Shown: piece by piece, positions 1 through 64,000 of the stretch | Layout of the letters: each line of letters opens with the position of its first letter | How positions within the stretch are numbered: position 1 is the first letter of the stretch | Source: Eurosta solidaginis | Taxonomy: Eukaryota; Arthropoda; Insecta; Diptera; Tephritidae | DNA length: 64,000 nt | NCBI RefSeq assembly: GCF_040869045.1 | Contig: NC_090320.1 | Coordinates: forward strand, 118,057,112 to 118,121,111 | Direction of reading: 5' to 3' | Notes under the pieces: model-generated | Told to the model about the DNA's origin: nothing | Databases searched by the model: none | The model's input: only the letters and a program-made list of their open reading frames with translations | Translations under genes and position numbers: made by a program

Positions 1-2913
1 CGATTATAAGGTTTAGAGCGCGCAATGACCCTAATAAGGCCTTGTAGAAGTCCCTTGTAAATCTCTCTTCGGCTACCACAAACATACCTATATTGTCCTT
101 ACTCATCCCAATATTTGAGGTCAATTTAAATTTGTAAGCAATTTATTAGCACCCCCAAAGTGCAGGCACGCTACTTATGATCCATTCTAACTTATTGCAA
201 TATTAGCATCAAACGCATATAATTACCGCCTAATATATGGTGTCCCGAGCCTACGCCCTTTGTATAGAGTTCTATTGTTTCTATTACCCACTCAGCATTT
301 AGGTGATCAAATTTTGAATTTCCCTACAGTTCAATACAATTTGATTACTCTTTCTGACTAAATAATGAGTTATCATACAATTACACAAAAGAAATAATCA
401 AATATGAATACCTTTGATGACCAAAAACTGAATATGGTTTTTCAATCACATTTTGGAATCATATTTGAATCAAATGTGTTTACTTTAGGTGATCAAAATT
501 TTTATCATTTTTCAGCTCTCTGAATGTTTTCTGATAATCTTTCTTCACAGAATCATGAACGTTGTACTTGTTAAAATTTTACATTTTTTCAATCATGAAG
601 TTCAGACACGATATATTAAAATGTTATTCTTCAAGACAAGAAATACTGTATACTGCTCCTAACAAGAGATGTCCCAAACCATTTCTCCACCTTCGGCGTC
701 CCAGAAAACACAACTCCAACCATTAGACAATACAAGGGTTGTGAACTATTTGAAACCCAGGTGGGTGAAACTCTCTTGACATATGTACCTGGATATGGCT
801 TCAACATCCCGTACCATATCGTATTTTAAGATTTTGACGCAGGTCGTATATTGGTATGGCTTGTTTGCGTTTATACGACATTTAATTAATGAATATAAAA
901 TAAATTAGCTGGTTAAGCCTACAAACGTTGTTTGCTGAAATTTATTGAATCTCACAAATTTTAGTAAAAAATTCTGAACGAACACAAAACACACACTTCA
1001 CTTCTTGAACTGGTATGGTATGGTTTGTTTGCGAGAACCTTTGGTTCAAACAACTCACTTCCGCATGCTTTCTCCCCTGATTAACTAGTAAGTAAGTAGT
1101 AGTATCCTATTTTGTATGAGATACGCAGAATAAATGCATGATAATTGCATTCAAAATGTATCAAAAAGCTCAACCAAGGCGATTGAAATATCTTCACGAA
1201 TATGATCCGAGAATGACTGTGGAAAGCATTCAAATATTACTCATAAAACAATTAAAGCCCAATTTTACAATGATATCTGAATATTTTTGATCGAAATTTT
1301 CAAAAAAATGCTGTATACATTGTACAATACATACTGTTGTTGCTGCTGCTACTGCTATTCAAACCGTCATATTTTCATTTCTGCTAGCACCAACAATGTA
1401 ACCTCTTGCCGGAATCACACCGCGACATCGAACATGTACTTGATACTTGGGCAGCAATACTTCTGGAATATTGTGAGTGAGCAATTGTATATCATCTTTG
1501 GTACAATAGTCTTGTAATGCGGGTGGTACAACACAACAAGATTCTAACATTCTCGCACACGAGAAGTATTCAGTCCAATATGGAAAGAGCACGTAAAAGC
1601 TGGCAGTCAATTAAATATTGTATGAAAATTCGTTATTGCACTTTTTCCAAACTTTCACCATTATTTTCCAATACACAACCGATTTTCTAGACTGCGCTTA
1701 ATCAGATTTCTACCATTTTCGTTTTTCATTTTATTTCGATATTGTCGTCACATGCCCAAATATGGCTATTTTTTCATCTTATATATGCAACTTTATGCTT
1801 CTGGCTTACACGAATATTTGCCTTTCTACACAAACCGCTTTACTTATTAACTACCCTTCTTTAGCAACGATTTAGGTTAGCACAGGTTATTTATTTAAAA
1901 ACTCCACTACCAAGGTCGCTACGTTCGTTTTTCATTTACATTTGCTAGGCAAAAATCGCGCAACAAATTCGGGCGGTTAAACCGTAGAAAGCGACGCTAT
2001 GAAGAAAACCATTGCGTTTCCTGGAAATAAAGAGGGAAAAGTAATGATTAAACTAAATATATACATCTACCAGTATACTAAATACTCACCACCGCGTGTT
2101 TTACATTAATAATTTTTTCCATTCAGGAAGTGAAAAAGTATAGTAGATTTTTCCATGATGTCAAGATTTCTACACTTCACTTCTGACAGTCAAGCAGTCA
2201 AGCATCACATATCACACACAGAAGATTGTGCATTCACGAGCTCAATATTGCTTCGTTCTGCGTGCGGTGGCGAGTAAGCCCTAACTTTGTTAATTAAATT
2301 TTTCGTGTGAGTGGGGTGAAACTCGGTAGCTGCCTAAGAAGATATTCGCACGTGTTATGTGCATGGCCTCTTTCCATGCGCGTTATGTGTCTGGGGCTTT
2401 AGTGCCCTATTTTACTTATTTTGTGTCACCCGGTAGCGTTTTAGCTATCCCCGCATACGAGTGCTGCAGAAAACTGAACATTTACGATTTTCGGTTCGCA
2501 CATTCAGGTGCCGAACCGGGTAGAGAGTGTATAATGTGGGATCTGTTAAGTCGTTGTATTTGTGTTGTTGGTGCTAAAAACCAACAACTTTTCTGCCCGC
2601 CGCAAAAAAAATTTATGTACCGCAAAAACTTATGCTATATAATGAAAAAAATCAATAAGGTTCGTTTTGGAAGGAGGGTAAAATGTATAAAATGTGTAAT
2701 TTTTACCTTTTTTGTATTGCCCTTCGACTATTTGTTCAAATTTTCTCCAATTTCGCTTGAAGTCCTGTTTACTTGACGGCCTTTATCAAATGACACGGTT
2801 CCCGAAGAGTATTTGGCTCCGATACCGAATTGTCAGAAACGGGTTTTGGTTACCCATTTGCATCTTTTTATGCATCACTAATATAATGTACATTTAAAAT
2901 AGGCATATATATG
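1..2913. repeat. Duplicated block A, copy 1, left part
   Basis: This stretch is repeated almost base for base at 19217-22137. The differences I can see are an A/T change near 910, a C/T change near 170, a 7-base indel near 1880 and a 1-base indel near 2560. The block continues on the other side of the large insertion (12345-12967). Apart from an exon-like minus-strand ORF (about 1359-1605) I see no convincing gene: the remaining ORFs are short and low in complexity. The left limit is the window edge, so the true start of the duplication is unknown. It could be a segmental duplication or an uncharacterised repeat family. Confidence 0.9.
1359..1603 (-). pseudogene. Exon-like coding fragment, unrecognised (copy in block A)
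   Basis: On the minus strand a plausible splice acceptor (…CTGCCAG) is followed by about 80 codons without a stop. The residue composition is protein-like, with runs such as YFSCARMLESC and GVIPARGYIVGAS. No start codon context, donor site or second exon is visible. I do not recognise the family. It may be another captured host exon like those in the 2916-12344 element, or chance coding potential. An identical copy lies at 20575-20826 in the second block A. Confidence 0.3.
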
Positions 2914-2915
2914 TA

Positions 2916-2926
2916 CCCTGCAAAAA
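2916..2926 (+). repeat. Left terminal inverted repeat
   Basis: CCCTGCAAAAA forms the left end of the 9.4-kb element. It is preceded by the target TA at 2914-2915. It is an exact inverted copy of 12334-12344. Confidence 0.85.
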
Positions 2927-3324
2927 CGCTCCACGTCATTTTACTAGTCATTTTACGGTCATTGTGACTTTCTGCAGCGGTTATATTCATAGTCACGTTT
3001 GCATGGGCGTGATTAACTTTTGTGACCAAATTTTCCGTTTCGTTCCTATTAATGTGATCGTGCATTCCGCTCCCACTTATAGGATGTGAGCATAGCACTG
3101 TGCTACTCACACAAGTCACAATGCTCGTCAAATGGCGGTCATTTTTTCGTCATTTCACTCTACATTTTCGAGCCATTTGACAATCAATTTTACTGCGGTT
3201 TTACCATTTATATAACCGCCATATAACGTGAATTTTACCTGCAGATTTACTTTACCTGGAGCAGCCATATGAATAAAATATGAACCAAAAAAATTGAATT
3301 TTCAATATTTATTATTTTCAATAT

Positions 3325-4707
3325 TATTATATATGTACATGAAATTGGAACTTATATTAATCCAGTTCATATAAAACAGAAGAACTTTAATAATAAATAA
3401 ACTCGCTTAATTGGTTTTTGTTTTCCAATGTCTTCTAAGCGAGCAAAATATAATATTAAGCTTTAGAAAAAACTCCAATTATTTGAATAATCTACAACTT
3501 AAAGCTTAGTAGAAATCCAGATTAGGTTTACTCTTTTTTCAGATCATGAATATTCAAAGGTGTCGTAGAATCCGATTGCTGTCGTAATTGATGAATTTAA
3601 AAATGTACGACTAGTAATTGAGTCAGACTTATTATTGTTCTAAATCTAATCATTCAAGCAATAATTCTGCAACCCTTAGCAGGAGTATTGATTGGTTTCA
3701 AATCTAATTCCGACAGCAATCGTATTACGACATCCCTTATTATATATGCACATGAAATTGCAACTTAAATTAATACAGTTGATATAAAGAAAAGTAATTA
3801 TTTTAATAGTAAACAAACTCGCCTTATTGGTTTTTGTTTTCCAATTGAAATCTTTTCCAAGCGAACAGAAAATAATTTTGAGCTTTAGAAAAAACTCCAA
3901 TTATTTGAATCAATTTAAATCTACAACTAAAAGCTAATTAGAAATTCAGATTAGATTTACTCTTTTTTTTCAGATCAAGAATATTCAAAGGTGTCGTGGA
4001 ATCTGATTGCTGTCGTAATTGATGAACTTAAAAATGTACGACTAGTAATTGAGTCAGACTTATTATTGTTCTAAATCTAATCATTCAAGCAATAATTCTG
4101 CAACCCATAGCAGGAGTATTGATTGGTTTCAAATCTAATTCCGTCAGCAATCGTATCACATCCCTTATTTTATATGTACGTGATATTGCAACTTAAATTA
4201 ATACAATTGATATAAAGAAAAGTAAGTACTTTAATAATAACATAAACTCTCTTAATTGGTTTTTGTTTTCCAATTGAAATCTTTTCTAAGCGAGTAGAAA
4301 ATAATTTTAAGCTTTAGAAAAAACTCCAATTATTTGAATAATCTACAACTGAAAGCTTAGTAGAAATTCAGATTAGGTATACTCTTTTTTCAGATCAAGA
4401 ATATTCAGAGGTGTCGTAGAATCCGATTGCTGTCGTAATTGATGAATTTAAAAATGTACGACTTGTAATTAAGTCAGACTTATTATTGTTCTAAATCTAA
4501 TTATTCAAGCAATAATTCTACAACCCTTAGCAGGAGTATTGATTGGTTTCAAATCTAATTCCGACATCAATCGTATCACATCCCTTATTATATATGTACG
4601 TGATATTGCAACTTAAATTAATACTGTTGATATAAAGAAAAGTAAATACTTTAATAATAAATAAACTCTCTTAATTGGTTTTTGTTTTCCAATTGAAATC
4701 TTTTCCT
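3325..4707. repeat. ~420-bp tandem repeat array (about 3.3 units)
   Basis: The same AT-rich unit begins near 3338, 3751, 4179 and 4599 (landmark CATGAAATTG or CGTGATATTG), giving periods of 413, 428 and 420 bp. Each unit contains a TTGGTTTTTGTTTTCCAA-like block, a TCCAATTATTTGAAT block and a GTGTCGTAGAATC block in the same order. The fourth unit stops at about 4707, just before the unknown exon. It is a small satellite-like array inside the TIR element. No coding function is suggested. Confidence 0.9.
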
Positions 4708-4726
4708 GTGCAAGCACATCGCTAAC

Positions 4727-4931
4727 CTGTGTTGGCAAAAGATATGATTATACTGTCTTCGATAGATAGTCGGACGAGCCGTTACTCGGCGAAGTAGAGA
4801 TGACCGTTGTGTCGGTGGCAGCTGTTCAACAGCAGTTTCTAACTTTACACCATCCGTACAGTGTGATGAATGCTTCACTGCCTTTTCCAATTGCTTGGCG
4901 CCAGCGATTTTTGCTGTTTGTAAAGCTTTAG
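4727..4931 (-). pseudogene. Unrecognised captured exon with intact splice sites
   Basis: On the minus strand a good acceptor (TTTGCATTACAG) precedes 205 bases that stay open in one frame. They end at a donor-like ACACAG/GTTAGC. The encoded peptide is basic, begins with a helix-like AKALQTAKIAGAK stretch and contains LRRVTARPTIYRRQY. I do not recognise the family. It lies about 60 bases downstream, on the same strand, of the Atg18/WIPI fragment. It could be an additional exon from another donor gene, or a diverged exon of an unrelated gene. Confidence 0.4.
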
Positions 4932-4984
4932 CTGTAATGCAAATATATAGATGGGTTAAAGTGGTTTTCGTATGTTATTCAACA

Positions 4985-5345
4985 ACTCACCCTATACCAT
5001 CATCACAGCCTCCTCATCGATTTTGAATATGTGTACTGTTTCAGTATTCAGACCCAGTTCGTTTGATGCAATATTTTCGATTTGATGAATATGTATACTA
5101 TCCGTTAGGCAGACAATTAGGTGCGTTCGATTCATTCATATACTGTGGGTATTTGAGCCGTAGACGCAATTGATATATTGTAACATTTGTAAACAGTTGG
5201 GTTTTTCTGCTGTCACCATCACCACTAGAGAGCTATTGAAGAAACGCTCGACCAAGATATGTTGCGATTTACGCGCATAGATTTTTTCCACCTTGTCAGT
5301 TATTGATGGAGAAAATGCGAAAGCCATATTTACCATCCAATACGG
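4985..5345 (-). pseudogene. Atg18: Atg18/WIPI-like WD-repeat (PROPPIN) gene fragment
   Basis: The minus-strand translation contains VEKIYAR, ERFFNSSLVVMVTAEKPN and MNRTHLIVCLTDSIHIH. This matches the first propeller blades of WIPI/Atg18 PROPPINs, the phosphoinositide-binding autophagy proteins, which typically read 'VERLFSSSLVAIV' then 'LNRQRLIVCLEESLYIH'. A TGA sits just before MNRTHL where these proteins usually have an arginine or lysine, consistent with a CGA to TGA change. Downstream the text jumps from the 'NELGL' position to NTETVHIFK, which normally lies much further along, so the middle blades, including the FRRG lipid-binding motif region, are missing. It is therefore an internally deleted, non-functional fragment. 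Identification of the family is fairly secure; which Atg18 paralogue was the source is not. Confidence 0.75.
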
Positions 5346-5574
5346 AAATGGAACTGTGGAGGAAGAAACATTTTATAAAATTTAATAAAATCAATAAATG
5401 ATAGTTGTGTTAAAATGGGGTAAAGTATCGTATGTTAAAGTATAGCGAAGTTTGAATAGGTCTCATTCTTCATTCTTAGAAACATGTACGAAGGTACCTC
5501 GTAAGATATTAAAAATCCTCAACGCTTTTTTGCAATAACTTAAAAAAAACTCATATTCATCAAATTTCTGTTTA

Positions 5575-6739
5575 ACTTCTACATATCAATAGCTACGTTT
5601 ACCACCAGAAGGAGTCACTATTGCTTCTACACCTATGCTATTGTTTCCTACACCGATGAGCTTTGTAATAAAATAAACAGCTATCTCCCCAATCTCTCCA
5701 GTTTTGTCGCCTCGCGAAACCTGATATTGCAACCAACCAAATCATCGGTGATCCTTTTTAAAACATGGCCGCGCCAAATGTCGACCATATGACATTACCC
5801 TACCGACTGTCTTACACCTTAAAATTTTGGGTGTGACTTTCATCAGGATCTACATTTTGGTGAGCACGCAGCCGCAATTGTTCCGAGAAATCAGAGCCGT
5901 ATCAAAATCCTCAAATCCCTCGCTGGCAGTACCTGGGGAAAGGATAAAGAAACGCTCATGACTACACACAAAGCAATTAGCCAGCCGATTAAGTGCTATG
6001 CGTCACCCATATGGTCGCCAAGCCTAAAAATTACCCACTGGAAGAAGCTACAGGCCTGCCAAAATACTGCTCTCAGAATTGCCACGGGCTGTCTTCTTAT
6101 GTCCCCAGAACACCATCTGCATAATGAGGCGAGAATACTCCCCATCAGGGAGAGAAATGAGATGCTGACCAAACAGTTCCTGTTGAATACCCAGAAACCT
6201 GAGCATCCCAACAGACATCTGATTGGTCAACCAGCACCGCCTAGGGGCCTAAGGAGTTATCTCCGTAAGCATTTTGAGGAAATACGGCTCCTGAGAACCC
6301 AGCCGTATGAAGCGAAAAAACACAAGCAGGTCCTTGGTGAACTCCATAAACAAGCGTCGGACCTTTATGCTAGGAATTGCCCGGTGAATCCAGTACTCAA
6401 AGAAAAGTATGCAAACCTCGCGGAAGAGGAACGCATACTCCCCAGAGAAAAGCGAGTCACTCTAGCTCAACTTCGTTCTGGATACTGTAACAGGTTAAAC
6501 TCTTACCTATCCAGAATCAACCCCGGCATACAAAATGTATGCCCGCTTTCAATGTGTCCCCACATGGCACCAACCATCTCTTTAATTGTAATGTGGAACC
6601 AACGCCTCTAACACCCCTTTCATTATGGTCCCCCCTGTCGAAACAGCAAGTTTCCTTGGACTCCCGTTAGAGGATATTGATGATAATTTCTGATCGGTCG
6701 CACCTATTGGATGGGGCGAAGCACTGCTACAATAACAAC
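5575..6739 (+). mobile_element. 5'-truncated non-LTR retrotransposon (Jockey-like), 3' end of ORF2
   Basis: The frame is broken between 5575 and 5958, then runs as an open frame at 5958-6611. The text resembles the post-catalytic part of a LINE reverse transcriptase (ELCNKINSYLPNL, then the 'KILGVTF…' region) and the family-typical C-terminus, ending near 'FLGLPLEDIDDN' after a frameshift at about 6600. The YADD motif region around 5620 is deleted or garbled. The 3' end reads GGGGCGAAGCACTGCTACAATAACAAC, a common tail of insect LINEs. A second fragment of the same family lies at 41648-41863. It is inside the TIR element and inactive. Confidence 0.75.
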
Positions 6740-7329
6740 GTGTGAAAGATGGTTGCATCATTCGTTTGTTGCTCCCTGTTGCTTTGCTTATATTTTTTTT
6801 CTCAATTTTAAACAAATTCGCAACAATAACTAAACTTTTAATTTGTTAACAAAAATAGAAATGCGCAACAAAATTTCAATTGGCAAATCAGCTGACTTCG
6901 AAGATTCGAAATTCCTATTCCCCAATTATTGTTCTCTCTAGGAGAAAAGAATTGGAGGAATTTTTCTGCGGTGCTATTAAGGCAATGACCTTTGACCTCG
7001 AGTAATTTTTTTTAGCTCGAATAGGATAGATGGGGACTTTTAATTTTAATATTTTTATGGTAAACTAGAGGTCCTCACTAAAATTTGGATTTGTAGTAAT
7101 TTTTGTTATTTTAATTGTCTAAATTAGCCGTTCTAATATTAAAATCGCCACTCTCAATAAAAATCAAAAAACAAGTATGAAAAAGTTGTTAACGTTACAG
7201 TGCTTATGGATTCATTTTAAGAGTGCATTAAAAGAAAAAAGTTTTGTTAAAAAGGAAAGGAAAGGAAAGGTCGGTAAAAATGAGACTTACCATATATTCA
7301 TATCGGCTGCTGAGTGGAATATCACCAAA
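6740..7329. other. AT-rich unassigned spacer
   Basis: I find no supported gene or repeat. The short ORF at 7177-7374 is lysine-rich and low in complexity and is not convincing. Confidence 0.5.
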
Positions 7330-7575
7330 TCTCGGCTGCCATTCCAAAAACTTCCTTTCTCAGAATTCGTTTGAAGAACGCCCTATCTTAGAATTTGTTT
7401 CATAAACACTCTAGCTATTGTCAAAATGTGTTGTATTTGAGCTCAGATCGGTCATTTTTGAAGCCAAATCTGAGTTAGGGCATTCTTCAACCGAATTCTG
7501 TGATAGGGCTTTTCTAATATACGGGGTTATTCAAATATTTTCTGAGAAAGGTGCTTTTCGAAACGGCACCCGAGA
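7330..7575. repeat. Imperfect fold-back (MITE-like) repeat
   Basis: Two imperfect inverted arms can be matched. A left arm of about 60 bases (7339-7395: CTTTCTCAGAATTCGTTTGAAG…GCCCTA) pairs with the region 7476-7570 read on the other strand (CTTTCTCAGAA… and CAGAATTCGGTTGAAGAATGCCCTA). The pairing includes smaller internal repeats of the TTAGGGC type. No coding capacity. It is probably a small palindromic element, with boundaries uncertain. Confidence 0.45.
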
Positions 7576-8346
<771 letters not shown>

Positions 8347-9531
8347 TTTTAAAGCTTGTTGTCGCTGAAGTTTCACTGCCTTTTTGAGCGCTTTGAAAGC
8401 TTATGTGTGATGATGCATCATCACCACCCAAAGAACTATTAGACTGATCTTCGCAATTTTCCTCTAGTATAGTAGATGGTCTGAGAAGTTTCACCATTTT
8501 CAAAGGTGAAGTTTGTAAAGTGGTATCGCCCACTATTGTGGAGTCCCACATTTTAGATGGCTTTTCAATATCTTCTAGTAGTGTTACATCAATACTTTTT
8601 AAAGGAGTTTCATTATCCAATTGATGCTGCTCCTGTACGCATAAGTCATGCAATAGACGTTGCAGTGATTGTGCTTCTTCATCTATTTCTTGTAGTTCTA
8701 AGATTATATTATTAAATTTATACCACGCAATCTTATCAACTTTCAATATGTTGTATATTCACTTACCTTGTTTACAAGGGATTTTAAAATAGTTTCCATC
8801 GGCGCTGCGCTTTTTAGCATCTTCTTTAACCATATCCTTGTTCTCGCTATGTATGTACTTAAATAGTGTGCTGTTAGGATCGGATGCTGTTTTATCACAC
8901 ATTTTTTCCAAAGCCATAAAACTTTCATCAGACGTACGTTGCTGTTGGCATTCAAATATAGTTTCGTCACAAGATGCCTTAGTTGAAAAATTATAAGGAA
9001 TCCTCTTTATAGTGTTTGCATGGTTGGATTTATTTTCATCCTCCATTTCAAATAGTTTGTTCATTGCATTTCCGCTAACAGCAACGTTACTTTCGTGTTG
9101 ATCCACATCCTCTACATCCAAGCTAAAGCGTTGGCAAGATACCGGCTCTTTAGCAGGCGTTGTAGCCTTTCTAAATGTGTTCGTGAATCGAGAAAAAAAT
9201 GTTGAAGATATTGTTTGTATTAATTTTTAATAATAGGTATATATTACCATGCTAAAGTGATTTATCTTTTTAAAAGTAAAGTAATAAAGTTATACAAGCT
9301 AGTAGCTACTTTTTAGTCAAAGATTTGGAAAAATTTCGAATTCTTATATAGTAAGCCAATTTACTCTACACTATTTAAAACATCCATCTCCATGCTCACT
9401 CGAATGGCTCATCATAAACAAGCATGCAATTTTAATGATATATTTATAAGCATTTACCGTTGCATGACAAGTAATTTCTTGACTTTTGCACGCCAAGCTT
9501 TATTTGCTTGAAATTTTTCCAATCCAGACAT
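8347..9531 (-). pseudogene. Unrecognised acidic host gene fragment, at least two to three exons
   Basis: On the minus strand a first coding exon starts at an ATG near 9531 (MSGLEKFQANKAWRAK) and ends at a donor at about 9459 (CAACG/GTAAATG). A long exon begins after an acceptor near 9181 and runs to about 8766, ending at AACAAG/GTAAGT. A third open segment (8746-8347) follows after only ~25 bases, so the intervening intron appears deleted. The protein is acidic and serine/threonine-rich, with a heptad-like stretch (LQEIDEEAQSLQRLLHDL) and no domain I recognise. At about 8347 it runs through a poly-A/lysine stretch straight into the middle of a zinc finger, so it looks joined to a second gene. 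Function unknown. Confidence 0.5.
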
Positions 9532-9579
9532 TTGTATTCAGGAAAATTGAAAAAGAGCAACAAACATCCAAGTTATATT

Positions 9580-9838
9580 TTATTGAACCACAGCAGACAA
9601 GGCGCGGTAATCTTCCAGGGTTTTCGTTACGAAATATCTTTTCCAGATAAGCTTATACCACTTGAGCACGCTACGTTGTGTTATTATTTTATCCAATAGT
9701 TTCTTAATGGTTGCCCCATCATTTGAAATTGTGGCCTTACCACTGGAATCAACAATATGCTTGTCCATATTACGTGAACCCAATGTAGTGCGTACAGCGT
9801 CCACAATTGAATGCGAGGTATTGATGTTGGATATGATG
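9580..9838 (-). pseudogene. CCT7: CCT7 (TCP-1 eta chaperonin subunit) N-terminal exon fragment
   Basis: The minus strand encodes [21 protein letters not shown] then [20 protein letters not shown] and KKLLD. This is the highly conserved equatorial-domain start of the eta subunit of the cytosolic chaperonin CCT/TRiC, which folds actin and tubulin. In functional CCT7 the loop reads TTLGPRGMDKL; here it is [11 protein letters not shown]. The similarity ends at KLLD (about 9690). The following codons, to a stop at 9580, belong to something I cannot identify (…[13 protein letters not shown]…). There is no ATP-hydrolysis GDGTT motif, so this cannot be functional. It begins immediately after the TRMT1 fragment on the same strand, making a chimeric junction near 9840. 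Confidence 0.85.
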
Positions 9839-11412
9839 AATATTTTTTACATAAAAACTCATGTACCCAATACAAGTTCAGGCATACCGCCGATAACACA
9901 CCTTTTAAACGACGTTGTGTCCAAATCACTTAGCGGTTTTTCTTCTATGATTTGTAGCAATTCTTCAACAAACGTTGGATCATGTATGGGATGCGACCAA
10001 AGTGGACCGCCCATCTATATTTGGGAATATAAGAAACAATTTGGTGTGAACAATTGGTGCCAGTTAACCCTCTGAAAAAGCGACTGACGCGCCTTTTTGA
10101 ACGGACATAACCGTTTAAACGGTTAAGCACCAATTAAGTAAGAACGAAAAAATTTGATTTATTCGAGTTTAAATACTTAAGTGGGATAGCTGAAACTTAC
10201 ATGATGTTTATCACCGCAATGCGCACAATTTGTATTAACATTTGGTCCAGTTGGTATACCGAATTTTTCTTCCGCATTGCCTTTATCTGAGATCTTGCTT
10301 TTTACAATACCCATAGGCTGTAGCGTATAGGTATCACAACCAGTGCATTGAAATACCATTCATTGTTTGCTGTGTTCATAATATAAAGATATGGTAAGTA
10401 ATTGGATTGTGGTAAAAGGCCAAAATGCTGTATACCAACCTCATGCTATATTTACACTTCGCTTGACTACTATGCATACGCACAAATACGCGTATATAAA
10501 AATTGGCAGAAATGCTCAAAAGTGGCTCAATATATTTTCCATAACGATTAGAGTGCGTTTCAATACAATGCAATAGTATACGCAATCCCATCTCATGGCA
10601 GCATTTCATACGCAAAGGCACAGAACTATATTTGGCATTGCAGGCTTCAGGCGTATTGCCTGCCAGCACAGCCATATCATTCGCAGTTACAAGTAATGAA
10701 CCCCCACTCGTCAGTGATTGTATAGCGCCATCCAGAAATCGATTCGGACAACATTAAGGATCTAGGTCTATAACATCGAAACGCTTCTCATATGAAGTTG
10801 AAAGGTACATGAGAGTCCTATTGCGAATTTTATTATTGATTATTACAGTTAAATCACTAGCTATTGATTCGTATATCAAACCTACATTGCATCCCCTTCG
10901 CTTGGCACAATTAAATGTTCCACTCCATTGTGTCGCATATTTACGCTAATGGAATCTACTGCCACCTTAGATAGATCATTTGCAACAATTTCACGCACGC
11001 CTGCTACTTCTTTTGCATAACTTATGCTACGTAAACCTGTTGCAGCAAGCGCTTCCAATATTCGCAGTCCATCATCGTATTTTACACCACCAGCCGTGTA
11101 TGGTTTCTTGTCATTAGCATTGTTTCTTTCCTTTGTATTTTGCGGATTTTTATGCGCCGCCGCTTCCCGCTCTCTTATCAACCGCTTTGAGTATACATTA
11201 AGTACTGAAATACTTAAATCACGATTAAATTCTTGTACTGGATTGTAGAATACGGCCCCGCCGGCAATAATTTCTGTAGTGCTTTCTTTGATCAAACGTT
11301 CGGGTGCTTTGTCGTTCGTAGCGATCTGTTAATTCATAAAATTTAGGGCGATTTTGTTAATAACACGAAACATATATTTACCTTATTTTCAGATATTTCC
11401 TCAACTTCCATT
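9839..11412 (-). pseudogene. TRMT1: TRMT1-like tRNA (guanine-26 N2,N2) dimethyltransferase pseudogene, 3'-truncated
   Basis: Minus strand. The family enzyme is a SAM-dependent dimethylase acting on G26 of tRNAs. A short start exon (ATG at 11410) ends at AAATAAG/GTAAAT. After a 56-bp intron, exon 2 (11325-10886) encodes FYNPVQEFNRDLS and LRILEALAATGLRS, the SAM-binding start. A 68-bp intron (10885-10818) follows. Exon 3 encodes YEKRFDVIDLDP, LTSGGSLLVTANDMAVLAGN, MGLRILLHCIETH and PLLSISANFYIRVFVR. The next exon has the FQCTGCDTY…CAHCGDKHH zinc-type cysteines, and the last (from about 10016) has GGPLWSHPIHDPTFVEELLQI. A TAA replaces the expected tyrosine codon after DLDP (10756-10754), another stop precedes MVFQC, and the frame is lost at the 3' end. 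Introns are retained, so it was copied as DNA. It fuses into CCT7 near 9840. Confidence 0.9.
10078..10142 (+). repeat. 65-bp 3' tail of an RTE LINE inside a TRMT1 intron
   Basis: The segment closely matches the inverted 3' end of the RTE LINE at 27300-27365, sharing GCGACTG.CGCGCCTT, CCATAACCGTTTA-type and AGCRCCAATTARGTAAG blocks. It is a severely 5'-truncated insertion inside the intron that follows the GDKHH exon. It has the orientation of a plus-strand LINE. Confidence 0.65.
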
Positions 11413-11569
11413 TTGGCTTTAAACTGCTGTGCATCCAAGTTTTTGTTATCAGCTGTTCGGTGGTGGCATACGCTGGCTGCTGCTTTCGTTGAACAGTGAA
11501 TCGTGGAAACTGTTTCAACAGAGGAAATATTTAAGCATTAAAGATGCACAACACTGTTTTTTTATAAAT

Positions 11570-11745
11570 CAACGATGATAGCCAGCCTTGGGAGGTTGTT
11601 GCTGCTGCTATCGTGGCCTTGCATTACCCGGTTGCTGTTGTGGTATATACCTTGGTATAACTGGATGTGGCGTCATTGCCACACCTGGTCCAGTTGATGC
11701 GGACCACGAACAACAACCACCACGACCTACACTGTTTGGATTCAC
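11570..11745 (-). pseudogene. C-terminal fragment of an unrecognised Pro/Gln-rich protein
   Basis: The minus strand reads VNPNSVGRGG…STGPGVAMTPHPVIP, then RYIPQQQPGNARPR, an in-frame stop where a glutamine would fit the run, QQQQPPKAGYHR and a stop. Low-complexity, glycine/proline/glutamine-rich tails of this kind occur in RNA-binding proteins, but I do not recognise the gene. It lies upstream of the TRMT1 fragment on the same strand, separated by what looks like TRMT1 5' untranslated sequence. It is probably another captured piece. Confidence 0.4.
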
Positions 11746-12333
11746 TTTGCTGCTGCAAACACACCTCCGTCACAATAATTAATGGAGACCATGGAGGGGT
11801 ATCTCAACAAGAGAGGCGATTTTATTGCACACATAGCCGTTTTTTTACACCGAATTTTCTAATCTTTTTTTTTTTTTCAATTTTGGGATAATAAATCTTA
11901 ATGGTAACAAGAATTTTTTTCTTGTATGTATGTGGAAATCAAAATTTACTATTCTGCATTAGAATTGCTCACGATTATTTATACTATGCTATTACATATT
12001 TCACTTTCTTTCTTTATAAACATGCAGACATTGATATGAGTTTTTTTTGCTAAAACACACTTTAGTAGACCAAAAAATATTAATTTCTGCAAAATGTAAA
12101 TCACACAAATTGAAAAAATTTTCCACTTTTCTGCAGAATTAGAAATGGCGGATTTTTCGCACGCAAAAATGACGTATTTTGCTATCCCTTTGAAAATAAT
12201 AGGTGCGAGAGAGCACGATACATTGTGGGAAAGCAAAATTTGTCAGCATGCTATTTCATTTGCAAAATTTTTCATTCCAAATCGTCACCCCTGTCAAAAA
12301 TTCGTGTGGCTGTGTGCGTTTTTGGTCACTCGA
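11746..12333. other. AT-rich terminal segment of the TIR element
   Basis: I find no supported gene. Short ORFs on both strands overlap and are compositionally AT-driven. This is the non-coding right-hand end of the element, next to the inverted repeat. Confidence 0.5.
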
Positions 12334-12344
12334 TTTTTGCAGGG
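12334..12344 (-). repeat. Right terminal inverted repeat
   Basis: TTTTTGCAGGG is the exact inverted complement of 2916-2926. It is followed by the second copy of the target TA (12345-12346). Confidence 0.85.
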
Positions 12345-12967
12345 TACATACGTTGGTATAAGTATACGGACAGTCAGTGCACGCACTTTACCGCATTGGT
12401 AGATTTACCAGCTTTTTGACCCATTTTCATTTTCTACTACTTCTACCACCAAAACTTAGATTTTATCAATATTTCAGTATTTTCGCATTGAAAACGTATA
12501 CTGCGTTCATTTTAAAGTATTTAATTGCCGAGCCCACCCAACTAACATTAGGAGGTGATACTGACCAAATCAGTCAATTTTGAAAAATTTGTGAACAAAT
12601 TTAAACAAGAAATAAATTTTTTGATGAGATAAATGTAGTAACTGAGCACGCGAATATTTTCTGCGCTATTTTCATCAGTTTTTTTTTGTGAATAATTTTG
12701 AACGAAAATAAAAAGTTTTACGTAAACGATAACATGCCGAAGTCGGTTATTTTGTGCCAGTATTTTTGGTACTTTGGAATATTGTTGTGATTAGACGTTT
12801 TGGTACATTTTTGTCAGTATTTCACACTCACAATACAGGAAAAAAGTGAGTATCGTATAGGCATAATATATGTCTACGGAAATTTCCACATATTTTCTTT
12901 TGTGTATATTTTTTGTTACTTCTGTGAGATGTGATCTATTTGTTTTGCAATAAATTGTGAATTGTTT
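12345..12967. repeat. Duplicated block A, copy 1, right part
   Basis: It matches 22138-22760 over 623 bp with one visible difference (GGAGGTGATA versus GGAGGCGATA). Similarity stops at TTGTGAATTGTTT in both copies, which gives the shared right boundary of block A. No gene is seen. Confidence 0.9.
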
Positions 12968-15900
12968 CAATACCTTTTTCTTGGAATACTAATTTGGTTT
13001 GGCACAATTAGCCCACTACACCTTTTCATCAAATAACAATTTTGACACATTAAATTTGCATCCAAATTTCTATCTGTGTCACTCTTAGAAATTTCAACAA
13101 TAATACACAAATAATTAGACACATTAAATCTTGAAACAGATTTCTATCTGTGTCAATTCTTATAGTTTCGCTTTCGTTGCAAGCACAATACTAAGAGTCA
13201 TTACTTCCGCTCTCGTTCCTTAAAAGAGACAAGATATTTAAAATAATAAAAAAAATGGAGACCTACATAAGAATGACAGACTCCATAGTGGAGTTTGAGC
13301 AGGAGTTCAATGCGAAGCCAATCGCTGAACAAAACAAACACACCCTTGCAATACAGCAAGAGGAGCTGAAATCACTATGGAAGAAGACAAAGTCACTTTA
13401 TGAAGGTCTCCTCAACTCTACAGATATTACGAAAGAGGACCTGCAATCCATTAAGCAGAAAAATAAAAGCTGTTTCGCATGCTATATGAAATGCATGGCT
13501 ACGATCGCTGCTGAAGTGGAAAAATTAGCACCACCTGCAAATGTCCCTGCCACAAAAGTGGAAACCAATCCGAATCATGGACATAAAATCCGGCTGCCCC
13601 CTTGCGATACCGATGAGTTTAAAGGTGATTACCTTTCTTGGCCGGCTTTTAGAGATATGTTCACGGCCTTATATATTCTCAACAAGGATCTGCAAGATGT
13701 TGAAAAAATTTACTACCTAAGGCAGAAAACTCAAGGGGAAGCAAAAGAAATAGTAGAAAGGTGCTCCCTGACGAATGAAGGGTTTCAAACAGCCTGGAAA
13801 AACTTAAAAGACAGGTATGAGAATAAGCGTGTCCTAGTGAACACGCAATTGAAGCTTTTGTTTAATCTTACGGCAGTCGAATACGAATGCGGAACAGCAA
13901 TAAAAAAATTACAACGCGAAATAAATAATTGCATATCGGCTCTTCAATGTCACCAAATCGACATTACAAACTGGGATGCAATTATAACATACTTATGTTC
14001 CACAAAGCTCCCGGAATCCACCTTGGCGCTATGGGAACAAACCGTAGAGAAGAAAACGGACATCCCAAAATGGGAGGATATGGACAAATTCCTGTCCAGC
14101 CGTTTTCAGACTCTAGAAACTGTGTCTGACATAAAGGGTAGCAAACCATCCAAGCCGCCCAAAACTCATACGAATAGTTCAAAGGAAATGCCTACAAAAC
14201 TTGGAGTTTACCAAGCCAGCGTTCCAAAAACGGCATGTAAGATGTGCAACAGTAAGGAGCACAAATTACGAAACTGCCAAAAATTCCGTTAGCTGTCCAC
14301 GGCAGACAAAATAGCTTATGTGAAAAGCAACAACTGTTGTTTGAACTGCTTGTCGGCTGGGCACACAGTGACAAGATGCACGAGTCCATTCAACTGCAAC
14401 TCATGTCACTCAAGGCACAACACCTTGCTCCACCTTCCGACAGCTCATCCAAAAACAACATCAACAACGCTCCAAAGGGGCAACCAACATAACAATGATA
14501 ACATACCCTCCACTTCACAACAGGCAAGGGCAAGGATGGACTCTGAAAAGAGAAAAGAAAATATTAATAGCGTCTCTTCCTGTCATGCACATACAACAAA
14601 GGGGGTATTACTAGGCACAGCACGAGTGAAAATAAACTATAATGGAGTGGATTTCACCGCGAGAGCACTTATAGACTCTGGGTCTGAATGTTCGTTTATA
14701 ACAGAAAGACTCAAAAACAGAATACATCTGCCATCGAAACGATTGCACGTCCAAGTTTCAGGCATTAATAACACACCATCTGCGCAAGTGAAAGAGTCCT
14801 GCTCCATAAGACTGGGTTCCCTTATAAACCCCTTAGTATGCATTGATACAGTGGTTCTGGTCCTACCTCAGTTGACAGGGGATCTTCCAACATGTCAAGT
14901 TGACGCAATGACTCGACAAGAGTTCCCTGATCTTGTTCTGGCGGATAAAAGGTTCTTCGTTAACGAACCAGTGGACCTAATCCTAGGAGGCGACATTTAT
15001 CCTCAAGTAATTCTAGACGGCATACGGAAGAACGTCTTAAATACGCTTCTCGCCCAAGAAACCGTCTTCGGTTGGATATTAACCGGTTGCACAGAAGCAA
15101 CTCAGCCAATTAATAACCGAGTATCTTTTTTTAATGAAATCAGCATCGAGAAACAATTGACTGCCTTTTGGGAACTAGAAGATATCCCTAAGAAAAGGTC
15201 CCCCACTGAGGATAATGTCTATTGCGAGGCACTTTACAAAGCGACAACAAAAAGGAATACTGATGGGAAATACATCGTAGCCCTACCATTCAAGCAGGGG
15301 TTTCCAAACAGCATCACATTAGGGCCCTCTCTGAAAAGCGCTTGCTCTCAGTTTTACCAAAACGAGACGCGTCTATCGAAAACGCGAGCCCTGCAAACTG
15401 AATACAACAGAGTATTAGCGGAATACGAAACACTAGGGCATATTACAAAAGTTCCCACAATTATCCCTCCCCATGCAACAAATTGCTATTTTTTGCCTCA
15501 TCATGCGGTAATAAAAGAGGAGAGCACGACTACAAAAGTAAGAGTAGTTTTTAACGCATCGTGTCCCACTGCCAATGGCACTAGTTTGAATGAAGTGTTA
15601 TACACCGGCCCCGTACTGCAGGCCGACCTAACAATTCTGCCCAACCAAACCCAGTACCAAAGAATAGTATTTCGCAATAATCCATGGGATCCTATCAACG
15701 TCTATGAATTAAAGACAGTAACGTTTGGAGTTAACTGTGCTCCGTATTTGGCAATAAGGACACTGCACCAACTAGCAGATGATGTAGAGACTTCATCACA
15801 CATAGCAGCCAGCATTCTGCATACAAGCATGTACGTCGATGACGTGCTAGCAGGAGGCCACAGCATAGAGTCTACAATTAAAGCTCGGGAGGAAGTCACC

Positions 15901-17811
15901 CACGTACTACGGTCAGCAGGTTTTTCTTTGCGAAAGTGGACTTCGAACTGCAGCCGAATACTGAAAGGAATCCCAAAATCCCACTTGCTAAACGAAGATT
16001 TTCTGGAATTCGAGGATGCGAGTACAGTCAAAACATTAGGCATCAGATGGAACGCGCATTCGGATTATTTCTATTTTACCGCAAAACGTATCGAAAATCG
16101 TGAGGCCCTGACAAAAAGGGCAATACTTTCAGCGATCGCCAAACTCTTCGATCCTTTGGGATGGCTCGCGCCAGTCATCATAGTAGCCAAGATCATAATG
16201 CAAAACATCTGGCTGGAAGGAACGGACTGGGACGAGGCAGTGTCCACGCGTACCCTAGATAAATGGCAAACCTTTATGGAGGACTACCCGGATATTAACA
16301 ATATTCAGATACCAAGATGGGTAAATTTTACACTAAATGCGGACGTTGAATTACATGGATTCTGCGACGCATCCGAAAAAGCCTGTGCAGCTACAATATT
16401 TCTTAGGGCAAGGGTTAATGAGGAGGTCCACGTCAGCCTACTAATTGCGAAAACAAGAGTAGCTCCCGTAAAAACAATTTCGCTACCCAGATTAGAACTG
16501 TGTGGAGCAGTCTTGTTAGCCGAAATTTTAGAAACCGTGCGCGAAAACCTGAACTTGGGAAAATTCCATACACATCTATGGACTGACTCAACGATTGTTT
16601 TAGCGTGGATTAAAAAACCTCCCTGCTCTTGGTCAACGTTTGTTGCTCATCGAGTAACCAAAATCGTAGAAAAGGTAGGGAACAGTGCCTGGCACCACGT
16701 AGAGTCTGCATCAAACCCAGCAGATTTGGCTAGCAGAGGGATGTCAGCAAAAGACCTAGTCGCAAGCTCCTTGTGGTGGCAGGGACCTTCTTGGTTACAA
16801 GAAGACAATTCAAAGTGGCCAAATCAAGAAAAGGAGTATCAGACAAATATTGAGCAAAAGCGCGTAAAAGCCTTTACCACATCAAAAATAAGTGGAAATG
16901 AGGATATCCTAGAAAGGTTTTCAGAACTTTTAAGAGCCTTGCGGGTCATATCATATATTATAAGGTTTTCGCAAAGAACCAATACTAAAACAAAATCTTC
17001 CTTTAAAGCGGAATCGTACTTCATTTCACCCAATGAAATTCAGGCCACGACAAATCGTTTAATAACTCTCTACCAACGGAAGCATTATTCGGAGGAACTT
17101 TCGAGTTTAAAATCCGGGAAACTCATCGGATCAAAGAGTGAGATCCTGCCTCTTACCCCCCTTGTCGATGAAAAGGGCATATTGAGGGTGGGCGGTCGTC
17201 TTTCAGGGGCCAAGGATCTTCCCTACAGTGAACGGCACCCGATAATTCTGCCATATGACTGCCGGCTCACACGACTTCTTGTCCAGTTCATCCACAAAGA
17301 TACCCTGCATGGTGAGAACCAACTGATGTTTCGTCGCCTACGCACAGAATATTGGATTCCTAGGGTAAAAAATATGATCCGATCGGTCATACATAATTGC
17401 AAAACCTGCACCATATTCCGCAAACGGACCCAAACCCAACTGATGGGAGATCTACCTCCAGAGCGAACCACCTTTTCCCGGGCTTTCACCAATACGGGGG
17501 TAGATTTTGCCGGACCGTTTGACATCAAATCTTATAGCGGAAGAGGATGCCGCATATCAAAGGGTTACGTCTGCCTCTTTGTCTGCTTTGCCACCAAGGC
17601 GATTCATTTAGAAGTCGCGACTGACCTCAGTACCGCCGCCTTTTTAGCAGCTTTCGATCGGTTTGTCGCCAGGCGAGGATGTCCGAAGAACATATACTCC
17701 GACAACGGAACAAACTTCGTCGGTGCCTCTCGAGCACTGCGATCCGAACTCAAAGCTTTCCTCGCCGATGCGCGTAACCAAACCCTATCGAAGTATTATC
17801 ACCAAACCCTA
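12968..17811 (+). mobile_element. BEL/Pao LTR retrotransposon copy 1 (truncated)
   Basis: It begins where block A ends. A 287-bp leader with two copies of a GACACATTAAAT…TCTATCTGTGTC motif precedes the gag start. Gag-pol follows in one frame, broken by one TAG. The element stops in the integrase before the catalytic glutamate. Neither LTR is recognisable. Only about 280 bp of leader is present, which suggests the 5' end is also truncated. It is the same family as the minus-strand copy at 30324-34957. Confidence 0.85.
13255..14292 (+). CDS. BEL/Pao Gag, N-terminal part
   Basis: 345 residues from the ATG that follows an A-rich leader. The arrangement is typical of BEL gag: a coiled N-terminal region (FEQEFNAKPIAEQN…), a DUF1759-type capsid domain starting near residue 115 (RLPPCDTDEFKGDYLSWPAF, RDMFTALY), and a C-terminus ahead of the zinc knuckles (CKMCNSKEHKLRNCQKF). 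An amber TAG (14290-14292) stops it after QKFR. The frame stays open on the other side into the pol ORF (14320 onward), so this was one gag-pol polyprotein interrupted by a nonsense change or, less likely, a readthrough codon. Confidence 0.85.
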   Translation: METYIRMTDSIVEFEQEFNAKPIAEQNKHTLAIQQEELKSLWKKTKSLYEGLLNSTDITKEDLQSIKQKNKSCFACYMKCMATIAAEVEKLAPPANVPATKVETNPNHGHKIRLPPCDTDEFKGDYLSWPAFRDMFTALYILNKDLQDVEKIYYLRQKTQGEAKEIVERCSLTNEGFQTAWKNLKDRYENKRVLVNTQLKLLFNLTAVEYECGTAIKKLQREINNCISALQCHQIDITNWDAIITYLCSTKLPESTLALWEQTVEKKTDIPKWEDMDKFLSSRFQTLETVSDIKGSKPSKPPKTHTNSSKEMPTKLGVYQASVPKTACKMCNSKEHKLRNCQKFR

Positions 17812-17859
17812 CAACTGCCTATGTTTTGGCATGAGTGCACTATACGCTCCTATGTTTAG
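14320..17859 (+). CDS. BEL/Pao Pol: zinc knuckle, protease, RT, RNase H, integrase (defective)
   Basis: 1179 residues in frame with the gag ORF. Visible in order: CCHC knuckle (about residues 7-20) and a second Cys/His pair; aspartic protease ALIDSGSECSFI (about 116); reverse transcriptase with YVDD (about 505); RNase H with GFCDASEKA (about 680) and LWTDST (about 753); integrase zinc site (about 990) and the two core aspartates in GVDFAGPF (about 1061) and YSDNGTNF (about 1127). Compared with the sister copy at 33459-32377, an in-frame deletion near residue 438 removes the WRLYRYVVNSDIEK region. The first catalytic Asp of the RT is therefore lost. The integrase ends before its catalytic Glu; the last ~18 codons read into unrelated repeat sequence. 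Dead element. Confidence 0.9.
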   Translation: MKSNNCCLNCLSAGHTVTRCTSPFNCNSCHSRHNTLLHLPTAHPKTTSTTLQRGNQHNNDNIPSTSQQARARMDSEKRKENINSVSSCHAHTTKGVLLGTARVKINYNGVDFTARALIDSGSECSFITERLKNRIHLPSKRLHVQVSGINNTPSAQVKESCSIRLGSLINPLVCIDTVVLVLPQLTGDLPTCQVDAMTRQEFPDLVLADKRFFVNEPVDLILGGDIYPQVILDGIRKNVLNTLLAQETVFGWILTGCTEATQPINNRVSFFNEISIEKQLTAFWELEDIPKKRSPTEDNVYCEALYKATTKRNTDGKYIVALPFKQGFPNSITLGPSLKSACSQFYQNETRLSKTRALQTEYNRVLAEYETLGHITKVPTIIPPHATNCYFLPHHAVIKEESTTTKVRVVFNASCPTANGTSLNEVLYTGPVLQADLTILPNQTQYQRIVFRNNPWDPINVYELKTVTFGVNCAPYLAIRTLHQLADDVETSSHIAASILHTSMYVDDVLAGGHSIESTIKAREEVTHVLRSAGFSLRKWTSNCSRILKGIPKSHLLNEDFLEFEDASTVKTLGIRWNAHSDYFYFTAKRIENREALTKRAILSAIAKLFDPLGWLAPVIIVAKIIMQNIWLEGTDWDEAVSTRTLDKWQTFMEDYPDINNIQIPRWVNFTLNADVELHGFCDASEKACAATIFLRARVNEEVHVSLLIAKTRVAPVKTISLPRLELCGAVLLAEILETVRENLNLGKFHTHLWTDSTIVLAWIKKPPCSWSTFVAHRVTKIVEKVGNSAWHHVESASNPADLASRGMSAKDLVASSLWWQGPSWLQEDNSKWPNQEKEYQTNIEQKRVKAFTTSKISGNEDILERFSELLRALRVISYIIRFSQRTNTKTKSSFKAESYFISPNEIQATTNRLITLYQRKHYSEELSSLKSGKLIGSKSEILPLTPLVDEKGILRVGGRLSGAKDLPYSERHPIILPYDCRLTRLLVQFIHKDTLHGENQLMFRRLRTEYWIPRVKNMIRSVIHNCKTCTIFRKRTQTQLMGDLPPERTTFSRAFTNTGVDFAGPFDIKSYSGRGCRISKGYVCLFVCFATKAIHLEVATDLSTAAFLAAFDRFVARRGCPKNIYSDNGTNFVGASRALRSELKAFLADARNQTLSKYYHQTLQLPMFWHECTIRSYV

Positions 17860-17997
17860 CGGAGCCATTCACACACCTCCTATTTTAGCGGAGTCACATT
17901 CATACAACTGCCTGTTTTGGCATGAGTGAACTATACGCTCCTATGTTTAGCGGAGCCATTCACACACCTCCTATTTGCCGGAGTCACATTCATACAA
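17812..17997. repeat. 93-bp direct tandem duplication
   Basis: Two copies, starting at 17812 and 17905, share CAACTGCCT(AT)GTTTTGGCATGAG, ACTATACGCTCCTATGTTTA and GCGGAGCCATTCACACAC. They differ by a short indel and a few substitutions. The array lies exactly where the BEL copy 1 integrase breaks off. It contains GGAGCCATTCACACACCTCC-type near-repeats. Origin unknown. Confidence 0.9.
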
Positions 17998-19216
17998 ACA
18001 AACAAATGGAGGCCAAACCAACACGTTCCCAAAATTTTACTCATGATAATGGCATATCTTCAACATGCTCCTCTAAGACTTTCATGGCTGACAAAAAAAG
18101 TTTTTCCTTAAAATTTAAAAGCTGATAGCTTAGCGCGCAAAGTTTTTTTCTCACGTGCGTGGAGCACAAAAGGTTTCCAATCATTTTTATTTAAACTTTA
18201 TTTCAAAAAAACCAAAATTACCCTATGAAGCACCGATCACGGTAATGGAGCAAAACGATAATTTTGGGGAAGTTATGTTTTCCGAAATTAGGCTCCAAAG
18301 CATACTAAACGGCTTTAGGCATGGAAAAAAAACCCGGTTTCTAGCGCTGCTGTCCTCAAAGAACGCATCACAGAAATTTAGAACAGTATAACTCCTGTTA
18401 ACGAATTTAGTAGCCTCAACGCCACGACGGTTTCAAGATGTTATTATAAAACAACATTATTTAGAGCTACGTGAGGTTATTCATACTAAAACAGATTATT
18501 TGTGTACTGTATGGACGTTGGTTTTTTGTTTTTTTTTTGTTTCTTCCCCATAGCTTTGCTATTTTATGCTAAAGGGAGGGTTTTTGTAGTTTATTGTGAA
18601 AATCAATAAAACAAAGTGAGTCAGTTATACCACGGTATAATCCCATTTTTTCAGGAAAATTATTAGCCTTTCAATCCAGTGGAAAAGGGGGGTGTATGTA
18701 GACCGTTCTCCGTCACTGTCTATTTATTTTTCTACGCCACCCCGAACATGTTTAATAAATGTTGGATAAGCTTCAAATACGTACGTTATACCTACGTTGG
18801 CAACTGCATTACTCAGTTATCAATAGTATATTCTGGTAACTTATCATTGCTTAGTTGACGCGTGATCAGTATCTACTCGGAATATAGCGTGGAAATACCT
18901 CAGGTTGCTATGGGTTATTGTCATGCTTTCCAGAATAATTTTAAAGTGTATTGTCTGTGATTCAGAAGTGGTGCATTGGTTAAGTTTATATTAAGAAATC
19001 AAGATATAAGTATGTACATACATATATGGAAGCCGGCGAAAAGGTGTTAACATGACACGTTATGGTCCATCCATCTTCATAATGCTAAAAGCTACAATAG
19101 TACTAAATATAGGGTCTGACAAATATATATGAATGTTAGATCATTTTTAGTTCCGTTTGCTACTCTACTCCTAAAACAATGTACGGATGTATGTGTGTAC
19201 ATGTATGTCTTATCAG
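17998..19216. other. Unassigned sequence between BEL copy 1 and block A copy 2
   Basis: I find no supported gene. The plus ORF at 18155-18391 is short and unrecognised. A minus ORF (19340-19092) crosses into block A and is unrecognised. It may contain the 3' part of a decayed LTR element (an AATAAAACAAAG signal at about 18607), but no matching 5' LTR could be found. Confidence 0.4.
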
Positions 19217-22200
19217 CGATTATAAGGTTTAGAGCGCGCAATGACCCTAATAAGGCCTTGTAGAAGTCCCTTGTAAATCTCTCTTCGGCTACCACAAACA
19301 TACCTATATTGTCCTTACTCATCCCAATATTTGAGGTCAATTTAAATTTGTAAGCAATTTATTAGCATCCCCAAAGTGCAGGCACGCTACTTATGATCCA
19401 TTCTAACTTATTGCAATATTAGCATCAAACGCATATAATTACCGCCTAATATATGGTGTCCCGAGCCTACGCCCTTTGTATAGAGTTCTATTGTTTCTAT
19501 TACCCACTCAGCATTTAGGTGATCAAATTTTGAATTTCCCTACAGTTCAATACAATTTGATTACTCTTTCTGACTAAATAATGAGTTATCATACAATTAC
19601 ACAAAAGAAATAATCAAATATGAATACCTTTGATGACCAAAAACTGAATATGGTTTTTCAATCACATTTTGGAATCATATTTGAATCAAATGTGTTTACT
19701 TTAGGTGATCAAAATTTTTATCATTTTTCAGCTCTCTGAATGTTTTCTGATAATCTTTCTTCACAGAATCATGAACGTTGTACTTGTTAAAATTTTACAT
19801 TTTTTCAATCATGAAGTTCAGACACGATATATTAAAATGTTATTCTTCAAGACAAGAAATACTGTATACTGCTCCTAACAAGAGATGTCCCAAACCATTT
19901 CTCCACCTTCGGCGTCCCAGAAAACACAACTCCAACCATTAGACAATACAAGGGTTGTGAACTATTTGAAACCCAGGTGGGTGAAACTCTCTTGACATAT
20001 GTACCTGGATATGGCTTCAACATCCCGTACCATATCGTATTTTAAGATTTTGACGCAGGTCGTATATTGGTATGGCTTGTTTGCGTTTATACGACATTTA
20101 ATTAATGAATATAAAATAAATTTGCTGGTTAAGCCTACAAACGTTGTTTGCTGAAATTTATTGAATCTCACAAATTTTAGTAAAAAATTCTGAACGAACA
20201 CAAAACACACACTTCACTTCTTGAACTGGTATGGTATGGTTTGTTTGCGAGAACCTTTGGTTCAAACAACTCACTTCCGCATGCTTTCTCCCCTGATTAA
20301 CTAGTAAGTAAGTAGTAGTATCCTATTTTGTATGAGATACGCAGAATAAATGCATGATAATTGCATTCAAAATGTATCAAAAAGCTCAACCAAGGCGATT
20401 GAAATATCTTCACGAATATGATCCGAGAATGACTGTGGAAAGCATTCAAATATTACTCATAAAACAATTAAAGCCCAATTTTACAATGATATCTGAATAT
20501 TTTTGATCGAAATTTTCAAAAAAATGCTGTATACATTGTACAATACATACTGTTGTTGCTGCTGCTACTGCTATTCAAACCGTCATATTTTCATTTCTGC
20601 TAGCACCAACAATGTAACCTCTTGCCGGAATCACACCGCGACATCGAACATGTACTTGATACTTGGGCAGCAATACTTCTGGAATATTGTGAGTGAGCAA
20701 TTGTATATCATCTTTGGTACAATAGTCTTGTAATGCGGGTGGTACAACACAACAAGATTCTAACATTCTCGCACACGAGAAGTATTCAGTCCAATATGGA
20801 AAGAGCACGTAAAAGCTGGCAGTCAATTAAATATTGTATGAAAATTCGTTATTGCACTTTTTCCAAACTTTCACCATTATTTTCCAATACACAACCGATT
20901 TTCTAGACTGCGCTTAATCAGATTTCTACCATTTTCGTTTTTCATTTTATTTCGATATTGTCGTCACATGCCCAAATATGGCTATTTTTTCATCTTATAT
21001 ATGCAACTTTATGCTTCTGGCTTACACGAATATTTGCCTTTCTACACAAACCGCTTTACTTATTAACTACCCTTCTTTAGCAACGATTTAGGTTAGCAAA
21101 TGTTGCAGGTTATTTATTTAAAAACTCCACTACCAAGGTCGCTACGTTCGTTTTTCATTTACATTTGCTAGGCAAAAATCGCGCAACAAATTCGGGCGGT
21201 TAAACCGTAGAAAGCGACGCTATGAAGAAAACCATTGCGTTTCCTGGAAATAAAGAGGGAAAAGTAATGATTAAACTAAATATATACATCTACCAGTATA
21301 CTAAATACTCACCACCGCGTGTTTTACATTAATAATTTTTTCCATTCAGGAAGTGAAAAAGTATAGTAGATTTTTCCATGATGTCAAGATTTCTACACTT
21401 CACTTCTGACAGTCAAGCAGTCAAGCATCACATATCACACACAGAAGATTGTGCATTCACGAGCTCAATATTGCTTCGTTCTGCGTGCGGTGGCGAGTAA
21501 GCCCTAACTTTGTTAATTAAATTTTTCGTGTGAGTGGGGTGAAACTCGGTAGCTGCCTAAGAAGATATTCGCACGTGTTATGTGCATGGCCTCTTTCCAT
21601 GCGCGTTATGTGTCTGGGGCTTTAGTGCCCTATTTTACTTATTTTGTGTCACCCGGTAGCGTTTTAGCTATCCCCGCATACGAGTGCTGCAGAAAACTGA
21701 ACATTTACGATTTTCGGTTCGCACATTCAGGTGCCGAACCGGGTAGAGAGTGTATAATGTGGGATCTGTTAAGTCGTTGTTATTTGTGTTGTTGGTGCTA
21801 AAAACCAACAACTTTTCTGCCCGCCGCAAAAAAAATTTATGTACCGCAAAAACTTATGCTATATAATGAAAAAAATCAATAAGGTTCGTTTTGGAAGGAG
21901 GGTAAAATGTATAAAATGTGTAATTTTTACCTTTTTTGTATTGCCCTTCGACTATTTGTTCAAATTTTCTCCAATTTCGCTTGAAGTCCTGTTTACTTGA
22001 CGGCCTTTATCAAATGACACGGTTCCCGAAGAGTATTTGGCTCCGATACCGAATTGTCAGAAACGGGTTTTGGTTACCCATTTGCATCTTTTTATGCATC
22101 ACTAATATAATGTACATTTAAAATAGGCATATATATGTACATACGTTGGTATAAGTATACGGACAGTCAGTGCACGCACTTTACCGCATTGGTAGATTTA

Positions 22201-22760
22201 CCAGCTTTTTGACCCATTTTCATTTTCTACTACTTCTACCACCAAAACTTAGATTTTATCAATATTTCAGTATTTTCGCATTGAAAACGTATACTGCGTT
22301 CATTTTAAAGTATTTAATTGCCGAGCCCACCCAACTAACATTAGGAGGCGATACTGACCAAATCAGTCAATTTTGAAAAATTTGTGAACAAATTTAAACA
22401 AGAAATAAATTTTTTGATGAGATAAATGTAGTAACTGAGCACGCGAATATTTTCTGCGCTATTTTCATCAGTTTTTTTTTGTGAATAATTTTGAACGAAA
22501 ATAAAAAGTTTTACGTAAACGATAACATGCCGAAGTCGGTTATTTTGTGCCAGTATTTTTGGTACTTTGGAATATTGTTGTGATTAGACGTTTTGGTACA
22601 TTTTTGTCAGTATTTCACACTCACAATACAGGAAAAAAGTGAGTATCGTATAGGCATAATATATGTCTACGGAAATTTCCACATATTTTCTTTTGTGTAT
22701 ATTTTTTGTTACTTCTGTGAGATGTGATCTATTTGTTTTGCAATAAATTGTGAATTGTTT
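19217..22760. repeat. Duplicated block A, copy 2 (uninterrupted, empty site)
   Basis: It is collinear with 1-2913 and 12345-12967 with about five differences in 3.5 kb. At 22137-22140 the sequence runs GTAC directly into ATACGTTGG, where copy 1 carries the 9.4-kb insertion. This copy is therefore the unoccupied target. The left limit of similarity is the window-start equivalent (19217). The right limit is 22760. Confidence 0.9.
20575..20819 (-). pseudogene. Exon-like coding fragment, unrecognised (second copy)
   Basis: Identical in translation to the fragment at 1359-1603, with the same acceptor-like CTGCCAG upstream on the minus strand. It has no recognisable domain. Confidence 0.3.
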
Positions 22761-23450
22761 GGTATAAATATAAACTGTAGTTATGACTTTCTTGAAAAGA
22801 AAAAAATCTACCAACTACTACTATTTTTCGTCTACCACCATTCCCTTTTTTAAAAAGGTCCGCGCACTGGAATACGCATACCAGCAGCAAAGCAAAAACA
22901 AGCGAACATTCATACGCACAAATGTAAATTTCTATGAATTGAAGCAAACGGTAAATGAATCGAATGATTCTTTTCGCCGTTGCTTAATTCTTTTCATTTT
23001 TATGCATGGTGGGGTTCCGGTTGGTGATAATTGAGGAGTAAAAAATGGTAAGTAAATTTTAATACGTGATTCTTTAATATATTCTGTTTATTAATTAATT
23101 AATTTTTTTTCTTTTCTTTTCAGGTTACTGGCGTGGGGAGCCCGGAGATGGAGATTTGGTTTCGTATCGGATTTTCGTTTTATGTTAGAGATACCGGCAT
23201 CGCGAAAGGGGGTGCTCCAACTGCGGCGTCGGCCGCGCTGTCCGTTGTCACACTTTTGCGATGCCCATTTATGCATGTATTAATGGATTTTTTTCTTTGC
23301 AGGTTTTTGGTCTCAATAAATATCAAGCGTATATTACGAGATGTACTACGTTTGGAAGAACGCAACAAAGATGATGATAATTTGCAAATATTGCGTATAG
23401 ATTATGGAGCGGAAAAAAAATCCTAAATATTAGCATAGATATAGACCCCA
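22761..23450 (+). pseudogene. Exon-like pieces of an unrecognised gene
   Basis: An ATG immediately followed by a donor (AAAAATG/GTAAGT, about 23044) leads through a pyrimidine tract to TTTTCAG/GTTACTGG at about 23124. A second acceptor TTTGCAG/GTTTTTGG near 23302 is followed by an open stretch with RILRDVLRLEERNKDDDNLQ and a stop at about 23426. The GT-AG structure suggests a fragment of a host gene with small introns. I cannot name it, and the frame across the pieces is not consistent. It could be the start of a captured gene upstream of the FDXR and ABCB10 fragments. Confidence 0.3.
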
Positions 23451-23839
23451 GGGTCCGAGAGATGTAATGAAATGTTACCGAAGTGGGAAGGTTCCCAAAG
23501 CTTTTAAAATTATTCCTAGACTGCGACATTGGAAACAAATACTTTTCATAACAGAACCGTATAATTGAAGTGCTGTTGCACTGTTGCAAGGAATTCGGAT
23601 TTTTTGTTTGTTCGTACTAGCATGCTATGGCGCACAGATTTTTTAATTTGGTCCTACGACCCAGAATACATGATGTTCTATGCGAATGAAAAAAAAATCG
23701 AATATGCACTGGAATAAGTGCTTTGAAAAGGGCTCAATCTGCCAAAGATACAATTTGCACTGTGATAATATAAATTAAACTAAAAATTAGCAAATGATAA
23801 TATTCCACATACATCGTTTTTAGGCCATAAAACAGTATT

Positions 23840-24105
23840 ATGGTGATCATACGACGATTACCATTTACATCAAATGCAAAACAATTCTGGCACAGTATCA
23901 GACGGAAAGGGTCAAGCACCAGTCAGAATGGGATGAATTCTACAAAACGAATTTGTATATTTGGCGCTGGACCAGATGGCTTTTATGCGGCACCGTACAT
24001 CCTTAAACATCTTAGCGGCAGTACTGTAGATTTAATAGTGCAATTGTCAGTTCCGTTCGGTTTAGTGCGTTATGGTGTTGCGCCCGATCATCCTGAGGTG
24101 AAAAA
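23840..24105 (+). pseudogene. dare: FDXR/dare (NADPH:adrenodoxin reductase) N-terminal fragment
   Basis: The translation starts with a basic, mitochondrial-presequence-like leader (MVIIRRLPFTSNAKQFWHSI), followed by KRICIFGAGPDGFYAA and VPFGLVRYGVAPDHPEVKN. This is the N-terminal FAD-binding Rossmann motif and the diagnostic PFGLVR.GVAPDHPEVKN block of mitochondrial ferredoxin reductase. That enzyme passes electrons from NADPH to adrenodoxin for steroid, ecdysone and Fe-S synthesis. The usual GxGPAG reads GAGPDG here. The similarity stops after PEVKN and the text runs straight into other sequence, so only the first ~90 of about 460 residues exist. Fragment, not functional. Confidence 0.85.
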
Positions 24106-25745
24106 CGGCAAAACATCAAAATTTAAAAAAACAGGGTGATTTTAAAGATGTTCCTGAACAAAAAAAAAACAGGCAAATTACAATTGAATAGAAAAAAATG
24201 TGGTCCAGCTTATTAAAAAAAAATAAATGTAAGGCGCGATGACCTCCGAAGAGATCTAAGGCCGAGCTTCTCTTCCAATTTGCGTCGTGCTCCTCTTGAT
24301 TTTCCCTACAAATTGGCCGGACGGGACCTACATGTTTTATGCCGACTCCGAACGGCATCTGCAAGGCAGATGAGTTTTCACTGAGAGCTTTTCATGGCAG
24401 AAATACACCCGGAGCGCTTGCCAAACACTGCCGAGGGGCGAACCCGCTTAGAAGAAATGTCTTCTAATTGAAAAACCTTATTTCTAAAATTTTGATGTTG
24501 CTTTGTCCGGGGTGCGAACCCAGGGCATACGGTGTGGTAGGCGGAGCACGCTACCATCACACCACGGCGCCCGGTCCGGCTCATTGGGTTGGCGAAAACA
24601 GAAAACTTGGTTCTTACGGCCGCCATGGGTTGTCTGGTGGTCTCTTCAGCCATCACGATGAGCGTACCTTTTGCTTTGGGAAATATATTTGCAAATTTTC
24701 ACTTATTCTTCTTGGTGTATTTATTGTGGGTGGTTTGACGAACTTATTAAGAGTTTACCTTTCCAATAGTGCATCATTACGTATAATAAAGGATTTACGC
24801 TCAAACGTTTATCGTCGCATGCTCTTACAGGAAACAGGCTGGTTTGATACAAAGGGTACTGGTGAGCTATTTAATCGCTTAGTGAATGATACATATATGG
24901 TCGGGAATTCGCTCAGTCAAAATTTATCTGCGCTCAACAGTATTGATTATTGCTGGCGCTTTATTGATAATATACACCTCACCGAGCTTGGCGCTTGTTA
25001 GCACATGTATTGTACCATGCGTTGCTGGTATAGCCATAGTATGCGGTCATTATGTACGCAACATTACACGTAACCTACTGGACAAATTCGCTGATATATC
25101 GAAATCAGCTGAAGAACGTTTAGGCAATGTAAAAATTGTCAAAGGATTTTGCAAGGACTATGAAGAGAGCAAAGCTTATGACGCACTACTTACAGATGCG
25201 TTGAATCTTGGCTATAAAGAAGTCCAAGCGCATTCAATATTCTTTGGTTTGACTGGGTTTTCTGGTAATGTGATAATAATTTCTGTAATCGATTATGGAG
25301 GCACGTTGGTCATACACGATGCGCTCAGTGTTGGTGCATTATTTTCTTTCATATTAGACGCTGGTTATTCAGCGATATCCATAAATGGTTTATCCAACTT
25401 TTATACTGAACTCAATAAGGGCGTGGGAGCAGCGCAACGTGGTTGGGAAATACTCGACCGGTAATGTGCAATTCCACTACACACTGGTATATTGCCAAAA
25501 AAGCGCAACCGCGTGGCAAGATGACCTTTGAAAACGTACGATTTAGTTTTCCGGCGCGTGCATCTCACGCTTCAACCGGGTGAGTCCACAGCGGTGGTCG
25601 GACGAAGTGGTTCGGGAACAACAACAATTTCTACATTAGGGCTACGTTTATATGATACACTGTAATGTTGGATGATATCGATCTGCGAGAGTTAAGTCCA
25701 GTTTGGTTACGTAAACCAGGAACAAACCCTGTTTTCGGGCAATCC
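24106..25745 (+). pseudogene. ABCB10-like mitochondrial ABC transporter pseudogene
   Basis: After the SINE at 24215-24572, the text LIGLAKTENLVLTAAMGCL and SAITMSVPFALG begins the membrane domain. LRVYLSNSASLRIIKDLRSN, ETGWFDTKGTGELFNRL, SAEERLGNVKIVKGF and FFGLTGFSGN follow the order in ABCB10-type half-transporters of the inner mitochondrial membrane. The frame shifts near 24650-24700 and 24925. The 24886-25464 frame stops at 25464 after GWEILDR, and FENVRFSFPAR and a Walker A follow in other frames. The Walker A reads GRSGSGTTT with threonine in place of the essential lysine. MLDDIDLRELSPVWLR marks the D-loop approach region, then it ends near 25745. No introns are seen across ~1 kb. Non-functional. 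Confidence 0.85.
24215..24572 (-). mobile_element. tRNA-derived SINE, copy 1
   Basis: A 358-bp element read on the minus strand. Its head is GTGGTGTGATGGTAGCG (A-box region), followed by a B-box-like GGTTCGCACC. The body has paired CATCTGCAAGGCAGATG and GGCCGGACGGGAC blocks, and the tail is T/A-rich. It is flanked by imperfect 13-bp target duplications (GGTCCAGCTTATT at 24202-24214, GGTCCGGCTCATT at 24573-24585). It interrupts the ABCB10 pseudogene. A second copy of the same family is at 32022-32391. Confidence 0.85.
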
Positions 25746-27299
25746 TGACGAATGGAAATTGGTTGTGTAGCTTTAGTTTTGAAAGGTAAATAAAAACGAG
25801 CTGTGCTCGAATTTGCATTTGTATTTCGAAAAATGTAGGTTTCGGTGCAGCTGCTTAACTTCCATGAATATTGTATCTGAATGGTGTGCAGGTTTATAGC
25901 AGGCGTACCTCTTTAGGCAAGACGCGCATGCGTCAAATGAAAACCAGACACTGAGAAGGAATGAAACAGGTCAGCCGCCCACGAGGACATGATCTCTCTG
26001 GTGAAAGGGACAGTACAGGAAGAACGTTGGATCGAAGATGGACTTGATGATAACCAATGAAGGGTAAGTTGCACTATTGGGGTACCTAAAATTGTATGGA
26101 TTTCTTACGGTTTCTTGCTACATAGAAGTACAATTTTACGTCATAAAGGCTCGAAAGTATTTGAATAGCAAACGAATTTTGGATTAATTTAATTATCAAT
26201 TAGCCAAATTTTCATCGGTTAGACCTCTACGATATCAGCTTTAGACCTTTTCGATGTTCGTTAAGAAATTGGTATAGAGGGTTGGCAACGGGTTACGATG
26301 CTGTTGAATTGAAAATCGTAAATTAAAAAATTTAAATAGCGCACCGCCTGGGTAAGTTTCATACCGACTTTCCCAACTGACTGCAGCTGGTCTGCTCCAT
26401 ACCTTTCTGCTCCGGGAAGGCAATGAACGCAACCCTGGTTCTAGAATCTACTTTTTCAAATTTCGGAGAATATCAATCTCAGACTCTCATACTCTTGTCA
26501 GAGGCACATTTCGATGGTGAATTTAGGTATGGCTAGGTAAATAGAAAAGCAACTCGTCTACACACGGGGACAGGGTGGATATCTTAGCTATTGTTGAATG
26601 CTCGTACCACTGAGAATACGTTTGCTTCCTACTAAAGTTGTGCTTCTTCGTTCATTTCAGAGATTTGGTTCTTTTGTTATTTTTTCTGATGAACGAACAA
26701 GTTCAGAACGAAACGACCCTACTCTACCTCCAACCCACTTTCTGTTCGTTGGTGGTGCGGGTTGGAGCCAATGCACTCTATACACTTAGGATGGGGATAT
26801 CTTTACGTAGTGGGTGTTTAATGATAGTAGTGCTAGTCAATGTCTTTGCCCTACACAACGTGCATATAAAGATCCCAATAAAAGTTGGAATGCTGTTTTG
26901 TTGGTTTATTACCCTTGGTGTTAGAATGGGTATAGGGATTTCGTTTGGTATACACCCTACAGCAGGGGTCAGTGATGTTAGTAACTTTGAAGATTATGAA
27001 GAGGAAGCTCTTCATATTTCAAGCCCTGAAAATGTGCAAAGGAGTTTACTGATGTCTAATTATGTTGTATATTTATTTTGTTTTATCGATTTGATAAAAT
27101 CGGAAATGTGAGTAGACCCTATTTAACATATTTTCTTAATCCGATTTACCATTTAAGAGCTAATGCCCAATCAGCAATTTTGAATTTCCATACCTATGAA
27201 GACAATTGGATTACTCTTCCTGTATACATAGCTTGGCAAATTTAAAATGATTTCATAAGAGAGAATGGCTGCATTTAAACCATATTTTGGATTCTCCAA
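25746..27299. other. Unassigned region with a 157-codon ORF
   Basis: Only one longer ORF stands out, 26638-27111 on the plus strand. It encodes hydrophobic stretches (LMIVVLVNVFALHN, VGMLFCWFITLG) and an acidic end (DVSNFEDYEEEALH). It is not recognised, and its start lies inside sequence that is also open in other frames. I see no splice signals that I trust and no repeats with defined ends. Confidence 0.4.
26638..27111 (+). CDS. Hypothetical ORF with two to three hydrophobic segments
   Basis: 157 codons from ATG to TGA. It has an N-terminal hydrophobic run (LVLLLFFLM), two later hydrophobic stretches of about 15-20 residues and an acidic, serine-containing tail. No family is recognised. 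The surrounding sequence is unassigned. It may be a chance ORF or a fragment of an old gene or TE. Confidence 0.2.
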   Translation: MCFFVHFRDLVLLLFFLMNEQVQNETTLLYLQPTFCSLVVRVGANALYTLRMGISLRSGCLMIVVLVNVFALHNVHIKIPIKVGMLFCWFITLGVRMGIGISFGIHPTAGVSDVSNFEDYEEEALHISSPENVQRSLLMSNYVVYLFCFIDLIKSEM

Positions 27300-27551
27300 C
27301 TTACTTACTTACCTAATTGGCGCTTAACCGTCTAAACGGTTATGGCCGTCCAACAAGGCGCGCCAGTCGCTCCGCCAACCGGCGCCAATTGGTCACACCA
27401 AGGGAGTTTAAATCGTTTTCCACTTGGTCCTTCCAACGGAGTGGGGGCCGCCCTCTACATCTGCTTCCATAGGCGGGTTCCGATAGAAACACTTTCTTGG
27501 CCGGAGCATCATCTTTCATTCGCATAACATAGCCAGCGCAGCCGCTGCGTT

Positions 27552-28370
27552 TTAATTCCGCTGCGTTTTAATTCGCTGGACTATCTTGATGTCTGCGTAT
27601 AGCTCGTAGAGCTCATCATTAAATCTTCTTCGGTACTCGCAATCGCCAACGCGTAGAGGTCCATAAATCTTTCGAAGAACTTTTCTCTCGAACATTCCCA
27701 AATCCGCTTCATCTGCTGTTGTCATGGTCCATGCTTCTGCCCCATATAACAGGACGGGTACGATAAGTGACTTGTAGAGTATGATTTTCGTTCGCCGAGA
27801 GGGGACTTTACTTTTCAATTGCATACCTAGTCCAAAGTAGCATTTATTGGCAAGATTGATCCTTCGCTGGATTTCAGTGCTGATGTTGTTGCTAGAGTTG
27901 ATGCTGGTTCCCAAATAAACGAAGTCTTTTACTATTTCGAAATTATGGCTGCCAACAGTAGCGTGGTTGCCAAGGCACGTATGCGCTAACTCTTTGCTCG
28001 ATGAGAGCAGGTACTTCGTTTTGTCCTCATTCACCATCAAACCCATTTTTACCGCTTCTCTTTCCAGTTTGGAGTAAGCAGAACTAACAGCGCGGGTGTT
28101 TAGGCCGATGATATCATTGTCATCAGTATATGCCAGTAATTGCACGCTTTTATAGTATATAGTTCCAGTGCGGTTAAGTTCTGCAGCTAGTATAATTTTT
28201 TCCAGCATCAAATTAAAGAAATCGCACGATAGGGGGTCACCCTGTCTGAAACCTCGTTTATTTTCAAACGGCTCGGAGAGGTTCTTCCCAATTCTGACTG
28301 AGCTGATGGTGTTGCTCAACGTCATGTTGCACAGCCGTATAAGTTTTGCGGGGAAACCAAATCCAGACAT
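27552..28370 (-). CDS. RTE reverse transcriptase, C-terminal two thirds (defective)
   Basis: 272 open codons. Motifs: RQGDPLSCDFFNLMLEKI (RT motif B), LAYTDDNDIIG (motif C; YADD reads YTDD here), MGLMVNEDKTKYL, VYLGTSINSSNN and the thumb-region AEAWT. The upstream part of the RT (NKAVGADGLPAELFKYGG, YRGISLLNIAYKVLS) lies at 28738-28508 in another frame, with about 140 bases between them that no longer code continuously. The family copies its own RNA into DNA at nicked sites. This copy is inactive. Confidence 0.85.
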   Translation of the reverse strand: MSGFGFPAKLIRLCNMTLSNTISSVRIGKNLSEPFENKRGFRQGDPLSCDFFNLMLEKIILAAELNRTGTIYYKSVQLLAYTDDNDIIGLNTRAVSSAYSKLEREAVKMGLMVNEDKTKYLLSSSKELAHTCLGNHATVGSHNFEIVKDFVYLGTSINSSNNISTEIQRRINLANKCYFGLGMQLKSKVPSRRTKIILYKSLIVPVLLYGAEAWTMTTADEADLGMFERKVLRKIYGPLRVGDCEYRRRFNDELYELYADIKIVQRIKTQRN

Positions 28371-29105
28371 AGCGGCATATAAGCAGCTCGTTTTCGTGCT
28401 GTCGAAGGCGGCTTTAAAGTCGACAAAGAGGTGATGTGTGTCGATTCTCTTTTCACGGGGTTTTGGTAAGGTCTAATCAGCCGGTTCACGGTGGGCTTCA
28501 ATCTTTCTCACAATACACTTGAAAGTACCTTATATGCGATATTAAGAAGGCTGATTCCACGATAGTCCCCCTTCTTGTGGACTGGGCAAAGAACACTTAG
28601 ATTCCAACGGTCGGGCATGCACTCTTCCGCCCATATTTTGGTAAGAAGCTGCTGCATGCGCCTTACCAACTCATCGCCGCCGTACTTGAATAGCTCCGCA
28701 GGCAATCCATCAGCGCCCACGGCCTTGTTGTTTTTCAATCTGGTTATTGCTATTATAACTTCGTTATAATCGGGCGGGGGGACATATATTCCATCATCAT
28801 CGATTGCGCGATCGGATTCTTCATCTCTGCGCGGTGAATTGCTGCCTCCATTTAGGAGAGCAGAGAAGTGTTCCCTCCATTATCTAAGCACTCTCTGGAC
28901 ATCAGTTACAAGGTCGCCGTTTTCTTTCCTACAGGAGTTTGCCCCGGTCTTAAAACCTCCCGTCCGTCGCCGTATTTTTTGGTAAAATTTTCGGGCGTTA
29001 TTCCTGGTGGCTAGCAGCTCAAGCTCCTCGCACTCACGCCTTTCTGCTTCTGCTTTTTTCTACCTGAAAAGGCGTCTCGCTTCCCTTTTCAACTCACGAT
29101 AGCGT

Positions 29106-29618
29106 TCACACCCTTGTCTCGCTCGCTTTTAACGTAGCCATGTAGGCAGCGTCTTTTCTTTCGGTTGCAACGCGGCATTCTTCATCGCACCTGTTGTTTT
29201 TTCGTGACCGCCGGTAACCAATTTTTTCCTCGGCGGCAGTACGAAGTGCTTTGGAGATATGCTCCCATTGCTCCTGTATTCCTTCAGGATGAGCTGTGCT
29301 CTCAGAGAGCAGGTGTGAGAGTCGAGTTGCGAAATCATTGGCAGTCTGTTGTGATTGAAGCTTTTCGACGTCTAGCTTTCCTTGTGTTTTTTGTACCTTG
29401 GTTTTAGCCGCGTTGAGGCGGGTGCGTATTTTGGCTGCAACGAGATAATTGTTCGAGTCGATGTTAAGTGCTCGGATCGTGCGCACATCTAAAACATTGG
29501 AGGCATGCCGTCCGTCTATCACAACGTGATCGATCTGATTGCGAGTATTTCGATCAGGGGACAGCGATGTAGCTTCATGTATCTTTTTATGCATGAACCT
29601 CGTGATGGATATGACCAT
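29106..29618 (-). CDS. RTE endonuclease C-terminal part and linker (defective)
   Basis: The endonuclease/exonuclease/phosphatase signature NQIDHVVIDGRHASN…VLDVRTIRALNIDS is present. The normally invariant SDH ends as DSNN, so the catalytic histidine context is lost. A coiled, glutamine-rich linker follows. Upstream, in another frame, HNETSPNGLRLIDFAGARN continues the domain for about 25 residues before the deletion. Confidence 0.75.
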   Translation of the reverse strand: MVISITRFMHKKIHEATSLSPDRNTRNQIDHVVIDGRHASNVLDVRTIRALNIDSNNYLVAAKIRTRLNAAKTKVQKTQGKLDVEKLQSQQTANDFATRLSHLLSESTAHPEGIQEQWEHISKALRTAAEEKIGYRRSRKNNRCDEECRVATERKDAAYMATLKASETRV

Positions 29619-29960
29619 GTTTCGAGCACCGGCAAAGTCAATCAGCCTCAGTCCGTTAGGAGAAGTTTCATTGTGTAGGCTGAACTTTCACGTCATCAAT
29701 AGAGAGTGTATTTATCCGAGGCCTGTTGTTATATTTCATTGGAGTATGGATTTTACGTGGCGGGTCCCAATCCCAGCGCACAACCCGCTCAGCGGGGGTG
29801 AAAATATTACTTGCACGTTTATATAGCGAGCCGCTTGATCCAAGACAGACGCCCGCTTGCAGCCGCACCTAGAGGTGTACAGACGCTGCCGATGAGATCT
29901 CCCCCGGTTAGCCCTTAAACCGATTATGTCGGAGTGGCCTAGCCATGATTCTCCAACAAC

Positions 29961-30323
29961 CAATTAAAATTGCGTCCAGTTAGTGTATGCATGAATGTCA
30001 GTCTTAGTGCGTAGATTTACATTATGTATTGGTAATATTATTGTAATCACGAAAATAAAGGTTATCATTTATAAAGAGTTCTGTGGCAGACCGTGGGTTT
30101 CCATTAGGGTTCTGGTGTCCTCGCTCGGGGCGAGCGAGTGAATTTTGGGTTAGATTTTTTTTTTTGAAAATTTAATGGGCCGAATGCCTTTGTTTTCTAT
30201 GACAGATACGGATCTGCATTAGGGTTGTTGGTTGGCCTCGTTCCGGATGAACGAGAGCTGGGGTTGGCGGATTACCGATAGGAAGGTGGAATTCGGAAAG
30301 CAGGGAGAGGAACGGAGGGATTG
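29961..30323 (-). other. Probable 3' LTR/UTR remnant of BEL copy 2
   Basis: Non-coding sequence following the BEL pol stop on the minus strand. It contains a short palindrome (CTCGCTCGCCCCGAGCGAG), a related CTCTCGTTCATCCGGAACGAG palindrome and an AACCTTTATTTTC stretch. No matching 5' LTR is in the window, so LTR identity cannot be confirmed. Confidence 0.4.
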
Positions 30324-30611
30324 TTATAAGGAGCTCTTGGCCTTATCGCAATCCATCTCCTCCGTTGGAAGAAGGATAAGTTTGACCAAAGGTCGTCTGA
30401 TTTGACCCTTCTCGGTTATGAGGTCGACTACGCGAACTCGGTTATCTTCGCCGGGGTGTACCCTGACTACTCTACTCAACCTCCATTCGTTGGGAGATAA
30501 GTTGTCCTCTTTGATGACAACTAGATCACCCACCTTAAGGTTCGGCTTTGAATGTTTCCACTTCACTCGCTTTTGAAGTGGCTTTCGAAGCTCTTCACTC
30601 CCGCTTCCCAC
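30324..30611 (-). CDS. BEL/Pao integrase C-terminal domain
   Basis: 95 open codons, ending in a stop at 30324. LKVGDLVVIKEDNLSPNEW and LSRVVRVHPGEDNRVRVVDL are the SH3-like C-terminal tail (DUF5641-type) typical of BEL/Pao integrases. It marks the true end of pol in this family, which is missing from copy 1. Confidence 0.8.
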   Translation of the reverse strand: MGSGSEELRKPLQKRVKWKHSKPNLKVGDLVVIKEDNLSPNEWRLSRVVRVHPGEDNRVRVVDLITEKGQIRRPLVKLILLPTEEMDCDKAKSSL

Positions 30612-32021
30612 AGGCCGCCCATATGTGGAGCAGCGGCGGGAAAAAAATGCCAGCTCAATGCTTGGTGGTTATACTTTGATACTGTTTTGTCTCGGCTTTC
30701 TGCCAGAAAGGCTTTAAATTCAGATCGCAAAGATCTTGACGCTCCGAAAAAGTTTGTACCATTGTCGGAGTAGATGTTTTTCGGACATCCTCTTCTCGCA
30801 ATAAAACGCGAGAAAGCATGGGGCACTCAGGTCACTCGTGGCTTCTAGGTGGATTGCCTTGGTGGTGAAACGGATAAAAAGGCACACGTAGCCTTTGGAA
30901 CGTCGGCACCCCCTACCGCGGTAGCTTTTGATGTCAAAGGGCACGGAAAGTCTACCCCGGTATTGGTGAACGCGCGGGTAAAAGTAGTACGTTCCCAGGG
31001 AAGGGTACCCATAAGTTGGGATCGCGCCTGCTTTCGGTGAACGATACAGGTTTTGCAATTGTGGATGATGGCTCTGATCATGGTATTGATATTCGCAATC
31101 CAATATTTGGTTCGGATAAGACGGAGCATGAGCTGGTTCTCGCCATGGAGGGAATGATGATGAAACATCATGACTGTAAGGCGAGACAGCCTGCAATTGT
31201 AGGGCAGGATGATCGGATGACGCTCGTTGTAAGACATGTCTTTTGAAGCCCCTAGACTCCCCCTGTTCTAATAATATTATCTTTGTCGATGTATGGGTTG
31301 AGTGGCAGTATTTCACTCTTACGATCAATAGGTTCCCTATTTTTCAATTTTAAATATTCTGTACCGTAGAATTGTTTCTGTCAGACTCGTATTAATGCTT
31401 GGGTCGTTCCCTTAATCTCATCGGCTGAGATTATGCACAACTTTTCGTGGAACACTGCTTTAGTTTTAGGATGCGTTGTTTTATAGAATCTCCTAACGTA
31501 TGGTAGGAATTTCAAGGCCCTAGGAAAATTTGAAAATCGATCGAGAATATCTATATGATCTACCCCTGTCGTGGCATATGATTGTGCCCTCTTTTCCTCA
31601 ACGGACGTGTTGTAATCGGTGTCTTATGCTGGCCAGTGAGAATTGTCTTCTTGCAGCCAAGAAGGACCCTGCCACTACAACGAATTGTTGACCAAATCTG
31701 ACGCTAGTAGTCCTCTGCTTCCTAAATCCGTTGGATTAGATTCCGAGTCCACGTGGCGCCAGTCCTTGCTACCGACCATATCGATGACCTTAGTGATTCG
31801 GTGTGCGACGAAGGTTGACCAGGAGCAGGGCGGCTTCCCTATCCATGCGAGTACGATGGTTGAATCCGTCCAAAGATGAACTTTTGCTGGTCCAAAAATT
31901 ATGTTTCTGAATATTGATTCCACGATTTCTGCGAGCAAGACGGCGCCGCAGAGTTCTAAACGTGGCAGCGAGATGGTTTTCACTGGGGCTACTCAGGTTT
32001 TTGCTAGAAGTAAATGGATGA

Positions 32022-32391
32022 TGGCGGCGGCCACCGTGGTGTGATGGTAGCGTGCTCCGCCTACAACACCGGATGCTCTGGGTTCAAACCCCGGGCAAAG
32101 CAATTCCAAACATTTTAGAAATAAGGTTTTTAAATTAGAAGAAAATTTTTCTAAGCGGGGTCGCCCCTCGGCAGTGTTTGGCAAGCGCTCCGGGTGTATT
32201 TCTGCCATGAAAAGCTCTCAGTGAAAACTCATCTGCCTTGCAGATGCCGTTCGGAGTCGGCATAAAATCATGTATGTCCCGTCCGGCCAATTTGTAGGGA
32301 AAATCAAGAGGAGCACGAAGCAATTTTGAAGAGAAGCTCGGCCTTAGATCTCTTCGGAGGTTATCGCGCCTTACATTTATTTTTTTTTTAT
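32022..32391 (+). mobile_element. tRNA-derived SINE, copy 2, with 11-bp target duplication
   Basis: Same family as 24215-24572, here in plus orientation: head CACCGTGGTGTGATGGTAG, B-box GGTTCAAACC, internal CATCTGCCTTGCAGATG and GTCCCGTCCGGCC, and a tail of T's. The duplicated target TAAATGGATGA occurs at 32011-32021 and 32392-32402. It lies within BEL copy 2 RNase H, so it is younger than that element. Confidence 0.9.
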
Positions 32392-33459
32392 TAAATGGAT
32401 GAAAACCTGATTGTCTCTTTTTACGCGCATGTATACCGCTGCAGCATATGCTTTCTCGGAAGAGTCACAGAAGCCGTGGATTTCTATGTCGTCTTGCGGT
32501 GAAAAATTTACCCACCGCGGTATCCGTGTGTTATCGATTTCGCCATAGTGTTGGGTGAAGTTCTTCCACCGTTCTAATGTACTTGGTGAGACAGGCTCGT
32601 CCCACCCGGTGCCTTCTAACCAAATATCCTGCATTAATATTTTTTCCACTATGACCATTGGCGCGAGCCACCCTAATGGCTCGAAAAGATTGGCGATGAC
32701 TGACAATATTTCTCGCTTAGTTAACTTTTCTTGATCCTCCAGTGATCCTGCTTTAAAATAAAAGAGATCGGAGGAGGCATTCCATCTTATGCCCAATGCC
32801 TTAACGGTGCTGGTGTCCTCGAACGCCAAAAAGACTTCACTTAGTCGATCAGCTCTCGGGATGTCTTTTAGAACTGCCTCCGAATTTGATGTCCATTTAC
32901 GAAGTGGGAAGCCCGCTGACTGAAGAACCTGTCGGATTTCATCTCTTGCCTTAATGGTCGATGCAATGGTGTGTCCTCCGGCTAATACGTCATCTATGTA
33001 CATGCATTCTCGTAGGATGCTCGATGCTGTTGGATGGGAATTTTCAACATCGTCAGCTAGCTGTAGAAGCATTCTAATGGCCAGGTATGGAGCGCAGTTA
33101 ACTCCGAACGTCACCGTCTTTATTTCGCCTATTGGTTCACTAATGTCCTTTCGGAAAACAATCCTCTGAAATTTTGTATGGTTGGCGTTCATCCAAATTT
33201 GCCTATAAATCTTCTCTATGTCACTGTTGACGACATAGCGATAGAGTCTCCAACGTAGAATAAGGATAGGGAGGTCTGCCTGTAGTACGGGGCCAGGTAG
33301 GAAAATATCATTTAGACTGGTGCCATTAGCCGTCGGGCTTGAGGCGTTGAAAACAACTCGGACTTTGGTCGTTATACTTTCTGCTTTCACAACGGCATGG
33401 TGTGGCAGAAAGTAATTATTCGTTTCATCTGCCGCGACTATACCATTAATTTTGTTCAT
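32377..33459 (-). CDS. BEL/Pao reverse transcriptase and start of RNase H
   Basis: 360 codons. Visible: HHAVVKAESITTKVRVVFNAS (fingers), WRLYRYVVNSDIEKIYRQIW (motif A), KTVTFGVNCAPYLAIR (motif B region), CMYIDDVLAGG (motif C), LTKREILSVIANLFEPLGWL (thumb) and IEIHGFCDSSEKAY (RNase H start). The frame ends at VFIHL because the SINE inserted there. The codons resume as VAPVKTISLPRLELCG at about 32000. Confidence 0.85.
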   Translation of the reverse strand: MNKINGIVAADETNNYFLPHHAVVKAESITTKVRVVFNASSPTANGTSLNDIFLPGPVLQADLPILILRWRLYRYVVNSDIEKIYRQIWMNANHTKFQRIVFRKDISEPIGEIKTVTFGVNCAPYLAIRMLLQLADDVENSHPTASSILRECMYIDDVLAGGHTIASTIKARDEIRQVLQSAGFPLRKWTSNSEAVLKDIPRADRLSEVFLAFEDTSTVKALGIRWNASSDLFYFKAGSLEDQEKLTKREILSVIANLFEPLGWLAPMVIVEKILMQDIWLEGTGWDEPVSPSTLERWKNFTQHYGEIDNTRIPRWVNFSPQDDIEIHGFCDSSEKAYAAAVYMRVKRDNQVFIHLIKKK

Positions 33460-34971
33460 ATGTCCGAGCGTCTGATATTTTGAAAGTACCTTATGTATTC
33501 ATTCCCTATCTCCGGATTCGTCTTTAACTGCGTTTCATTTCGAATGAATTGCGAGCATGCACGCTTAAAGAACCCTGCTAGTTTTCGTTCTCCCGTATAT
33601 TCCTGTCTAAATGGGAGTCACACGACATATCTTCCATCCTCGTTTCTCTTTGTGGTTTCTCTGTATAATTTTTCAGAATATTTGTCATCGTCGCTAGCGC
33701 TTTTAATTTTCGGTGCATTCTCCAACTCCCAAAAGGCTTTTAGTTGGTTGTCCAACGCAACATCGTTGTAAAATGATACGACGCTCTTCGTTGGACTCGG
33801 TTCCTCGATTCGACCGGTTAGTATCCAACCGAACACTGTCTCTTGGTCCAAAAGTGTATTAAGTACGTTCTTTTTCAGACCGCTTAGTATAATTTGGGGA
33901 TATATGTCTCCACCAAGTATAAGGTCTACATCTTCATTGACGTAGAACCTCTTGTCAGCCAGAACCAAGTCTGGGAATGCCTGCATAGTCATTGTGTTGA
34001 TATGGCAGGATGGCAGATTCCCAGTAAGTTTGGCAAAATAAGAACAGGAGAAGTCAAGCTGAAGGAGGGATTCACTGGTAAACGTAGTTCGATGTTGGAT
34101 GCCTCTTTCACTTGAGCAGATACTGCATTGGTGATGCCTGAAACTTGGGCATGCATTCTTTTTGACGGCAAGTTGATTCTTCGTTTTAGTCTTCTGTCAT
34201 GAAAGTGCATTCCGACCCTGAATCTATTAGTGCCCGTGCAGAGAAATCAGTACCGTTATGGTGGATATTGACGCGAGCCGTCCCTAATAGCACACCTGTG
34301 CTGGAATTAGCATGACAGTATCTTACATTCTGGTTCGCAGAAGAATGTGGTTGCCCCGATTCCTGTCTTATTTGTGCCTGTGCTGAAGTTGACGGGATAT
34401 TATCCGCTTCTTTAAATGGATTGCGCCTCGTAGTTTGCTGAACTGTATCCGCATGCAGGAGCGTGTGGTGACGAGAGTGGCATTTGGCACAGTTGTACGA
34501 ACTGGTGCACCTCGTCACTGTGTGTCCTGGGTATAAACAGTTCAGGCATCCCCCCGTGGATTTGATGATGTTGATTCTCTCAATTGGGGTCAAATCACAG
34601 AATCGGAGACAATTCCGTAACCTGTGTTCAGCTTTGCACATCTTGCAAAAAACTTTTGATGTTGATTTTGATGTAGGTTTTGATACCTTGGTTTGGAAGG
34701 CACCAAGTCTTTTTATGGGAGTTCCGGTTGTATGCCGAGTATGTGATGGCTTTTGTCCCTTTTGGGCGTTAGTACCAGTGAAGCTAGACACTGCTTCCAG
34801 TGTCTGAAACCTATTTGATAGAAACTTGTCCATATCTTCCCACTTAGATATGTCCATTTTATGGTCTATGCTTTATTCCCATAGAGCCAACGTACTTTCC
34901 GGTAACTTTGTCGAACACAAATATGTTAAAATTGCATCCCAATTGGATGTGTTAATTTTGTAAGAGCCATT

Positions 34972-35352
34972 TTGCAAGCATCAGATGCTGAACTGCCAGA
35001 ACTTGCAAAGCTGGCCGATAAAATTTTGGAAGTAGGCGATTTCCAACAAATGGCAGTCGTTGGTGCGCGTAATATCGGCGATCCATCGGATTCCCAAATA
35101 GGTAAACGTATCGAGCGCCTCGAAATGAAGTTCGAAAAGTTAATGCAAATAGGCAATCATCGTAATCGGTCACGTTCAATCTCGTCACGACGTCGTAGCC
35201 GTGCAGACCCACCTAAACGGGCAAAGGAAGAATACTGCTGGTACATGGAGAAAATTCCCGTAAATGTCGGACACCCTGCACGTATGAACAATCAAAACCA
35301 AAACACATTCAAATTTCGGATCAGGCGGGCAGATCTGAAAATAATCAAATAA
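34972..35352 (+). CDS. Gypsy Gag C-terminal part
   Basis: 126 codons. The SDAELPELAKLADKILE and RIERLEMKFEKLM regions followed by a basic RSRSISSRRRSR stretch and EEYCWY are typical of the Gag region ahead of the protease in arthropod Ty3/gypsy elements. The protease text (NFLFDNGANVSVLHARN) continues in the next frame at about 35350-35540, so a frameshift lies between them. Confidence 0.7.
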   Translation: MQASDAELPELAKLADKILEVGDFQQMAVVGARNIGDPSDSQIGKRIERLEMKFEKLMQIGNHRNRSRSISSRRRSRADPPKRAKEEYCWYMEKIPVNVGHPARMNNQNQNTFKFRIRRADLKIIK

Positions 35353-35547
35353 TTGCTCGCATACTTGTTCATGACGCCAACACAAAAAGCAATTTTTTAT
35401 TTGACAACGGCGCAAATGTATCGGTGTTGCATGCGCGAAATGCCAAGGCATTCAAAAATGTAAGCTCGACGAATCTATGCCGCAAACGGATCACCCATAA
35501 AAACAAATGGCGAAAAGCGACTGCGGCTATCTCTTAAGAAAGGTACT

Positions 35548-36390
35548 TTGACGCAAACAAACGTATCACAGATCTTTGTTTATGACGTCCACGGAAAATA
35601 CGCAAAATTACTGCGTGAGTATCAAGACATTACAACGATCAACGTAAACAAGAAACGTGTAAATTTAGATGTGACACACCTCCTCACAGCGATAGGTGCA
35701 CCTGTGTTTGCAAGGCCAAGGAGGTTAGCGTCAGACAAGCTGCGAGAAACGAAAAAGGAGTTCGAATACCTGCTGCAAAACGGTATTCGTCGGCCGTCCA
35801 AGAGCAACTGGGCGAGCCCCCTACACCACGTTCGAAAGCAAGACGGGACATGGAGGCCGTGTGGGGACTATCGTACACTAAATGCTATCAAGGTGCCTGA
35901 TAGGTACCCAATTCCATATCTACACGACGTTACGAGCATGTAAAAAGATAGCATACAAAAGCATAACAAAAAGATTTTTTCGGCAATCGACCTTCAGAAG
36001 GCCTATCACCAAATACCCATAGAATCATGCTATATTCCCAAAACGGCTATAGCCACACCATTCGGGCTATTTGAATTTGTTTTTATGATATTCGGTCTGA
36101 GAAACGCTGCACAGACATTCCAGCGACATATTCACCAGGTACTAAAGGGACTCGACTTTACCTTCGCATACATCGATGGTATTTTGGTGGCTTCGGAGTT
36201 TGAATAGAAGCACGAAAAACACCTGCGAATAGTGTTCCAACGCCTTCGTCAAAGTAACCTAGCAATTCCACTCGGCAAATGCAAATTCGGAATGAGAGAG
36301 CTTAAGTTTCTAGGCCACACGATAAATGCAGAGGGTATAAGACACCCCGATAAAGTTGAAGCTGTACGCTGTACGCAATTTTAAATTGCC
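35548..36390 (+). pseudogene. Gypsy reverse transcriptase (defective)
   Basis: The open frame to 35943 covers RRLASDKLRETKKEFEYLL, WASPLHHVRKQDG and CGDYRTLNAIKVPDRYPIP. After an in-frame TAA it continues as [15 protein letters not shown] (motif A) and [22 protein letters not shown]. Motif C reads [11 protein letters not shown]: the second catalytic aspartate of YIDD is glycine. Another stop follows at SEFE. The RNase H part resumes at 36516. Confidence 0.85.
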
Positions 36391-36515
36391 AACCGTAGCC
36401 AAGGAAGAACCAGGACATCCTTCAGCGCCTCATCGTTGGCAATCGAAAAAATGACAATACTACTATTACTTAGTCAACGGAAACCAGGGTAGCCTTCATC
36501 GCGTGTAAAGATGGC

Positions 36516-38292
36516 TTGGCGAACGCAACATTAATTAGCTATATGGCACCGAATTCCAAACTAACCTTGACAGTGGACGCATCAGACGACGCAGTAGGAG
36601 CTGTGCTGCATCAAATTGTGGATGGGCAAGTTCAACCTTTGGGTTTCTATTCAAAGAAGCTGACAACGGCGCAGAAAAATATAGTGCGTACGATAGAGAG
36701 CTCACCGCTGTATACCAAGATGTACTCCATTTCAAATATGCTCTCGAAGGAAGGGAATTCATATTGTATACCGACCATAAACCTCTCATTTTTGGGTTCC
36801 GTCAAAGCAGCGAAAAGGCACCCCCACGAAGAGCACGTCAAATTGGCATAATTAGTCAATTCACTACAGATATTCGTAACTTTCCTGGACGTGACAATAA
36901 CATAGCCGATTTGCTCTCCAGAATTAGCACAATACAGAGCGACGCCATCGATTTTGATGCTATGGCGGTAGCGCAAGCGAGCGATCAACAACTTCAAGAC
37001 CTTCTTAGTTCAGGTGAGAATAGTTCAATTTCGTTAAAAAAAAGTCTAACTCCAGGCTCACAAGAAAAACTTTTCTGCGACGTCTCCAACGGAAGAGTGC
37101 GACCTTACGTACCGAACAGCTTTCGGTTAAAGTTGGTTCATAAGCTACACAATTTGTCTCACCCTGGGATAAAAACAACGAAGAGGTTAGTAGCGGAGCG
37201 ATACATTTGGCCTCGAATGGCCGTTCAAGTTGCTAAAATTGTTCGCGGATGTATTCCGTGTCAGAGAGCGAAGATACTACGACACACAAATTCATCGCTA
37301 GGAAGTTACGCGAACCTGTATGATAGATTTCAGCACATTAATATTGACATCATTGGACAACTACCAACTTCCAACGGGTTCCGCTACTGTCTTACTTGTA
37401 TAGATAGATTTTCGAGATGGCCTGCGGCAGTACCTCTACTTGACAATACAGCAGAGAGCGTAGTTAATGCGCTGAATAGTGGTTGGATATCAGAGTATAG
37501 CATACCACTGAAGATTTCCACCGACTTAAGGCGCCAGTTCGAATCAGGGGTATTCAGATCTTTAAAGAGAATCCTGGGCGTACAACATTTTCGTACTACA
37601 CCATACCACCCCCAGTCGAATGGGCTTATTGAACGCTGGCACCGCACACTTATATCTTCAATTAAGTGTTGCCCTACCAGGAACTGGAGCTTTGCTTTAC
37701 CTCTCATCCTTCTTGGAATGCGTACTTCCGTGAAGACGGATATCGGCGCCAGCCCCACAGAAATGCTTTATGGTACACAGTTACGAATATCAGGGGAGTT
37801 CCTACACGAGAGAAAAAATCAACTTACAGAAGCAGATTTCATCGAAGTTTTAAGAAAAGCAATGAGGGACCTGCCAACAACAAAACCAGTTCGACACGGA
37901 GAAGTTTCAGCTTATGTACAACCAGCGCTAAAAGATTGTATATGATTGATGTTTTTGTACGAATTGATTGAGTTCGCAAACCATTGGAGCCAAACTACGA
38001 AGGACCGTACGAGGTTATATCGAAAAACGAAAAATACTTTGTAATACGAATCCCACAGAGAGAAGCGAAAATCTCTATCGATCGATTAAAAGCGGCATAT
38101 ATTTTGAACGATAGCGATATCGAGGATACGACGCTCACAGTACAAGGTCCACAGATTGAGTCCGCGACGTCCAAAACTCCGGCTCCACAAAGTGAAGACA
38201 ATTACAACGGAAAAGACGCAGTGGCTGTCAAATATGCATCATCAGGACGTCAAGTCCGAATCCCTTTTCGGTATCGTTATTCGAATAACTAG
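36516..38292 (+). pseudogene. Gypsy RNase H and integrase
   Basis: 36516-36851 holds the RNase H start (LTLTVDASDDAVGAVLHQ). After a frameshift, 36764-37945 gives YTDHKPLIFGF and FPGRDNNIADLLSR. The integrase zinc site follows (HKLHNLSHPG…CIPCQRA), with catalytic regions NIDIIGQLP, KISTDLRRQFES and HPQSNGLIERWHRTL. A further frame (37984-38292) encodes NYEGPYEVISKNEKYF and the C-terminal tail to a stop at 38292. The integrase triad appears to be kept even though the upstream RT is dead. Confidence 0.85.
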
Positions 38293-38493
38293 CCGGTGGG
38301 TAGTGTGGTGACTATCAGATAGCCAAGAAGAAATCTTCTTTCATTAGTTCAAACCGCAACACTGGTCGATTGAAACGTTATCGATAACGCAAGGATCCGA
38401 TACTTATGTAAGATCGCTGAAAATTCCCTCCATCTTCCCTTTTTTCTTTTGATCTTAGACCCGGTTGCACACGTAAAGTGAACTTTTGTAATA

Positions 38494-40330
38494 CAGTCGA
38501 ACTTCCCTAACTCGAATTACTATAATCCCAAACAAAACTTCGACTTACGGAGACTTCGAGTTATAGAACCATTTTTTTTTTTTTGATAAAAACAAACCCT
38601 TTATGAAGCATGCTTGTACTAAATGATGAAAATGTACATATTTTTTATTTTAAAAAGTATTTTACAGAAAGATATAAAAAACCATTTACAATGCTGTAAA
38701 ATATTCTGAAATTAGTGACTGAAAATTTACTTTTTTTTTGTTATTTTCAATGAAAAAGGACTCTAATATGTTCAAAGCTTTATAATGCTCATTGGTTGTA
38801 GAGTCATTTGTTTGCAAATATAAACTCAATGTTCGGAAATAATTGTCGACATCAATTCTGGAAGGCTGATGAATAGTGTCTTCCTCCGAAGCTTCGTCCT
38901 CACTCTCCGTTCAGCTTAAGATTGGATCCTCTGATTCAGGAAAGTAACGTTCCACAATATCATCTGTAGGAAACCCATTTGTGCAAAGCTCTTCATCTGC
39001 TTCCATGTAATCTTGAACAGTAGCAGTGCATGTTACTTGGTTTTCTGTAAGCCAAGCTTCGAAATCAGCTTCAGTAAGATTGTGATTATCATCAATATGG
39101 TTAAAAAAAATTAGTGGAATGTCATCTTCCTCTTCCCATTCAGAATATTGACCAAATCCGGCTTTTTTGAAATAATTCGCTATTGTTTGACTACTGACAT
39201 CAATATTCCAAGCTTTAGTTACATAATTAACGCAATCCAGGAGTGTAATATCCTGCTTTTTGCTTGTATCTATGCGTTTAAGTGCTTCTTTCACCAGTCT
39301 ACTACCACCAGTTCCCCGATCAAGGGGTCGCAATTTAGCGGTCATATTCGGTGGAAAAAACGCCAATTCAATAGCTTTTAGTTTGTTTTGTACTTCTATC
39401 GGATGTGTTGGACAGTTATCAATATATAATAAAAGTTATCGGCCGCAACTTTTAAAGTTCTTATCCAATTTTAGAATCCCATCTTCAAAAAATTGACCTG
39501 TCATCCAAGCCTTGGTGTTTGCTTTGTAATCTACGGGAAGCCACTTTTTCCAATCAATAGAAATTTAAGTTTTTCAGAACCATCCATATTAGCAGCCAAC
39601 ATTAGCGTAACCCGTTGCTTGCTATTTTTGCCTCCGTGGCACTGCCGGATTTTGAAAGTTAAGGCTTTATCAGGAAAGCATTTGAAAAACAAGCATGTTT
39701 CAACAGCATTAAATACGTCCCGTTCACAGTAATTTTGCAATAAATTAGGTAAAACGTCCTTTTTCCATTTTTCACAGTCTACTTCACTCACAGAATTTGG
39801 TTCACCACACGCTTTTTTATAACCTACACCATGTCTAAAATGAAGTTCACAAATTACGTGTTTTATTATTTGTTTCATCAATTAAACGTTTTGTTCAATA
39901 CCTTTTCTTCCATTTATCAAGCCAAACTGTGCTTGCCCTAAAATGATCATCGCCGAAACGCTTAGCAAATTCCCTTGCCTTTTCCTTTAATATTGATCCA
40001 GATATAGGCATGTTTGACTCTCTAGCTGCTGTGAACCAATCGAGGGTTGCTTTGTCGACATTTTCAAATTTTGGAATTTTAATCCTTTTAGTACTCGGAG
40101 AGGAGTTCCACATTCAACTGACATGATAATGGATTTCCTATTTTTTAAAAGCGTGGATACAGCGCTGGCCGGAATACCATATTTTGCAGCAGCTTCATTT
40201 TTCTTTGACCCATTTTACACTTCTTTGATCAGTTTATATTTTTCGTTAATCGACAAAGATTTTAAAATACGTTTGGTTGCAATTATCATAAACAAACGGA
40301 TCAACATAATTTACACTTGACTGTTTACTT
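38494..40330 (-). mobile_element. Tigger/pogo DNA transposon, decayed
   Basis: The left end CAGTCGAACTTCCCTAACTCG is preceded by TA (38492-38493), matching the CAG-starting ends and TA target of pogo/Tigger. The transposase runs on the minus strand in three frames: an N-terminal helix-turn-helix (INEKYKLIKEV, KYGIPASAVSTLLKN at about 40260-40130), a CENP-B-like DNA-binding domain (40113-39895), and the DDE core and C-terminus (39881-38911). No matching right inverted repeat is visible, so the right boundary is approximate. It inserted at the end of the gypsy 3' LTR. Confidence 0.8.
38911..40113 (-). pseudogene. Tigger transposase (DDE/CENP-B type)
   Basis: 40113-39895: FENVDKATLDWFTAARESN and REFAKRFGDDHFRAS, the second DNA-binding domain. 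39881-39531: VETCLFFKCFPDKALTFK and KQRVTLMLAANMDGSEKL, the first catalytic region. Around 39420, IDNCPTHP gives the second catalytic Asp. 39366-38911: LAFFPPNMTAKLRPLDRG, the third region (usually LPPNTTSKLQPLDQG), plus an acidic C-terminus. Frame breaks near 39890 and 39530. In an active element this enzyme would cut and paste at TA; here it is inactive. Confidence 0.85.
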
Positions 40331-40640
40331 TATTAGTATGACAATCATTTATGACTAATCTATGCAAACAAAACCACATGGAAATCGCCAACTTCAAATG
40401 CAAATATCTCCGGACAGAGATAAAATTTTTCTTTTCCGCCATCGGATTATTGTTCTCGAGATTAATACGCGTCGTTTGACACCTCTCTCGATATTTTTGG
40501 TAGCGTATTAGCAGTCGACCCCTCAACTAGACTATTACCATAAATTATAATACCACAAATAGCCTACATTTCTTTTTGATGGGTCTATTTAGATCCGCAC
40601 CACACTGGTGCTGCGTATAGTATTATCGAGCTGGTTACTG
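40331..40640. other. Unassigned spacer
   Basis: Contains GAGATTAATACGCGTCGTTTGACACC-type sequence that looks like part of a dispersed repeat, but no partner copy is present in the window. No gene supported. Confidence 0.4.
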
Positions 40641-41645
40641 TGGACAATAGCTAACGGGTAGCTTCGCTCGGACCACTAATCTTAGGCATTATTCGCATAA
40701 GTGCTCCATCAACTTTGGTAATCTTCTCTCCCACCGCTCTGAAGTGCTCTTTGAAAGTCAACTTAGAGTCAACGTGCACTCCTAAGTATTTTAGATAATC
40801 CTTTGAAGTGATTTGATGTTCCCCAACAGTTAAGGCTAACTCGTTCGTCGACCTCTTGGGGCTTACTAATGCCACTTCTGTCTTTTGGCTAGCCAAATCC
40901 AGCCCCGTATTTGTCAGCCATTCCTTTATCCTTCCTACGGCATTACGTAATCCTTCAAGGTCCAGTTTCTTGGTCATTACTACCGCTGGAATATCATCAG
41001 TATATCCTACAATTTGCGTGTTTTCTGGTAGATCAATATTTAGCACCCCGTCATACATTGCATTCCAAAGCGTTGGACTGACAACAGATCCCTGTTGGAC
41101 GCCTCCAGTGACGTTGTACTCTTTTGCTCCTTGATCCATGTCAAAAAGAAGTACTCTGTCTTTAAAATAGCTACCTATGATTCTGCGTAAGTAAGCTGAT
41201 GTGCCGCAGCTTCGCAGCGCTGACATTATCTGCATCCAGTTCGCAATGTTAAAAGCATTCTTGATGTCCAACGTAATTAGTGCACAGAAATTCCTTTTAG
41301 TTTGGCCTCCAGAGATAGCTTCTGTAGCTATATTGACGACTGTTTGCATTGCATCTACGGTGGATCTTGATTTGCGAAATCCATATTAATTATTTGATAA
41401 GCCACCTGAGTTTTCTAGAGTCAGCTGTAGGCGCTCGCTAATTATACGCTCGAAAAATTTCCTAGGGAATCCAGCATATAGAGTTACCCGTATGAGGAAT
41501 GTTGCTCCGGCTGTTTACCACGTTTCAGGAAGAGCACAAGTCTTTGTCGTTTCCACGGGCGAGGGAACACGCCTTCTTCCATACAGGCATTAAAAAGATC
41601 AGTAAATAACCCCGTCCTAGTTCTGATCGCGACTTTAAGGGCTAT
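40641..41645 (-). mobile_element. R1-clade-like LINE, reverse-transcriptase fragment
   Basis: The open frame 41349-40651 encodes FCALITLDIKNAFNIANW (motif A), GGVQQGSVVSPTLWN (motif B), IVGYTDDIPAVV (motif C; YADD reads YTDD), WLTNTGLDLASQKTEV and YLKYLGVHVDSKLTF. The preceding GFRKSRSTVDAM lies in the same region after a stop near 41387. Further upstream, broken frames to about 41640 give the start of the RT. No endonuclease and no 3' UTR are seen. Both ends are truncated, and it abuts another LINE piece at 41648. Confidence 0.8.
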
Positions 41646-41647
41646 GT

Positions 41648-41872
41648 TTGGTACTCAATCGGGTCGGGTTCAAACAGGTCCTCAGTGATATCCACAAACA
41701 GGCGTCGGACATCTATGCCAGGAATTGCCCGGCAAATCCGGTACTCAAAGAAAAATTCCCAGAACTAGCAGAGGAGGAACTCACTCTCCCTAGGGAAATG
41801 CGCGTTAATCTAGCTAAACTTCAATCTGGGTACTGTAACAGGTTAAACTCTACCTATCCATAATGAAGCCCG
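41648..41872 (+). mobile_element. Short LINE 3'-ORF fragment (same family as 5575-6739)
   Basis: The translation KQASDIYARNCPANPVLKEK and the ELTLPREMRVNLAKLQSGYCN stretch parallel residues of the LINE at 6350-6510 almost word for word. It is a truncated piece without its zinc-finger-like C-terminus. Confidence 0.8.
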
Positions 41873-42699
41873 ACAGCAACTTGTAAGCACATTGAGGGAA
41901 TTTTATAACAAAATTCGAACACAAAATATAGAAATTTGGTAATACTCTAGACAAGGGGTCCCTTACTAGGGTAGGCACCTTGTCGTTAGTGTGAGGGCTT
42001 AGCCGAACTCCATAGCGCCCGACTATGAGGCGGAGCTGTTTAGGAGTGGCATCTACGCCGTTTCGCCTCATAGGAGGGCGGCGGGATATCGGTGACCAAG
42101 AACTGCCAACCCCCTATTCCAGGGTGTTATGCGGACGGTGCCTATTGGACGATTTGCAGCCAGGGGATAAATTCGGCTGTATTCGAACGGAGCCTTCCCG
42201 ATACCGGGCCACCTCGGGAAGTATTGATGGCCTTACCACAGTAAGGGGCGCTCCTGTGGCGGACGGTTCTTTCCCCGTATATAAACCTGGACCGCTGAGC
42301 CCGCCTTGTCGGGCAGGTGGTCGTACGACCCGCCTTGTTTGGGCAGCATAATGGTGTGAAAATGATAGCGTGCGACAACATCGCGAGCTTGCGGTGGCTG
42401 GAGAAAGTGGGTCCAAACCTCCAAAGGCAAGGCACGAACGCGCGGTTTGAGGTGGTGGATAAAGCGCAAATCCCCACGGTACCAAAAGTTAAGGTATGGA
42501 TACCATGCGTGATGAAGTCGAAGTCAAGTCCTTTTGCTCGATGAATAAAGCGATATATATACGCAACGACTCGTGGAGCTCTTGCAAAGGTCGAAAACCG
42601 TTCCAGCGGATCAGGGGTTTCTACTGTGTGAAAGGCTTGAATACGCTTTTGTTCCGGGGGAGTGGTAGTTGGGGTCGCTAATTTGGGTCAGGAGGTGGA
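41873..42699 (+). mobile_element. LINE 5' region with an ORF1-like C-terminal domain
   Basis: GC-richer than the surroundings. At 42352-42544 an open frame reads VKMIACDNIASLRWLEKVG and then FEVVDKAQIPTVPKVKVWIP. This resembles the DUF4780-like domain found near the end of first ORFs in R1/LOA-type and related insect LINEs. Upstream (41980-42350) is leader-like sequence without a convincing frame. Assignment to a clade is tentative. Confidence 0.45.
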
Positions 42700-42876
42700 A
42701 GCTTTCGACAGCCACTTTGGGCCGTTCCACCACTGAGCGCAATTGGCGAGTTCTAGTGGTTTGCATCCCCGAGTTCCAAGATCTGCTGGGTTATCTCCGC
42801 CGGGTACATGACGCCAAGTAGCGTTACTAGCGTTCTGGAGGATTTGCGACGTCCGATTTGCGACATAGGCCTTCCA
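42700..42876 (-). mobile_element. Host BEL element, piece 4 (RNase H end)
   Basis: The minus strand encodes WKAYVANRTSQILQNA, TWRHVPGGDNPADLGSRG and WWNGPKWLS, the end of BEL RNase H. The codons join perfectly in frame with the piece at 46621 (…LLCN + WKAYVANR) once the CR1 insertion is removed. It is truncated on the left at about 42700. Confidence 0.8.
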
Positions 42877-43127
42877 TATATTTTTATTTTATTTTTTATT
42901 TTATTTATTTATTATTTAAAGTCGACGACAAACTATGGTCGACTGCATAATATAAAAGATATATAAATATACAACTCAAAAGATAAAATTTAAGATATAT
43001 CGAGATTTCAACAATGTTATATTACAAACAAAGATATATTAATGAACATTACTCTTTAATTTCAGAATATAATAATAATAAGAAATATGAGCAGAAATAA
43101 GATCTTATGCCGAAATCTTATACTGGC

Positions 43128-43427
43128 GGAATGCATCAGATTCCGCTCAGCATGATTTCGGAATGCAGTGGATTCCAATCTTCCTCTTGGAATGCAACAA
43201 GATTCCAATCAGGATGTCATGGGAATCCGGCAGTGCTAAAAGTAGTATAATGAGGATACGCCATCACAAGGCATAAAAAAGTAACATGACCTGTGTTGTT
43301 GGAATGCACCGGATTCCAATCAGCTCGATGCCTGACCCATAAGATTATACTGCCGGAATGCATACGATTCTGGTCAGTGACTCATGAAAAAGCATGTTTT
43401 TTACGTTGTTGGAATGCTCCAGATTCC
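43128..43427. repeat. Six-copy hairpin motif array in the CR1 3' UTR
   Basis: GGAATGCN(3-6)GATTCC occurs at 43128, 43160, 43189, 43301, 43355 (one mismatch, GATTCT) and 43411, often followed by AATCA. Each copy is an imperfect palindrome able to form a 6-8-bp stem (TTGGAAT/ATTCCAA) with a small variable loop. The spacing is irregular (about 30 to 110 bp), so this is not a simple tandem repeat. Confidence 0.85.
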
Positions 43428-43488
43428 AATCAACACAGTACTGTCTTGTTCCTTCTTAATGATACATGTTGACAAATGTTCCTCCATC

Positions 43489-45282
43489 CTAAGCGAGATA
43501 GTTCCTGTTTTTTATGGAAGGAATAAAATGCCGGCAAATTAAATTAGCTTGTAGACTGATACAGCTATAAAAGTCATTGTAGTGCGCGCACCAGATAAGA
43601 AGAGGATTATTTTTAGCAAAGTTTCGTCGACAAAGGGGTAAATAGAAAGGAACGTAGTGTCTGGATACTCTAGGGGGAACCGCAAAAAACAAGCGGCTGA
43701 GAAGGTCCGCAGAATCAATTTCTCCAATAATGAGCTTATGGATGAACAATACCCCCAGTAATATTCTCCAATTTTCCAGAGTGGGTAAGTTAATAAGAAG
43801 AAGTCTACTTCTGTATGGAGGAAGGTGGAGACTTGAGTCCCAATTAAGACCGCGCAATGCAAATATCAAAAATTGCTTTTGAACTGACTCAAGACGCATT
43901 ATATGCATTGAGAAACAGGGGACCAAACGCATGAGCAATACTCGAGTATTGAACGAACCAGCGATGTGTAAAGAACCTTAGTGAGGTACGGATCATCGAA
44001 CTCTTTAGCCCATCTTTTGACAAATCCAAGTAAACCCAACGCTTTGTTGGCTATAGATGAAATATGCATGTTAAAATTCAATTTGGGATCAAAAAGGACA
44101 CCTAGATCATTTGCAATAGATATACGCTCCAAAGGCGTACCATCTATTACATAAGATTTCAATGCTGGCTTCACTCGGTGAAATGTCATATGCTTACATT
44201 TAGAGCAATTTAAAGCTAATAAATTTGTTGTGCACCAACATTGGAACGAGTCCAAGTCAGCCTGAAGAAGATCCAAGGAACTCAAATCGGTAGGACAGTA
44301 AGTGTAGCAAAGTTTTACATCATCCGCATACATTATAGTATGGGAATATAATCTTGTCTGTGGCAAGTCATTAATGAAAAGGGCAAGGAGCAAAGGGCCT
44401 AGATGACTTCCCTGGGGTACGCCGGAGGAAACTCCGAACGATTCCGACAGATTGCACTTGAACAGGACTTTTTGGGTCCGGTTAGAAAGATAGCTTTTCA
44501 GCCACATTAATAGGTGAAACGGAAAGCCCAGTAAATCAAGCTTATGAATAAGTAACTCGTGGTTGACGGTATCAAATGCTTTGCTGAAGTCCGTGTAGAT
44601 GACATCCGTTTGCTTGTTCGCTAAAAATCCTTCCATAACTATAGAGGTGAATACAAGCAAATTTGTAGTGGTTGACCTTTGACGAATAGAACCGTGTTGG
44701 CATGGAGATAAAAGACTAGAACACTGATATTGGAGTTGACTGGTAACAATCTGTTCAAAGACTAGGAATGACTGAAAGTTTAGCAATACCCCTGTAGTTT
44801 TCAACTTTTGACCTACTACCTTTTTTATGCAGGGGTATAATAAAAGACTGTTTCCAAAGTGCCGGGAATGACGCAGATCCCAGAGATAGCTCAAATAATT
44901 TTAAAATAGGCTCATACATGTTTTCGGCGCAGTACTTAAGCACGCAACTAGGAACACCGTCCGGTCCCGGAGAAAAGGTGGGCTTCAAAGATTGAAGACT
45001 CTGAACAACAATATCACCATCAATGGCAGGATTCCTAATGGAATTCGAGCTATCTAAGCGATAGGGATATTGACCGGAATGAAAACCACTGGATGAATAC
45101 TTGGACTTAAAGAACTCAGAAAATAGTTCAGCAACGTCGTCATCAGTGCAAGCTTTCTTACCTCCAAAGGTTAATGAGGAAGGATACCCAGAAGTTTTCC
45201 GCTTTGAATTTACGAAACTGTAAAACTTTTTTGGATTTCTAAAAAATTGGGCCTTACAACAACTCAAGTACAAGTGAACCAC
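43489..45282 (-). pseudogene. CR1-like ORF2: linker, reverse transcriptase, C-terminal domain
   Basis: Motifs in order: FFRNPKKFYSFVNSKRK (post-endonuclease linker), TFSPGPDGVPSCVLK (RT start), FIIPLHKKGSRSKVENYRGI, VIYTDFSKAFDTVNHELL (motif A), SSGVPQGSHLGPLLLALFI (motif B), TIMYADDVKLC (motif C) and LGVLFDPKLNFNMH. After a frameshift at about 43920, the C-terminal part (43938-43489) follows. A frame change also occurs near 44770. The catalytic YADD is intact but no endonuclease is encoded, so the copy cannot move by itself. Confidence 0.85.
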
Positions 45283-45808
45283 AGTATGCTTAGGCCAAAA
45301 GAGGAATCAAGTACCTTATCGAAATATTCATCTGAAAGGGATATTTTAAATGAGGAGATGTCTCTCTCATATTTAAAGTTAAATTTATACACGTTGATAT
45401 TACTAGTGGGTGCAACCCCAAGTTTAGAGCAAACGTAATGAGCAATATCACTTACGGTAAGCGAGGCGTGTAATCGGGACACAAATACAGCCCTATGAGG
45501 TGGCACGGCAGTCACCTGCAAAGGAGTAGCGGATAGCGCACTAGAGAGCTGGGAAGGTGCGGCCGTTATAGAACAGTTGACAGAAAACGCATTGCTTGAC
45601 TTAGCGTTCGTTATCGAGCCCGTCAAAGAAGTACTATTTTTTTCAGGTACACTGGTATCGCCAGCAACAACCCCAGTATCGGTAACTGTTATTGTTGGAG
45701 CTTATTATACCGGTGGAGGTGTAGGATGAATTGGGGAGTCCAGCGAAATCAACATTGGTGACGTAGAACAAACAGCCGCAAAGGTACCACTATTAGTTCG
45801 TGCATCGT

Positions 45809-46387
45809 TTAATTTGCCAGAGATCGTCTCACTGGAAGTCTCGACACAGCCTTGGGAGATTCTTGTGGAGATTCCTGAGCTGCATTGTTCATAACGTCTT
45901 TGGTAAGCCTTTTAGTATCAGTCAACGCGGTTGAAGGGACATTCGTAGGAGGACAGCTTTGCCCCTGACTCGAAGACATGTTGGAGTCATCGTTGGGCAT
46001 ACATTTCTTACGTTTTGGGGATTCAGATATCAATTTAAATTTTTTAAAGTGAGCCTCCATCGTTTTGAATCTTTCGTTAAGGTCACGAAACCCAATAAAA
46101 ATGTTGTTGAACTCTTTCTGAGTTTGCCTCATAAAAGCTCGCATGTCATTTTCTACGGAACGACAATCATGACATGTCCAGTTCAGTCCAATTTTGCTGG
46201 ATATTAGGTCAACCACCCGACCATCTATGTGAGAGAAACCGGCACAGATAACATGAGCCATATTATCACAGAGCCAAAAACAAACATAAGTATCACCACG
46301 GGAAATATTCTTTTGATTGGTGCACTTCTTGACACAGCAATCCAACATAATTGCAAAGTTAAACAAACCCAAAAGAAAAATAGGCAA
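45809..46387 (-). CDS. CR1-like ORF1, PHD-finger part
   Basis: 192 codons. An N-terminal CCVKKCTNQKNIS…CDNMAHVICAGF…WTCHDC pattern is a PHD-like zinc finger. A coiled region (FIGFRDLNERFKTMEAHFKK) and a serine-rich linker follow. The frame ends at 45809; after about 180 bases the ORF1 C-terminal domain (45626-45264: VSDIAHYVCSKLGV, FKISLSDEYFDKVLD) continues in another frame. ORF1 proteins of this clade bind RNA. This one is broken. Confidence 0.75.
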   Translation of the reverse strand: MPIFLLGLFNFAIMLDCCVKKCTNQKNISRGDTYVCFWLCDNMAHVICAGFSHIDGRVVDLISSKIGLNWTCHDCRSVENDMRAFMRQTQKEFNNIFIGFRDLNERFKTMEAHFKKFKLISESPKRKKCMPNDDSNMSSSQGQSCPPTNVPSTALTDTKRLTKDVMNNAAQESPQESPKAVSRLPVRRSLAN

Positions 46388-46620
46388 AAGAACCTATAAG
46401 TATAGGATAAATTGAACAGCTGTTCAAAAAATATGGGCGAGAGTTATTTTGGAGCACTGGATGCAAATTGCATGACAGCGTATAGCTAGCAGCGAACACA
46501 ACAGAAAGCAAAAAGGGCACACAATGACTTGCTAATAGCAGCTACTAACAAAAAGGTATGCAGTTATCACAAAGTTTTGTGAAAATCTATGATATATGAA
46601 CACACAGACTGAATGTTTAA

Positions 46621-47404
46621 ATTGCACAAAAGGTGGCTTTCCAAACACGCCAATACAGTAGCGGAATCGAACCAGAGAAAGAGCTCATGCGGGGTCAGAT
46701 TAAAGTGGGAGCGAATTTGTTTTACCAGTTTTGTGAGCAGTACCACTCCAAAGAGTTCTAGATAGGGCAGGCTTACTGTTTTTAAAGGAGCGACCTTGCT
46801 TTTTGCCACGAGAAGATGAGTAGAGAATGTTGTGTCGCTGTTCTGCACTCGGAGATAAATGCAAGCGCAAAACGCCTTCTCGGAAGCATCTGAGAATCCG
46901 TGCAACTGAAAGGTTTTTATGGAGAAAATTCGACCCATCGGGGTATTTGTATTTCACTTATCGCGGAGAGATTTTCGCGAAAGCTGTTCCACTTCTGGAA
47001 CGCGTAAAGTTTAGCCTCTTCATCCCAGTCTGTTCCCTCTAGCCAGAGTTCTTGGAGGAGATTTTTAGCCATTATCATTATTGGCGATAGCCACCCTGCC
47101 GGGTCAAACAATTTCGCGACCGCTGACAAAATTTGTCGCTTTGTATTGGAGTTTGCTGCTAGGCAGAGTCATATGTATAGGAAAAGGAGTCGGTTATGGT
47201 ATTCCATTTTATGCCGAGGGTCTTTGTTGAGCTAGCGTCATGAAATTTTAGAAAATCTTCATCAAGGAGGTCAGATTTTGGGATACATTACAATATTTCA
47301 TGGTGGTTTGCCGTTATTTTCTTAAGCGGAAAACAAGCTGATGTTAGCGCTTCGATAACTTGGTGAAGCGAGTCTATAGTGGACTGTATACTATGTTCGC
47401 CGGA
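46621..47404 (-). mobile_element. Host BEL element, piece 3 (RT end and RNase H)
   Basis: The minus strand gives EHSIQSTIDSLHQVIEAL (after the RT YVDD block), then [29 protein letters not shown] and IPRWVEFSP. RNase H follows with [19 protein letters not shown] and [12 protein letters not shown]. Several frameshifts occur. At about 47405 it is joined without any boundary motif to the integrase start of the second BEL element, as if a deletion removed the sequence between. Confidence 0.75.
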
Positions 47405-48340
47405 GAGTAATAAACGACCGCCTACTCGTAACAATTTCAACGACAAGGACTTTTCTGAATACTCATGCAAAAATGGATTCAACTTTTGCAAGCTCGACGG
47501 TAGTGGAAGGTTTTTTGACAATTTTGTTATTTCTTGGCTATATTCATCACCTTGGACTATTTGAACAATTTTTAAGAAGCTTAATTGCAACTCTTGTGCC
47601 GATGGTGTTGGATCATACTTGGTGGATTGATTTCTCACCTTTAAGACCCATCGCAGAACATAGGCAAAAACTCGTAATAATTTTTTTTGTGAGGAATATT
47701 TTTCAATCACAGTTACGAGTAGATTACGCTCGTCACTTACTGCTACTAAGGCGCTGGCATTTTTCCAGTGCTTGTTCTTCAGACGTTAATTCGAAATGGG
47801 TATTTGTTGGCCAACTTGCGGGGTCTTCTAAGAGGAACCGTGGGCCAGAAAACCATATCGAGTTCTGTATTTCATCCACGCTACAACCCCGAGACACTTG
47901 ATCCGCAGGATTTTGTTTAGTTGGCACATGCCGCCACGAAGCACTTTGAGTCAACTCTTGAATCTCGGACACTCTATTTGCAACGAAAGTTTGCAACGTT
48001 GATGGATGTGTTTTTATCCAATGCAAAACTATTTCGGAGTGTGTCCAGAATGTTATGCTGTCAATAGGTCGATTGAACATTGGTGCAATGCGGGACGATA
48101 ACTTGGCCAAAAGATGCGCTGCCAGGAGCTCTAAACGAGGAAGAGACTTAGTCTTCAGCGGAGCAACCCTGGATTTTGCAGTTAGCAGAATGCATTTAAC
48201 GTCGTTAGCGAATTGGCTTCGAATATAAATACAACAACCATACGCCCTTATTGAGGCGTCGGCGAAGCCATGTATTTGACAATTAGCACTTGACTCAGTA
48301 TAAACAAACCGAGGAATGCTGATTGACACAACTGCAACAA
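47405..48340 (-). pseudogene. BEL RNase H to integrase N-terminus
   Basis: 48329-47733: ANCQIHGFADASIRAYGCC (RNase H), LPRLELLAAHLLAKL, FWTHSEIVLHWIK (the usual TDS reads THS) and WRHVPTKQNPADQVSRG. 47710 onward: MIEKYSSQKKLLRVFAYVLRW and LKLLRVGGRL, the linker and first residues of the integrase. After LRVGGRL the next residues belong to the host BEL RT, so the ORF is a hybrid. Confidence 0.8.
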
Positions 48341-48412
48341 ATTCGCTTTAAAATTCTGCCAACTGCTGTTGAGATACAACGGAATCGACTCATCCCAATC
48401 TAGTTTCTTAAT

Positions 48413-49609
48413 TCACAGCTCTTGCAATAAGATTTTAGCTGAGGTCACTAGTGGGGCCAACAAACCAAGAGGATCAAAGAGTCGGGCAGATACCGATAAA
48501 ATATTTCGTTTTGTAGCTCGTAACTCATCAAATGTATCATACAATCTAAACCGAAATAAGTCGTCTTTTGGCGACCAGTGAATTCCCAGCGTTTTAGTGG
48601 AGTCTGAATCGTTGAAACTTAACGATTTTTCAAGACTCTTACTATCGAAAAAACTTGGGTGGTTGGAGAACCACTTAGCTAACTGGAATCCTGCCGAATT
48701 TAAGACGTCAGTTACCTCACAGCGAATTCTGTCGAGGGATTCAAAATTTTCAGATCCGGTTAACAGATCATCAACGTAAAAATCGGTACGTATTACCTTG
48801 GCATTCATATCACTTAGCATCTGCAAACACCGTGTTGTGAGAAATGGAGCTGGCGCAGTGCCATAGGTAACGGTGTTTAAACGAAAAATTTGCAGAGGCT
48901 CGGATTGATGCTTTCTCCACACTATTAATTGAAAATTTCTTTCATTTTCATTTACGAGAACTTGGCGATACATCTTAGTGATGTCCGCCGTAGTAGCATA
49001 CTTATGCATTCGAAAACGAAGTAGCGTCGAAAAAAGTTCTTCTTGAATGTTCGGTCCAATAATCAAAATGTCGTTCAACGCAATTTGTGTTGACGTCCGA
49101 CTCGACGCATCGAAAACAACGCGGAGCTTCGTCGACGTACTTTGTGGTCTTAAGACACACTGATGCGGAATGAAATAGTAGGCTTCTTTCGGGATTTTGT
49201 TATCAGTGGGGCTCATGTGGCCCAATGCCAAGTACTCTTCCATGAAGTCCAGATACATTTGACGAAGTTCTGGATATTTCAACGAACGTCTCTCCAGCGC
49301 CTGAAACCGCCGAGCTGCGGTTTCAAATGACTGACCCAACGCATTTTGGTTAGTTTTGAACGGCAATCTTACTTGAAGCCGTCCCGACGGTGAGACTTCA
49401 GTAGTCTTAACGAAGTAGTCTTCGCATTTCATTTGTTCGGCGGTAAACTTTGTAGCCTGTGATTCCGAAGGGATTTCTTCCATTGCCCAGAATCTTTGGA
49501 CAATTTCATCAATTGCTTCGGAATCATCTTCGGCTTTGCATAACGCACTGCTAACTTCGGAGTGTTCACTTTGGTGGGAGACGTATTTGCCTGAAATAAC
49601 CAAACCCAA
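48413..49609 (-). CDS. BEL reverse transcriptase
   Basis: 398 open codons. Pre-RT domain (VQRFWAMEEIPSES), fingers YFIPHQCVLRPQSTSTKLRVV, ATTADITKMYRQVLV (motif A), FRLNTVTYGTAPAPFL (motif B), RTDFYVDDLLTGS (motif C) and ILSVSARLFDPLGLL (thumb). All catalytic motifs are intact. Upstream, an amber codon separates it from the protease frame. Reverse transcribes element RNA in virus-like particles when complete. Confidence 0.85.
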   Translation of the reverse strand: MGLVISGKYVSHQSEHSEVSSALCKAEDDSEAIDEIVQRFWAMEEIPSESQATKFTAEQMKCEDYFVKTTEVSPSGRLQVRLPFKTNQNALGQSFETAARRFQALERRSLKYPELRQMYLDFMEEYLALGHMSPTDNKIPKEAYYFIPHQCVLRPQSTSTKLRVVFDASSRTSTQIALNDILIIGPNIQEELFSTLLRFRMHKYATTADITKMYRQVLVNENERNFQLIVWRKHQSEPLQIFRLNTVTYGTAPAPFLTTRCLQMLSDMNAKVIRTDFYVDDLLTGSENFESLDRIRCEVTDVLNSAGFQLAKWFSNHPSFFDSKSLEKSLSFNDSDSTKTLGIHWSPKDDLFRFRLYDTFDELRATKRNILSVSARLFDPLGLLAPLVTSAKILLQEL

Positions 49610-49651
49610 AAGTGTTTTTTGAAGCGTCGGAAACCTTGCGTCAGTTTTAAT

Positions 49652-50368
49652 CTAACCATCCGACAAAAGATCGAAAAATGTTTCGGCCCCCAACAAAATA
49701 TCGATTTTTGAGGATTTATAGAACCCAGGATCGGCTAATTCAATATCAGCTGGAATTTTCCAACCTGTGGTGTTAACAGCCCGATCTGGGTGATTTGCCG
49801 AAATTGCTCCCATTACCCTAAAATCTGCGAGAAACTCGAAATTGTTAACTCGGGATTTTATGACTGCACTAACTTTGGACCGAACCTTTTGGGATGCATT
49901 ACCAATCCCGATGACATTTAATGTTGCCTTCTCTCGCCGAATTCGCAGCCTTTGTGCCAGCTCTTCAGTAATGAAATTTACTTGTGACCCTGAGTCAAGT
50001 AACGCACGAGCTGACACATAATCACCGGAGCAAGTTTTCAGCTTGACCACTGCTGTTGCTAACATAACGCGATCAGACACGCTCACTGTGTGCATAGCTT
50101 GTGAGGTCGAAGATTGTGGTGTTGTTTCGAACGATATCGGGTATTGGTGTAACACAGTGTGATGTGACCGGTTACATACTCGACACCGTTCTAGTCGGCA
50201 TTTAGAAACCGTATGTCCCTTGCGCAAGCAATTTATACACAATGGGACCAATTTCGCGAAATCGAATCTCTGCTGAGGAGAGAGAGTTTTGAATTTAGGG
50301 CAGTTGGTTAAGAAGTGGTCCTTGGAGTTGCAGTGGAAACAAGTAGTTGGCTTAGCTTTCGCAGCCAC
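49652..50368 (-). CDS. BEL zinc knuckles and protease
   Basis: 238 codons. Zinc knuckles CFHCNSKDHFLTNC and CINCLRKGHTVSKC, then CRVCNRSHHTVLH, then the aspartic protease SARALLDSGSQVNFI, followed by the flap-side region and IDILLGAETFFDLL. It ends at an amber TAG. Another amber (50380-50378) separates it from the upstream Gag part (50659-50378). Confidence 0.85.
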   Translation of the reverse strand: MAAKAKPTTCFHCNSKDHFLTNCPKFKTLSPQQRFDFAKLVPLCINCLRKGHTVSKCRLERCRVCNRSHHTVLHQYPISFETTPQSSTSQAMHTVSVSDRVMLATAVVKLKTCSGDYVSARALLDSGSQVNFITEELAQRLRIRREKATLNVIGIGNASQKVRSKVSAVIKSRVNNFEFLADFRVMGAISANHPDRAVNTTGWKIPADIELADPGFYKSSKIDILLGAETFFDLLSDG

Positions 50369-50377
50369 AAAGGATGA

Positions 50378-50743
50378 CTATGGCTTTTCAGCACTCTTGT
50401 TGGTTCTCCTTTGGATGTCGTGCGACTTTGATAATGTCGACGCTTCTTCAGAGGAGAGGTGCTGGTATCTCTTATTGAGAGTCGCTTCGCACTCACTCCA
50501 CAGCGGAAGCTTGTAGTAATAAAGTTGCTCCTCCCACTTAGACCGCGTCGTGGGATCAACCTTCGACATTACTAAATGTATCAACATCGCATTGGAAATA
50601 TTTTTATCATCACCCAAAGACAACAGGGAGTCAAAGACAGCTGATACGGTGTCGATCATAGACCGCAGCGAAAGCGACGATGGCTTTTGGATTTTCGGAA
50701 GCTCAAACAGTTTCGAAACTGTGTTCGAAAATATAAGACATTT
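50378..50743 (-). CDS. BEL Gag middle part
   Basis: Codons for SMIDTVSAVFDSLLSLGD, MSKVDPTTRSKWEEQL and LWSECEATLNKRYQHL, the DUF1759-type C-terminal capsid region. It continues from the N-terminal Gag at 54788-54267, with the LINE plus its target duplication between. It stops at an amber codon ahead of the zinc knuckles. Confidence 0.8.
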   Translation of the reverse strand, partial: KCLIFSNTVSKLFELPKIQKPSSLSLRSMIDTVSAVFDSLLSLGDDKNISNAMLIHLVMSKVDPTTRSKWEEQLYYYKLPLWSECEATLNKRYQHLSSEEASTLSKSHDIQRRTNKSAEKP

Positions 50744-50758
50744 ATTGTCATATACCTT

Positions 50759-53700
50759 CGGGGGAGCCTGAAATCCCTAGAGGGCGCGTCCCCAGGTGGC
50801 GGATAGGGGAATGCCTCCCAGATATGGGTGGTAGGAGAGAAATCAAATATCTCCCGCGGACCACACAGGCCGAAGAAGGACACTTCGTTAATAAACCAAA
50901 GTACAAAAAAAAAAAATCCTGTCGCCTCTTTGGGAGCCGAGTAGCCGGCAGGTGGGCGTCTGTTCTCCATGTAAGGAGCGGCCTGCTTCGAGCAATCTGT
51001 GAACTCATCACTCGCTGATTGAAATTTAAATAATATTCTAGCATGGATCAAAACGATAACGGAAACTATTCTCCACGGGGTAACCAGCATTTGCGACACA
51101 ATCCCTCTGCTTCGGCAGCTGGCACATCGGATGTGGAGGTGCCAAATTCACGCTTTAATATTAGGATGAATGAAACTGAAACGACCGACCAAGATCATAT
51201 TCCTGAAAGTAACAAACATCACAGAATCGGCATGAAGCATAAAACACAAATATGTACATGGAATGTACGAACTCTCTACGAGAGTGGTAAGCTTGAACAG
51301 CTACGGAGGGAAATGCACCGATACAAAATAGACATATTAGCCATACAAGAGTGCAGATGGACAGGATATGGCCGAATAAATGACCAAGGAACAACGTTCC
51401 TATACTCGGGCCGAAATGAAGGAGAGAGTCACACCAGCGGCGTAGGTTTTTTAATAACAAATACAATAGCGAAAAGTATTATTGAATGGGTGCCGATAAG
51501 CCCCAGAATTATTATACTTAAACTCCGCACTAGAGCAAGGAAACTAGTCATCATCAATGTTTATGGACCAACAGAAAGCCAAAATGACGAAATCAAAAAC
51601 GAATTTTTCGATACGCTCAACAGCTGCGTAAACTCACACGTTAATCAAGGGGACATATGTGTTATTCTAGGCGACTTTAATGCTAAAGTTGGATCTGACA
51701 ATGATGGTCTAGATATATACATGGGTAAACACAGCCCTGGTACCCGGAATGACAATGGTAGTAGGCTTATAGAATTTTGTTGTGAAAACGGTCTGGTGAT
51801 CGGTGGAAGCTTATTCCCACATAAATTAGTCCACAAAACAACATGGACGTCTCCGGATCAACGCACTAATAACCAAATGGATCACGTACTAATAAACAGC
51901 AGATGGAGGTCATCCTTGCTAGATGTGCGCGTTAAAAGAGGAGCAGATATTGGTAGCGATCACTACCTTGTAGCTGGTAGTTTCAGATTTAAGGTAGCCG
52001 CAGTACAGAAAAACCTTCAAAAAATTAGCGAGAAAATTGATATTGAGAAACTAAAGCATGAAGAATATCAAAATGCCTTTAATGCCGCAGTACGCGAACG
52101 TGTTGAACAGGTAAGCATGAGTGGTAGTACAGGTGACAGGCTAGACTACGTTAATAATATCTACCAAGAACTTGGTAGCAGTATCCTTGGACACAAAAAC
52201 AAAGCAAAGAAAGTATGGCTAACAAATAATACGTGGACACTTATTGAACAGCGGCGGAAAATTAAAGAATCGCTTCTCAGACGGACGAACAACAATGACA
52301 CGGAGGAAGCAAGGCAGTTAGCTGCAAGGTATAAAGAAAAATGCAAGCAAATTAAGAAGTCTGCTAGAAAAGACAAGAGGGAATGGGCTGACACATTAGC
52401 AAGTCGAGCTGAAACGGCAGCCAGATTAAATAATATGAGGGAACTCTATGAGATTAGTAGGGAACTCACCGGAAAATACAGGAGTGGTCAAAAACCAGTA
52501 AAAGACTTAAACGGAAATCTTATTACTGAAAGCGAACAACAAATGAGTGTATGGGTGGAACACTTCAAGAAAGTATTAAATAATCCTGTAGGTGAAGCGA
52601 CCTTAAATTCCAACACTATTGCTGCAAACTACAACAGCCAACCCCACTTCAATGGGGTAAACAGCGCGCCCCCTACGAAAAATGAAATAATTTCAGCAAT
52701 CAAGTCCTTAAAAAAGGGCAAGGCCCCAGGAACTGATGACATATATGCTGAATACCTCATAGCAGATCCAGATACCGCAGCTGAAACCTTACTTCCAATC
52801 TTCCGTCAGGTATGGGAAGAAGAATCCTACCCTCGTCAGTGGAATGAAGGCATACTTGTAAAAGTCGCAAAAAAGGGAGATACCTCTGATTGTAACAACT
52901 ACAGAGGTATCACCTTACTCTCGATTCCTAGCAAAGTGTTCTCCACGATCTTACTGTCCCGAATTGAAGAGGCGGTGTATGGAACTCTAAGAGAAAATCA
53001 GTTTGGCTTTAGACAAAACCGATCCTGTGTTGATCTAATAAATACCGTCCGAATCATTGTTGAACAATGCTGTGAATACAGAACATCAGCTTATTTACTT
53101 TTTATCGACTTTAAAAAGGCTTTTGATAGTCTCGACAGGAAATATATTTGGGAAATACTACGAAAACGAGGGATGCCCAATAAAATAATCAACATTATAA
53201 AGGCAATGTATGCCGAATTTAAGTGCCGGGTCAGTCACGATGGGCGCCTCTCAGAACCCTTCGAAATTAAAAGCGGGGTGCGACAGGGATGCATACTCTC
53301 CCCGCTCTTGTTTATCTTGGCATTAGACGAGATTATGAGGAACGCAGAATATGGTGGACACGGTGTACAGTGGACGCCTTTCACTCAGCTAGGGGATTTA
53401 GAATATGCAGACGATGTCTGTCTGCTAAGCCACAGAAGTACTGACCTTCAACACAATTTAGAAGCTGTCAACACACATGCAAAGGAGGCCGGACTAAGCA
53501 TCAATACAGCGAAAACCAAAGTCATAAGATGCGGCTATAGTATTTCATCAAGGCCATTGACGCTTACGGTTGACGAAAATGAAATCGAAGGTGTAGAGTC
53601 CGTTGTTTATCTTGGTAGTATTGTCTCAAATAAGAGCGGTGCAGATGAGGACGTTCAGTCTCGCATAAACAAAGCAAGAATGGTATTTGGGCAACTGGCA

Positions 53701-54209
53701 AACGTGTGGAGGTCCAGCCAAATATCTTTAAAAACGAAGCTTCGACTGTTTAATTCGAATGTTAAATCAGTACTGTTTTATGCTTGCGAGACGTGGAAAA
53801 GCTCAACTTCAATTCAGAAACGTCTACAAGTTTTTATTAATAAATGTCTGCGCCGAATCCTGAAAATTCGATGGCCGGAAAGAATTTCAAATGACGACTT
53901 ATGGTCTAGAACAAATCAACCTAAGGCTACCACAGAAATAACCAAGCGTAAATGGTCGTGGATTGGTCACACTCTCAGAAGACCTCCAGTAAATATAGCC
54001 AGACAAGCATTGCGATGGAATCCACAAGGAAGCCGACGACCTGGTGCACCTGCGAAAACTTGGCGCAGAACTGTGGATAAAGAACTCGAAGACGCAGGAT
54101 ATACGTGGAATGACATCACAAGAACTGCACCTAACAGAATAAGATTTAAGTCGGTGGTCGAGGCCCTATGCTCCAATAGGAGTTGAGGAGGATGATGATG
54201 ATGATGATG
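50759..54209 (+). mobile_element. Full-length RTE-like LINE with intact ORF and 15-bp target duplication
   Basis: The 15-bp target ATTGTCATATACCTT occurs at 50744-50758 and again at 54210-54224. The 3' end is a (GAT)n-type microsatellite (54187-54209), typical of RTE-like elements. The 5' UTR is about 280 bp and starts CGGGGGAGCCTGAAATCCC. One uninterrupted ORF (51043-54186) encodes endonuclease and reverse transcriptase. It inserted in antisense orientation into the Gag of the BEL element. The intact ORF and perfect duplication mark it as one of the youngest insertions here. Confidence 0.9.
51043..54186 (+). CDS. RTE-like LINE ORF: apurinic-type endonuclease plus reverse transcriptase
   Basis: 1047 residues. 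The chosen ATG is the first in frame. The endonuclease starts near residue 70 (CTWNVRTLYESGKL), with IQECRWTGYG (about 103, catalytic Glu), GDFNAKVGSD (about 209) and SDHYLV (about 305). A coiled, basic linker follows. The reverse transcriptase has KGKAPGTDDIYAEYL, FGFRQNRSC (about 660), FIDFKKAFDSLDR (about 686), SGVRQGCILSPLLF and LEYADDV (about 787). The C-terminal region contains HTLRRPPVNIARQALRW and RRPGAPAKTWRRTV. All catalytic motifs are present and there is no stop, so the protein could be active. It nicks DNA and primes reverse transcription at the nick. Confidence 0.92.
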   Translation: MDQNDNGNYSPRGNQHLRHNPSASAAGTSDVEVPNSRFNIRMNETETTDQDHIPESNKHHRIGMKHKTQICTWNVRTLYESGKLEQLRREMHRYKIDILAIQECRWTGYGRINDQGTTFLYSGRNEGESHTSGVGFLITNTIAKSIIEWVPISPRIIILKLRTRARKLVIINVYGPTESQNDEIKNEFFDTLNSCVNSHVNQGDICVILGDFNAKVGSDNDGLDIYMGKHSPGTRNDNGSRLIEFCCENGLVIGGSLFPHKLVHKTTWTSPDQRTNNQMDHVLINSRWRSSLLDVRVKRGADIGSDHYLVAGSFRFKVAAVQKNLQKISEKIDIEKLKHEEYQNAFNAAVRERVEQVSMSGSTGDRLDYVNNIYQELGSSILGHKNKAKKVWLTNNTWTLIEQRRKIKESLLRRTNNNDTEEARQLAARYKEKCKQIKKSARKDKREWADTLASRAETAARLNNMRELYEISRELTGKYRSGQKPVKDLNGNLITESEQQMSVWVEHFKKVLNNPVGEATLNSNTIAANYNSQPHFNGVNSAPPTKNEIISAIKSLKKGKAPGTDDIYAEYLIADPDTAAETLLPIFRQVWEEESYPRQWNEGILVKVAKKGDTSDCNNYRGITLLSIPSKVFSTILLSRIEEAVYGTLRENQFGFRQNRSCVDLINTVRIIVEQCCEYRTSAYLLFIDFKKAFDSLDRKYIWEILRKRGMPNKIINIIKAMYAEFKCRVSHDGRLSEPFEIKSGVRQGCILSPLLFILALDEIMRNAEYGGHGVQWTPFTQLGDLEYADDVCLLSHRSTDLQHNLEAVNTHAKEAGLSINTAKTKVIRCGYSISSRPLTLTVDENEIEGVESVVYLGSIVSNKSGADEDVQSRINKARMVFGQLANVWRSSQISLKTKLRLFNSNVKSVLFYACETWKSSTSIQKRLQVFINKCLRRILKIRWPERISNDDLWSRTNQPKATTEITKRKWSWIGHTLRRPPVNIARQALRWNPQGSRRPGAPAKTWRRTVDKELEDAGYTWNDITRTAPNRIRFKSVVEALCSNRS

Positions 54210-54788
54210 ATTGTCATATACCTTTTTCAGGCTTGCCAGCGCCTTCGGATAATTTTCTTCTGTCATTTAGAGGGCCTTCACCGTTCCTAACGCTTCACCA
54301 GACAAGCACGAAACTAAATGTGTGAATTTTTCAATGTCTGAAAGCGCTGGGTTATTATGAACGAGGCTCTCAAACAAACTCATAAAATTTTCAAACTCCG
54401 AATACTGCCCTCGAAACTTGGGCAGCGACATTTTTAGAAGTCTTGAGCTGTGAGGCACTGTGAAGGAGGTGTCAGAATCTTTTGTTTTGTTGCTCTCTGA
54501 CAATATCGATTTTAACATCGCCTTGGTTCCAACAATTAAATCTTCAAGGCTGTCACGAGTGTCATCATTTTCATCGATCTCTTCTATTTCGGACTGGCAC
54601 GCTAGAAGCTTTTCGCTGTAACTATTCAGCATTTCGAGTCGACATTCAACTTGCGACGGATCTGATGAGAGTGACTGATTATGAATTCCCGTTTTAATTC
54701 GAGCTATGCTTCTTTTTAAAGTTGTCCTTTGTCTTTTTAAGGAAGTGGCGTCTTCCACCTGGCCCAGCTGATTCTCACTTTTACTCAT
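54210..54788 (-). CDS. BEL Gag N-terminal part
   Basis: 173 codons to the LINE junction. The ATG at 54788 follows the leader. Coiled-coil start (LKRQRTTLKRSIARIKTG), CRLEMLNSYSEKLLACQSEI, then the capsid domain KMSLPKFRGQYSEFENFMSLFE and SDIEKFTHLVSCLSGEALG. The split from the remaining Gag at 50743 is due to the LINE insertion. Confidence 0.85.
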
Positions 54789-55831
54789 CTTGATTCACTA
54801 TGTACAGTAACTTTGTACAAATTTATAGTTTGGAAGTTTTCAACGCGGCAATACGAAAACGAAAAAAAAATCGCTGAAACTTCACCAGAACTATCGAAAA
54901 AAGGCGAAAATCAAGAGATAAAAGCTTATAATTCCTTAATTGGGAAAACTAGACGCGATGTCGAAAGTTTTTTAAGGGCCTAACCGTGAGCAAAATTATG
55001 GTCAACGATTTAACCAAACACTTAAAGCTGTATAGCTTTCGAAAAATATTTGACAGAATGGTAATCGGAGCCTTGTCGGAAATTATACGAGGTAGTTTTT
55101 CACTAAACAATCCCGAAATCTTGTTTCATGAAATTTGTTTATAAACAATTAAATTTCAAAGTGAATACAAGAGATGCCAAAAATTAAAGCTTGTTGGGTG
55201 ATCTTTGCAGCAATTTAACAAAACCAACAACCACAACAGCTTTTAATTGTTCGCACTCAGTACCTGTTCTTTATGGACTGGTTCGTTTCCAGATTCGACT
55301 TCCTTTTTGCAGAGTATACAGCTGCACTTCATTCCTGTCCAGAAATCCTTAAGTTGCCAAATATTTGATCAGGAGGGGTATCGGGTACAGGCGGCACTGG
55401 ATATCACCAGCAGTATTTTCGTATGTGTGTGTATGTGCAGTACAGTTTATTGCGCAAATAGCTCTTTTAAACTTTTTAAAATTTTAAGCTTTTTTTGTTT
55501 ATTTTCAGCCACTGCACTGCACTATTAATTTATGTATGTATTTTGTTTTTGCACACGCGATCGCGACAGGCAATTGATTGTTAAAATAAATTATTTCAAT
55601 ATTTGTTGTTTTTTGATATAGTTATCATAAAAATATATATTTATTTAATTGTTTTGTTTAAGTATTTGTTTTGTACGCACGTTTTTAATTTAATGTTTTG
55701 CACTTTGTTTAAATACTAGGCCATTAGCCGGCAAAACCAAATAATTATTGGTTTTTTAATTAAGCACTCACTTGCACTTGTCACAATTTTAATAGTGTAT
55801 TTAAATTATTTTTTTTTTTAATTTGCACTAT
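54789..55831 (-). other. BEL 5' leader
   Basis: About 1 kb of AT-rich, non-coding sequence between the primer-binding site and the Gag start. No supported ORF on the element's strand. Confidence 0.6.
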
Positions 55832-55850
55832 GTCCCTGCTTCGGGCGCCA
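55832..55850 (-). promoter_or_regulatory. Primer-binding site resembling tRNA-Lys complement
   Basis: TGGCGCCCGAAGCAGGGAC on the minus strand directly follows the LTR's terminal CA. It matches the tRNA-Lys-type site (TGGCGCCCGAACAGGGAC) except for one extra G. It fixes the orientation and LTR boundary of the element. Confidence 0.7.
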
Positions 55851-56438
55851 TGAAAATTACTAAGATTTTTTAGTAATATTATTATATAATGTTTGGGGGA
55901 GCACAAATTAAACTTTATAATATTGCCTGTCGCATTAAATCCGCACAAGAAAAACACCGCTGTTGTCGATTACTAATTGACTGTCTCTTTAATAATTAAT
56001 TTTCCTCTTTTTATAATATTTTCTTAAATCTAATTTACAGTTTGTCAACTTCCAATTCCAATAAGCGGTAAGTTCTTCGCCTGTACCTATGAGCCTACGT
56101 ATGTGTGTATATGTACAAGAGAGCGTGGACAACCCGCGCTTGTTAGTAGGTATACACACACCGCATGCACATAGGTACAGTTGAATGCAGACTGTAATCA
56201 TGCATTTACTTACATTAGGGTGGTGCTAAAAGGTAAGTAAATTGGTAAGTAATTAAAATCATTAAAAGGGAAAATAAGGCTAGTGTAAATTAATTATAAG
56301 GTAAGTATAAGGTAGGTAATAGAAAAATATAAGGTAAGTATAAGGTAACTATATTTTAAGTATTTAGGTAAGTACATAATTATTTCTATTTAACTTCATT
56401 ATTTAATTACATTTCATTTTATTTACATTTCATTTTCA
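55851..56438 (-). repeat. 5' LTR of the inserted BEL element
   Basis: 588 bp, beginning TGAAAAT and ending ATTTTCA on the minus strand, directly followed by the primer-binding site. Its U3 side holds, on the opposite strand, five exact GGTAAGT heptamers plus close variants within ~145 bp (56232-56373). The partner 3' LTR is not in the window. Confidence 0.7.
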
Positions 56439-56449
56439 GGTATTAATTT

Positions 56450-57727
56450 ATAAACTAGTCTGCTTCAACAACTAGCATTAAGTCGTTTTGAAGGGCAGTG
56501 CCGGTATGCAAAACATCGTTTAACGAGTGTCCTGAGTGCGTTGTTTTTGACGCATTGAAAACAATGCGTACCTTCGTTGTTTTGCTGTCGGGTTTTAAGA
56601 CAGCGTGGTGGGGGAGATAGAATGAAGAATACTTTCCGTGTTCGATGATTTCGTGTGCTGAGGTTGCTTCCATATGACCCATTGTTATCTATTCCTCCAA
56701 AACTTCTGAGTATTTTTCCTTAAACTCTGGTGTTTTTTCTAAAGATCGCTCGACGCTTAAATTCTGTTGCTGTGCTGCAACTCGCGAGTGTCCTAGAGCA
56801 AGAGTGGTGGGAAATTCCTTCTTGAAGGGTAATTTTACCACATATCGACCATCTTCTTGTCGATCAGTGGTTTGTCGGTAGAGTTCCTCACAATATTGGT
56901 CTTCTTCCGATTGATATTGGGTGAAGGTTATTTCTTCCTGTTGCCAAAATTTCTGCAATAATGTGCTTAGAGAGTCATCGGGATTTTCCAGTACTTGGGT
57001 AGAAAACAAGTTCACTTGCTCTTTAATGGGTCCGCTGAGAATCCACCCAAATATGGTATTTTGAGCTTTCAAAGAACCACTTACATTGGCTTGCAGCCCT
57101 TGCAGTAGTATTTGAGGGGTGAGATCACTTCCTGTCACCGTGTCAATTTTTGAGGGCTTGAAACAGTTCTGGTCAGCGAGTGGCACTGTAGCGATTTCCC
57201 TCAAATTTACTTTCGTCACTATGACGCTTGGTAGGAAGTGCTTTAGTTTGGGTAATAAGATGACTTGGGTTTATATTTCGGTCCTTAGATCCGTCGAGCA
57301 CAATTTTATCTCGCAAATCTTGTTGGAATTTTGAACCACCGATCCCCCATTCCCGATATTTTATAATAGGTTTCGGTTGTTGGCAATTGTAAAAGCTGCT
57401 ATATTCGAGAAGCTGCAAAAGTCTTTTCCAATCCCTGGTCTATTAATGCACGTATTTTATGGTAGTTGCCGCTGGCTGTCACTCTGACTATGGCTGTTGG
57501 CAAAAGAGTGGTTTCGCTACTATTTGCGAAGTGAGTTGAGGTCATGTTTTTTTGACTGGCCTGCTTTGAGGTCGACGCCCTGTCCGGGTCTTCAGTTTGG
57601 GGTGTGGTATCCGTTTTGCTCCTTTGCTGGCTCGGTCCTGAGTTTTGAGATTGCTGTTTTGTTTGGAAGTGGAGTAGTGAGTGATGCCGCTTTTGGCAAT
57701 ACACACATATGAAATTATTACCACAAT
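56450..57727 (-). mobile_element. Host BEL element, piece 2 (Gag zinc region, protease, pre-RT, RT start)
   Basis: 57727-57399: CVYCQKRHHSLLHFQ (second Cys/His motif), then a serine-rich spacer and TAIVRVTASGNYHKIRALID; the protease Asp-Ser-Gly reads DQGLE. 57219-56689: KIDTVTGSDLTPQILLQGL, FGWILSGPIKE, LLQKFWQQEEITF and GRYVVKLPFKKE. 56682-56455: [20 protein letters not shown] and [17 protein letters not shown]. It breaks at the LTR of the second BEL element. Frames are interrupted in at least three places. Confidence 0.8.
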
Positions 57728-57897
57728 CCTTTGTAAAGAAATGTTTAAACAAAAATGATTTAGCTGACGAACGCTGATGAGTAGCGTTGGATAGCAATTT
57801 GTTAATTGTTCTTTATTGACGAAATTCATTATTATTTATACAAAAGTTCTTAACCTATACGTATATACATACTTACATTAATATATACATACTAATA

Positions 57898-58425
57898 CTA
57901 TGTTCAAACAGAAAAATAAATTGAGGAAATTTCGATTTGAATTGAGTGCTGTTCATACAACTCGATTTAGCTTACACAATAGTAATTTGATAGCTAGTTG
58001 GCTCATCTCTACAGCAAGAACATACCTTTGTTCAGACTGTTAAAATGAACACGCACATTATTAGGCGAATGAAATGGAATGAAAACATAAAACTTTGAAA
58101 TTTTTGTGTGTTGTAAGAAAATGTGTTCAATGGTTTGGTTTCATTTTGATTTTGCCATCTTCTTTTTACAATCCCTACTCCAGTGAAATGAAAGACATAA
58201 AATCAGCTGATGAGATGAGCCAACCATATAGTTCAGCCATGCGTAACTGACATTTAAATATACTCAATAAACACACTTTACAATGTTGCATTTGCAGTTT
58301 GAAACAATTTATTACGCAATTTTTTTTAAATTGGCAATTTATTATTACAATTTATTATATGACAAATTGCGTAATAAATTGCCCAAATAGTATAAATTGC
58401 CAATTTGGTGTGTGTTTGAACCTAG
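57898..58425. mobile_element. MITE with CTAKGTTCAAACA inverted ends
   Basis: 528 bp between TA dinucleotides. Left end CTATGTTCAAACAGA, right end TGTTTGAACCTAG (complement CTAGGTTCAAACA). No ORF. It contains a second inverted pair, GTTGGCTCATCTC (57998-58010) and its complement (58212-58224), which may be an older MITE nested inside. An AATTTATTACGCAA palindrome lies near 58310-58380. Absent from the other LTR. Confidence 0.75.
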
Positions 58426-58598
58426 TATAAAGGTGCATGACTCAATAGTAAGGAATGGTTTGTCAGCAAATTATTATATTGAGCTACATATTGTCAATAT
58501 GATTCCCACTTGAGCCGTTTGGTATGACGTATCAATATATTGGGCGACTTGGCAAATGCGAATGAACTCATGGTAGTTATCTGGGTCGATGAACGTAT

Positions 58599-59158
58599 TG
58601 TTACGAATATTAGCAACACTAAGGGGTACTGCCATCTCTAAGCCGATGCTGGGCAGTAACGTGAATTCACATCAATATTTCAATCATTGTGTCTACACAT
58701 ACACGTACACGCAGCGGAGAGGCAACGCACAGACACATGCAGATATCTTATCTGAGGTGCTGCTAAAGGTATGCAATTGTAATTGTGGAAGTGTCGCTCA
58801 CACATACAAGCGCATGGGGTATGAGAGAAGCTATAAAAATTATACATCTGTAGTTGTAGCTGAGAAATTTATAACTAACTAGTAAGTTCTGGAATTAGAA
58901 AAGCCTGGAAATATGCAACGAGGAGGTCGGACAGTATAAAAGGGCGACAGCAGTGGAGGCGAGAGACCAGTTTCATTTAAGCTATCAGTCAGTTTGGTTA
59001 TTAAGCAAGCTAGTTACAAAGTATAAGTGTTATTGTGAAGTACTTTAATAAAGGCCATTTTTCCATTATTCAATATTGGAGTTATTTATTCAACAGTTTA
59101 GCGATACGAACGTTAGCCGAAGATTGCAAATACGGGGAATTGCAGTAAATTCTTTACA
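58599..59158 (+). mobile_element. Solo LTR with GTAT target duplication
   Basis: 560 bp, TGTTACGAATATT…TTCTTTACA, flanked by GTAT at 58595-58598 and 59159-59162, a 4-bp duplication as in Ty3/gypsy. TATAAA at 58935 and a downstream initiator-like CATTTAAGCTATCAGTCAG look like an LTR promoter. AATAAAGG near 59048 looks like a polyadenylation signal. The internal part of the parent element is gone, as expected after LTR-LTR recombination. Confidence 0.85.
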
Positions 59159-59214
59159 GTATATTTGTAATGTTAAGAGTGTTTGAAGTGAGGTGAATTC
59201 AACGCGATACTACA

Positions 59215-61039
59215 CCATCGGCCTTTTAAGTGAGCGTATATAATTTTATGCTTAATTATAGACGGTCACTCTAATGCCACTATGATAAGTGTGCCGTGTT
59301 GTTTCAAGTTACGTTGAATGACCCAGTCAACTTGCTTGGTGCTACCAAATAAAATTTTTTTGAATTTATGTCGTAATGGTAACTTTATACTATAAGTAGT
59401 GAACTTTTTGCTTATGTGCTTTCTTGTTGTTTTTATTCGCTTGCATTTGGTATACATACAGTGCCCGTTATGCTGATTCTCGCTTTTTCATAATAAGCTG
59501 GCTTTTGCTATTTTTTTTTTTTGTATATTTACTATGATGAGAAATTTTTTACACAGCCGACCCTTAAGAGCGTCGACTCACTTAAAAATCGGCATGTGTT
59601 TACATGTTTGTGAATTCATGGTATGGAATTTTTGTTTTTTGTTTGTTTTCATTTTTATTGACGGGTAAATTGGAATGCTATTGAAACTGTTGTTGTTTTT
59701 TTGGTTAAATTATGTGAGTTAATAGCAGATTTTTTTCTGTTTATATTGGTATTTTCCTATTACTATTTTCTAATCTACTGGGGGTTGAAGTAAAAATATT
59801 TTTTTTTATTGGTGTTTCTTATTCTACCGGAGTTAAAGTAAAAAATATTTTTCCTGAAATTATGACCTCTCTAAAATCGAGGTTTCCTAACTGAAGCAGC
59901 CCATACTAATATCTATTGGGGGTTAAAGTAAAGTATTTTTCCTAATATGTAAAATTATGACCTCTTGGATTATGAGGTTTTCTTAATTGAGACCCAGGCA
60001 ATAAATGTTTGTATTTATTTTATTTTCTTAAACTAATTCCGCATATTATTCAAGAAGAAAAAGAGGAAAATTTTTTTCTCTTGACATTTTTTCATTCAAA
60101 ATAAGGTAAATCTGTAATAAATTGCATAGACAATTGGGGGGTTGGTGACGGAAGAGAGGGGTAGCATTGGTAGTAGTTGTAGTAGTTCTATTAATGGGTG
60201 GAAGGTACAGTGGATGCAAACATTTTTCATATCTTTCATATCTTTAAATATTCTTGTTATATTTTCGATATTTTCCAGCATTATTATTATTTTTTTTTTT
60301 GATCTTATGTGTGTCATTCCATTTCTGCGGCGGCCACCGAGACAGAATCGTCATGACTTTTATGAAGAATTATTTTTGTTTTTAACCGGGATTTGTCACT
60401 TTCACAAGCTTTTTGGGTTTGTGCAATTGTTTGATCTTAGAGAACTTGGGTACCTACTTTTATTATTTTAAAATTGCCTACTCTAGTAAATGTTCAATTA
60501 TTTTTCACCAATTTGTCCCTCAGGACAACTGTGTTTTCCTTATAAATTTCAAGTCCTGGATTGGCGGCATTTGTACAACGTGTGTACAGCCTGATAAGTA
60601 ATTGTCCTAAGTCAATTTTATCATCTATAATCAGGTTACTTCTATTTCTTACGCTACCATTTTAGGAGCGCGACATGTCTTATTGCTGCAAATTTATATA
60701 GCGCTTCACATATATTTTTATATGTTCTCTTTGTGACTTTTCTTCTTTCTCTTTTTTTTTTTTTTGTTGTTATGGGCTGGTTTTAAAATTTTTGTATTTT
60801 TTCTTGTTCTTAGTTTTTGCCCATTTCCACTGTCCTAGAATTTCCTATTGCTTCATGACCATTTTTGTCAGGAGCATTCAGAGGGATTATGCAAATTTTT
60901 GATTTGCTATTCACTTTAGGCAGGGCTGCCTTTACTGTCGCTTGTGACATTTTTAGATTTATTGATTGAGATTTACTTGAATTGTTTATTGCTCTTCCTC
61001 AGCTTTGGGTTTGGTAATTTGGGTAGAGAAAAAAAAATT
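59215..61039 (-). other. Non-coding interior, 3' half, of the non-autonomous LTR element
   Basis: AT-rich, no supported gene. From about 59775 to 60000 a GGGGTTRAAGTAAAATATTTTTCCT…ATTATGACCTCT motif recurs two to three times with drift, a decayed tandem repeat. Other ORFs are short and look like shadows of T-rich sequence. Confidence 0.5.
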
Positions 61040-61282
61040 TCAGACGCGCTGTTGCACGTTATTCAATTGCATATATTTAAATTTCATATAGTTTTTAAGT
61101 ATAGTGGCTATCGCTATGATTAATAGCCCTATCGTGCATATTAAAGCACCTAGCCAAATATCTGTGATGTCTTGAGTGGTTTTTGTGTCCACTTGGGCTT
61201 GTGGCTCATATTTTACCAATTTGTTGTCAACTTTCTCCTCTTCAGAGGTTTCATTATGCTTTGGGCTATTTTTGTCCACCAA
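61040..61282 (-). CDS. Short ORF with one membrane segment, Env-tail-like
   Basis: 80 codons. Acidic/lysine start, then a single hydrophobic segment (IWLGALICTIGLLIIAIATIL) followed by a short basic end. Position (last ORF before the 3' LTR) and layout resemble the C-terminal anchor of envelope-like proteins of insect errantiviruses. No ectodomain, cleavage site or gag-pol is present, so this is at most a remnant. The assignment is inference from topology. Confidence 0.35.
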   Translation of the reverse strand: MVDKNSPKHNETSEEEKVDNKLVKYEPQAQVDTKTTQDITDIWLGALICTIGLLIIAIATILKNYMKFKYMQLNNVQQRV

Positions 61283-62156
61283 GGCATTTCGATTGAAAGA
61301 GGAAATTCAAGAGAAAATAAAAATTTATTGCTGATTCCTTGGGAGAAAAAAAATTGCTAATTAAGCTTCAATTTTAATCTTTATTCTAATTCCATTTTAC
61401 TCTTGTCCTTCATTAATTTTTAATAAATTTACCTTATTTAATTAATAGGTATTTTAAAAATTTATTTCTAAAATTGTTATTTTGTTTTACTTTAGTATTT
61501 TCCTTTCTAATTTAGATATTTAAAATTTTTTTCTTAAGAAAAAATAATTTTTTAATTTTATTTTTTCAAATTAATAGATAAGTACACCTTTATTTTCTTT
61601 TGTCTAATTTTACTTTTTTGTTTAGTTAACATTATTAAAGTCTAAGAAAATTTTTGTTCTTAACGGAAAAATTTGTTTTTTTCAACTTACGATATATTTT
61701 AAAACTAATTTTTATGCCATTTTCAATGATAGTGTTAACATCCTTTTTCTCTTAAAGAAAATTCCTTTAGATTTTAACATAAAAAATTTTTCAGTAAGGT
61801 ATTTTAATTTACAAAAAAATTATTTTTAAAGTAAATATTTTTGACATTTCTAGTTTTATTAAAATTGAAATTGATTTTTTTTAAATTTATTTTACAGAGT
61901 GTTGTCTAAAATTAGATTTTATGCTTTTTTCGGTTTAGTTTGTGTCATTTTAAAAGCTGACATCAAACTTTTTGTAAAAAGAAATTTGTTCATTCTACCA
62001 TATTTATAAAAAAATCTATTTTTGCCAATGGTGAAGCGTCACTAAGGCCGCTCAATTGATTTTAAATTTTTATACTTATTCTCTATTGCTGCCCGTCTTG
62101 TTTTTTGCTGTCAGTCTTATTTTCAGAGGGTTTTATTTCGGTTCCAGTCAAAATTA

Positions 62157-62375
62157 TTAATTTCCATGTGATATTTATTCTTTATTATATTCCACCTCTT
62201 TATATGCTCGATGCTGCCAGTCATAGTTGTTAATTTCCTGTAGTATTTATTCCTTATTATATTCCACCTCTATATATGCTCGCATGCAGCCAGTCAAAAT
62301 TGTTAATTTCCATGTAGTATTTATTCCTTATTATATACCACCTCTATATATGCTCGCATGCTGCCAGTCAAAATT
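62157..62375. repeat. 73-bp tandem repeat, three units
   Basis: Units start at 62157, 62230 and 62303 (TTAATTTCC…TATTTATTCYTTATTATAT…CCACCTCT…TATATGCTCGCATGC.GCCAGTCA). Differences are a few bases per unit. It lies in the 5' leader region of the non-autonomous LTR element. Confidence 0.9.
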
Positions 62376-62611
62376 GTTACCAATGTCCGTATTTTATGCC
62401 ATGCAAACGCTGCTTAATTTCTTGACTATACTGCTGCTGCTAACATCGCTCCTTTTTCGTTTTTTAACAAAATTTTTTTTATAACTTAAAAAAAAACACT
62501 GGGCAGGATCTCTGGCCAGTCAGGTCGTTTAAGCAGTTGTGCCAATTTTGATCTGAACAGGTAGGATCTTCCTCTAGCTAGATTTTTTAGCAGTTTTGCC
62601 AATTTAAATCT

Positions 62612-62629
62612 ATACTGGCAGGATCGCCA
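62612..62629 (-). promoter_or_regulatory. Candidate primer-binding site
   Basis: TGGCGATCCTGCCAGTAT on the minus strand begins directly after the right LTR's CA. The TGG start suits pairing with a tRNA CCA end. Which tRNA is not certain; an Arg-type is possible. Confidence 0.45.
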
Positions 62630-63013
62630 TGTAAAGAAATGTTTAAACAAAAATGATTTAGCTGGCGAACGCTGATGAGTAGCGTTGGATAGCAATTTGT
62701 TAATTGTTCTTTATTGACGAAATTCGTTATTATTTATACAAAAGTTCTTAACCTATACGTTTATACATACTTACATTAATATTTACATATTAAAGGTGCA
62801 TGACTCAATAGTGAGGAATGGTTTGTCAGAAAATTATTATATTGACCTACATATTGTCAATATGATTCCCGCTTGAGCCGTTTGGTATAAGGTATCAATA
62901 TATTGGGCGACTTGGCAAATGCGAATGAACTCATGGTAGTTATCTGGGTTGATGAACGTATATTTGTAATGTTAAGCGTGTTTGAAGTGAGGTGAATTCC
63001 ACGCGATACTACA
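62630..63013 (-). repeat. 5' LTR of the non-autonomous element
   Basis: 384 bp, TG…CA. It is the uninterrupted counterpart of the left LTR. It lies next to the CCTT duplication at 63014-63017. Confidence 0.9.
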
Positions 63014-64000
63014 CCTTCTCCAAGTGTGAGCAAGCTAGACAATTTGTGCAATAATTGTTTTCTTTCACAAATTTACTCCGGTCTTGAGTAGTGAGGGCTC
63101 TGAATTTTACACAACTCATCAGCGAGTGGTTTGAATTGCAGAGCTTGCATGAGGGTTGTTTTTTATAGTTTGCATGGAACGCTTGGTACTTACTCCTAAA
63201 GTTCGAGGAGTTTTGGGGTGTTGAAGATCTGTGGGAGAAGCTAGAGTTTGTGTTGCGGGGTTTGTTCGGCCTATACGTACCAAGCCGTTCTACCACTTCG
63301 TACCTTGTCGTGAGAAGGTTGTCCATCTCCGACCAAAGCGGTAGCTCCTTCCTATAGTCGAGTGATTGTTCCCACAGTGCCAGGGTTTCATCAGGGAGTT
63401 TAGATGAACATAAGTATACGAGGATGGGGTCCCAGTTATCGGTCGGCATTCAGGGTCGAGATACAATTATTAGTGGTGGTTTGAATCTCTTGTATCCTTT
63501 CACCATTTTTTGAAAAAACTGTTTGCATGTTGAAAAGGGTTTTTAATTGATTGTCTACCAGAATTCTGCGGTTCTCGTAGCGACACTTAGGGGCCCCATG
63601 CTAATTCGAAGTTTTGGTCATTAAGGGGGTATTTTTTAATAATTTTCCCCGGGGTTTTGCCCTGAGGTGATAAAGTTTCTGGGCCTGAGACAATTTAGGG
63701 TGATTTATGTAGACCGCAGTAAACATATCCCGGAACGACGGCCAGTCTTCATATCCACCGTAGAAGACTTCGGTGTCACATGCGTGGACTTTTAGACAGG
63801 GTTGTTGCTGAGAGGGGGTATGGGTCTGTTGTATGGTGTTTACTGTTTGTTGAATAGGCTGGCGGGTGCTAATCAACTCGTTGATCCGAAGCTTTGTGTG
63901 CATCGCTGTATCGAGAGTGCCGTCGTATATCTCCTCGCATGCCGTCCTGCATTTTTCCTCTGTTCTGCTCAGGTGTACCGCTTCGTATGCAGCTTCTACC
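63014..64000 (-). mobile_element. Host BEL element, piece 1 (Gag)
   Basis: Minus-strand Gag. 63903-63601: KVHACDTEVFYGGYEDWPSF and RDMFTAVYINHPKLSQAQKL (capsid domain). After a frame break, 63449-63018: NWDPILVYLCSSKLPDETLAL, LPLWSEMDNLLTTRYEVVERL, PSCKLCNSNHSLMSCVKF and YCTNCLACSHLEK (first zinc knuckle), where the LTR element interrupts. About 150 bases between the two parts no longer code. It continues past the window edge. Confidence 0.85.

Follow-up and report, generated by a model that had tools for sequence, protein, structure and literature searches.

Within the 64,000-nucleotide window of genomic DNA analyzed here lies a 9,429-bp element, hereafter W, which occupies positions 2916-12344 and is bounded by CCCTGCAAAAA at 2916-2926 on the forward strand and at 12334-12344 on the reverse strand. 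The features of W and its immediate flanks are as follows:

2914-2915, no strand: left target-site duplication TA, identical to the 2 bp at 12345-12346
2916-2926, + strand: left terminal inverted repeat CCCTGCAAAAA, by exact match and genome-wide abundance of the tip
2916-3175, no strand: GTCA-rich subterminal stretch, putative transposase-binding repeats, by GTCA/TGAC count against shuffles
3324-4705, + strand: tandem array, 420-bp period, 3.3 copies, common at least partly to the other long elements compared
5139-5372, - strand: WIPI/Atg18 (PROPPIN) fragment, weak in W and clear in relative L012
5823-6608, + strand: 262-aa open frame, in DNA common to other elements
7972-8758, - strand: C2H2 zinc-finger gene fragment, by zf-H2C2_2 matches
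8762-9226, - strand: 155-aa open frame adjoining the zinc-finger piece, no Pfam family found
9583-9846, - strand: N-terminal fragment of CCT7 (CCT subunit eta), by Cpn60_TCP1 and PDB matches
9882-11328, - strand: intron-containing TRMT1 fragment, 3' breakpoint close to 9882, by PF02005, parent match and common breakpoint
10015-10200, - strand: TRMT1 intron, 186 bp, of equal length in the probable parent
10370-10439, - strand: TRMT1 intron, 70 bp, of equal length in the probable parent
10818-10885, - strand: TRMT1 intron, 68 bp, GT-AG, partly covered by the fetched parent stretch
11326-11381, - strand: TRMT1 intron, 56 bp, GT-AG, read from the sequence and outside the fetched parent stretch
12334-12344, - strand: right terminal inverted repeat, exact match of CCCTGCAAAAA
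12345-12346, no strand: right target-site duplication TA, equal to the left 2 bp

An exact-match search confirmed the perfect 11-bp inverted ends and flanking TA described in an earlier, sequence-only reading of this DNA: TA adjoins each end of W, and no further exact match to CCCTGCAAAAA occurs in the whole window. Evidence from inside the window alone is weak, in that four matches are found when one mismatch is allowed versus 2.22 expected, a number reached by 23 of 100 shuffles. Genome-wide, evidence for the tip is strong, TACCCTGCAAAAA occurring 2336 (+) and 2311 (-) times versus 46 and 34 times for a reversed control. Past 13 bp the left and right ends of W show no visible match to each other. 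GTCA/TGAC motifs number 10 in the left 260 bp (shuffle mean 2.67; reached by 0 of 300 shuffles) and four in the right 130 bp (shuffle mean 1.23; reached by 6 of 300), and these subterminal repeats are possible transposase-binding repeats. Among eight tabulated elements, W included, an exact 2-bp target-site duplication is present in all and a 3-bp match in none; its sequence varies (TA, TT, CA, CT, AT), such that the TA flanks hold for W and not as a rule, the duplication being any 2 bp. The tabulated elements other than W were chosen without the TA-containing pattern by which L012, L013, and L024 were chosen.

W is a member of a multicopy family. The same contig holds, at a distance of approximately 92 Mb (G000:C2 near 26.0 Mb), another copy of 9,429 bp that is 99.958% identical over its full length, and this copy of equal length and same cargo at a second site shows W to be a mobile unit. 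Further relatives examined comprise five complete elements and one of 12,180 bp. Both termini were present in all six regions fetched; of these six, taken from a set of 30 loci, one was selected for its closeness and five for their divergence. Other loci with both termini, including copies with different cargo, were looked for as the sequence-only reading had proposed and are present, so the absence of any such locus, by which that reading would have been refuted, does not apply. Three cargo types share a 5' module and the 3' tip: relatives of type II (L013 and L061 among those examined) carry CCT7, Sec24, and Myb, and type III carries OPA3 and a zinc finger. A rule of same-strand capture was dropped, given that in type III the OPA3 and zinc-finger pieces are oriented opposite to the transposase piece. 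Genome-wide, the TRM domain of TRMT1 gave 114 matches (109 of 441 candidates scored), and 12 of the matched places were recognized as element copies on reading their sequence. W-like sequence was observed in all seven loci examined from L065 to L071, one of which is the same place as L064; L071, considered as native TRMT1, was rejected when its sequence proved to be another element copy.

A tblastn search with three transposases (E 1e-3) produced no match anywhere in the window, bearing out the claim that W lacks a transposase. This lack is a property of W and not of its 12.2-kb relative, found at G000:C2:78143518-78155697, in which both tips enclose a 630-aa transposase frame whose place in W is taken by only ~0.1 kb. 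A relative of this kind, with a transposase between the same ends, was the other check proposed in the sequence-only reading, which thus gave a positive result. One relative holds a transposase frame and host-gene cargo together. By sequence comparison, the transposase appears only weakly CACTA-like: for the three transposases Pfam lists no tnp2 at E up to 1, and DUF4218, a family that accompanies tnp2, is listed for all three below its cut-off (E 0.035, 0.059, and 0.036). A protein search with a 259-aa transposase piece turned up 218 candidates sharing words with it, none of which reached E 0.001, and no element ends could be located within the 5 kb fetched at the other transposase loci, L073 and L074.

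The shared termini, the varied cargo, and the transposase-bearing relative support the interpretation proposed from the sequence alone, namely that W is, very probably, a Pack-type DNA transposon, non-autonomous and moving by cut-and-paste. As in Pack-TYPE and Pack-TIR elements, inverted termini with a target-site duplication enclose unrelated host-gene sequence, and for TRMT1 only, a probable parent gene lies elsewhere (L077, below). CACTA/EnSpm (CMC) elements have tips beginning CACTA or CACTG and short subterminal repeats, and those of plants generate a 3-bp duplication. W, the only element so examined, has such repeats in its GTCA motifs; the tips here are CCCTGCAAAAA, and a 3-bp duplication is absent from every tabulated element. 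The Arabidopsis CACTA tip is given as CACTACAA in the part of PMC8903248 drawn on here. Membership in CACTA is not claimed because the transposase is only weakly CACTA-like. Tc1/mariner was rejected since duplications other than TA occur. MULEs generate duplications of 8-11 bp, hAT elements of 8 bp, and piggyBac elements of TTAA, and all three were rejected since the duplication measures exactly 2 bp in all eight tabulated elements; the tips and duplication of the W family are not MULE-like. Helitrons, which lack inverted termini and target-site duplications, were likewise rejected, both being present here.

Fragments of at least four host genes (TRMT1, CCT7, a C2H2 zinc-finger gene, and WIPI/Atg18) were confirmed within W. 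Matches to Pfam TRM (PF02005) are the strongest (E 1.5e-37, 4.9e-29, and 0.0015). The zinc-finger piece matches zf-H2C2_2 under the Pfam cut-off (E 3.6e-08, 33.8 bits versus a cut-off of 40, and E 3.2e-04), and the adjoining 155-aa frame is probably part of the same gene. The CCT7 piece matches Cpn60_TCP1 at E 7.1e-08 (32 bits; cut-off 34.3) and CCT subunit eta in the PDB at E 5.8e-14. The WIPI piece of W matches PROPPIN at only E 0.019 (14.6 bits; cut-off 30) and WIPI2 in the PDB at E 0.013; its identity is secured because the corresponding part of L012 exceeds the PROPPIN cut-off (E 4.4e-12). Among what had been described as unrecognized genes, the 262-aa frame at 5823-6608 (+) has no Pfam match and is presumably the remnant of a non-LTR retrotransposon instead.

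A parent gene was located for one cargo gene, TRMT1. Positions 9882-10873 of W match L077, 150 Mb away, with 95.7% identity over 994 bp spanning two complete introns, both of which retain in W their splice borders and exact length. L077 is graded the probable parent because only its stretch between intron 2 and a point past the stop was read. On these grounds the TRMT1 cargo is, as judged from sequence, a genomic, intron-containing copy. The description as decayed must be qualified, in that two TRMT1 introns are intact and open frames of ~300 aa cover the TRM domain at many other genomic places among the 114 matches. A 43-bp piece from intron 4 of the parent recurs in both type-II elements (97.7% identity) and may be a dispersed repeat or the trace of an older exchange.

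In the mechanism envisaged for this Pack-type transposon, transposase from full-size relatives would act on W in trans, binding its tips together with the GTCA repeats next to them. Host DNA would be trapped at the DNA level, either by neighboring elements transposing together or by the filling of a gap from another locus, and once inside would be copied as a passenger. The WIPI piece and tandem array may have been acquired first, since every long element compared shares this DNA; CCT7, present in types I and II, may have followed, and TRMT1 or Sec24 with Myb may have been added later, in separate lineages. A second element tip abuts or lies within ~1.1 kb at 4 of 30 5'-end loci (raw count), as tandem-insertion capture would need; tandem insertion with re-mobilization is proposed as a Pack-TYPE capture route in the part of Gisby and Catoni (2022; PMC8903248) drawn on here. 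A competing account, compatible with the mechanism just outlined and only somewhat short of an even chance, is that the element is real, gained its cargo by transposition-independent gap filling, and later transposed in the ordinary way. TRMT1 breaks at the identical base in 6 of 6 type-I elements, which is consistent with a single capture by whatever route, and gap filling is what Tan et al. (2021; PMC8277862), in the sections consulted, infer for the majority of animal cases with a single copy. For multicopy cases, however, the same sections prefer fork switching with transposition, and the neighboring tips also fit tandem-insertion capture.

That cargo is kept by selection, for example through a TRMT1-derived product serving the element, is very improbable. 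Crude replacement-to-silent counts (distinct changes versus the majority sequence, without a tree, and with duplicate locus L067 dropped) reveal no clear constraint on two TRMT1 exons and the zinc-finger frame: one exon gives 2.11 (13 copies, 2 nonsense changes) and the other 0.84 (12 copies; 0.98 for its core). The open TRM frames elsewhere and a ratio of 0.53 for the zinc-finger frame would favor selection, but the latter rests on 6 copies and 16 changes, and the TRM frame of W contains a stop. Hardly credible is the chance flanking of decayed host sequence by two unrelated small elements with a common 11-bp tip; the tip is abundant and common to several families, and the ends of W diverge past 13 bp, but W is repeated in its entirety at another site (barring an assembly artefact there) and in part in five relatives, each of which has both ends and a 2-bp duplication. 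Equally implausible is rolling-circle capture by a Helitron, a process known in insects among others from the portion of PMC6544945 seen, but at odds with the inverted tips and 2-bp duplications of all eight tabulated elements and with the lack of any Rep or helicase Pfam family in the three transposase frames tested.

A broader reading of the Pack-type family can be offered only tentatively: it may be an animal transposon lineage active in recent times, whose transposase-bearing copies themselves carry host exons and which acts as a modular exon shuffler. Gene pieces would be gained one step at a time, swapped among sublineages, and multiplied in many copies, and may feed small RNAs or chimeric transcripts onto parent genes. 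Should the host be an insect, this large, multi-gene, recently mobile family, for which a near-identical copy, a relative with a transposase frame, and a parent gene can all be located, would allow capture, acquisition order, and effects on parent genes to be studied directly in one genome.

In plants, Pack-type capture is firmly established. In the sections of Tan et al. (2021; PMC8277862) consulted, animal Pack-TIRs are small and mostly single-copy, the captured sequence having a median length of 224 bp and four cases being multicopy; one family, Ssk-FB4, is described from fly populations, and none is reported from insect reference genomes. Like these, W is a TIR element with host sequence, multicopy by transposition, whose parent lies elsewhere; unlike these, it holds several genes in one 9.4-kb unit, and TRM-domain pieces give 114 matches, 12 of the places being recognized as element copies. 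Within this limited literature check, the claim that a multi-gene Pack element of this size would be unusual in a fly is supported. As in plant Pack-CACTA and Pack-TYPE elements, as far as the consulted part of Gisby and Catoni (2022; PMC8903248) describes them, the cargo comes from more than one locus; in contrast to them, the tips are CCCTG rather than CACTA, the duplication is 2 bp, the presumed host is an animal, and a relative combines transposase frame and cargo. W also resembles Pack-MULEs in carrying gene fragments between inverted repeats, and differs in size, no Pack-MULE of Jiang (2004) exceeding 7 kb according to the passage seen in Arkhipova and Yushenova (2019; PMC6431247).

The 9,429-bp element W (window 2916-12344) had been proposed, on its sequence alone, to be a Pack-type transposon carrying host-gene fragments between 11-bp terminal inverted repeats (tips). 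The positions of these tips are borne out and they are the sole exact copies within the window; allowing one mismatch, 23 of 100 shuffles do equally well, and tip evidence from the window alone proves little for W. Across the 1.9-Gb assembly, TACCCTGCAAAAA occurs 2336 + 2311 times versus 46 + 34 for the reversed control. With regard to the proposed gene pieces, a search of open stretches places TRMT1 above the Pfam cut-off, CCT7 is upheld by a PDB match (5.8e-14), the C2H2 zinc finger is confirmed at 3.6e-08, though below the Pfam cut-off, and the WIPI piece is weak in W and above cut-off in one relative. Elsewhere in the window, the reading frames at 24468-25464 presumably resemble those of an ABC transporter, interrupted by a frame break.

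Using the first 385 bp of W as query yielded at least 42 matches at ≥97% identity, W included (40 of 1,820 first-look candidates scored), and 16 of 30 loci cut out, W among them, are collinear with it, at ≥97%, across 1,780 or more of 1,885 bp. Further loci with both termini, which the sequence-only reading had proposed to seek, were found in all six 10-kb regions that we selected from the 30. One of these copies, L059, matches W at 99.958% identity along the entire 9,429 bp; at its 3' end the final 29 bp are duplicated in tandem, the target duplication lying beyond the second of the two. Each of eight elements (W, L059-L064 and a 12.2-kb relative) has flanks that match over exactly 2 bp, L059 being scored at the outer of its two 3' tips, and a 3-bp match was found in none of the eight. 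TA also lies on both sides of L012, L013 and L024, but these were selected with a TA-containing pattern.

These three elements derive from a first set of 20 regions, taken from places listed in the genome-wide tip search, in which 18 pairs of facing tips were found. W-family ends occur in three of the 18 (L012, L013 and L024, the last a 540-bp internal deletion derivative), and another 14 represent families with an identical tip and different inner sequence; the L026 pair (5,384 bp) was disregarded because its tips come from two different elements. L009-L011, L014-L022 and L025 belong to other families with the CCCTGCAAAAA tip and a different interior (GTACTCC type, GTGCGATTAATC type), L025 holding a 3,114-bp element (233-3346) with the ends of the small GTACTCC-type family. 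L004/L027, one locus, carries a diverged W-type 5' end (82%) with no facing tip within the stretch fetched.

Copies with different cargo, likewise proposed as a check, fall into three types; domains were called in W, L012 and L013, and the content of other members is inferred from shared DNA.

Cargo types of W-family elements
Type I (W, L059, L060, L062, L063, L064): WIPI, zinc finger, CCT7, TRMT1
Type II (L013, L061): WIPI, CCT7 in two pieces, Sec24, Myb
Type III (L012, 12.2-kb element): WIPI, OPA3, zinc finger

In L062 the zinc-finger stretch is incomplete. The last 215 bp are common to types I and II, while type III shares the last 55 bp only.

A relative with a long transposase frame between W-family ends, a further check that had been proposed, lies at G000:C2:78143518-78155697 (12,180 bp by coordinates), with both tips, a TT duplication and a 630-aa frame. 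L012 aligns to this relative in blocks of 97-99% identity and is missing approximately 2.65 kb of it, including most of the transposase; around the transposase the relative has ~3.9 kb versus ~0.1 kb in W. A 259-aa transposase piece in L012 gave at least 150 matches in the genome, many in frames of 600-712 aa (147 of 783 candidates scored). No Pfam family exceeded its cut-off in the three transposase-like proteins tested, and a CACTA relation of the predicted transposase is a lead only, because the DUF4218 matches found in all three are sub-threshold.

A genome search with PF02005, the TRM domain, gave at least 114 matches (109 of 441 candidates scored). All seven loci then read (L065-L071; L067 is the same place as L064) contain W-like sequence, five with a family tip within the stretch. 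Together with W, L059, L060, L062 and L063, 12 places among the at least 114 matches were read as element copies, so that the number of copies is an estimate. The highest-scoring match starting near an exon border led to L077, which continues beyond the element's TRMT1 breakpoint into a complete C-terminal exon and stop. W and L077 are 95.7% identical along 994 bp and share introns of equal length (70 and 186 bp), and the TRMT1 end base is identical in six of six type-I elements. The simplest reading of these data is one DNA-level capture, multiplied afterwards, and with reserve we regard L077, read here from intron 2 to past the stop, as the TRMT1 parent. A 43-bp piece of L077 intron 4 recurs in both type-II elements (L013 5835-5877; L061) at 97.7%.

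Whether the cargo is under selection was considered from replacement-to-silent ratios among copies; two TRMT1 exons give 2.11 and 0.84. Passenger status is the likeliest reading, against which stand the long open frames in many PF02005 matches and a ratio of 0.53 in a small zinc-finger set. As to the route of capture, a second tip lies close by in four of the 30 5'-end loci:

L031: other tip directly abutting (GGG|CCC)
L036: other tip 12 bp away
L058: other tip ~75 bp away
L055: other tip ~1,040 bp away

Tandem insertion and re-mobilisation are proposed for plant Pack-TYPE elements by Gisby and Catoni (2022; PMC8903248); for animals, Tan et al. (2021; PMC8277862) propose either gap filling or fork switching combined with transposition. 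The present data do not decide between these routes.

Tan et al. (2021) also report finding no Pack-TIRs in the reference genomes of insects; among their cases the captured sequence has a median size of 224 bp and four are multicopy. Arkhipova and Yushenova (2019; PMC6431247) give 7 kb as the upper size of the Pack-MULEs described by Jiang 2004. Pack-type elements are already known; on a thin literature check, which may miss later insect reports, what is new is a 9.4-kb unit that combines pieces of several genes, recurs in multiple copies and has a relative bearing a transposase frame.
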